35,385 nt of DNA from contig RZYW01000011.1 of assembly GCA_009930175.1 (NCBI GenBank), positions 1-35,385 of the forward strand, read 5' to 3'. A model generated the notes under the pieces. It was not told the DNA's origin. It worked only from the letters and a program-made list of their open reading frames with translations, and did no database searches. Within the stretch, counting starts at the first letter, position 1, and each line of letters begins with the position of its first letter. This document shows positions 1 to 35,385 of this stretch, piece after piece. A program made the position numbers and the translations under genes. This DNA is from Clostridia bacterium (GTDB lineage Bacteria > Bacillota > Peptococcia > Peptococcales > SKKY01).

Positions 1-2
1 AA

Positions 3-410
3 GGCCATATTATTAACGCTTTGTCTGATTTCAGACTGGAAGACAGAAGTTTCTATTATAATTTTTTTAATCCAATGGGAGAAAAATACCTGCCCTATAA
101 AGAAAATCCATTTTCTTTAGCAGCCGATATTATTAAAAGCAATGGGGGTAAGGCAGTTCTTGCTCATCCAGGTTTGATTTTTGATGATAATATTGTTGAA
201 GAAATTCTAAAAAAATTTGGAACAGGATTGGAAGTTTATTACTATTATTATGGTAAAAAACGTAACGAATGGATAAAAAAATATAAGACTATGGCAACAG
301 ATTATGGTACAATATATACTGGTGGTAGTGACTATCATGGTTATATTACCGAATCTGAATTAGGTGGAATTTATGTTCCGGAAGCAGTTATTGAAATGAT
401 ATTAGCTTAA
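3..410 (+). CDS. PHP-domain phosphoesterase, C-terminal part (5' end outside window)
   Basis: The reading frame is open to the left edge, so the TTG at 21 used by the ORF track is probably internal and the gene starts upstream. The visible part carries two late PHP metal-ligand motifs, AVLAHPG and GGSDYHG, with GLEVYYYYYGK between them. This is the usual C-terminal layout of TrpH/YciV-like PHP phosphoesterases, which remove phosphate from small nucleotides or RNA ends. The family is clear, but the substrate cannot be read here because the N-terminal ligand histidines are missing. It lies upstream of korD with a 96-base gap, and korD has its own promoter candidate. Confidence 0.8.
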   Translation, partial: GHIINALSDFRLEDRSFYYNFFNPMGEKYLPYKENPFSLAADIIKSNGGKAVLAHPGLIFDDNIVEEILKKFGTGLEVYYYYYGKKRNEWIKKYKTMATDYGTIYTGGSDYHGYITESELGGIYVPEAVIEMILA

Positions 411-420
411 TTCAGTTTTT

Positions 421-469
421 TTTCAGTGGAAATGACAACTTGACCAGCAACTCAAATTGTCAGCTGAAA
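421..469 (+). promoter_or_regulatory. Nested inverted repeat in front of the kor operon
   Basis: TTTCAG (421-426) pairs with CTGAAA (464-469). Inside it TGACAA (433-438) pairs with TTGTCA (457-462). The right inner arm is also the candidate -35 box of the korD promoter, so the repeat could be an operator. The interior is asymmetric (6 bases against 1), and no T-tract follows, so it is not an obvious terminator. Confidence 0.4.
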
Positions 470-484
470 CAATATAAATATTAA
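457..484 (+). promoter_or_regulatory. Candidate sigma-A promoter of korDABC
   Basis: TTGTCA at 457-462 (one mismatch to TTGACA) is followed after 16 bases by TATTAA at 479-484. The predicted start near 491 would leave a leader of about 16 bases that begins just before the SD AAGGGGG at 492-498. Position and fit are plausible, but the -10 box is only moderate. Confidence 0.45.
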
Positions 485-506
485 TGGGTGTAAGGGGGAT
501 TTTTTA

Positions 507-713
507 ATGAGTGAAAAACCAATCATAATTACTCTTGAATTGTGTAAAGCATGCGGTATTTGTTACAGGCTTTGCCCGACTGGTGCTATTGCAGGGAATG
601 AAAAAGGTGAGGTAGTTCTCCAACATCCGGAAAAATGTATAAAATGTGGTATGTGTGAAGATCATTGCCCAGATTTTGCTATATCAGTTTGGAGGGATGA
701 AGATGGAAAATAA
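507..713 (+). CDS. korD: 2-oxoglutarate:ferredoxin oxidoreductase, delta (ferredoxin-like) subunit
   Basis: This 68-residue protein carries two [4Fe-4S] motifs, CKACGICYRLCP and CIKCGMCEDHCP, and nothing else. That matches the small delta subunit, which passes electrons from the thiamine-bound intermediate to external ferredoxin. The ATG at 507 follows a strong SD (AAGGGGG). It is first in a tightly packed D-A-B-C set and overlaps korA by 11 bases. The same architecture occurs in 2-oxoisovalerate enzymes, so the substrate call rests mainly on the alpha subunit. Confidence 0.85.
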   Translation: MSEKPIIITLELCKACGICYRLCPTGAIAGNEKGEVVLQHPEKCIKCGMCEDHCPDFAISVWRDEDGK

Positions 714-1848
714 ACCAAGACTTATACAAGGAAACAGAGCTGTTGCCGAAGGTGCTATAGCAGCTGGAGTTAATTTTTTTGCAGGATATCCAATTACTCC
801 ATCAACAGAAATTGCTGAAATTTTAGCAGAACTTCTTCCCAAAAATGGTGGTAAGTTTATTCAGATGGAAGACGAAATTGCAGGCATGGCAGCAACAATT
901 GGGGCATCCTTAACAGGTAAAAAAGCATTCACTGCAAGCAGTGGACCAGGGATTTCCCTAAAACAAGAGAATGTTGGTTACGCTCAGATTACCGAAACTC
1001 CTTGTGTAATTGTAAACGTACAAAGATTAGGCCCTAGTACAGGTGGACCTACTTTACCATCTCAAGGTGATATTATGCAGGCAAGATGGGGAAGTCACGG
1101 AGACGGTCCTATAATTACCTTATGCCCTATCTCTGTTCCCGAGTGCTTTAGTATGACAATTACTGCAGTTAATCTTTCAGAAAAATTCAGAACTCCTGTT
1201 TATTTAATGCTAGACGAAGTTGTGGGTCACATGAGAGAAAGAATTGTAATTCCTAATAAAGAGGATATAGAAATAGTAGATAGAAAAAGAACAGATAAAA
1301 AACCAGGTGAATACAAGCCCTACGCAGTAGAAGAAGGTTCAAAAGTTCCTGATTTTGCCGATTTTGGTCAAGGATACAAATGGCATGTAACTGGTCTGAT
1401 TCATGACGAAACTGGCTTTCCAAGCAACAGCACTAAGGAAGTAAAAAAACTATTAGACAGATTGATGACTAAATTTGATGATCATCTTGATGAAATAATA
1501 ATGTATGAAGAACTGGAAATTGAAGATGCTGAAACAGTTATTGTTGCTTATGGCAGTGTTGCAAGATCTGCAATATCTGCAGTAAAACGCCTAAGAGAAG
1601 CTGGAGAAAAGGTTGGAGTATTTATTCCCAAAACCATATGGCCATTCCCGGAACAAAGACTTAGGGAGATAGCTCAAGGTCCATGTAAAAGAATTATTTC
1701 TGCAGAAATGAACTATGGTCAGCTATCATTGGAAATTGAAAGAATTGTTGTAAAATATGTAGATTTTGATACAGCTTTAAAATCAAACGGGCTGATTATC
1801 ACACCTGAAGAATTAATGGACAAAGTAAGAGGGGGTAATATTCTATGA
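703..1848 (+). CDS. korA: 2-oxoglutarate:ferredoxin oxidoreductase, alpha subunit
   Basis: The 381-residue product begins with the pyrimidine-domain motif LIQGNRAVAEGAIAAG followed by FAGYPITPSTEIAE, a wording typical of KorA rather than VorB. The transketolase C-terminal domain follows later (VIVAYGSVARSA). With beta it converts 2-oxoglutarate plus CoA to succinyl-CoA, CO2 and reduced ferredoxin, or the reverse. The ORF track starts at 646. I chose the ATG at 703 because GGAGGG at 691-696 sits six bases ahead of it; the ATG at 697 would touch the SD. It overlaps korD by 11 bases and korB by 4 (ATGA), indicating translational coupling. Confidence 0.88.
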   Translation: MENKPRLIQGNRAVAEGAIAAGVNFFAGYPITPSTEIAEILAELLPKNGGKFIQMEDEIAGMAATIGASLTGKKAFTASSGPGISLKQENVGYAQITETPCVIVNVQRLGPSTGGPTLPSQGDIMQARWGSHGDGPIITLCPISVPECFSMTITAVNLSEKFRTPVYLMLDEVVGHMRERIVIPNKEDIEIVDRKRTDKKPGEYKPYAVEEGSKVPDFADFGQGYKWHVTGLIHDETGFPSNSTKEVKKLLDRLMTKFDDHLDEIIMYEELEIEDAETVIVAYGSVARSAISAVKRLREAGEKVGVFIPKTIWPFPEQRLREIAQGPCKRIISAEMNYGQLSLEIERIVVKYVDFDTALKSNGLIITPEELMDKVRGGNIL

Positions 1849-2672
1849 AAAAAGAGTTACAGCATTTATTCAGAATGAATAAACTTCCCCATATTTGGTG
1901 CCCTGGATGTGGTAATGGGATAGTATTAAGAACAATTGGCCAGGCTATTCACGAGTCTGGAATAGATATTGACAGAACAGTTATAGTTTCCGGTATTGGT
2001 TGTTCCTCCCGGTCAACAGGCTATATGAACTTCGATACAGTTCATACAACTCACGGAAGAGCATTAGCATTTGCTACAGGAATAAAAATTTCCGAGCCAG
2101 ATTTAAACGTTTTTGTAATAACTGGAGATGGTGATGCAACAGCAATTGGTGGAAACCATTTTATTCATGCTGCAAGAAGAAATATAGACCTTAACGTTAT
2201 TCTTTTTAACAATAATATTTATGGAATGACAGGAGGACAATATTCTCCTATGACTCCTCAGGGAGATCTTGCTACAACTTCTCCTTATGGGAACGTTGAA
2301 AACAACTTTGATATTCCAAAACTTGCTATTGCAGCAGGTGCAACATATGTTGGCAGAAGTACAACTTACCACGATAAACTTTTAGTTTCTGTTATTAAAG
2401 AAGGAATAAAAAATAAAGGATTTTCATTAACTGAAGCTATTACCATGTGTCCTGTTTCTTACGGAAGAAAAAATAAATATGGTGATGGTGCGGATATGAT
2501 TGTTTGGCAAAAGGAAAACAGCGTAAATATTAAAGCTGCAGAAAAACTTGGTGCGGATAAAGTCAAAGGGAAATATATAATTGGAGAATTATATAATCAA
2601 AGTAAGCCAGAATATAATGATTTGTATAATAATATAATCAGCAGACTTCAAAGAGAAGGGGGCTATTGCTAA
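1845..2672 (+). CDS. korB: 2-oxoglutarate:ferredoxin oxidoreductase, beta (TPP-binding) subunit
   Basis: The 275-residue protein shows CPGCGNG near the N-terminus, SGIGCSSR, and the thiamine diphosphate/magnesium motif GDGDATAIGG ending in NNIYGMTGGQ. These are the hallmarks of the beta subunit of the 2-oxoacid:ferredoxin oxidoreductase family. It uses the cofactor to decarboxylate the 2-oxoacid, with alpha completing the active site. It starts in an ATGA overlap with korA and ends in a TAATG overlap with korC. The antisense ORF 2103-2372 is a shadow. Confidence 0.9.
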   Translation: MKKELQHLFRMNKLPHIWCPGCGNGIVLRTIGQAIHESGIDIDRTVIVSGIGCSSRSTGYMNFDTVHTTHGRALAFATGIKISEPDLNVFVITGDGDATAIGGNHFIHAARRNIDLNVILFNNNIYGMTGGQYSPMTPQGDLATTSPYGNVENNFDIPKLAIAAGATYVGRSTTYHDKLLVSVIKEGIKNKGFSLTEAITMCPVSYGRKNKYGDGADMIVWQKENSVNIKAAEKLGADKVKGKYIIGELYNQSKPEYNDLYNNIISRLQREGGYC

Positions 2673-3208
2673 TGAGCAGAAAAAAATTCAGAATTTCCGG
2701 CTCTGGTGGCCAGGGAGTAATTACATTAGGAATAATTTTAGCAGAAGCAGCTATCCAAGATGGAAAACTAGCTGTGCAGTCTCAAAGCTATGGTCCTGAA
2801 GCTAGAGGTGGAGCAAGTAAATGTGAGGTTATTATTAGCGATGAAGATATTTTTTATCCTAAAGTAATTATTCCTGACATTTTAATATCCATGAGTCAAA
2901 AGGCAGCGGAAAAATATGGTGATGAAATTGAAGAGAATGGAATTATCATTGTAGACTCAAGTATGGTGGAGAATTTTGTAAATGATAAGGCTAAAATATA
3001 TAATCTCCCAATTACTCAGTTAGCAAGGGAAGAATTTGGAAGCCCTCTGTATGCAAATATTCTAATGCTTGGAGCTCTGGTTGGTATAACAGAGGTTGTA
3101 TCATTAGATAAAATGAAAGAAGCTATTCAAATCAGACTTTCCAGAGGATATGAAATTAATGTAAGAGCTCTTGAAAGAGGATATGAAGAAGCAAAAAAAA
3201 TATTATAG
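2672..3208 (+). CDS. korC: 2-oxoglutarate:ferredoxin oxidoreductase, gamma subunit
   Basis: The 178-residue protein has the gamma-subunit signature ISGSGGQGVITLG near the start and QSYGPEARGGASKCEV about 40 residues on. This domain binds CoA in the family. The ORF track starts at TTG 2666, but the ATG at 2672 overlaps the korB stop by one base (TAATG) and sits well behind the SD GAAGGGGG. It is the last gene of the kor operon and is followed by a strong hairpin terminator. Confidence 0.88.
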   Translation: MSRKKFRISGSGGQGVITLGIILAEAAIQDGKLAVQSQSYGPEARGGASKCEVIISDEDIFYPKVIIPDILISMSQKAAEKYGDEIEENGIIIVDSSMVENFVNDKAKIYNLPITQLAREEFGSPLYANILMLGALVGITEVVSLDKMKEAIQIRLSRGYEINVRALERGYEEAKKIL

Positions 3209-3236
3209 TCTTGGTAAAATATTATGTTGAAAATGT

Positions 3237-3270
3237 AAAAAGCAGGGAGAAAATCTCCCTGCTTTTTGTT
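3237..3270. terminator. Bidirectional rho-independent terminator between korC and putP
   Basis: AGCAGGGAGA (3241-3250) and TCTCCCTGCT (3254-3263) form a perfect 10-bp stem with an AAA loop. The stem is flanked by AAAA on the left and TTTT on the right, so it can end transcripts arriving from either of the convergent genes. Confidence 0.9.
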
Positions 3271-3296
3271 TATTAAATTTACATATTTGCAAATTA

Positions 3297-4784
3297 TTAT
3301 ATTTTACTTGTTAAAACTGAATCAAATTCATCTTGAATTTCCTGCTCTGGTTCCTTGCCCATAAGAGATACAATAATTATTAGAATAGAAGAAAGGAAAA
3401 ATCCTGGTACGATTTCATATAATTCGAAAATACCGCCACTTAGGTTTTTCCAAATAATTACAGTTAAACCACCGCTTATCATTCCAGCTAAAGCTCCGTT
3501 TCTTGTCATTCTTTTCCAGAATAAAGAGAATAGAACAATAGGTCCAAAGGCAGCTCCAAAGCCAGCCCAGGCATATGCTACAAGATCTAAAACTGAACTG
3601 TTTGGATCAAGAGCAATAACATAAGCAATAAGAGCAACAATAATAATTGCTATTCTGCTTACTGTTATTAATTCTTTATCAGTTGCATTCCTTTTGTATA
3701 GAGTTCTGTAGAAATCTTCAGTTACCGCTGAGGCAGCTACCAGAAGCTGGGAGTCAGCAGTACTCATAATTGCCGATAATACAGCAGCTAATAAAAAGCC
3801 TGCTACAAGGGGATAAAATAAATCATGAACTAAAACCATAAATACAGTTTCATGAGCTCCGTTCATAAGTCCTTCCCCAAGGTAAGCTCTTCCAACTAAA
3901 CCAACAAAAATTGCTCCTGTAAGAGAAAGAAGAACCCAAGTCATTGCAATTATTCTTGCTTTTTTAATTTCTGATGAAGATTTAGTTGCCATGAATCTTA
4001 CTAGTATATGAGGTTGACCAAAATAACCAAGGCCCCAGGCAATTAATGATATAAGTGCCATTGCCCCTAATGGAGCACCATCCATCCCTGTAAAGAAGGT
4101 TAGAAGTTCTGGATTAATATCTGTGAGACGATCAAAGGTTTGATCAATACCACCCATTTTCTTAAAGGCTATAAAAGGAACTATTAATATTGTAAAGAAC
4201 ATTAGCATTCCTTGAAAAAGATCTGTCCAGCAAACTGCTAAAAATCCACCCAGGAAAGTGTAGGTAACTACACATATCATACCTATTGTAAGTGCAGAAA
4301 AATATGAAATCCCAAAAATAGAGTTGAATAATTTTCCTCCGGCAACAAAACCTGAAGAAGTATAAAAAACAAAAAAGACAAGAATAAATATCGCCGACAC
4401 AATTCTTAACATTTTACTCTTATCACGAAAACGATTTTCAAAAAAATCTGAAAGTGTAAGAGAATCATTAGAAATCTGCGTATACTGACGAAGTCGTTTT
4501 GCAACAAATTTCCAGTTTAAATATGTACCAGCAGCAAGACCAATTGCTATCCATGATGCTTCAAAACCAGAAAGATATGCGTATCCAGGTAATCCTAAGA
4601 GTAGCCAGCCACTCATATCGGATGCTTGGGCACTTAAAGAAGTAACCCAGCCATTTAACTGGCGTTCTCCAAGCATGTACTCGGAAATTGTTGTTGTTTT
4701 TTTATAAAAGAAGTAGCCTATTGCAACAAGGATACTTAAGTAAATAAAAAAACTGATACTGACTTTTAATGCATAATCAGTCAT
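3297..4784 (-). CDS. putP: Sodium/proline symporter (SSS family)
   Basis: The 495-residue, strongly hydrophobic protein has the solute:sodium symporter family layout. Its N-terminal SAQASDMSGWLLLGLPG region is close to PutP, and a later LSAIMSTADSQLL segment is the conserved sodium-binding helix. It imports proline (or a close analogue) with Na+ across the cell membrane. The ATG lies behind a perfect AGGAGG on the minus strand. It is a single-gene unit, convergent with korC and divergent from the branched-chain amino-acid transporter, fitting an amino-acid-consuming lifestyle. Proline specificity is inferred from family resemblance. Confidence 0.88.
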   Translation of the reverse strand: MTDYALKVSISFFIYLSILVAIGYFFYKKTTTISEYMLGERQLNGWVTSLSAQASDMSGWLLLGLPGYAYLSGFEASWIAIGLAAGTYLNWKFVAKRLRQYTQISNDSLTLSDFFENRFRDKSKMLRIVSAIFILVFFVFYTSSGFVAGGKLFNSIFGISYFSALTIGMICVVTYTFLGGFLAVCWTDLFQGMLMFFTILIVPFIAFKKMGGIDQTFDRLTDINPELLTFFTGMDGAPLGAMALISLIAWGLGYFGQPHILVRFMATKSSSEIKKARIIAMTWVLLSLTGAIFVGLVGRAYLGEGLMNGAHETVFMVLVHDLFYPLVAGFLLAAVLSAIMSTADSQLLVAASAVTEDFYRTLYKRNATDKELITVSRIAIIIVALIAYVIALDPNSSVLDLVAYAWAGFGAAFGPIVLFSLFWKRMTRNGALAGMISGGLTVIIWKNLSGGIFELYEIVPGFFLSSILIIIVSLMGKEPEQEIQDEFDSVLTSKI

Positions 4785-4933
4785 TTTGTGTAAACCTCCT
4801 GTTATGAAATATTTAATTTTAAAAGAGCAAAATTACCAACATATTTTACCACAAGTTGTCGGTTAAAAAAAGTTAATCATTAGGTGTATACAAAACAGCA
4901 AAAAGAATTGATTTTTTTACTAAAAAATGATAG

Positions 4934-5002
4934 TCTACCATATGTAGAACTTAGTATTCTACCAAAGGACATTTTAATACATAAATCCACAAAAATGTCC
5001 TT
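4934..5002 (+). promoter_or_regulatory. Structured leader of the liv binding-protein gene
   Basis: The 243-base gap 4785-5027 holds several paired elements. TCTAC (4934-4938), GTAGAA (4944-4949) and TTCTAC (4957-4962) form two mutually exclusive short stems, with TCTACCA repeated 24 bases apart. Next comes a perfect 11-bp inverted repeat, AAGGACATTTT (4965-4975) with AAAATGTCCTT (4992-5002), ending 13 bases before the SD. No T-tract follows, so it is not a terminator. It could be an operator, an mRNA-stabilising hairpin or a control of translation. No convincing promoter was found here; TATACA at 4887-4892 is a weak -10 candidate. Confidence 0.5.
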
Positions 5003-5027
5003 CGAACATTATCAAGGGGGAAAAGAA

Positions 5028-6194
5028 ATGAGAAAACAATCAAAAATCTTTTCACTTCTGGCTATAGCTTTAGCGTTTGCTTTAGTAGTAGCTGGTTGTG
5101 GAGGCGCAAAGCCTGCTCCAGCAGAACCAGGTTCTTCAGATGTAATTAAAATTGGTATATTTGAGCCATTAACTGGAGATAACGCTGCTGGTGGACAAAT
5201 GACTTTAGAAGGTATGGAACTTGCAAACAAGTTATACCCTGAAGTTCTTGGAAAAAAAGTTGAATTAGTTGTAGTTGACAATAAATCTGATAAAGCAGAA
5301 GCAGCAAATGCTGTATCAAGATTAATTGACAATGACAAAGTATCAGTAATTTTAGGAAGTTACAGTTCAGGCTTATCAATGGCTGGCGGACAAATTGCTA
5401 AGGACAAGGGAGTTCCTGTAATTGGTTGTTCTCCAACAAACCCACTTGTAACTTTAGACAACGATTATTACTTCAGAGTTTGTTTTATTGATCCATTCCA
5501 AGGCGCTGTAATGGCAAACTATGCTATTAATGAATTAGGCATTACAAAAGCTGCTATCATTAAAGAAAATGGTAGTGACTACTCTGTAGGTCTTGCAAGA
5601 TTCTTCTACAATGCTTTCACAGAAGCTGGTGGAGAAATTGTGGCTGACATTGATTATCAAAAAGGTGACAATGACTTTACAGCTCAATTAGGATCTATTA
5701 ACAGTGCTGGTCCAGAAGTTATTTTTGCACCAGGAGACTTTGGTCCAAGTGCATTATTAATTAAACAAGCAAGAGAAATGGGAATTGAAGTTCCATTCCT
5801 TGGTGGAGACACTTGGGAAGTTGGAGAATTCCTTGAGTTAGGTGGAGCAGAAGTAGAAGGAGCAACTTACAGTTCTCACTTTACAGCTGATGAACCAGCT
5901 ACTGAAATGACTCAAACATTCCTTGACGCTTTTAAAGCTGAATACCCAGAGCAAAATCCAAATGCTTTCGCAGCATTAGGTTTTGACACTTACATTCTTG
6001 CTTTAGATGCAATGACAAGAGCTGAAAGTGCTGAGCCAGCAGCTATTAAAGATGCATTAGCACAAACTACAGACTTTGTTGGAGCTACTGGTTTAATTAC
6101 ATTAGATGAAAATGGAGATGCTACTAAGAGTGCGGTTGTAAACCAAGTTGTTGATGGCGCATTTACATTCAAAATGATTATTGAACCTAAGTAA
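5028..6194 (+). CDS. Branched-chain amino-acid-type ABC transporter, substrate-binding lipoprotein
   Basis: The 388-residue product starts with a lipoprotein signal peptide: charged MRKQSK, a hydrophobic stretch, then the lipobox VAGC, with cysteine as the mature N-terminus. The mature part is a type I periplasmic-binding fold (IKIGIFEPLTGDNAAGG, later VPVIGCSPTNP and FLGGDTWE) of the LivJ/LivK group. It captures the amino acid outside the membrane and delivers it to LivHM. The ORF track starts at 4884, but only the ATG at 5028 has an SD (AAGGGGG) and places the signal peptide at the N-terminus. LivJ-type proteins also bind other amides or amino acids, so the ligand is not certain. Confidence 0.88.
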   Translation: MRKQSKIFSLLAIALAFALVVAGCGGAKPAPAEPGSSDVIKIGIFEPLTGDNAAGGQMTLEGMELANKLYPEVLGKKVELVVVDNKSDKAEAANAVSRLIDNDKVSVILGSYSSGLSMAGGQIAKDKGVPVIGCSPTNPLVTLDNDYYFRVCFIDPFQGAVMANYAINELGITKAAIIKENGSDYSVGLARFFYNAFTEAGGEIVADIDYQKGDNDFTAQLGSINSAGPEVIFAPGDFGPSALLIKQAREMGIEVPFLGGDTWEVGEFLELGGAEVEGATYSSHFTADEPATEMTQTFLDAFKAEYPEQNPNAFAALGFDTYILALDAMTRAESAEPAAIKDALAQTTDFVGATGLITLDENGDATKSAVVNQVVDGAFTFKMIIEPK

Positions 6195-6220
6195 TTTGTA
6201 AAATTCTTTATTTAAGCTAA

Positions 6221-6258
6221 ATACCTTCTCCCTGCATAGTTCAGGGAGAAGTATTTTT
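6221..6258 (+). terminator. Hairpin terminator/attenuator between binding-protein gene and livH
   Basis: CTTCTCCCTG (6225-6234) pairs with CAGGGAGAAG (6242-6251) around a 7-base loop and is followed by TATTTTTAT. Placed after the binding-protein gene but inside the transport operon, it would let the binding protein be made in excess over the membrane and ATPase subunits. Confidence 0.8.
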
Positions 6259-6299
6259 ATGTTACGTTAACACACACAGAGTATATGGAGAGGATCACA

Positions 6300-7193
6300 T
6301 TGACAATTGACGCTTTTCTGCAACATCTTGCAAATGGAATATCACTTGGCAGTTTATATGCCTTAATAGCTATAGGCTATACAATGGTGTATGGCATATT
6401 AAGACTTATAAATTTTGCCCATGGAGAAATCTTCATGCTTAGTACATATGTAGCTCTTTACGGAGTTGCTTTGTTCACATTACCTTGGCAATTAGCTTTC
6501 CTTTTGGCAATCCTGATAACAGGTCTGATGGGAGTTTTAATAGAAAAAGCAGCATATAGTCCACTTAGAGAATCACCAAAGATGTCCGTATTAATTTCGG
6601 CTATTGGTATTTCTTTCTTTTTACAAAATTTAGGATTAGTAATCTTTACAGGAAGACCAAAAACTTTTCCAAGACCAGATTTTTTTGCCAAAATGTACGA
6701 TTTTGGTGGAATAAAAATTATGAGTTTAACTTTCGTTATTCCCATTGTTGCTGCGATTTTCCTTGGAATATTAGTATTCTTAGTGAATAAAACAAAAATG
6801 GGTATGGCAATGAGAGCAGTTTCTAAAGATTTTGAAACTGCAAGATTAATGGGAATCGATGTTGATAAAGTAATTTCCTATACATTCTTCATTGGTTCAG
6901 CTTTAGCTGCAGTTGGAGGAATCATGTGGGGAATGAAGTTCCCAAGAATTGATCCTCTTCTTGGATTACTTCCAGGATTAAAATGTTTTATTGCTGCTGT
7001 TGTTGGTGGTATTGGAAGTATAACTGGAGCAGTTATTGGTGGTTTTTTCCTGGGACTTGGAGAAATCATGCTGGTAGCATTTTTCCCTGAATTTTCTGGA
7101 TACAGAGATGCTTTTGCGTTTGTATTGTTAATTATTATTCTCCTTGTAAAACCAACAGGTATTATAGGCGAAAAAATGACAGAGAAGGTGTGA
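6300..7193 (+). CDS. livH: Branched-chain amino-acid ABC transporter permease LivH
   Basis: This is a multi-spanning membrane protein of about 297 residues with the LivH signature NGISLGSLYALIAIGYTMVYG at its N-terminus and INFAHGE just after. GIDVDKVISYTFFIGSALA near residue 190 lies in the region that contacts the ATPases. The ORF track starts at ATG 6285, but that codon overlaps the SD (GGAGAGG, 6287-6293). The TTG at 6300, six bases further on, gives the usual LivH N-terminus, so I prefer it. It is followed by livM after 4 bases. Confidence 0.88.
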   Translation: MTIDAFLQHLANGISLGSLYALIAIGYTMVYGILRLINFAHGEIFMLSTYVALYGVALFTLPWQLAFLLAILITGLMGVLIEKAAYSPLRESPKMSVLISAIGISFFLQNLGLVIFTGRPKTFPRPDFFAKMYDFGGIKIMSLTFVIPIVAAIFLGILVFLVNKTKMGMAMRAVSKDFETARLMGIDVDKVISYTFFIGSALAAVGGIMWGMKFPRIDPLLGLLPGLKCFIAAVVGGIGSITGAVIGGFFLGLGEIMLVAFFPEFSGYRDAFAFVLLIIILLVKPTGIIGEKMTEKV

Positions 7194-7197
7194 TCAT

Positions 7198-8262
7198 ATG
7201 GAATATAGTAAACTTAAAAAAATACTTACAATTTCAAGTTTTTTCCTGCTGATTGCACTTATATATTTTGCTCCAAATTTCCTTAACGATTATGCAATCA
7301 GAATTCTTAACTTATCAGCGATATATGTGATACTTGCTGTAAGTTTAAACTTAACTAATGGCTTTACCGGATTGTTTTCTTTAGGACATGCAGGTTTTAT
7401 GAGTATAGGTGCCTATACAACAGCATTGTTGCTAATGACTGAGAAAACAAAAATTATGAACTTTTATATGTATGATATCTGGCCACCTCTTCAAGGTATT
7501 ACCTTACATTTAATTCCAAGTTTATTAATGGGTGGAACACTTGCGGCAATTTTTGCTGTAGTTATTGGTGCACCAACACTTAAGCTAAGAGGAGATTATT
7601 TAGCTATAGCAACTCTTGGTTTTGGTGAAATAATTCGTGTTATTTTTACAAATTCACACTCAATTACTAATGGTGCATTAGGATTAAAAGGTATTCCAGG
7701 AGTTACTAATTTATGGTGGAACTGGGGTATTGCAGCCTTGGTTATACTAATTGTAAAAAATATTCTTGATTCCAGTTATGGTTTTGCCTTTAAAGCAATA
7801 AGAGATGATGAAATTGCTGCTGAATCAATGGGTATTAATATTTTTAAATATAAGTTAATGTCTTTTGTAATAAGTGCCTTTTTTGCTGGAATAGGTGGAG
7901 GATTGCTGGCAGTTCTCCTGTCTACAATAGATCCGATAATGTTTAGATTTGTATTCACCTACCAGTTCTTAATGATTGTTGTTATTGGAGGATTGGGTAG
8001 TCTTACGGGTTCAGTAATAAGTGGTATTTTTATTACTATAATGATGGAAGTTCTTCGTTTTGTAGAACAACCTATGAATCTTGGACCAATTGCTATTCCT
8101 GGAATTCCTGGAATGAGAATGGTTATTTACAGTTTGATTCTTCTTTTCGTAATTCTTTTCTATCAAAAAGGAATTATGGGTACTAACGAATTTAGCTGGA
8201 AATGGATTATAAAAAAAATAGGACTTGGAAAATTTATCAAAAAGGAGGCTGCTGAACAGTAA
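7198..8262 (+). CDS. livM: Branched-chain amino-acid ABC transporter permease LivM
   Basis: The 354-residue membrane protein has the LivM-type core NLTNGFTGLFSLGHAGFMSIG and later APTLKLRGDYLAIATLGFGE, the conserved loop that couples to the ATPases. With LivH it forms the membrane channel. Its start follows AGAAGGTG, and its stop overlaps the livG start (TAATG). No truncation was seen. Confidence 0.9.
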   Translation: MEYSKLKKILTISSFFLLIALIYFAPNFLNDYAIRILNLSAIYVILAVSLNLTNGFTGLFSLGHAGFMSIGAYTTALLLMTEKTKIMNFYMYDIWPPLQGITLHLIPSLLMGGTLAAIFAVVIGAPTLKLRGDYLAIATLGFGEIIRVIFTNSHSITNGALGLKGIPGVTNLWWNWGIAALVILIVKNILDSSYGFAFKAIRDDEIAAESMGINIFKYKLMSFVISAFFAGIGGGLLAVLLSTIDPIMFRFVFTYQFLMIVVIGGLGSLTGSVISGIFITIMMEVLRFVEQPMNLGPIAIPGIPGMRMVIYSLILLFVILFYQKGIMGTNEFSWKWIIKKIGLGKFIKKEAAEQ

Positions 8263-9029
8263 TGGAAAAAACTATTCTAAAAACCAAAGATCTTACAATG
8301 ATTTTTGGTGGCTTAACAGCAGTTTCCAAATTAAATCTTGATATAAAGGAAAATCAGATTTATGGTCTTATTGGACCAAATGGGGCTGGAAAAACAACAG
8401 CTTTTAATATGATCACTGGAGTGTATATGCCAACTGAAGGTGAAGTCGTTTTTGATGGTGTAGATATTTCTAAATATAAGCCTAATAAAATAACAAATCT
8501 TGGAGTTGCCAGAACATTTCAAAACATAAGATTATTCAGTACTATGACGGTAATTGAGAATGTTATGGTCGCAAGACATTTAAGAATGGGTGCGAATTTA
8601 CCCGAAGCAATTTTAAGACTTCCTTCATATAAAAAGAAACATCAGGAATCCTATGATGAAGCTATGGAACTTCTTAAGAAAGTTGATTTAGAAAAAGAAG
8701 CAGGGGAATTAGCAACATCTTTACCCTATGGCAAGCAGAGAAGACTTGAAATTGCCAGAGCTTTAGCAACAACACCAAAACTATTATTATTAGACGAACC
8801 GGCAGCTGGAATGAACCCTCAAGAATCAATTGAATTAATGAATTTTATTGCAAAAATCAGAGATCAATTTTCACTAACTATTTTAATGATAGAACACCAT
8901 ATGCAGGTAGTTATGGGAATTTGTGAAAAGATTACTGTTCTTGATTATGGACAAAGCATAGCCATTGGTAATCCAGAAGAAATCCAAAATAACCAAAGAG
9001 TTATTGAAGCATACTTGGGGGTAGAATAG
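8262..9029 (+). CDS. livG: Branched-chain amino-acid ABC transporter ATP-binding protein LivG
   Basis: The 255-residue ABC ATPase shows Walker A GPNGAGKTT (residues 38-46), the family-typical signature LPYGKQRRLEIARAL in place of LSGGQ, Walker B LLLLDEPAAGM and the H-loop MIEHHM. GVARTFQNIRLF is the LivG Q-loop region. It pairs with LivF to power uptake. Its start overlaps the livM stop by one base, and livF begins immediately after its stop. Confidence 0.92.
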   Translation: MEKTILKTKDLTMIFGGLTAVSKLNLDIKENQIYGLIGPNGAGKTTAFNMITGVYMPTEGEVVFDGVDISKYKPNKITNLGVARTFQNIRLFSTMTVIENVMVARHLRMGANLPEAILRLPSYKKKHQESYDEAMELLKKVDLEKEAGELATSLPYGKQRRLEIARALATTPKLLLLDEPAAGMNPQESIELMNFIAKIRDQFSLTILMIEHHMQVVMGICEKITVLDYGQSIAIGNPEEIQNNQRVIEAYLGVE

Positions 9030-9737
9030 ATGTTGCTAAAAATTGAAAATCTCAATGTACATTATGGAGGAATACATGCATTAAAGGGTATTAATCTTAA
9101 TGTAGAAAAAAATAAAATCATTACTCTTATAGGTGCCAATGGTGCTGGTAAAAGTTCTACACTAAGAGCGATTTCTGGCCTTGTTAAATCTAGTGGTGGA
9201 AGTATTATTTATAAAGGTGAAGATATTACAACTGTAAAAACTACTGAAAAAGTAAAAAAAGGCATTACTCTTGTTCCTGAGGGAAGAAGGGTTTTTGCTA
9301 ACCTGACTGTATATGAGAACCTGCTTTTAGGAGCATACTTAAGAAATGATAAAAAAGAAATTGAAAGTGATATTGAATATGTTTATTCTTTATTCCCAAG
9401 ACTGAAAGAAAGGGTATGGCAACATGCTGGTACACTTTCAGGGGGAGAACAGCAAATGCTGGCAATTGGAAGAGCATTAATGGCTCGTCCAGAGTTAATT
9501 ATGATGGATGAACCTTCATTAGGGTTAGCTCCTCTTGTTGTTAAGGATGTATTTAATATAATTCAGGAAATTCATAAACAAGGTATGACAATTTTATTAA
9601 TTGAACAAAATGCTAATGCAGCCCTTAATATTGCAGATTATGGTTATGTTCTTGAGACAGGGAAAATTGTTCTTGAAGGACCGGGAAAAGAACTTGCAGA
9701 AAATGAGGAAGTTAAGAAGGCCTACCTGGGCAGTTAA
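9030..9737 (+). CDS. livF: Branched-chain amino-acid ABC transporter ATP-binding protein LivF
   Basis: The 235-residue ABC ATPase has Walker A GANGAGKSS, the GITLVPEGRRVF segment characteristic of LivF, signature LSGGEQQMLAIGRAL, Walker B LIMMDEPSLGL and the H-loop LLIEQNA. It is the last gene of the transporter operon. No terminator directly follows its stop; the first good one is the hairpin at 9884-9921, beyond the sdh promoter. Confidence 0.92.
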   Translation: MLLKIENLNVHYGGIHALKGINLNVEKNKIITLIGANGAGKSSTLRAISGLVKSSGGSIIYKGEDITTVKTTEKVKKGITLVPEGRRVFANLTVYENLLLGAYLRNDKKEIESDIEYVYSLFPRLKERVWQHAGTLSGGEQQMLAIGRALMARPELIMMDEPSLGLAPLVVKDVFNIIQEIHKQGMTILLIEQNANAALNIADYGYVLETGKIVLEGPGKELAENEEVKKAYLGS

Positions 9738-9764
9738 ATTTTCAGAAAATTCTTCAAAAACCCC

Positions 9765-9793
9765 TTGATAAAAAAATTTTTATAGCATATTAT
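9765..9793 (+). promoter_or_regulatory. Sigma-A promoter for the sdh leader and operon
   Basis: TTGATA at 9765-9770, a spacer of exactly 17 bases, and TATTAT at 9788-9793 give one mismatch to consensus in each box. The predicted transcription start is near 9801, which would make a leader of about 165 bases before sdhC containing a small ORF and a terminator. Confidence 0.7.
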
Positions 9794-9824
9794 TAAGTTT
9801 AACAAGTATATGGGGGTGAAAAAT

Positions 9825-9896
9825 TTGATCATTACTCAGGGAAATTTTATTATTTTAGGAAAAAAACTAATATATGAAGCTTTAAGCAACTCTTGA
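9825..9896 (+). CDS. Putative 23-residue leader peptide upstream of sdhC
   Basis: A TTG at 9825 lies six bases behind a strong SD (GGGGGTG, 9812-9818) and opens MIITQGNFIILGKKLIYEALSNS, ending at a TGA at 9894-9896. It is absent from the ORF track because of its size. It begins about 24 bases after the predicted transcription start. Its last codons form the left arm of the terminator at 9884-9921, the geometry of a leader peptide that controls attenuation. There is no run of a single regulatory codon. It may be non-functional; only the SD/start pair and position support it. Confidence 0.45.
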   Translation: MIITQGNFIILGKKLIYEALSNS

Positions 9897-9921
9897 CATG
9901 AAATGGCAGGGTTGCTTTTTT
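9884..9921 (+). terminator. Terminator/attenuator in the sdh leader
   Basis: AAGCAACTCT (9884-9893) pairs with AGGGTTGCTT (9908-9917) over 10 bp with one G-U pair, then TTTT. It lies after the sdh promoter and 45 bases before sdhC. It could therefore be an attenuator for sdhCAB, the end of the upstream liv transcript, or both. Confidence 0.75.
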
Positions 9922-9966
9922 AGTTTGAACTTTTTTTAACAAAACAAAATTGAAAGAGGTGTAGAA

Positions 9967-10593
9967 ATGACGGTAAGTAAAAAACAATTTGCACTTAAAA
10001 AAATTCATTCCCTTTTAGGAATAATCCCTTTAGGAATATTCTTAGCCGAACACTTTATAGTTAATGCATCTGTTTTATTTGGCATTGATAAGTTTGAGGC
10101 AATCGTTCATATTCTTGAGAGTACACCATTTATTTGGGTTCTTGAGTGGGTAATTATTTTCATTCCTTTATTAATTCATGGTTTGCTTGGTGTATATTTT
10201 GCTTTGCAATCAAAAATGAACTTCCAAAATTATACAAACACCAGCAATATTTTCTTCTCAATTCAAAGATTTTCAGGTTTATACTTGTTTGTATTTCTTC
10301 TTTATCATATTTATTCTGTAAAAATTCACAGTATCCTTACAGGAGCAACTTTTACAGATATTATTCAGGCTCAGTTTGCTAATCCAATATTATTTTTCTT
10401 GTACTTCATTTTTGTTATTGCGGCATCATTCCACTTAATGAATGGACTTTATGGATTCGCTATTAACTGGGGTATTGCAAGAGGAGAGAGATTCCAAAAA
10501 ATTTGGCAGGGTATTACTTTTCTGCTTTTTGCAGGCTTTTCAGGATTTTGGTTTTTAGTAATGTTAGGATTTTTAGGAATCGTTCAGTTTTAA
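9967..10593 (+). CDS. sdhC: Succinate:quinone oxidoreductase cytochrome b subunit (B. subtilis type)
   Basis: This 208-residue, five-helix membrane protein anchors the complex and carries haem. Histidines at 14, 29, 71, 114 and 156 match the B. subtilis SdhC pattern (13, 28, 70, 113, 155) with a constant shift of one, including the four haem ligands, so a di-haem cytochrome b558 is expected. It passes electrons between the iron-sulfur subunit and menaquinone. The ATG follows GAAAGAGGTG. Order C-A-B and the single anchor subunit define a type B complex, which can work as succinate dehydrogenase or fumarate reductase. In an anaerobe, fumarate reduction is at least as likely. Confidence 0.9.
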   Translation: MTVSKKQFALKKIHSLLGIIPLGIFLAEHFIVNASVLFGIDKFEAIVHILESTPFIWVLEWVIIFIPLLIHGLLGVYFALQSKMNFQNYTNTSNIFFSIQRFSGLYLFVFLLYHIYSVKIHSILTGATFTDIIQAQFANPILFFLYFIFVIAASFHLMNGLYGFAINWGIARGERFQKIWQGITFLLFAGFSGFWFLVMLGFLGIVQF

Positions 10594-10618
10594 AAAATAT
10601 GGATAGGAGGAATATATA

Positions 10619-12421
10619 ATGGCGAATAAAGTTATAGTCATTGGTGGTGGTCTTGCAGGGCTTATGGCATCTATGAGAGCTGCAGAAGCTGGTATGCAGG
10701 TTCAGATATTTTCAGTAGTACCAGTTAAAAGATCCCATTCAGTGTGTGCCCAGGGTGGTATAAACGGAGCATTACATACAAAAGGTGATGGTGATACTCC
10801 AGCTCAGCATTTTTATGACACAATTTATGGTGGAGACTTTTTAGCTAACCAGACAGCAGCTAAAAATATGTGTGACAATGCACCAAGAATATTAGAGCTA
10901 TTTGACAGAATGGGAGTACCTTTTACAAGAACTCCAGAAGGTAATCTTGATTTCAGACATTTTGGTGGTCAAAAATTAGCAAGAACTGCATTTGCAGGAG
11001 CATCAACTGGTCAACAGCTTATGTATGCAATTGACGAGCAGGTTAGAAGACTTGAAGACCAAAAGAAAGTTGAAAAATTTGAGAACTGGGAATTTATTGG
11101 AACAATCATAGAAAATGATAAATGTGCAGGTATAGTTGCACAAAATATGTTTACTATGGAAATAAAAGCATTCCCGGCAGATGCTGTAATAATTGCTACA
11201 GGTGGTTTAGGAGTAATATACGGCAGAAGTACAAATTCTACTATTAATAATGGTAGTGCTGCAGGTATTGTTTACGCTCAGGGAGTAAAATATGCAAATG
11301 CGGAGTTTATTCAAATTCACCCAACTGCAATTCCAGGAGATGACAAAAACAGACTAATGTCAGAGTCAGCAAGAGGAGAAGGCGGAAGAATTTGGACATA
11401 TAAAGATGGTAAGCCTTGGTACTTCCTTGAAGAAATGTATCCTGCTTATGGTAACCTTGTTCCAAGAGATATTGCCACCAGAGCGATTTTCTCTGTTTGT
11501 ATAGATCAAAGATTAGGAATTAATGGAGAAAATCAGGTTTATCTTGATCTTACTCACATTGATGCTCATGAACTAGACAGAAAGCTTGGAGCAATACTTG
11601 AAATTTATGAACAATTTGTTGGTGATGATCCAAGAAAAGTTCCAATGAAAATATTCCCATCAGTGCATTACACAATGGGTGGCATCTGGAGTGATTACCA
11701 TACACATATGACTAACATTCCTGGACTTTTTGCTTGTGGCGAGTGTGAGTACTCTTACCATGGTGCAAACAGACTTGGAGCAAACTCATTACTGTCTGCA
11801 ATATATTCAGGGTCTGTTGCTGGTCCTTCAGCAGCAAATTATATTAAAGGCCTTGAAAAGTCTAATGAAGCTAGTTCTGATGTTCTGGCAGCAGAGGAGA
11901 AAAAATATCAAGCTGAATATGCTGAAATTCTTGCTATGAGAGGAACAGAAAATCCTTTTGTTCTTCATGATGAAATGGGCGTATTAATGACTGAAAACGT
12001 TACAGTTGTTAGAGAAAACCCAAGACTTGAAAAAACCCTTGATATTCTAAAAGAGTTTAAAGAAAGATATAAAAATATTAATTGCTCGGATCAAAGTGCC
12101 AACGGAAACCAAACTGCTCTTCATATTAGAAGACTTAAATATATGATGAATCTTGCAGAATTAATTACAGCAGGTGCACTTGCAAGAAATGAAAGTCGTG
12201 GTGCTCACTATAAACCAGAATTTCCACAGAGAAATGACGATGAATGGTTAAAGACTACGATTGGAACATATTCAGAGAATGGTCCAGTTTTATCTTATGA
12301 AGATGTAGACTTATCGCATATTAAACCTGTTAAGAGAGTTTATGATGTTGATAATGCCAGTGGCAAAGGAAAAGAACTGGCAGAGAAGGAAGCAGCTGCA
12401 GGTGAGGAGGATAAAAAATGA
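10619..12421 (+). CDS. sdhA: Succinate dehydrogenase/fumarate reductase flavoprotein subunit
   Basis: The 600-residue protein starts with the FAD-binding fingerprint VIVIGGGLAGLMA. It then has RSHSVCAQGGING, whose histidine 40 is the expected site of covalent FAD attachment. Active-site segments include QIHPTAIPG, SESARGEGGRIW, HYTMGGIW and HGANRLGANSLL. It interconverts succinate and fumarate on the cytoplasmic face. The SD AGGAGG precedes the ATG. The C-terminus ends in a charged Glu/Lys/Ala tail, and the stop overlaps sdhB by four bases (ATGA). Confidence 0.95.
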   Translation: MANKVIVIGGGLAGLMASMRAAEAGMQVQIFSVVPVKRSHSVCAQGGINGALHTKGDGDTPAQHFYDTIYGGDFLANQTAAKNMCDNAPRILELFDRMGVPFTRTPEGNLDFRHFGGQKLARTAFAGASTGQQLMYAIDEQVRRLEDQKKVEKFENWEFIGTIIENDKCAGIVAQNMFTMEIKAFPADAVIIATGGLGVIYGRSTNSTINNGSAAGIVYAQGVKYANAEFIQIHPTAIPGDDKNRLMSESARGEGGRIWTYKDGKPWYFLEEMYPAYGNLVPRDIATRAIFSVCIDQRLGINGENQVYLDLTHIDAHELDRKLGAILEIYEQFVGDDPRKVPMKIFPSVHYTMGGIWSDYHTHMTNIPGLFACGECEYSYHGANRLGANSLLSAIYSGSVAGPSAANYIKGLEKSNEASSDVLAAEEKKYQAEYAEILAMRGTENPFVLHDEMGVLMTENVTVVRENPRLEKTLDILKEFKERYKNINCSDQSANGNQTALHIRRLKYMMNLAELITAGALARNESRGAHYKPEFPQRNDDEWLKTTIGTYSENGPVLSYEDVDLSHIKPVKRVYDVDNASGKGKELAEKEAAAGEEDKK

Positions 12422-13161
12422 AAACAGTACGTTTAAAAATCAAAAGAAGAGAAAGTGAAAATGCTCCAAGCTACTGGGAAGAATTTGAAGTTCCTTACAG
12501 ACCTGCAATGAACGTTATAGCTTGCCTAATGGTTATTCAAAAAAATCCTGTTAATGCTCAGGGACAACCTACAACTCCAGTTGCTTTTGAAAGCAATTGT
12601 CTTGAAGAAGTTTGTGGTTCCTGTTCTATGGTAATAAACGGGAAAGCGAGACAGGCTTGCTCTGCTTTAATTGATAACCTTAAACAACCAATTACTCTTG
12701 AACCAATGGATAAATTTAAAGTAATCAGGGATCTATACATCGATCGTCAGGCATTTTTTGATGCACTTAGAAAAGTTAAAGCCTGGGTTGATATTGATGG
12801 CAGCCAGGAACTTGGACAAGGTCCAAGATATTCAAGACAAGTTCAGGAACTGCGTTATGATATCTCCAGATGTATGACTTGCGGAGTTTGTGGTCAGGTT
12901 TGTCCAAACTACAGCTCCAACACTAAATTTATTGGTCCTCATGTTGCTCCACAAGTAGTTAGCTTTAATCTTCATCCAAATGGTGCTTTTAACAAAGAAG
13001 AAAGACTTGAAGCATTAATGGATGAAGGGGGGATTTTTGAATGTGGTAACTCTCAAAACTGTGTTACTTCTTGCCCTAAAGAGATACCATTAAGACAATC
13101 CATAGCTCAGGTGAAATCAGAAGTTACCTGGTCAGGAATAAAATCATTATTCACTAAATAG
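12418..13161 (+). CDS. sdhB: Succinate dehydrogenase/fumarate reductase iron-sulfur subunit
   Basis: The 247-residue protein carries the three expected cluster motifs: a plant-type [2Fe-2S] site (CLEEVCGSCSM with RQAC), a [4Fe-4S] site CMTCGVCGQVCP, and the C-terminal CGNSQNCVTSCPKEIPL for the [3Fe-4S]/[4Fe-4S] site. It links FAD in SdhA to haem in SdhC. It is coupled to sdhA by an ATGA overlap. No terminator follows; the fumarase genes begin 66 bases later and may be co-transcribed. Confidence 0.94.
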   Translation: MKTVRLKIKRRESENAPSYWEEFEVPYRPAMNVIACLMVIQKNPVNAQGQPTTPVAFESNCLEEVCGSCSMVINGKARQACSALIDNLKQPITLEPMDKFKVIRDLYIDRQAFFDALRKVKAWVDIDGSQELGQGPRYSRQVQELRYDISRCMTCGVCGQVCPNYSSNTKFIGPHVAPQVVSFNLHPNGAFNKEERLEALMDEGGIFECGNSQNCVTSCPKEIPLRQSIAQVKSEVTWSGIKSLFTK

Positions 13162-13226
13162 AAATATGTGATAAAATTAGAATTGTGAATTATCAAAATA
13201 TTTAAAAAATAAGCGGGGGTGTTCAG

Positions 13227-14072
13227 ATGCGTGATGTAAATGTAAATTTAATTACTGAAAAAGTAAGAGAACTATGTATAACTTCTAATTGTGATTTGCC
13301 TAAAGACGTTGAGGACAAATTAAAGGAAGGGTATGAAAAAGAAGAATCTTCCTTTGGAAAATATTCAATGGAAAATGTTCTGGATAACGTTAAAATTGCC
13401 AGAGAAGAAAATGTTGCTATTTGTCAGGATACTGGCTTAGCAGTAATTTTTATGGAAATCGGTCAAGATGTTCATTTAGTTGGTGGAGATTTGGCAGCCG
13501 CTGTTGATGAAGGTGTAAGACAGGGTTTTAAAGATGGATATTTAAGAAATTCTGCTGTTGATGATCCAATTTTTGTTAGAAAAAATACAGGGGATAATAC
13601 TCCAGCTTTACTATATACAGAAATAGTACCAGGAGACAAAGTAAAAATTACTGTTGTACCAAAAGGTGGCGGGGCTGAAAACATGAGCCAGATGAAAATG
13701 TTAAAGCCAGCAGAAGGTGTTGAAGGAGTTAAAAAGTTTGTTGTTGAGTCTGTTATTAATGCTGGTGGTAACCCATGTCCACCAGTTGTTGTTGGTGTTG
13801 GTGTTGGAGGTACTATAGAAAAAACTGCAATGCTTGCGAAAAAGTCTCTCATGAGAGAAGCAGGAAAGCCAAACCCAAATCCATTATATGCAAAGTTAGA
13901 AGCAGAAATTTTAGAAGAAGTTAATAAGTCTGGTGTTGGACCACAAGGTTTAGGTGGAAGATTTACAGCTTTTGCTGTTCACATTGACTATTTCCCAGCT
14001 CATATAGCTTCAATGCCAGTTGTTGTAAACCTGAATTGTCATGCTGCAAGACATAAAGAAGCAATTATATAA
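13227..14072 (+). CDS. Class I fumarate hydratase, alpha subunit
   Basis: The 281-residue protein belongs to the iron-sulfur fumarase/tartrate dehydratase alpha family. Visible signatures are ICQDTGLAVIFMEIG, PKGGGAENMSQMKM and GGNPCPPVVVGVGVGG, with cysteines in ICQDTG, NPCPP and LNCHAARH as likely [4Fe-4S] ligands. It hydrates fumarate to malate together with the beta subunit. The ATG follows GGGGGTG. Class I enzymes are oxygen-sensitive, in keeping with an anaerobe. Tartrate dehydratase is the main alternative, but location between sdhCAB and malic enzyme favours fumarase. Confidence 0.88.
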   Translation: MRDVNVNLITEKVRELCITSNCDLPKDVEDKLKEGYEKEESSFGKYSMENVLDNVKIAREENVAICQDTGLAVIFMEIGQDVHLVGGDLAAAVDEGVRQGFKDGYLRNSAVDDPIFVRKNTGDNTPALLYTEIVPGDKVKITVVPKGGGAENMSQMKMLKPAEGVEGVKKFVVESVINAGGNPCPPVVVGVGVGGTIEKTAMLAKKSLMREAGKPNPNPLYAKLEAEILEEVNKSGVGPQGLGGRFTAFAVHIDYFPAHIASMPVVVNLNCHAARHKEAII

Positions 14073-14091
14073 TTGGAAAGGGTGTGTAATA

Positions 14092-14646
14092 ATGTCAAAT
14101 ATTAAAAAATTAACTACTCCATTAACTGAAGAACAAGTTGTTGGTTTAAAAGCTGGAGATCAGGTTACTATATCTGGAACTATTTATACTGGTCGTGATG
14201 CTGCACATAAAAACTTAATTAAAGCATTAAATGAAGGAACAGAGCTTCCCTTTGAACTAAAAGATCAAATTATATATTATGTAGGTCCATGTCCAGCAAA
14301 GCCAGGACAAGCAATGGGTTCTGCTGGTCCAACAACAAGTGGACGTATGGATTCTCTTACAGATGCTCTTTTAAGCAAAGGTTTAAGAGGTATGATTGGT
14401 AAAGGACCAAGAAATGCTGAAGTTATTGATTCAATGAAGAGAAATAAAGCAGTCTATTTTGCTGCAACGGGTGGAGCTGGAGCTTTAATTGCCAGAGCAA
14501 TAAAAAAAGCTGAAGTAGTTGCTTATCCTGAATTAGGGCCAGAAGCAATTCACAAGCTTGAAGTTGAAGATTTCCCTGCAGTTGTTGCAATTGATATCGA
14601 AGGTAATGATCAATATAAAATTGGTAAGGCTGAATATGCAATATAA
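14092..14646 (+). CDS. Class I fumarate hydratase, beta subunit
   Basis: The 184-residue product is the swivelling beta domain of the split class I fumarase. Motifs include GDQVTISGTIYTGRDAAHK, YYVGPCPAKPG, GSAGPTTSGRMD and ATGGAGALIARAIK. The ORF track starts at 14041 inside the alpha gene. The ATG at 14092, behind AAAGGGTG, gives the normal N-terminus and a 19-base gap from alpha. It completes the active site for fumarate/malate interconversion. Confidence 0.9.
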   Translation: MSNIKKLTTPLTEEQVVGLKAGDQVTISGTIYTGRDAAHKNLIKALNEGTELPFELKDQIIYYVGPCPAKPGQAMGSAGPTTSGRMDSLTDALLSKGLRGMIGKGPRNAEVIDSMKRNKAVYFAATGGAGALIARAIKKAEVVAYPELGPEAIHKLEVEDFPAVVAIDIEGNDQYKIGKAEYAI

Positions 14647-14691
14647 TTGCATGTAAATATAATATAATTATTTTGAGGAGGAAGTTTATCA

Positions 14692-15870
14692 ATGAATGTT
14701 AACGAAATGGCACTAAAGCTTCATCAGGACAATAAAGGAAAAATCAGCGTTGAATCAAAGGTTAAAATTAACACTAAAGAAGATTTATCCCTTGCTTACA
14801 CCCCAGGTGTAGCAGAACCTTGCAGAAAAATTGATGCAAATAAAGAAGATGTATACAAATATACTTCAAAAGGGAACCTGGTTGCTGTTGTTTCTGACGG
14901 ATCAGCAGTTCTTGGATTAGGCAATATTGGTCCAGAAGCTGCAATGCCTGTAATGGAAGGTAAAGCTATTCTTTTCAAAGAGTTTGCTGGTGTTGATGGT
15001 TTCCCAATATGCCTTGATACACAAGACACTGAAGAAATAATTAAAACAGTAAAATATCTTGCTCCAACTTTTGGAGGTATTAACTTAGAAGATATTTCTG
15101 CTCCAAGATGTTTTGAAATTGAAGAAAGACTTAAAAAAGAATTAGACATTCCTGTTTTCCACGATGACCAGCATGGTACAGCAGTTTGTGTATTGGCGGC
15201 AATTATCAATGCTTGTAAAGTAATTGGTAAAAATATGGAAGATTTATCATTAGTACTAAATGGTGTTGGTGCTGCAGGTACTGCTGTGGCAAACATTCTT
15301 TTAAATGCAGGTATTACAAAAATGTATCTTGTTGATAAAAATGGTATTTTAAATCCAGATATAAAAGAAACAATGTTACATTCTGAACATGAAATTATGG
15401 CTAAGAAAACAAACCCTGATAAGAGATCTGGTGATTTAGCTGAAGCTCTTAAAGGTGTTGATGCTTTCGTTGGAGTAAGTGCTCCAGGCCTTGTTACAGC
15501 AGATATGGTTAAAACAATGAATAAAGATGCTATAGTAATTGCTATGGCGAACCCAACTCCAGAAATTATGCCAGATGAGGCAAAAGCAGGTGGAGCAAGA
15601 GTAATTGGAACTGGACGTTCAGATTTCCCTAACCAGGTAAATAACGTTCTTGCATTCCCAGGAATTTTCAAAGGTGCTCTTGAAGTTCGTTCAAAAGATA
15701 TCACTGAAGAAATGAAAATTGCTGCTGCTTATGCAATCGCTGGTTACATTCCAGACGCAGAATTAAATGAAGAAAATATTATGCCTAAAGCTTTAGATAA
15801 AAATGTTGCTTCTGCAGTTGCAAAAGCAGTTGCTGATAAAGCAAGAGAACAAGGCGTAAACAGAGTATAA
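14692..15870 (+). CDS. NAD-type malic enzyme
   Basis: The 392-residue protein is a short bacterial malic enzyme that decarboxylates malate to pyruvate. It has SLAYTPGVAEPC, the substrate/metal region GSAVLGLGNIGPEAAMPVMEG, HDDQHGTAV and the nucleotide-binding glycine motif NGVGAAGTAVANIL. It lacks the phosphotransacetylase domain found on longer forms. A strong SD (GAGGAGG) precedes the ATG. It ends the C4 gene block and is followed by a clear terminator. NAD rather than NADP use is assumed from the family, not shown. Confidence 0.9.
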   Translation: MNVNEMALKLHQDNKGKISVESKVKINTKEDLSLAYTPGVAEPCRKIDANKEDVYKYTSKGNLVAVVSDGSAVLGLGNIGPEAAMPVMEGKAILFKEFAGVDGFPICLDTQDTEEIIKTVKYLAPTFGGINLEDISAPRCFEIEERLKKELDIPVFHDDQHGTAVCVLAAIINACKVIGKNMEDLSLVLNGVGAAGTAVANILLNAGITKMYLVDKNGILNPDIKETMLHSEHEIMAKKTNPDKRSGDLAEALKGVDAFVGVSAPGLVTADMVKTMNKDAIVIAMANPTPEIMPDEAKAGGARVIGTGRSDFPNQVNNVLAFPGIFKGALEVRSKDITEEMKIAAAYAIAGYIPDAELNEENIMPKALDKNVASAVAKAVADKAREQGVNRV

Positions 15871-15885
15871 AAATAATTTACTTTT

Positions 15886-15916
15886 AAGGAAGCGGTTATA
15901 TACTGCTTCCTTTTTT
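15886..15916 (+). terminator. Rho-independent terminator after malic enzyme
   Basis: AAGGAAGCGG (15886-15895) pairs with CTGCTTCCTT (15903-15912) with one G-U pair and a 7-base loop, and the T-tract runs to 15916. Confidence 0.9.
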
Positions 15917-15936
15917 GTGTACAAAAACGTATATAT

Positions 15937-15945
15937 TGATATAAT
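15937..15945 (+). promoter_or_regulatory. Extended -10 promoter for the receiver-CheX gene pair
   Basis: TGATATAAT at 15937-15945 is a perfect extended -10 element (TGn plus TATAAT). No good -35 box lies 17 bases upstream, as is usual for extended -10 promoters. The predicted start near 15952 lies 27 bases before the chosen ATG at 15979. Confidence 0.55.
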
Positions 15946-15978
15946 TAAATATATGAATATATGTGCGGGGGTGCTGAC

Positions 15979-16827
15979 ATGAAAGAACCAAGATTTATGA
16001 TTGTAGATGATTCACCTTTTTCAGTTACATTAATAGAAAAAATGCTTCAGGCAAACGGATACAATGTGGTTGCAAAGGCAACAAATAAAAATGATATGAT
16101 TAAAATGTTTACAGAAGAAAAACCGGATTTTGTTACAATGGACTTAACAATGCCGGAAATTAATGGCTTTGAAAGCATTAAATTATTAAGAACTATAGAT
16201 ACGAACTTTAAATCTGTAATGATTAGTTCCTTAAAAGATGATGAACTAACTGAAGAATCAAAAAAACTTAAAATAAACGGGTATATTCAAAAGCCTGTTA
16301 AAGAAGATGAGTTAATTAATACTATTAAAAGTATAATTAACTATGATAAAAATTATTATGAGCTTCTTGATGAGCATCAAGCTGTATTCAAAGAATCATT
16401 TGCAGATGCTGTAAACAGTATGACAAGAACTACTGTTTCTTTTAAAGAAAAAAATGCGGAAGAAGTTAAATTTTCAATGGGATTTGCTGTTGCAATAGGA
16501 ATTATTGGAACATTCCCAGGAAGATTTTTTCTCGATATGAGTAATGAAACATTAACAGCATTTACAAAAAGTATAACTGGACAGGAAAGTGAAGATTCTG
16601 AGGAAAAAGCACACTTTATTTCTGAATTTGCGAATATTGTTGTTGGCAATGCATGTTCACTCCTTAATCTAACAGATAAAAATTATAAGTTCCGCTTATC
16701 TTCTCCTACAGTTTTTTATGGAGAAGAACTTACGGTTTCTACAGCTAATTTAAAGACATTTATGATTGTTGCAAAAACTGAATTTGGAGAAATTATAATT
16801 GGCACAAGTTTTTCGAGGGGGGAATAG
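15979..16827 (+). CDS. Response-regulator receiver fused to a CheC/CheX-type phosphatase domain
   Basis: Residues 1 to about 120 form a CheY-like receiver: acidic pair D10-D11, phospho-acceptor D55 in TMDLTMP, and the conserved lysine in IQKPVKED. The C-terminal part of about 150 residues resembles CheX, with the catalytic ExxN pattern in SEFANIVVGN followed by the distant proline. CheX-type proteins dephosphorylate phospho-receivers, so this protein may act on itself or on another regulator. The ORF track begins at 15961; the ATG at 15979 is spaced correctly behind CGGGGGTG. A CheX-like gene follows after 3 bases. Confidence 0.8.
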   Translation: MKEPRFMIVDDSPFSVTLIEKMLQANGYNVVAKATNKNDMIKMFTEEKPDFVTMDLTMPEINGFESIKLLRTIDTNFKSVMISSLKDDELTEESKKLKINGYIQKPVKEDELINTIKSIINYDKNYYELLDEHQAVFKESFADAVNSMTRTTVSFKEKNAEEVKFSMGFAVAIGIIGTFPGRFFLDMSNETLTAFTKSITGQESEDSEEKAHFISEFANIVVGNACSLLNLTDKNYKFRLSSPTVFYGEELTVSTANLKTFMIVAKTEFGEIIIGTSFSRGE

Positions 16828-16830
16828 AAT

Positions 16831-17295
16831 ATGGATGTAAGTAACGTAAATCCTTTTTTACAAGCATGTACTCTTGTTCTTCCTCAGTTAGGTTTTTCAA
16901 GTGTAAAGAAGGTAAATTTAACTGTATCAAGTAAGGTTAATGCCCAGGGAGTAGCTGTGAGTGTAGGTATTATTGGTGATATTAAAGGTACAGTAGTATA
17001 TAATTTTTCTGAAGATAATGCAAAAAAAATAGCTTCAAAAATGATGATGGGTATGGAAGTTGCTGTTTTTGACGATATGGCACAAAGTGCGATTTCTGAA
17101 TTAACAAATATGCTAACAGCAAATGCATCTATTGAATTTTCAAAGATAGGAAAAAATATTAATATATCTACTCCTACATTAGTAACAGGTAAAGAACTAG
17201 GAATTAAAGTCTCATCTAATAAGGTTCTTGTTGTTGAAATGGAAGCAGATGGAGTTGCTTTTTTTGTAAATATTGGAATTGATGGAGATGCCTGA
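16831..17295 (+). CDS. CheX-type chemotaxis phosphatase, stand-alone
   Basis: The 154-residue protein has the CheC/CheX fold signature AISELTNMLTANA, with SxxxExxN intact, and a downstream STPT proline segment. It therefore appears catalytically competent as a phospho-receiver phosphatase. It sits 3 bases after the receiver-CheX fusion, behind CGAGGGGGG, so the two are surely co-transcribed. The end of this gene overlaps the start of ung by about 14 bases. Confidence 0.8.
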   Translation: MDVSNVNPFLQACTLVLPQLGFSSVKKVNLTVSSKVNAQGVAVSVGIIGDIKGTVVYNFSEDNAKKIASKMMMGMEVAVFDDMAQSAISELTNMLTANASIEFSKIGKNINISTPTLVTGKELGIKVSSNKVLVVEMEADGVAFFVNIGIDGDA

Positions 17296-17950
17296 ATACT
17301 GGGAATCTTTTTTAGAAAAAGAAAGAAAAGAAGAATATTTTAAAAAAATAACACAATTTATCAATACTGAATATTCAAAGGGTATTGTGTATCCTAAAAA
17401 GGAAGAAATTTTTGCAGCTTTAAGAGCAACTCCCTTTGAAAAAACAAAAATAGTAATTATTGGACAGGATCCTTACCATGGAGAAAACCAGGCTCATGGC
17501 CTGGCCTTCTCTGTGCAACCCGGAACAAAAATCCCTCCATCTTTAATTAATATATTTAAAGAATTAAGTACGGACCTTGAAATTCCAGTATCAAAGACAG
17601 GTAATTTAATTCCCTGGGCCGAACAAGGGGTACTATTATTAAATACAGTTCTTACAGTAAGAGCCGGAGAAGCAAATTCTCATAAAAACAAGGGTTGGGA
17701 AGAGTTTACAGATAAAGTAATAACAATGCTCAATTCTTCAGATAATCCTATTGTATTTATCCTTTGGGGTAAGCCTGCGCAGGAAAAAGCAAAACTATTG
17801 AATAACCAAAAGCATCTTATACTTAAAGCAGCACATCCAAGTCCCTTATCTGCCTTTAGGGGTTTTTTTGGGTGCAAACATTTTTCTAAAGCAAATACAT
17901 ATTTAAGAAACAATAACATGCAGGAAATTAATTGGGATTTATCAAGATAA
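17282..17950 (+). CDS. ung: Uracil-DNA glycosylase, family 1
   Basis: The roughly 222-residue enzyme removes uracil from DNA for base-excision repair. Visible motifs are GQDPYHG (the aspartate activates water), GVLLLNTVLTV, the uracil-contact region FILWGKPAQEKA, and the DNA-intercalation loop HPSPLSAFRGFFGCKHF. Starts at TTG 17273, ATG 17282 and ATG 17288 are all possible. ATG 17282 is chosen because both ATG options give a normal family N-terminus while TTG does not improve it. It overlaps the end of the CheX gene, suggesting coupling. Confidence 0.93.
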   Translation: MEMPEYWESFLEKERKEEYFKKITQFINTEYSKGIVYPKKEEIFAALRATPFEKTKIVIIGQDPYHGENQAHGLAFSVQPGTKIPPSLINIFKELSTDLEIPVSKTGNLIPWAEQGVLLLNTVLTVRAGEANSHKNKGWEEFTDKVITMLNSSDNPIVFILWGKPAQEKAKLLNNQKHLILKAAHPSPLSAFRGFFGCKHFSKANTYLRNNNMQEINWDLSR

Positions 17951-17964
17951 GAGGGGGGATTTAA

Positions 17965-18438
17965 GTGGCACAAAAAAGAATATGCAGGGTTGCCGGGGTA
18001 GCAATAAAAGATAATCATGTTTTAATACACCGGAGAAAAGAAAAAGATTACTGGACATTTCCAGGGGGTGGCTGTAAATTTTACGAAACCACGGAAGATG
18101 CTTTGGAAAGAGAATTTTTATCTGAAATTGATGCCAGAATAAAAATTAATCGATTGCTATTCATTGTAGAAAACTTGTATCTGAAAAAAAATATTCCTAA
18201 TCATGAAATAGAATTTTTTTATGAAATAGAAATGGAAGATAAGTTTAATCCTTCTCAGGAATATTTTTATGGAAATGAGGGGGAGGATACTCTTGTATTT
18301 TTTTGGTGTCCATTAGATCAACTTGAAAGCATGAGAGTTTTCCCAATGTGTTTAAAAAAGGTATTAAAAGATATTCCAGACCATATTCTTCATGTTATAC
18401 ATAAAAATGAAGATAAACCAAATGATTATAATGAATAG
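17965..18438 (+). CDS. Nudix-family protein with a degenerate Nudix box
   Basis: The 157-residue protein starts at a GTG behind GAGGGGGGAT. It has the Nudix layout GGCKFYETTEDALEREFLSEIDA. Compared with GX5EX7REUXEEXGU, the first Glu, RE and last Glu are present, but one glutamate is Ser (FLSEI) and the conserved Gly is Asp. It should hydrolyse a nucleoside-diphosphate derivative, with reduced or changed activity possible. The N-terminal VLIHRRKEKDYWTFPGGG fits the substrate-binding strand. It follows ung by 14 bases, so a nucleotide-sanitising role is a reasonable inference only. Confidence 0.75.
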   Translation: MAQKRICRVAGVAIKDNHVLIHRRKEKDYWTFPGGGCKFYETTEDALEREFLSEIDARIKINRLLFIVENLYLKKNIPNHEIEFFYEIEMEDKFNPSQEYFYGNEGEDTLVFFWCPLDQLESMRVFPMCLKKVLKDIPDHILHVIHKNEDKPNDYNE

Positions 18439-18439
18439 T

Positions 18440-18477
18440 TTGTGTTTGTAGTGAAACAGTGTTATAATTAACTGTTT
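18440..18477 (+). promoter_or_regulatory. Helicase promoter with an inverted repeat straddling the -10 box
   Basis: TTGTGT (18440-18445), 17 bases, then an extended TGTTATAAT with TATAAT at 18463-18468. AAACAGT (18454-18460) and ACTGTTT (18471-18477) form a 7-bp inverted repeat around the -10 box, with GTTA/TAAC (18461-18464, 18469-18472) as an inner partial repeat. A protein bound here would block RNA polymerase, so it is a good repressor-operator candidate. Confidence 0.6.
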
Positions 18478-18513
18478 TCAAAAAGAAATTAAAAATTTTT
18501 AGAGGTGAAGAAA

Positions 18514-20010
18514 ATTAGAATTACAGAATTAACATGTTCTCCTGAAATAATCAGGGGACTAAAAGAAATGGGTTTTGAAGAAACAACACCCATTCAAACC
18601 CAAACGATCCCAGTGATCCTAGAGGGTAAAGATGTTGTTGGACAAGCTCAAACTGGTACAGGAAAAACTGCAGCCTTTGCAATTCCTGTTTTAGAAAAAA
18701 TCGATCCTAAGGACAGAAGCACACAAGCTTTAATATTATGCCCAACGAGAGAATTAGCAATTCAAATTGCTGATGAATTCGCAAAAATAGGCAAATATAA
18801 AGAAAATATAAAAGTTCTTCCTGTTTTTGGAGGACAGTCTATTGACAGACAAATTTTAAGATTAAAAAAAGGTGTGCAAGTTGTTATTGGAACACCAGGA
18901 CGTATTATTGATCATTTAAGAAGAAAAACTCTTAAAATCAAAGACTTAAAAATGTTTGTTCTTGATGAAGCTGATGAAATGTTAAACATGGGTTTCCGTG
19001 AAGACATTGAAACAATTCTTGAAAGTGCAACTGAAGACAGACAAACATTATTGTTTTCTGCAACTATGCCTAAGGAAATTCTTGCAATTATTAACAAATT
19101 TCAAAAAGATCCAGTTGAAATTAAAATTACAAGAAAAGAATTATCAACTCCTAACATTAAGCAAACTTATGTTATGATTCACGAGAAAGATAAGTTGGAC
19201 GTACTTGGAAGATTCTTAGATGCTTACGAGCCAAAAAGATCTATTGTTTTTTGTAACACAAAAAGACAAGTTGATAACATAACAAGTGATTTGCAAAACA
19301 GGGGATATCTTACAGATAAAATTCATGGAGATATGACTCAAATGGCAAGACTTGGAGTTATTAGTAAGTTTAAAACAGGTGACATTGAAATTCTTGTAGC
19401 AACAGACGTGGCAGCAAGAGGCCTGGATATCAATGATGTAGAATCAGTATTCAACTATGACGTTCCAACTCATGATGAATACTATGTTCATAGAATAGGA
19501 AGAACTGGAAGAGCTGGTAAAGATGGCTTAGCTGTTTCTTTTGTTACAATGAGAGAATTCTATTTATTGAAAAACATCATGGTTTACACAAAACAAAAAG
19601 TAGAAAAAATTGGTATTCCTAATCTTAAAGATATTGAGTCAATGAAAATTGATGCTTTATCAGAGAAAATTAAATCATCTATCGATGAAGGCAATTTACA
19701 GCCATATATGACAATCTTAGATACGATAATGAGTGATGATCATTCTTCGATTGAAATCGCAGCGGCGTTATTAAAATTAGAATTAGGAAATTTAAATTCT
19801 GCAGACAATAAAAGAGATCCAATAAGAGAAGTTCATATTGATGAGAACAGATATAGCAGACCAAAAACTGGTGGCTCAGGAAGCAGAAACAGAGGAAGAA
19901 GTTATTCTTCTAATTCTAATTCTGGTTCTGGCAAACCTTCTTCAGGTAAGCCAAAAAGATCTGGGGACTACAAACCTAAGAAAAGTCCTTCAAGAAAAAA
20001 AGATTATTAA
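18514..20010 (+). CDS. DEAD-box RNA helicase (CshA-like), probable AUU start
   Basis: The roughly 498-residue protein has the Q motif (TPIQTQTIP), motif I AQTGTGKT, PTREL, GTPGR, DEAD motif VLDEADEML, SAT, and the late HRIGRTGRAG. A basic Ser/Gly/Lys-rich tail of about 50 residues probably binds RNA. It unwinds RNA in degradation or ribosome assembly. The ORF track uses GTG 18505, but that codon is inside the SD GAGGTG (18502-18507). The in-frame ATT at 18514, six bases on, places the Q-motif region at the usual distance from the N-terminus. Start choice is therefore a non-canonical AUU; if wrong, the gene starts at 18505. Confidence 0.9.
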   Translation: MRITELTCSPEIIRGLKEMGFEETTPIQTQTIPVILEGKDVVGQAQTGTGKTAAFAIPVLEKIDPKDRSTQALILCPTRELAIQIADEFAKIGKYKENIKVLPVFGGQSIDRQILRLKKGVQVVIGTPGRIIDHLRRKTLKIKDLKMFVLDEADEMLNMGFREDIETILESATEDRQTLLFSATMPKEILAIINKFQKDPVEIKITRKELSTPNIKQTYVMIHEKDKLDVLGRFLDAYEPKRSIVFCNTKRQVDNITSDLQNRGYLTDKIHGDMTQMARLGVISKFKTGDIEILVATDVAARGLDINDVESVFNYDVPTHDEYYVHRIGRTGRAGKDGLAVSFVTMREFYLLKNIMVYTKQKVEKIGIPNLKDIESMKIDALSEKIKSSIDEGNLQPYMTILDTIMSDDHSSIEIAAALLKLELGNLNSADNKRDPIREVHIDENRYSRPKTGGSGSRNRGRSYSSNSNSGSGKPSSGKPKRSGDYKPKKSPSRKKDY

Positions 20011-20025
20011 AAAAAAGGTGTGAGT

Positions 20026-21042
20026 ATCATTTTTTTAAGTGATAATTCTTCAGGAGTACATGAAAATGTATTAAGAAAAATTAGCGAGGTAAATCAAGGA
20101 TTTACCTTCCCTTATGGAAAAGATAAATATACTGCTGAAGCAGAGAAATTATTTTCTCTGCTTTTTGGTATTAATGTTGACGTATATTTTACTGTAAATG
20201 GTACAAGTGCAAATATAACAGGCTTAAGCTCTGTTTTATCTTCTTTTGAAGGAGTTCTTTGTGCTGATACTACTCATATTAATACAGATGAATGTGGTGC
20301 TTTTGAAAAGTTTACAGGAGCAAAAATATACACTGTAGAAAATATAAACGGGAAAATTAATCCTGAGCAAATTGCCAAATTTCTTCATTTCAAAGGAAAC
20401 GAACATCATAATCAGCCAAAGGTAGTAAGCATAAGTCAGTGCACGGAAACAGGAACAGTTTATTCCAGGGATGAAATTAAAGCTCTTGCAAATTTCGCCC
20501 ACGACAACAGGATGTTCCTCCATGTTGATGGCGCAAGAATTTCCAATGCCGTTGAGGCTGCAGGAATCACTGTAAAAGAAATGCTTACAGATACTGGTGT
20601 GGATTTTGTTTCTTTTGGAGGAACTAAAAACGGTTTGATGATGGGGGAAGCAGTAGTATTTTTAAATACAGAGCTCTCCAGGAACATGAAATATATTAGA
20701 AAACAAAGTATGCAACTTGTTTCAAAAATGAGATTTATATCAGCTCAGTTTCTTGCTTATCTTGAAAATGATCTTTGGCTTGAAAATGCCAAAGCAGCAA
20801 ATAATGCTGGAAAATATTTTAAAGAAAAACTTGAAGGAATTCCTGGAATAAATATTATTGGAACAGTTGATGCGAATATAATATTTGCAGTATTTCCACA
20901 ACATGTAATTGATGAACTAATTCCACTAGATTACTTTTATGTAATGGATCCCTTGGAAAGAAAAGTCAGATTTGTTACTTCTTTTAACACAAAAAATGAA
21001 GATATAGATTCTTTTATATTAAAATTAAAAGAAGTCTTATAG
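20026..21042 (+). CDS. Low-specificity threonine aldolase-like PLP enzyme
   Basis: The protein of about 338 residues is a fold-type I PLP enzyme of the beta-eliminating lyase/threonine aldolase family. SDNSSGVHENVL opens the protein, FTVNGTSANITGL lies near the cofactor phosphate site, LHVDGARISNA contains the PLP aspartate, and SFGGTKNG contains the Schiff-base lysine. It should cleave threonine or related beta-hydroxy amino acids to glycine plus an aldehyde. The ORF track starts at GTG 20020, which is jammed against the SD (AAAGGTG). ATC 20026 or ATT 20029 fit the SD spacing and family N-terminus (IFLSDN) better, so the start is uncertain. Confidence 0.85.
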   Translation: MIFLSDNSSGVHENVLRKISEVNQGFTFPYGKDKYTAEAEKLFSLLFGINVDVYFTVNGTSANITGLSSVLSSFEGVLCADTTHINTDECGAFEKFTGAKIYTVENINGKINPEQIAKFLHFKGNEHHNQPKVVSISQCTETGTVYSRDEIKALANFAHDNRMFLHVDGARISNAVEAAGITVKEMLTDTGVDFVSFGGTKNGLMMGEAVVFLNTELSRNMKYIRKQSMQLVSKMRFISAQFLAYLENDLWLENAKAANNAGKYFKEKLEGIPGINIIGTVDANIIFAVFPQHVIDELIPLDYFYVMDPLERKVRFVTSFNTKNEDIDSFILKLKEVL

Positions 21043-21058
21043 AAAATTAGTAGTTGGA

Positions 21059-21096
21059 CCCCTGTTATTGCATAAATGTGATTATAGGGGTTTTTT
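21059..21096 (+). terminator. Terminator after the threonine-aldolase-like gene
   Basis: CCCCT (21059-21063) and AGGGG (21086-21090) pair across an imperfect AT-rich interior and are followed directly by six T residues. The core stem is short but GC-rich. Confidence 0.65.
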
Positions 21097-21120
21097 CAAT
21101 ATAGATATGGAGGCACTAAA

Positions 21121-22914
21121 TTGAGCCGAATAAAAGATATGTATTTATACTACTCTTTATTAATTTTAGCTGCATTAAAATTTACAATATTTAATATATA
21201 TACTGATAACCAAGGCAGTTTGATTTTTCTTACCATTGTTAGTTTATTGTATTTTGCTTTTGTGCTGTATAAATTAATTAAAAAACCTTTATTGATATTT
21301 TCTTTATATAGTTTATTTTCTTTTATTATGTTCTGTGACCTGATAAATTATAAATACTTTAATACATATACAAGTATTAATTCTTTTGGGAATATTAATC
21401 AACTTGGGGTTATTAAAGATACTATAATTGATTTAATTAGTTATGGAGATTTTGTTTTATTAATTGATCTTCCCATAGTATTTTGGGTTCTTCATGAAAT
21501 TAAGCCCCTGGACTTTTCCTTTACTAAAAAAATATATAAACAAGGTATTAATATTGTTTCTGGAATAATGTTTTTAGGAATTGTAATTAACCCTTTTAAT
21601 CTCGACAGTGTAAGTACAATTCAAAATAGAGAAATAATATCTTACAGGGCCTATGATATTTATTCTTATTTTATAAAAAATGAAAGCAAAGCCGACTACT
21701 CAGAGCAATTAAAAGAATTGGAAGAATCTTTTAATTTAGAGCAAGGAGAATATTTTGGTCTTGGAGAAAAAAGAAATCTTATAGTTATCCAAGTTGAGTC
21801 TTTGCAAAATTTTGTTGTAAATAAAGAGTATGAAGGCAAAGAAATTACTCCTAACATTAATAAGTTGATCAATAAAGACAGCTTCTATTTTTCTAACTAT
21901 TACCAGCAACTAGGTTTAGGAAATACTTCTGATGCAGAATTTATAACAAATAATTCTATTTATCCAACAACAGAGGGGCAGGCTTATTCCTTATTTCAAA
22001 ACAATGAATATTATGGTCTTCCCTGGCAATTAAAAGAAGCTGGTTATGAAACCTTTGCAATGCATGGACATGACAAAGAATTTTGGAACAGGGCAAATGC
22101 ATACCCGGCCCAGGGTTTTGATAACTTTTATGATGATACATCTTATACAATAAAAGAATATATTGGTTATGGTTTAGGAGATATTGAATTTTTTGAACAA
22201 TCTGTTCCTATTTTTAAAGAAATTAAAAAACCTTTTTATGCATTTATGATTACTCTATCAAGCCACAACCCCTATACAGTTCCAGAGAAATATCACACAC
22301 TACCTTTAAATGAAAAAGACAAAGACACATATTTTGGAGATTATCTTAATTCAGTAAGTTATACAGACAGAGCAATTGGTGTTTTTATAGAGACTTTAAA
22401 AGCTAATAATTTATATGAAAATTCAATTATTGCAATTTATGGAGATCATTTTGGCCTTGGAGTTAAAGATAAGAGAATAATTGATCAGGTTGAAAATTTT
22501 ATTGGCAAAGATTACTACTTTGATGAAATGTTAAAAATTCCATTAATTATTCATATTCCCGGCTCAGGTGTAACAAAATCAATAGATCTTCCAGGAGGAC
22601 AGGTTGATTTTATGCCTACAATTATGAATTTAATGGGGCAGACAAATAAAAATCCTTATGTTTTTGGTAAAGATTTGTTAAACTCAACAGAAGGATTTGT
22701 TATATCCCAGACTTATTTGGTAAAGGGAAGTTTTATTAAAGATAATATTCTGTTTGAAATGTCCAGAGATGGTATTTTTAGAAATAGCAAAGCACTGGAT
22801 TTAAATAGGAGAAAAGAAATTGATGTTTATAAATTTAAAGAGGAGTCTGAGTATGCTGCAAACCAGATAAATCTTGCGAATTATATACTTGAAAATGATT
22901 TAATCAGAAGGTGA
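21121..22914 (+). CDS. LtaS-like membrane sulfatase-fold glycerol-phosphate transferase
   Basis: The 597-residue protein starts at TTG behind GGAGG. The first about 190 residues hold several membrane helices. A sulfatase-type domain follows outside the membrane: VIQVESLQNF (metal ligand Glu), LGNTSDAEF with the likely catalytic Thr near residue 269, MHGHDKEFWNR, SSHNPY and YGDHFG (metal ligands Asp-His). This is the layout of lipoteichoic acid synthases, which polymerise glycerol phosphate from phosphatidylglycerol. Family members also include primases and other phosphoglycerol transferases, so the exact polymer is not certain. Confidence 0.87.
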   Translation: MSRIKDMYLYYSLLILAALKFTIFNIYTDNQGSLIFLTIVSLLYFAFVLYKLIKKPLLIFSLYSLFSFIMFCDLINYKYFNTYTSINSFGNINQLGVIKDTIIDLISYGDFVLLIDLPIVFWVLHEIKPLDFSFTKKIYKQGINIVSGIMFLGIVINPFNLDSVSTIQNREIISYRAYDIYSYFIKNESKADYSEQLKELEESFNLEQGEYFGLGEKRNLIVIQVESLQNFVVNKEYEGKEITPNINKLINKDSFYFSNYYQQLGLGNTSDAEFITNNSIYPTTEGQAYSLFQNNEYYGLPWQLKEAGYETFAMHGHDKEFWNRANAYPAQGFDNFYDDTSYTIKEYIGYGLGDIEFFEQSVPIFKEIKKPFYAFMITLSSHNPYTVPEKYHTLPLNEKDKDTYFGDYLNSVSYTDRAIGVFIETLKANNLYENSIIAIYGDHFGLGVKDKRIIDQVENFIGKDYYFDEMLKIPLIIHIPGSGVTKSIDLPGGQVDFMPTIMNLMGQTNKNPYVFGKDLLNSTEGFVISQTYLVKGSFIKDNILFEMSRDGIFRNSKALDLNRRKEIDVYKFKEESEYAANQINLANYILENDLIRR

Positions 22915-22924
22915 GGGAGAGAAA

Positions 22925-24115
22925 ATGATTAGGAAGTCCATATTGGAAAGAATTTATCAAGGTGCTCACATACAAAGATGGAATGACCATATAAGACCCA
23001 AAGGTTTTACAGAGCTTGATAAACAGTCTCAGAAAATGATTATTGCCTATATCCTGGGTTCTTATGAAGAACAAGATAAAAATATTTCTGTAGATTGGCG
23101 AAAGCTAATAGAGGGTGGTATTTTTGAATATCTTCATCGCATAATCCTTACGGACATAAAGCCTCCTGTTTACCACAAACTTATGAATGAGAGAGGCCGG
23201 GAGATTAATAAGTGGGTCTATGAACAACTTGGTGATGATTTACAAAGCATAAAAGGAAATTTTTTTGAAAAATTTAAAGAGTATTTCGATAACCCTTCTT
23301 ATGCAGCTTTGGAAAAAAAGATTCTAAAAGCTTCCCATTATCTTTCTACAAATTGGGAGTTTAAAATTATATATCCTATGAATTCTGTAATTTATGGTAT
23401 AGAAGAAACTAAAAAAGCAATAGAAAATGAACTTGAAGAGCATTATGATCTTGCAGGGGTTCAGAAAATTAAACTTGGTAATAAAACAAGTGATCTCATT
23501 GATTTAATAGGACAGCTAAGATTCCAGCAAAGATGGGCTCAAAGTCCACGGGTTCCGGAAACCTCTGTAATGGGGCACATGCTTATTGTAGCTATTATGT
23601 CATACTTATGTTCACTGGAAATAGAAGCTTGTAACCAAAGGTTATGTAACAATTACTTTACGGCACTTTTCCATGATATACCTGAAGTTCTTACAAGAGA
23701 TATAATTTCTCCAGTAAAGCGGTCTGTTGATGGACTTGATGATATAATTAAAGAAATTGAAAAGAAACAAATGGACGAAAAATTTTTCCCACTGCTTCCT
23801 GAAAACTGGCATGAAAAAATGCGGTTTTATATAGAAGATGAATTTGCTGGTAAGATTATTGATAATGGGAAATTATTAAATGTTACTTCTGATGAGATTA
23901 ATAAAAAATACAACTTCGATAAGTATAATCCAGTAGATGGTCAAATTATTAAGGGTTGTGACCACCTTGCAGCCTTCATAGAAGCACGTATTTCAATATC
24001 CCATGGGATTACATCAGTACATCTGGATAAAGGCTCTGAGAGCATTGGTCTTGATTATAAAAATAAAAATATAGCAGGAATTGATTTTGCCCAGCTTTTT
24101 GATTATTTTAAATAA
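22925..24115 (+). CDS. HD-domain phosphohydrolase (YfbR-like HD segment)
   Basis: The 396-residue protein has a metal-binding HD core in its second half: MGHMLIVAIM supplies the first His, and ALFHDIPEVLTRDIISPVKR supplies the His-Asp pair. The latter resembles the YfbR 5'-nucleotidase HD segment. GCDHLAAFIEARIS late in the protein provides the closing Asp. The first about 200 residues are not recognised in detail. It presumably hydrolyses a phosphate ester, perhaps a nucleotide; the substrate is unknown. It begins 10 bases after the LtaS-like gene and ends at a strong bidirectional terminator. Confidence 0.78.
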   Translation: MIRKSILERIYQGAHIQRWNDHIRPKGFTELDKQSQKMIIAYILGSYEEQDKNISVDWRKLIEGGIFEYLHRIILTDIKPPVYHKLMNERGREINKWVYEQLGDDLQSIKGNFFEKFKEYFDNPSYAALEKKILKASHYLSTNWEFKIIYPMNSVIYGIEETKKAIENELEEHYDLAGVQKIKLGNKTSDLIDLIGQLRFQQRWAQSPRVPETSVMGHMLIVAIMSYLCSLEIEACNQRLCNNYFTALFHDIPEVLTRDIISPVKRSVDGLDDIIKEIEKKQMDEKFFPLLPENWHEKMRFYIEDEFAGKIIDNGKLLNVTSDEINKKYNFDKYNPVDGQIIKGCDHLAAFIEARISISHGITSVHLDKGSESIGLDYKNKNIAGIDFAQLFDYFK

Positions 24116-24125
24116 GAGAATATTT

Positions 24126-24165
24126 CAACAAAAAAAGTCCCGGATATTTAACCGGGACTTTAATA
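24126..24165. terminator. Bidirectional terminator between convergent genes
   Basis: AAAGTCCCGG (24134-24143) and CCGGGACTTT (24152-24161) form a perfect 10-bp stem with an 8-base loop. A-rich sequence on the left gives the minus-strand transcript its T-tract; TTTAATAATTTTT follows on the plus strand. Confidence 0.88.
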
Positions 24166-24174
24166 ATTTTTATA

Positions 24175-25365
24175 TTATTTCTTTTCAGTAGCAAAGTTAT
24201 CAAAGTAACCTTGAATGTAAACCATTGGAGTTCCTTTGTCGCCACTTCCAGTAGTCAGGTCGCAGAGACTTCCAAGAAGGTCCGTTAACTGACGGGGAGT
24301 AGTGCCAAGAGAGGAAGCATTATTAACTAAATTATTTTCCTTAGTTCTAATTTTATTTTTTGCTGCCTCAATAACATCACTGCCGGATAAGTGATTTAAT
24401 TCTGTATCAACAAGGTATTTTAATTTAATTTCATTAGGAGTTCCATTAAGACCCTGGGTATATCCTGGTGAAACTACTGGATCAGCAAGCTCCCAGATTT
24501 TTCCTACTGGATCTTTAAAAGCTCCATCTCCATATACAAGAACTTCAATTGTTTTTCCTGTTTTATTTTTGATTTCTTTTTGAACAGCCTCAACAAATTC
24601 CTGGGAATCTCTTGGGAAAAGTTTTACTTCATTTTCACTTGAAAGATTTGAACCAAGTAAACCATATTCGGGATTGAATCCTGAACCGTTAACCGGGCTG
24701 CTTAAAATATCATCTAAACCAAAAACTTTTTCAGCTCCACAGCTATTTAGAATTCTTTTGGTTCTGAAACGGTCATGAACACTGGCAACAAGAACATCTT
24801 TTGTATAATTTAAGATTGTTTTAGGGTTGTTTGAAAATATAATTTCAATGTTATCCCCGCCAATTTCTTTATATAACTTTACGTAGTCAATTCCAGTAAA
24901 AGGGTGAGAAACCTCTTCTCCAAAAACTTCACGATATTTTTTTTCATCAAGGACATCTGTATATGGATCTATATTAACCTCATCCATTCTTTCAACGCTC
25001 ATTAGGTGATTACCAACTTCATCAGATGGGTAACTTAAGAGAAGATAAACTTTGCGTTTTGCAGCCATTATTCCTTTTAAAAGAATTGAGAATCTGTTTC
25101 TGCTCAATATTGGGAATATAAGCCCAAAATCCCCAGGAAATTTATTTTCAATATCTTCCTTTATTGCGTTGATTGATGCATAATTACCTTGAGCTCTTGC
25201 TAGTATGGATTCTGTAATTCCAAGAATGTCATTATCCTGTATCTGGAATCCTTCACCAGCTGCAGCATTTAATAAAGAGTCAACAACAATTGGAACTAAA
25301 TCATCACCTTTTTTTATTATTGGTGCAATTATTCCTCTTGTTGTAGTACCGACAGTTCTTACCAT
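24175..25365 (-). CDS. Coenzyme F420-0:L-glutamate ligase-like (CofE-family) protein
   Basis: The 396-residue protein resembles the CofE/FbiB glutamate ligase family at its N-terminus (GIIAPIIKKGDDLVPIVVDSL then DNDILGITESILARAQG) and in a later VYGDGAFKDPVGKIWELADP. CofE adds glutamate to coenzyme F420-0 using GTP. Members in organisms without F420 exist with unknown function, and this protein is far longer than the roughly 250-residue archaeal CofE. No other F420 genes are in the window. The ATG follows GGGGGAG on the minus strand, and TATAAT (plus-strand 25408-25413) is its -10 candidate. The family call is moderately firm; the function is unknown. Confidence 0.72.
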   Translation of the reverse strand: MVRTVGTTTRGIIAPIIKKGDDLVPIVVDSLLNAAAGEGFQIQDNDILGITESILARAQGNYASINAIKEDIENKFPGDFGLIFPILSRNRFSILLKGIMAAKRKVYLLLSYPSDEVGNHLMSVERMDEVNIDPYTDVLDEKKYREVFGEEVSHPFTGIDYVKLYKEIGGDNIEIIFSNNPKTILNYTKDVLVASVHDRFRTKRILNSCGAEKVFGLDDILSSPVNGSGFNPEYGLLGSNLSSENEVKLFPRDSQEFVEAVQKEIKNKTGKTIEVLVYGDGAFKDPVGKIWELADPVVSPGYTQGLNGTPNEIKLKYLVDTELNHLSGSDVIEAAKNKIRTKENNLVNNASSLGTTPRQLTDLLGSLCDLTTGSGDKGTPMVYIQGYFDNFATEKK

Positions 25366-25407
25366 TAAAACTCCCCCTAATCAGTCTATATAACATAAAC
25401 AACATTC

Positions 25408-25413
25408 ATTATA
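25408..25413 (-). promoter_or_regulatory. -10 box candidate for the CofE-like gene
   Basis: The minus strand reads TATAAT here, 42 bases ahead of the start codon. The hexamer 17 bases upstream (TTACAT) is a poor -35 box, so the promoter call rests on the perfect -10 alone. Confidence 0.4.
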
Positions 25414-25465
25414 ACCCAGAGGGATATTCTATGTAACCTATTTTAGAAAAAAAGGAGAGATTTTC

Positions 25466-26728
25466 TTGTCAGATAATGAAGCTGTTATTCCATTTTCAGA
25501 GAACTTTTCTAAGGTGTTCGCCCAAATTTGCATACCCTTTGCATATTTTAAAAGGGATTGTGATAAGTCCTGTGGTTTTGAAAATTTTAATCTGGAAAGA
25601 TGTAATAATGCTTTTGCAATGCTTTTTAATAAAACCTGTGATGAAATAATAGGAAACAATATAAAGGATATTTTCCCAGAAGACTATAATTCACTAAGAA
25701 CTTTTTTAATTCATTCTCAAAATTTAAATGGGGATAATTGCCTTGAAAGTGAATTCTATTTTAGTAAAAGGAATTATTTATTAACTGTATTATCCCCTGA
25801 TTCAAATGATTTTGTAATTCTTTTTAATGATGTAAGCAGTATAGTAAAAGTAAATGAAACCTATATTAAACATAAGCTTTTATTTGAAAGTGCGAAAGAT
25901 ATACTTATTTACGTAAAAGAAAAAGGTAGAATAATAGAGGCTAATTCATCAGCATGTGCTGCCTATGGATATACTCCTGAAGAGATGACTAAATTAACTA
26001 TTCATGATATTCGTCATCCCTCGGAAAGGGATGTATTTGATGAACAAATGGAAATGGCTGACAGTGGTGGTGTTTTCTTCGAGGCTGTTCATATAAGAAA
26101 AGACGGCTCATCTTTTCCTGTAGAAGTTAGTTCAAAGGGGACTTTTATTAATAATGAATTAATCAGAATTCATGTTATAAGAGATATAAGTGAAAGAAAA
26201 GAAGCTGAGGAAAGAATACTTTTTTTAGCGAATAATGATCCCCTTACAAAATTGTCAAACAGACGTCATATTATTGAAGAATTAAATAAACTAATTAAAA
26301 TTTCTAATAAAAACCATAGCAAGTTCGCATTACTTTTCTTCGATATTGATAAATTTAAGATATATAACGATAAATATGGTCACGATGCAGGGGACTTCGT
26401 ATTAAAAACTATTGCAAAAAAAATAAAACAGGTAATAGATAAAAATGATTTTGCGGGACGTTTTGGCGGAGATGAATTTGTAATTGTTAGAAAAAATATT
26501 AATGATAAAAATGATATCCAGGATCTAGTAAAAAAACTATTTAATTCTATTAATGAACCATTTAATTATAAGGAACATCAATTAAATGTAAAAATCAGTC
26601 TGGGTATAAGTATTTTCCTTCAGGACAGTAACGAACTTGATGACTTAATAAATAAAGCAGATTCTGCAATGTATTCTGCTAAAGAATTTACAGATAATAG
26701 TTTTAAATTTTATAATGAATTATATTAA
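25466..26728 (+). CDS. PAS-GGDEF diguanylate cyclase
   Basis: The 420-residue protein starts at TTG behind AAAGGAGAG. An N-terminal PAS-like region (CNNAFAMLFNKTCDEIIGNN) is followed by a typical PAS with PAC tail (IEANSSACAAYGYTPEEM to IRDISERKEAEER) at about residues 130-250. The C-terminal GGDEF domain has NDPLTKLSNRR, FFDIDKFKIYNDKYGHDAGD and an intact GRFGGDEF. It should make cyclic di-GMP in response to an unknown signal. The product-inhibition RxxD site is absent (DKND in that place). No membrane segment is seen, so it is cytoplasmic. Confidence 0.9.
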   Translation: MSDNEAVIPFSENFSKVFAQICIPFAYFKRDCDKSCGFENFNLERCNNAFAMLFNKTCDEIIGNNIKDIFPEDYNSLRTFLIHSQNLNGDNCLESEFYFSKRNYLLTVLSPDSNDFVILFNDVSSIVKVNETYIKHKLLFESAKDILIYVKEKGRIIEANSSACAAYGYTPEEMTKLTIHDIRHPSERDVFDEQMEMADSGGVFFEAVHIRKDGSSFPVEVSSKGTFINNELIRIHVIRDISERKEAEERILFLANNDPLTKLSNRRHIIEELNKLIKISNKNHSKFALLFFDIDKFKIYNDKYGHDAGDFVLKTIAKKIKQVIDKNDFAGRFGGDEFVIVRKNINDKNDIQDLVKKLFNSINEPFNYKEHQLNVKISLGISIFLQDSNELDDLINKADSAMYSAKEFTDNSFKFYNELY

Positions 26729-26751
26729 AAGTCCCTAAAAGGGGCTTTTTT
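26727..26751 (+). terminator. Terminator after the diguanylate cyclase gene
   Basis: AAAAGTCCC (26727-26735) pairs with GGGGCTTTT (26741-26749) with one G-U pair and a TAAAA loop, and the T-run continues to 26751. It ends 4 bases before the LexA-type box. Confidence 0.85.
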
Positions 26752-26755
26752 AATG

Positions 26756-26769
26756 CGAACAAATGTTTG
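26756..26769 (+). promoter_or_regulatory. LexA (SOS) box in front of the radical SAM operon
   Basis: CGAACAAATGTTTG matches the published B. subtilis LexA consensus CGAACRNRYGTTYG at every position. It abuts the -10 box TATAAT (26770-26775), so bound LexA would occupy the core promoter. The box is directly upstream of a gene annotated in its family as DNA modification/repair, which makes a chance match less likely. Confidence 0.8.
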
Positions 26770-26775
26770 TATAAT
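26770..26775 (+). promoter_or_regulatory. -10 box of the SOS-type operon
   Basis: A perfect TATAAT directly follows the LexA-type box. The matching -35 region falls in the T-tract of the preceding terminator (around 26747) and is weak. The predicted start is near 26782, giving a leader of about 49 bases to the ATG at 26831. Confidence 0.6.
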
Positions 26776-26830
26776 TTCTTTTGATAGTGTAAAATAATCA
26801 TAAGAAATTAGTGTAAGGAAGGTATTGGCT

Positions 26831-28075
26831 ATGGAAACAGTAAAAAAAATGGCAATTCTTGCCGACAGTGCAAAATATGATGTTTCATGCTCCTCAAGCG
26901 GAAGTAACAGAAAAAATTCTGGTGGTGTGGGGAATGGGGCACTTAGCGGTATTTGCCATAGCTGGAGTGAAGATGGAAGATGTATTTCTCTTTTAAAAAC
27001 ATTATATACAAACAACTGTGTTTATGACTGTGCTTATTGCATTAACAGGATAAGCAATGATATACCAAGAGCTTCTTTTACCCCTAGAGAACTGGCAGAT
27101 TTAACAATAGATTTTTACAGAAGGAATTATATTGAAGGCTTATTCTTAAGCTCTGGAGTATATCCAAATCCAGATAAGACTATGGAAAACCTAATTGAAA
27201 CTATGGAAATATTAAGAAAAGAATATAAATTTTTTGGATATATTCATGTAAAAGCAATTCCTGGGGCAGACCCACTGTTAATAAATAAGGCAGGTATGCT
27301 GGCAGATAGAATGAGCGTAAATATTGAATTACCCAGTGAAAAGAGCCTTCGTTTACTTGCGCCGCAAAAAAGCAAAGAGAAAATTTTCAAACCTATGGCA
27401 CAAATAACCCAAGGGCTGATGCAAATTGGGGAGGAGAAAGGAAAATATCGATTTTCACAAAAATTTGTGCCTGCGGGACAAAGCACGCAGATGATTGTTG
27501 GAGCTACAAATGATACGGACTTAAGTATAATTAGCCTCTCCCAGGGGTTGTACGATAACTTTAAATTAAAAAGAGTGTACTATTCTGCCTATGTTCCGGT
27601 AAATGAAGGGCCTAATTTACCAGCTTTAATTCAGGCACCTCCAATGAAAAGAGAAAACAGACTATACCAGGCAGACTGGTTATTAAGATTTTATGGTTTC
27701 AAAGCCAGTGAATTACTTGACCAGGATAATCAAAATTTTGATATGGATCTTGACCCAAAATGTGACTGGGCAATAAGACACTTTGATTTTTTTCCAGTAG
27801 AAATTAACAAAGCTTCATATAATGAAATACTTAGAGTTCCTGGAATTGGAGTAAAATCAGCAAAAAAAATTATCAAAATGAGAAAGTTTGGGAAAATTGA
27901 TTTTCTGGGATTAAAAAAGCTGGGAGTTGTTTTAAAACGAGCGAAATATTTTATTACCTGTAATGGCAGATACTCAGAGGGTTTATACATTTACCCGGAA
28001 AATTTGAGAAACAGACTTATTCAAAAAAAACCTGCAGATATGCAAATTAAAATTTTTCAGGAGTCAGGATTATGA
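26831..28075 (+). CDS. Radical SAM protein, putative DNA modification/repair family (TIGR03916-like)
   Basis: The 414-residue protein has the radical SAM cluster motif CVYDCAYC (CxxxCxxC) near residue 60 and an N-terminal Ser/Gly/Cys-rich segment. Helix-hairpin-helix repeats at the C-terminus (LRVPGIGVKSAKKIIKMRK) are typical of DNA-binding proteins. It matches my knowledge of the family named putative DNA modification/repair radical SAM protein. The ATG at 26831 is chosen over TTG 26825 because AAGGAAGG is eight bases ahead of it. Its stop overlaps the DUF4130 partner gene (ATGA). The chemistry is unknown; the SOS-type box upstream supports a role in DNA damage. Confidence 0.85.
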   Translation: METVKKMAILADSAKYDVSCSSSGSNRKNSGGVGNGALSGICHSWSEDGRCISLLKTLYTNNCVYDCAYCINRISNDIPRASFTPRELADLTIDFYRRNYIEGLFLSSGVYPNPDKTMENLIETMEILRKEYKFFGYIHVKAIPGADPLLINKAGMLADRMSVNIELPSEKSLRLLAPQKSKEKIFKPMAQITQGLMQIGEEKGKYRFSQKFVPAGQSTQMIVGATNDTDLSIISLSQGLYDNFKLKRVYYSAYVPVNEGPNLPALIQAPPMKRENRLYQADWLLRFYGFKASELLDQDNQNFDMDLDPKCDWAIRHFDFFPVEINKASYNEILRVPGIGVKSAKKIIKMRKFGKIDFLGLKKLGVVLKRAKYFITCNGRYSEGLYIYPENLRNRLIQKKPADMQIKIFQESGL

Positions 28076-28824
28076 AAATATTAGTCTACGAAAATACTTT
28101 TCAAGGTTTCTTAACTGCAATTTACGAAGCTTTTTATTCACTTGAAAAACCAGCTAAAATTATAAGTAAATTTGATTATTTAAGAGACTTTCAGTTACAA
28201 TTAGATACAGAAGTTGTGGAAATATCTGTTAATCAGGAAAAGGCAGATAAAGTTTATAATGCGGTTTTAAAAAAAATTTCTACAGGCACACTAAGTAATC
28301 TTTATTATCTTTTTTTATCTTCAGATTTCGATAAAGGAATTCTGGCATTTTATTATTTAAAATTTGCTTTTAAAAAAGGGAAATACACAGATAATTATTT
28401 AGTGGATGAAAATGTTAAGCCAGTTCATGATATAGTATGGAAAGTAAAACAAGAAAAACACCGCATGAAAGGTTTGCTTCGATTCAAACTTCTGGACAAT
28501 GGTATATATTACGCGGCTTTTGAACCAGATCATGATATTACCGAACTAATTGCACCTCATTTTTCAAGAAGATTGGGAGATCAGTTTTGGATAATTCACG
28601 ATTTAAAAAGACTAAAAGCTGCTTTATATAACAAAGAGGAATGGATTATATCTGATCTAACAGAAAAAGAACTTCCACCATTAAGTGCAAAAGAAATAGA
28701 AATTCAGGAAATATGGAAGAAATATTTTAAACACATTTCAATAAAAGAAAGAAAAAATAATAAACTTCAAAAATCATTTATGCCAGTAAGATATTGGAAG
28801 CATTTAGTTGAAAAAGAGGAATAA
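28072..28824 (+). CDS. DUF4130/TIGR03915-like DNA metabolism protein, partner of the radical SAM protein
   Basis: The 250-residue protein has the family start YENTFQGFLTAIYEAFY and the later motifs HRMKGLLRFK, YYAAFEPDHDI and PHFSRRLGDQFWIIHDLKR. In the known family this protein is encoded next to the radical SAM partner and, in some bacteria, is fused to a uracil-DNA-glycosylase-like domain; no such fusion exists here. It is coupled to the radical SAM gene by a 4-base overlap. The biochemical activity is unknown. Confidence 0.82.
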   Translation: MKILVYENTFQGFLTAIYEAFYSLEKPAKIISKFDYLRDFQLQLDTEVVEISVNQEKADKVYNAVLKKISTGTLSNLYYLFLSSDFDKGILAFYYLKFAFKKGKYTDNYLVDENVKPVHDIVWKVKQEKHRMKGLLRFKLLDNGIYYAAFEPDHDITELIAPHFSRRLGDQFWIIHDLKRLKAALYNKEEWIISDLTEKELPPLSAKEIEIQEIWKKYFKHISIKERKNNKLQKSFMPVRYWKHLVEKEE

Positions 28825-28826
28825 TA

Positions 28827-29462
28827 ATGATAGAAAAGTATTATACGATAAATGAATATGGTGAATCGGAATTAATTATTCAAAAATCAAGGTTTATTGG
28901 ATATGCAAAAAGGGTTGAATCTGAAAAGGAAGCTCAAGATTTTATTCATTCAATTAAAAAAAAACATTATGATGCTACTCATAATTGCTCCGCTTATTTA
29001 ATTGGAGATCATGATGAAATTCAGAAAGCTAATGATGATGGTGAACCAGGAGGGACAGCGGGAGTTCCAATTCTTGAAGTTATAAAAAAGAAGGATTTAA
29101 AATATACAGTAATTGTTGTAACAAGGTATTTTGGTGGGATTAAGCTGGGAGCAGGGGGGCTGATAAGAGCATATTCTGCAGCTGCTTCGCAGGTAATAGA
29201 AGAAACTGGTAAAATTGAAAAAAAACTAGTTCAAGAATTTTTAGTTAAAATTGAATATACTTTTTTAGGTAAAATTCAAAATGATATAAATGAAACTGAT
29301 TTTATTTTAGATAAAATTTATTTTGAAAATCTTGTAACTTTAAGTATAATGGTTGATGTTGGAAAAGAAGAGGGTTTTAAATCATGGATAATTAATCTCA
29401 CCAGCAATCAAGCCTTAATAAAAGAAAAAGATAAATTATACTTGGAGGTTATAAAAAAATGA
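28827..29462 (+). CDS. yigZ: YigZ/IMPACT family protein
   Basis: The 211-residue protein has the IMPACT N-terminal domain, with KSRFIGYAKRVE, DATHNCSAYLIG, DDGEPGGTAGVPILE and YFGGIKLGAGGLIRAYS, and the smaller C-terminal domain that often accompanies it. Such proteins are linked to translation control in eukaryotes; the bacterial role is poorly defined. It begins 2 bases after the DUF4130 gene and overlaps the transporter gene by 4 bases, so it belongs to the same operon. Confidence 0.9.
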   Translation: MIEKYYTINEYGESELIIQKSRFIGYAKRVESEKEAQDFIHSIKKKHYDATHNCSAYLIGDHDEIQKANDDGEPGGTAGVPILEVIKKKDLKYTVIVVTRYFGGIKLGAGGLIRAYSAAASQVIEETGKIEKKLVQEFLVKIEYTFLGKIQNDINETDFILDKIYFENLVTLSIMVDVGKEEGFKSWIINLTSNQALIKEKDKLYLEVIKK

Positions 29463-30694
29463 AAAAATTAAGATTAACTACAAAAATATTTTTAGGCTTA
29501 ATCCTTGGTATTATCACAGGTTTTTTATTACAGGGAAATTTGGATTTGGCAAATACTTTCATTAAGCCTTTTGGTACGCTTTTTTTAAACTTAATTAAAA
29601 TGGTTATCGTGCCATTGGTTTTCTCTTCATTAATTGTTGGAACAGTAAGTATTGGAGATCCTAAAACTCTTGGGAGAATTGGGGGTAAAACTTTAAGCTA
29701 CTATCTTGTAACTACAGCAATTGCAGTATTTATAGGTTTATCATTATCTTACATTTTTTCACCAGGAACTGGTTTAACATTACCTGTTGACGCTGTTCAG
29801 GAACCTGCTAAAGCTCCATCAATAACGGATACTGTTTTAAATATTTTCCCAAGTAATCCACTAAAAGGGTTGGTTGATGGCAATATTTTACAAGTAATTA
29901 CCTTCGCTTTATTTTTAGGTTTGGGTGCAACAGCTCTTCCAAAGGGTATGGCAGATCCATTCACAAATTTTTTTAAAAGTTTAGCTGAAATTATGTATAA
30001 AATCACTGCATTTATTATGACTCTGGCTCCATATGGTGTTTTTGCTTTAATCGTCCCTGTTGTAGCTCAATATGGGTTAGATGTTCTTTTACCACTAATT
30101 AAAGTAATTGGGGTCGTTTACCTGGGTTGTATAATCCACGCAATAGCAGCATATTCTGTTACTGCAAAGGTGTTTGCCGGAATATCTCCTTTAAAGTTCT
30201 TTAAAGGTATTGCTCCAGCTGCAATTACAGCTTTTAGTACCACAAGCTCTGCAGGAACTTTACCTGTTACGATTAGATCAGTAAGAGAAAACCTTGGGGT
30301 TTCAGAAAAAATTTCATCCTTTGTCCTTCCCTTAGGTGCAACTATAAATATGGATGGAACAGCTTTATACCAAGGTGTTTGCGCACTGTTCCTCGCACAG
30401 GTTTATGGAATTGACCTTACTGGAGCTCAAATGTTTACAATAATTCTTACAGCAACCCTGGGATCTATAGGAACTGCAGGTGTCCCGGGAGCAGGATTTA
30501 TAATGCTTACTTTAGTTTTGCAATCAGTTGGGCTGCCTTTAGAAGGTTTGGTTCTTATTGCAGGAATTGATCGTATTCTTGATATGGCAAGAACTGCTGT
30601 AAATGTTGTGGGAGATGCAGCTTGTTCAATTTTTGTTGCTGCAAGCGAAAAAGAAATAGATTATGATATAGCTCAAGGGGAAGTACAGTTTTAA
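29459..30694 (+). CDS. Dicarboxylate/amino acid:cation symporter (DAACS family)
   Basis: The 411-residue membrane protein has the DAACS core: a serine-rich hairpin (AFSTTSSAGTLPVTIRSV), the cation/substrate motif NMDGTALYQG, GTAGVPGAGFIM, and DRILDMARTAVNVVGD. It takes up glutamate, aspartate or C4-dicarboxylates with H+ or Na+. The substrate could serve Kor (glutamate to 2-oxoglutarate) or the C4 branch encoded elsewhere in the window. It is the last gene of the SOS-type operon, coupled to yigZ by ATGA, and is followed by a terminator. The substrate is not decidable from sequence alone. Confidence 0.88.
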   Translation: MKKLRLTTKIFLGLILGIITGFLLQGNLDLANTFIKPFGTLFLNLIKMVIVPLVFSSLIVGTVSIGDPKTLGRIGGKTLSYYLVTTAIAVFIGLSLSYIFSPGTGLTLPVDAVQEPAKAPSITDTVLNIFPSNPLKGLVDGNILQVITFALFLGLGATALPKGMADPFTNFFKSLAEIMYKITAFIMTLAPYGVFALIVPVVAQYGLDVLLPLIKVIGVVYLGCIIHAIAAYSVTAKVFAGISPLKFFKGIAPAAITAFSTTSSAGTLPVTIRSVRENLGVSEKISSFVLPLGATINMDGTALYQGVCALFLAQVYGIDLTGAQMFTIILTATLGSIGTAGVPGAGFIMLTLVLQSVGLPLEGLVLIAGIDRILDMARTAVNVVGDAACSIFVAASEKEIDYDIAQGEVQF

Positions 30695-30733
30695 TTCTTT
30701 TCATCTTAATATTACCAACAAATATTACTTATT

Positions 30734-30765
30734 TCCGGTCTTACTAAGGCCGGATTATTTTATTT
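30734..30765 (+). terminator. Terminator after the DAACS symporter gene
   Basis: TCCGGTCTT (30734-30742) and AAGGCCGGA (30746-30754) form a 9-bp stem with one G-U pair and an ACT loop, followed by TTATTTTATTT. Confidence 0.75.
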
Positions 30766-30800
30766 AGTTTCACTATTCTGGGGATAGGGTAAAAACTTTT

Positions 30801-30806
30801 TATAAT
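30801..30806 (+). promoter_or_regulatory. -10 box of the DUF1858/DUF438 operon
   Basis: A perfect TATAAT lies 28 bases before the ATG of the DUF1858 gene. The bases 17 upstream (CTGGGG) do not form a -35 box, so an activator or another factor may be needed. The imperfect repeat CTATTC-TGG-GGATAG (30773-30787) overlaps that region. Confidence 0.45.
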
Positions 30807-30833
30807 AAAGTCCTTAGGAAAGCAGGAAAAATT

Positions 30834-31070
30834 ATGGAAAAAATTTCTTCAAAAGAAACGATTTATAACTTAGTTAGTAAATATCCAATTATTGCAATAA
30901 TAATGGATGAAATCGGCTTCAAAGATATTACAAAACCTATGATGCTTCAAACTGCAGGGAGATATATGAATCTTGAAAAAGGTGCGAATATTAAAGGTAT
31001 ACCTTGGGTTAAAATTGAAGAAGAATTTTCTAAACATGGTTTTATAGTTGAAAGGGAGGAACAGTTATGA
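30834..31070 (+). CDS. DUF1858-domain small protein
   Basis: The 78-residue protein resembles DUF1858, with the N-terminal pattern ETIYNLVSKYPIIAIIMDEIGF. It contains no cysteines, so the redox-disulfide role suggested for some family members does not apply here. Genes of this type often precede DUF438 proteins, as here, and the ATGA overlap with the next gene supports a functional partnership. Molecular function is unknown. Confidence 0.72.
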   Translation: MEKISSKETIYNLVSKYPIIAIIMDEIGFKDITKPMMLQTAGRYMNLEKGANIKGIPWVKIEEEFSKHGFIVEREEQL

Positions 31071-32293
31071 GTGAGTTAATTAATAATAAGGAACATCGCC
31101 AGGAAAAATTAAAAACATTAATAAAAAAACTTCATGATGGAAGTAATTTTGAAGAGGTTAAGGAAGAATTCGAAAAAGAATTTGGAGGTGTTCATGTTTC
31201 TGAAATAACTGCAATGGAACAAGCATTAATAAATGAAGGAATGAATCCTGAAGAAATTCAAAAACTTTGTGATGTTCATGCATCAATATTTAAAGGTTCC
31301 ATAGAAGAAATACACAAAGATGATAAAGGTTTTTATCCTTTCCCTGAAGGGCATCCAGGACATACTTTAATAATTGAAAATGAAGCTATCGAAGAATTTA
31401 TTTCCAGCCAAATAGTTCCAATTGCTGAAGAATATGAAAAAACTTCAGCTAATTCATTAAAAATACAATTAAAAGAAGCAATGGAAAGACTATATTCTAT
31501 TGATAAACACTATAGCAGGAAAGAAATGTTGTTTTTCCCTTTTATGGAAAAGCATGGTATTACTGCTCCGCCACAAGTTATGTGGGGGGTAGATGATGAA
31601 ATCAGAGCAAAAATTAAAAAAAGTATAAATATACTTTCAGATGATAAGAAAGATTCTTCTGAGGCTGTATCTTCCGTAAGAGAAGCTGTAGAGCAATTAA
31701 TTGAAATGATTTTTAAAGAAGAGGAAATTTTACTTCCAATGGTTACAGAGGTTTTTTCTCAGGAAGATTGGAAGGCTATTGAAGAAGGAAGCAATGAAAT
31801 CGGATTTTCCTTTATCAATGAACCGGTTAAATGGATACCCAAGGCTGATGATATAGAAAATATTGAAATTAAAAATGATAATAATGATGGAAAAAGTATT
31901 CTTTTCGATGCAGGAACCCTTTTACCAGAAGAAATTAATTCTATATTAAATACACTGCCTTTAGACATGACATTTGTGGATGCAAATAACAGAGTTAAAT
32001 ACTTCACTCAAGGTAAAGAGCGTATTTTTGATCGTCCTAAAACAATACTTGGAAGAGAAGTGAAAAATTGTCACCCACCAAAAAGTGTACATGTTGTGGA
32101 AGAGATTGTTAAACAGCTAATGTCTGGTGAAAAGGACCATGAAGATTTTTGGATAAAAATGGGAGAAATGTTCGTTTATATAAGATATTTTGCAGTGAGG
32201 AATAAGGAAGGTAAATATCTTGGCACCCTTGAAATTACCCAGAATATAAAGCCAATTATGGAACTAGAAGGTGAAAAAAGGTTAATGTCATGA
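31067..32293 (+). CDS. DUF438/hemerythrin-like/PAS protein, first copy
   Basis: The 408-residue cytoplasmic protein has an N-terminal DUF438 region (about residues 1-80). A hemerythrin-like four-helix domain follows, with GHPGHT near residue 98, KHYSRKEMLFFP near 150 and EEEILLP, and a C-terminal PAS-like domain (MTFVDANNRVKYFT to CHPPKSVHVVEEI). Such a layout suggests sensing of oxygen, nitric oxide or redox state through a di-iron site and a PAS ligand. The usual HDE histidine is replaced by Asp (MWGVDDEIR near residue 175). It is coupled to the genes on both sides by 4-base overlaps. Confidence 0.82.
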   Translation: MSELINNKEHRQEKLKTLIKKLHDGSNFEEVKEEFEKEFGGVHVSEITAMEQALINEGMNPEEIQKLCDVHASIFKGSIEEIHKDDKGFYPFPEGHPGHTLIIENEAIEEFISSQIVPIAEEYEKTSANSLKIQLKEAMERLYSIDKHYSRKEMLFFPFMEKHGITAPPQVMWGVDDEIRAKIKKSINILSDDKKDSSEAVSSVREAVEQLIEMIFKEEEILLPMVTEVFSQEDWKAIEEGSNEIGFSFINEPVKWIPKADDIENIEIKNDNNDGKSILFDAGTLLPEEINSILNTLPLDMTFVDANNRVKYFTQGKERIFDRPKTILGREVKNCHPPKSVHVVEEIVKQLMSGEKDHEDFWIKMGEMFVYIRYFAVRNKEGKYLGTLEITQNIKPIMELEGEKRLMS

Positions 32294-33426
32294 TGAGAAA
32301 TGAAAAATTAATTATATATATAAAAGAACTAAGTTCAAATGGAAATGGTAAAGAACTATATGAAAAATATAAAGAAGAAATAGAAAAGGTAACTCCAAGA
32401 GATGCTTTTGTAATATTCAATTACTTAATTGATGAAGGAATGAGTATTGATACTGTATTAAAAAATCTTGATAAAGTTATTAATGTTTTCTATAAAAATC
32501 TTAAGGAATATAAATGGGAAAAACCAGAAATAGATACTTTCTCAAATTATTTAATAAAAGAAAATGAAGCTTTAATAAAAAGAATGGAAGAAATGAAAGA
32601 AATAATAAAAAATAAATCAGACTGGTTTATTGATAAAAAATTTAATCAGCTTTTTAATGAAGTAAAAGACTTTCACGTACATTATACAAAGAAAGAGAAC
32701 ATCCTATTTCCAATTATGGAAAAGAAAAATAAAGATTTTAATGGATTAAAAATCATGTGGGCTTTACATGATGAAGGAAGAAAAAGTATTAAAGAATTTA
32801 ATAAACTCCTTTTAGAAAAAGAATATAAAGATATTAACAAAGCAGTGGGGAAATTATTCTTTGTACTATATGGATTAGTTCAAAAAGAAGAATTAATTCT
32901 TTTCCCAGTAGTTTCAGAAATGATCAGTTCTGAGGAAGAAAAGGAAATGCTGGAACAAAGTTTGGAATATGACTATTTTATTATAGAAAAACCTGTTATA
33001 TATCATAGCAACAGAGAAAATGAAATTTCTGAAGATTCAAATGAACTATCTTTAAAAAGATATTTAATGATCTTCGATTCTTTACCTGTAGATTTAACTT
33101 ATGTTGATGAAAATAATAAGGTTAGATATTTTAATAAACCAAAAGACCGGTTTTTTCCAAGATCACAGGCTATAATTGGTCGTGATGTAGAAAATTGCCA
33201 TCCACCTGACAGTGTTCATGTTGTATTAGAAATTATTGAATCCTTCCGAAATGGGGAAAGAGATACTGCAAGATTTTGGATAAATTTAAAAGGGAAAACT
33301 TTATTAATAGAGTATTTTGCTATAAGAGATGGAAAAGGGATCTATAGAGGTGTATTAGAAGTATCTCAGGAAATTTCTGAAATTCAAAAACTTACAGGAG
33401 AAAAAAGATTGCTTGAATGGGACTAA
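32290..33426 (+). CDS. DUF438/hemerythrin-like/PAS protein, second copy
   Basis: The 378-residue paralogue follows the first copy with an ATGA overlap. It keeps the hemerythrin-like KKENILFPIMEKK, the HDE segment MWALHDEGR and the closing EELILFP. It has lost the first histidine (the GHT site is SNY near residue 85). The PAS-like domain is well conserved (DLTYVDENNKVRYFN, NCHPPDSVHVVLEI). The N-terminal DUF438 part is more diverged. Two ATG codons (32290, 32293) are possible. It probably arose by tandem duplication and then diverged. Confidence 0.8.
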   Translation: MMRNEKLIIYIKELSSNGNGKELYEKYKEEIEKVTPRDAFVIFNYLIDEGMSIDTVLKNLDKVINVFYKNLKEYKWEKPEIDTFSNYLIKENEALIKRMEEMKEIIKNKSDWFIDKKFNQLFNEVKDFHVHYTKKENILFPIMEKKNKDFNGLKIMWALHDEGRKSIKEFNKLLLEKEYKDINKAVGKLFFVLYGLVQKEELILFPVVSEMISSEEEKEMLEQSLEYDYFIIEKPVIYHSNRENEISEDSNELSLKRYLMIFDSLPVDLTYVDENNKVRYFNKPKDRFFPRSQAIIGRDVENCHPPDSVHVVLEIIESFRNGERDTARFWINLKGKTLLIEYFAIRDGKGIYRGVLEVSQEISEIQKLTGEKRLLEWD

Positions 33427-33428
33427 AA

Positions 33429-33444
33429 AGTTACCAAGGTAACT
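33429..33444 (+). promoter_or_regulatory. Palindromic operator, probable Crp/Fnr-type activator site
   Basis: AGTTACC-AA-GGTAACT is a perfect 7-2-7 inverted repeat. Its centre (33436.5) is 41.5 bases upstream of the start predicted from the TATAAT at 33466-33471. That is the standard position of a class II Crp/Fnr activator. A Crp/Fnr-family gene lies just beyond the operon (34541-35191). No second exact copy was found in the window. Confidence 0.65.
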
Positions 33445-33462
33445 ACATTGTATTTTGCTCCT

Positions 33463-33471
33463 TGCTATAAT
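33463..33471 (+). promoter_or_regulatory. Extended -10 promoter of the polyferredoxin/rhodanese operon
   Basis: TGCTATAAT is a perfect extended -10 element. The hexamer 17 bases upstream is CTACAT, a poor -35 box, typical of an activator-dependent promoter. The predicted start is near 33478, at the SD itself (GAGGTG, 33478-33483), so the leader would be about 15 bases. Confidence 0.6.
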
Positions 33472-33492
33472 TCTTTTGAGGTGAATTATAGT

Positions 33493-34113
33493 ATGAAATA
33501 TTTAGGCAATATTATTAGAATTATATTTTTAGTTTTGTTTGTTTTTCTATTTTTGGAAGGAAATATACAGACCTGGTTTAAAATATTTGCGTTTTCTTTA
33601 ATTTTAGCAATAATTTTTGGAAGATTTTTCTGTGGGTACATATGCCCAATGAATACCTTAATGATTTATACAGAAAAATTTTCTAAAAAGCTTGGTATTC
33701 AAAGAAATAAAATTCCTGAATTTTTAAAATGGAAACACCTTCAATTAGTTGTTTTTTTAATAACTATTGGGATTATGATTTTTTCAAAAAGGTTTTTGGA
33801 TAAAGACGTCCCTCTAATTATGGTTTTTCTTTTCCTATCAGTTTTTCTGACGATATTTTTTAAACAAGAGTTATTTCATAATCATATTTGTCCCTTTGGC
33901 TTTTTGCAAAGAATATTTGGCAGAAGTTCCTATTATAGTCATAAGGTTGATTTGAATAAATGCATTGGATGTAAAATTTGCGAAAGAAGTTGTCCAACTT
34001 CTGCAATAAAAGTTAAAGAAACCAGAAAAGCTGAAATAAATAAAAGTTTATGTTTACAGTGTGGTAACTGTCTGCAGGTTTGTCCAAAAGATGCAATTAG
34101 TTATACTAATTAA
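33493..34113 (+). CDS. NapH-like membrane 4Fe-4S protein
   Basis: The 206-residue protein has several membrane helices with cluster motifs: FFCGYICPMN (CxxxCP) after the second helix, a second HICPFG site where the first cysteine is missing (FHNHICP), then two C-terminal [4Fe-4S] motifs CIGCKICERSCP and CLQCGNCLQVCP. NapH/NosR-type proteins relay electrons across or along the membrane. The ORF track begins at TTG 33448 inside the promoter; the ATG at 33493 behind GAGGTG is the real start. The rhodanese gene follows after 8 bases (to the ATG) or 14 (to the preferred TTG). Confidence 0.82.
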   Translation: MKYLGNIIRIIFLVLFVFLFLEGNIQTWFKIFAFSLILAIIFGRFFCGYICPMNTLMIYTEKFSKKLGIQRNKIPEFLKWKHLQLVVFLITIGIMIFSKRFLDKDVPLIMVFLFLSVFLTIFFKQELFHNHICPFGFLQRIFGRSSYYSHKVDLNKCIGCKICERSCPTSAIKVKETRKAEINKSLCLQCGNCLQVCPKDAISYTN

Positions 34114-34127
34114 AGAGGAGAATGAAT

Positions 34128-34520
34128 TTGAAACCAATTAATATAATATTGATTATTTTGATATTTATAGTTGCAGGAATTTATTTCGGATTATTCTCAA
34201 ATAATTCAGATATAAAGAAAATATCTCCAGAAGATGCTAAAAAGAATATGGAAAATGATTCTGATATTATTTTACTGGATGTAAGAACTGTAGAAGAAAA
34301 CAAAACAATAAGAATTCCTGGCAGTACTTTAATTCCTCTTGATAAACTTGAGTTAAGTGCAGAAAGTGAAATTCCCGATAAAGAAAGAACTATTTATGTA
34401 TATTGCAGAAGTGGAAACAGAAGCATTTCTGCTGTGAAAATATTATTAAAATTAGGTTATAAAAATGTTTATGATCTTGGGGGAATAAATCAATGGCCCT
34501 ATGAAACAATTTCAAATTAA
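34128..34520 (+). CDS. Membrane-anchored rhodanese-like protein
   Basis: The 130-residue protein starts with a hydrophobic helix (IILIILIFIVAGIYFG) that would hold it at the membrane. A single rhodanese domain follows: LLDVRTVEEN, HxPGS-like IRIPGSTLIP and the active loop YCRSGNRS, with its catalytic cysteine intact. It should transfer sulfane sulfur. TTG 34128 is preferred to the upstream in-frame ATG at 34122 because GAGGAG (34115-34120) is 7 bases from TTG but only 1 from ATG. It shares an operon with the NapH-like protein, suggesting redox/sulfur chemistry at the membrane. Confidence 0.82.
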   Translation: MKPINIILIILIFIVAGIYFGLFSNNSDIKKISPEDAKKNMENDSDIILLDVRTVEENKTIRIPGSTLIPLDKLELSAESEIPDKERTIYVYCRSGNRSISAVKILLKLGYKNVYDLGGINQWPYETISN

Positions 34521-34524
34521 AATA

Positions 34525-34565
34525 GAACCATCTGAATTTTTTATAGAATTCGGATGGTTCTTTTA
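34525..34565. terminator. Terminator overlapping the end of the Crp/Fnr gene
   Basis: GAACCATCTGAATT (34525-34538) pairs with AATTCGGATGGTTC (34547-34560) over 14 bp with one G-U pair, then TTTTATT. The right arm also encodes the last residues (TIRIL) of the convergent Crp/Fnr gene, whose stop lies in the loop. Confidence 0.85.
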
Positions 34566-35191
34566 TTAAAAGTAATTATTTTATCTTTTTCCATTTTTTT
34601 TAGTTCTCTGGAAAGGGAGGTTCTTTGTACTCCTAATTTTTCTGCCAGAAATTTTTTGGAATAGGGTAGAATAATATCTTCTGTTCTCTGCTTTTCTTTT
34701 TCATAATTAAGATATTCAAGTATTTTCTGTCGAAGAGGGATATTACTTTTTTCTTTAACTTTTTGATTTAGTTTCTTCGAATTTTCAGCAATTAGTTTTA
34801 AGAACTCCTTTAAAAAGCTTTTATTTTCATTAAGTAACTTTAGAAGTTTTTCTTTTTCAATTTCTGCCAGAGTCACATCAGAAGTAGCAGTAATCGTCAT
34901 TGGATATTTAGGATTATCTAGAAAAACTATATTGCCTGCAAGTAAATCACCTTTAATTAATTCTGTTACACGAAAAATTTCTCCTTCAGAATCAATATTA
35001 TCGATTACAATCCTTCCATCTAATACTATTTCAATAGAATTACAAATTTCTCCCTCAATATGAATTAATTCATATTTCTTATATTTATTTAACAAAATAG
35101 TTCCATCTTCGAAGGCTTCGGCTATAGTTTTATCTGGCAATTTGTTTAATAAAGTTGAGGTTTTAAAAATATCAATTAAAAAGTCGTACAT
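34541..35191 (-). CDS. Crp/Fnr-family transcriptional regulator
   Basis: The 216-residue protein has an N-terminal cyclic-nucleotide-binding-type beta-roll (LIHIEGEICNSIEIVLDGRI) and a long dimerisation helix. A C-terminal Crp-type helix-turn-helix follows (KKFLAEKLGVQRTSLSRELKKME). The pocket arginine expected for cAMP binding is absent (segment NPKYPMTITA), and there is only one cysteine, so an FNR-type iron-sulfur cluster is unlikely. This leaves haem, another small ligand or a redox state. The ATG follows AGGAGGAG on the minus strand. It is convergent with the NapH-like/rhodanese operon, its likely target. Confidence 0.88.
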   Translation of the reverse strand: MYDFLIDIFKTSTLLNKLPDKTIAEAFEDGTILLNKYKKYELIHIEGEICNSIEIVLDGRIVIDNIDSEGEIFRVTELIKGDLLAGNIVFLDNPKYPMTITATSDVTLAEIEKEKLLKLLNENKSFLKEFLKLIAENSKKLNQKVKEKSNIPLRQKILEYLNYEKEKQRTEDIILPYSKKFLAEKLGVQRTSLSRELKKMEKDKIITFNKRTIRIL

Positions 35192-35299
35192 AGTTCTCCT
35201 CCTGTAAATAAAATACCAATTTCTTTGTGGATATATTTTAACATAAATTTATCTAAATAATGGTAAAGAGTAAATAACGAAAAAAAAGGGGGGATTTTT

Positions 35300-35385
35300 T
35301 TGCTAGATCAGAATTTATTAAGAAAAGAAATAGAAGCCTTAATCAGAGGCTCAGTAATTACTATTTCTGATGATGTAAAGGAATT
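35300..35385 (+). CDS. Start of an unidentified gene, cut by the right edge
   Basis: A strong SD (GGGGGG, 35288-35293) precedes a TTG at 35300 that opens LDQNLLRKEIEALIRGSVITISDDVKE and continues past the window. The short N-terminus vaguely resembles FAD-linked (glycolate-oxidase-type) dehydrogenases, but this is too little to name it. It is divergent from the Crp/Fnr gene. Confidence 0.55.
   Translation, partial: MLDQNLLRKEIEALIRGSVITISDDVKE

Follow-up and report, generated by a model that had tools for sequence, protein, structure and literature searches.

The radical SAM/DUF4130 operon of the window, by which we mean the whole stretch of 35,385 nucleotides analysed here, is very probably repressed by LexA and induced in the SOS response, and would encode a DNA repair or damage-tolerance module that is probably tethered to the sliding clamp. 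LexA control, as read by the earlier note, is strongly supported by sequence comparison: lexA is present in the source genome, the motif is found at other SOS promoters, promoters of orthologues carry the box, and proteobacterial orthologues carry LexA-type sites. Such control is not new, and the operon appears to be a well-supported further instance of a prediction made in 2013 for CAC3343-CAC3344 of Clostridium acetobutylicum, the same kind of pair, predicted as a LexA operon and unlisted in RegPrecise (PMC3828012). In comparison with that pair, the present analysis concerns another lineage and adds controls around 80 orthologues, proteobacterial sites and a clamp motif, and the window operon additionally has yigZ and symporter genes. 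The new point relative to prior work is an apparent beta-clamp-type motif in the tails of about 90% of the radical SAM orthologues.

The box CGAACAAATGTTTG lies at 26756-26769 of the forward strand and, by pattern match, has no mismatches to the Gram-positive LexA consensus CGAACRNRYGTTYG. It is followed with no gap by the -10 element TATAAT (26770-26775, forward strand), so the claim of an exact match touching TATAAT is borne out, and it occupies the spacer between this element and a weak -35 located within the T run of a hairpin. This hairpin (26727-26749, forward strand; -11.6 kcal/mol, z -2.68) is rho-independent terminator-like and ends the upstream diguanylate cyclase (GGDEF) gene; it was recognized from folding and sequence and is absent from the list of the terminator pattern scan. 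Because it stops just before the box, the SOS promoter is probably independent of the GGDEF gene. The exact pattern CGAACRNRYGTTYG has two sites over both strands of the 1,792,188-bp draft genome, and the reversed pattern has none. Sites with up to two mismatches are at chance level in the window (3, against 2.08 expected), where the box is the sole exact match. A strong promoter-like match, TTTACA-18-TATAAT (11/12), was also seen at 26687-26716, inside the 3' end of the GGDEF gene and just upstream of the terminator-like hairpin.

Downstream of the box, translation of the first gene most likely starts at the ATG at 26831. The gene (26831-28075, forward strand) encodes a radical SAM protein of 414 aa with helix-hairpin-helix (HhH) sequences, scoring 651.4 bits against TIGR03916 (cut-off, 343.5), and the second (28072-28824, forward strand) a protein of 250 aa that scores 165.7 bits against Pfam DUF4130 and 243.2 bits against TIGR03915 (cut-off, 112.25). 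These scores show that both genes had been correctly assigned. The stop of the first and the start of the second overlap by ATGA. The pair had been taken for the entire operon, which probably does not hold, since the transcription unit likely comprises four genes: a YigZ/IMPACT family gene (28827-29462; TIGR00257, 211.6 bits) and a sodium:dicarboxylate symporter (SDF) gene (29459-30694; Pfam SDF, 454 bits) follow on the same strand, joined by overlaps or gaps of 2 nt. A terminator-like hairpin at 30734-30754 (forward strand), after the symporter gene, likely closes the unit; it comes from a pattern scan of the sequence, the hits of which do not exceed chance expectation in this region. In the set of 80 radical SAM loci, the DUF4130 gene is downstream of the radical SAM gene in 77, mostly directly, and no yigZ or symporter gene adjoins the pair in the other loci, save a yigZ fragment in locus L036. 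We rejected yigZ and the symporter gene as members of the conserved unit because of this absence; they are probably local passengers of the operon.

The earlier note had proposed looking for lexA and scanning promoters with its motif. The lexA gene was found by profile search (232.8 bits), and its product combines a LexA DNA-binding domain with an S24 peptidase domain; the linker contains an Ala-Gly, GDSM holds the active-site serine, and the lysine is present further downstream. The genome also has recA (584.5 bits). The motif is found upstream of lexA, recA and the gene for a Y-family polymerase: the divergent lexA/LysM intergenic region contains the near-boxes CGAACATACATTCT, CGAACACACATTCT and CGAATATTTGTTTG, the box upstream of recA is CGAACATACTTTCT, and the polymerase gene has AGAACACATGTTCT at 53 bp from its start. 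The last of these is palindromic (C26:9566-9579) and separates the polymerase gene from a divergent one that at its start resembles tryptophan synthase beta chain. No box was found in the 300 bp upstream of uvrB that were read, and the regulon thus falls short of the complete textbook set.

A pattern fitted to this organism occurred with no mismatches in six places, namely recA, two at lexA, the window operon, contig C153 and one inside an ORF; since the sites at lexA and recA had contributed to it, their recovery is not independent. At one mismatch, genome-wide, it was no commoner than the reversed control. Bare GAACN4GTTY was uninformative across the genome, with 94 matches against 98 for its reversed control. 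Among the inspected hits (up to one mismatch to the fitted motif, or the GAACN4GTTY core), those clearly in promoters were at lexA/LysM, recA, the Y-family polymerase gene, the window operon and one gene at a contig end, and nearly all the others were inside ORFs.

Conservation of the box was evaluated upstream of 80 radical SAM loci taken from the genome_contigs collection, mostly from Firmicutes, by taking the best site within 250 bp, with 483 upstream regions of other long ORFs of the same loci as controls. A box with up to two mismatches was present in 56 of the 80 promoters (70%) against 16 of the 483 controls (3.3%), confirming that the same box occurs at orthologous operons; the rate was 5.5% in shuffles, and the reversed motif was found in 1 of 80. 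With up to one mismatch, the numbers were 33/80 and 1/483. About 30% of the 80 orthologues had no good box within 250 bp upstream, including loci labelled Geotalea, Chlorobiaceae, Pontibacter, Endomicrobium and Synergistaceae. A perfect TATAAT was near the box in 27 of 53 boxed promoters, and the box lay on the -10 or to either side of it. Within the same order, 11 of 21 genomes (the source genome included) have a TIGR03916 gene over the cut-off. Most promoters of the nearest relatives have a box running into the -10, as in CGAACAGATGTTTTATTAT and CGAACAAATGTTTTATGAT, and promoters of the relatives often have a second, degenerate box downstream.

The operators of alpha- and betaproteobacterial LexA are of the types GAAC-N7-GAAC and CTGT-N8-ACAG, respectively. 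All seven alphaproteobacterial orthologues have GAAC-N7-GAAC or GTTC-N7-GTTC within 250 bp, for which the chance is about 0.6% per region, and both betaproteobacterial (Caballeronia) orthologues have CTGT-N8-ACAG. These clade-specific sites suggest that the regulation was kept while the operator sequence changed. None of the operator patterns tried was present at one Acinetobacter locus; Acinetobacter is a genus not known to have LexA. The plasmid-borne proteobacterial orthologues precede a DUF4130-UdgX fusion (TIGR03915 plus TIGR03914). Matches in the phage collection comprised eight fecal Bacteriophage sp. records, all but one shorter than 20 kb. A record named "Acinetobacter phage" (L158; CAKLQH020000003.1), of 240 kb, has glyS, glyQ and aidB and looks like a bacterial chromosome. 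Carriage of the operon by phages is weakly supported by short fecal records and this host-like Acinetobacter record, and we did not retain it.

In the radical SAM protein, the Pfam Radical_SAM match is just below threshold (28.6 against 29.5 bits), and a C-terminal HhH segment is matched by HHH_3 (E 3.7e-7). The region encoded at 26948-27040 (forward strand) contains C42-H43, C51 and then the CxxxCxxC 4Fe-4S motif C63, C67 and C70, and all six residues are invariant in an alignment of 40 sequences. The best Foldseek matches of the AlphaFold2 model (pLDDT 87.9) are the radical SAM barrels of HydE, BioB and ThiH. Spore photoproduct lyase (SplB) shares the radical SAM superfamily and is SOS-regulated in several species (PMC8565304), whereas the window protein belongs to a different family by profile. 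SplB was matched neither in the Pfam or NCBIfam scans nor among the top 50 PDB fold matches listed, and an SplB identity is thus unsupported.

The C-terminal tail of this protein, variable in length and sequence among orthologues, carries the candidate beta-clamp-binding pentapeptide QIKIF (aa 405-409; 28043-28057, forward strand). Orthologues mostly have QLSLF at this point, the commonest form (38 of 91 proteins), and in the 40-sequence alignment Q405 is invariant and F409 nearly so. The pattern Q[LIMVT]x[LIMVF][FW] is present in 72 of 80 tails (about 90%), against 1 expected in shuffled tails, and a stricter form of the pentapeptide in 68 of 80, against 0.17 expected. The alpha- and betaproteobacterial orthologues end in QLSLF, QLSLL, QLALF, QLSLI or QLQLL. 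The published beta-clamp-binding consensus is QL[S/D]LF (PMC12309361), and such motifs are usually C-terminal (PMC4549789). In a literature search for radical SAM enzymes and the sliding clamp, the sole radical SAM paper among the matches listed dealt with an antibiotic targeting DnaN, and none of those listed described the tail motif. The window QIKIF keeps the Q and the F and departs from the consensus at positions 2-4, which makes clamp docking less sure in the source organism. The AlphaFold2 model leaves the tail unplaced (mean pLDDT 41-43 in the last blocks). A comparable clamp-type sequence, QTNLF, is present in the Y-family polymerase encoded by this genome.

The DUF4130 partner has been predicted to be a mutagenesis-related enzyme that goes together with UDGs and with radical SAM proteins resembling SplB (PMC3765255). 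In 48 sequences, R137, R167, D177, N229 and E247 are invariant. Sequence searches of solved structures gave no DUF4130 relative, and the fold search with the AlphaFold2 model (pLDDT 94.9) gave a partial match only, to DHH-type phosphoesterases (8a8k, E 8.2e-5, TM 0.41). DUF4130 may be distantly related to the DHH/RecJ-like fold, a possibility that serves as a lead only. RecJ and RecJ2 are among the partial fold matches, with low TM-scores. Proteobacterial partners carry a fused UdgX-family domain (TIGR03914), whereas the window protein, with its 250 aa, has no UDG domain: no UDG-superfamily domain was found in it by the Pfam and NCBIfam scans, which gave DUF4130 alone. The physiological role of UdgX has been described as largely unknown (PMC10359453).

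A related arrangement is known from other phyla. The operon in question joins COG1573 to COG4277, and we take the latter to be the radical SAM-HhH family of the window. For this UDG operon, SOS control has been inferred in Bacteroidetes, with Verrucomicrobia and Alphaproteobacteria also cited (PMC8565304). It probably contains the same radical SAM-HhH protein with a uracil-DNA glycosylase as partner, under LexA, whereas the window has DUF4130 without a UDG, and a canonical Gram-positive LexA box.

The box and its conservation, the pairing of the two genes, the UdgX fusion and the tail motif are visible in the sequences themselves. The scheme that we infer from there runs from LexA repression and damage induction to action on DNA, clamp docking and radical chemistry on a base lesion. 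LexA bound to the operator between the -35 and the -10 would block RNA polymerase. When DNA is damaged, RecA is loaded on single-stranded DNA and LexA then cleaves itself. To judge from the conserved sites and from SOS biology, cleavage would allow the radical SAM-HhH enzyme and its DUF4130 partner to be made. The enzyme would probably contact DNA via its HhH segment and probably dock on the beta sliding clamp via the C-terminal QLSLF-type motif (here QIKIF), which would place its action at or behind replication forks. There, it would apply 5'-deoxyadenosyl-radical chemistry to a base that is damaged or modified, DUF4130 being its constant partner. The DUF4130-UdgX fusion in Proteobacteria suggests a substrate in the general vicinity of uracil, abasic or other damaged-pyrimidine sites.

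The proposal of LexA control has to be weighed against the possibility that the box is fortuitous, or serves a different repressor, in an operon without SOS control. The frequencies of looser sites agree with such a view, as those with up to two mismatches are at chance level in the window and the genome-wide GAACN4GTTY counts match the reversed control. The exact match, however, is rare (two genome-wide) and sits on a promoter, a box accompanies 70% of the orthologues against 3.3% of the control regions, and the Proteobacteria substitute clade-specific LexA-type sites; we regard a box unconnected with SOS as highly improbable. If the operon is indeed SOS-controlled, its products could still modify DNA, RNA or protein for an end other than repair, such as defence against phages or the signalling of damage. 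Genes without a repair role can occur in SOS regulons, the closest folds are the cofactor-type enzymes HydE, BioB and ThiH, and there is no SplB among the 50 listed matches. Against this, the HhH segment, the clamp motif and the joining of DUF4130 to UdgX, a uracil-DNA protein, all indicate DNA at replication forks, and a non-repair function seems unlikely to us.

A narrower doubt concerns the tail, which might contact DUF4130 or another partner instead of the clamp. This would suit a window sequence that is off consensus and a tail that the model does not place, but QLSLF matches QL[S/D]LF, the motif lies in a variable, poorly ordered tail and often forms its last residues, as clamp motifs do, and the similar QTNLF is found in the genome's Y-family polymerase. 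A tail devoted to some other contact is, in our estimation, improbable. The preferred reading, of a LexA-controlled module probably tethered to the clamp, can be extended to a specific function, in which the SOS-induced, clamp-docked radical SAM enzyme processes a base lesion at the fork together with DUF4130, in a widespread repair or tolerance pathway that has stayed under LexA even as operators turned over. For this extension we see the chances as evenly balanced. LexA control across several lineages with different LexA motifs would mean that the operon answers DNA damage, and the clamp-docking tail, if true, would say where the radical SAM enzyme acts. Together they would turn a conserved, uncharacterised pair into a testable repair or damage-tolerance pathway linked to UdgX.

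The second exact box of the source genome, CAAACGTACGTTCG (contig C153:6561-6574), also directly abuts a TATAAT. The gene behind it starts MIKETRKRTEKVFE, and only about its first 14 codons lie on the contig. When 25 relatives were searched at the DNA level, nothing but the gene itself came back. Judging from its promoter, it is probably another SOS gene.
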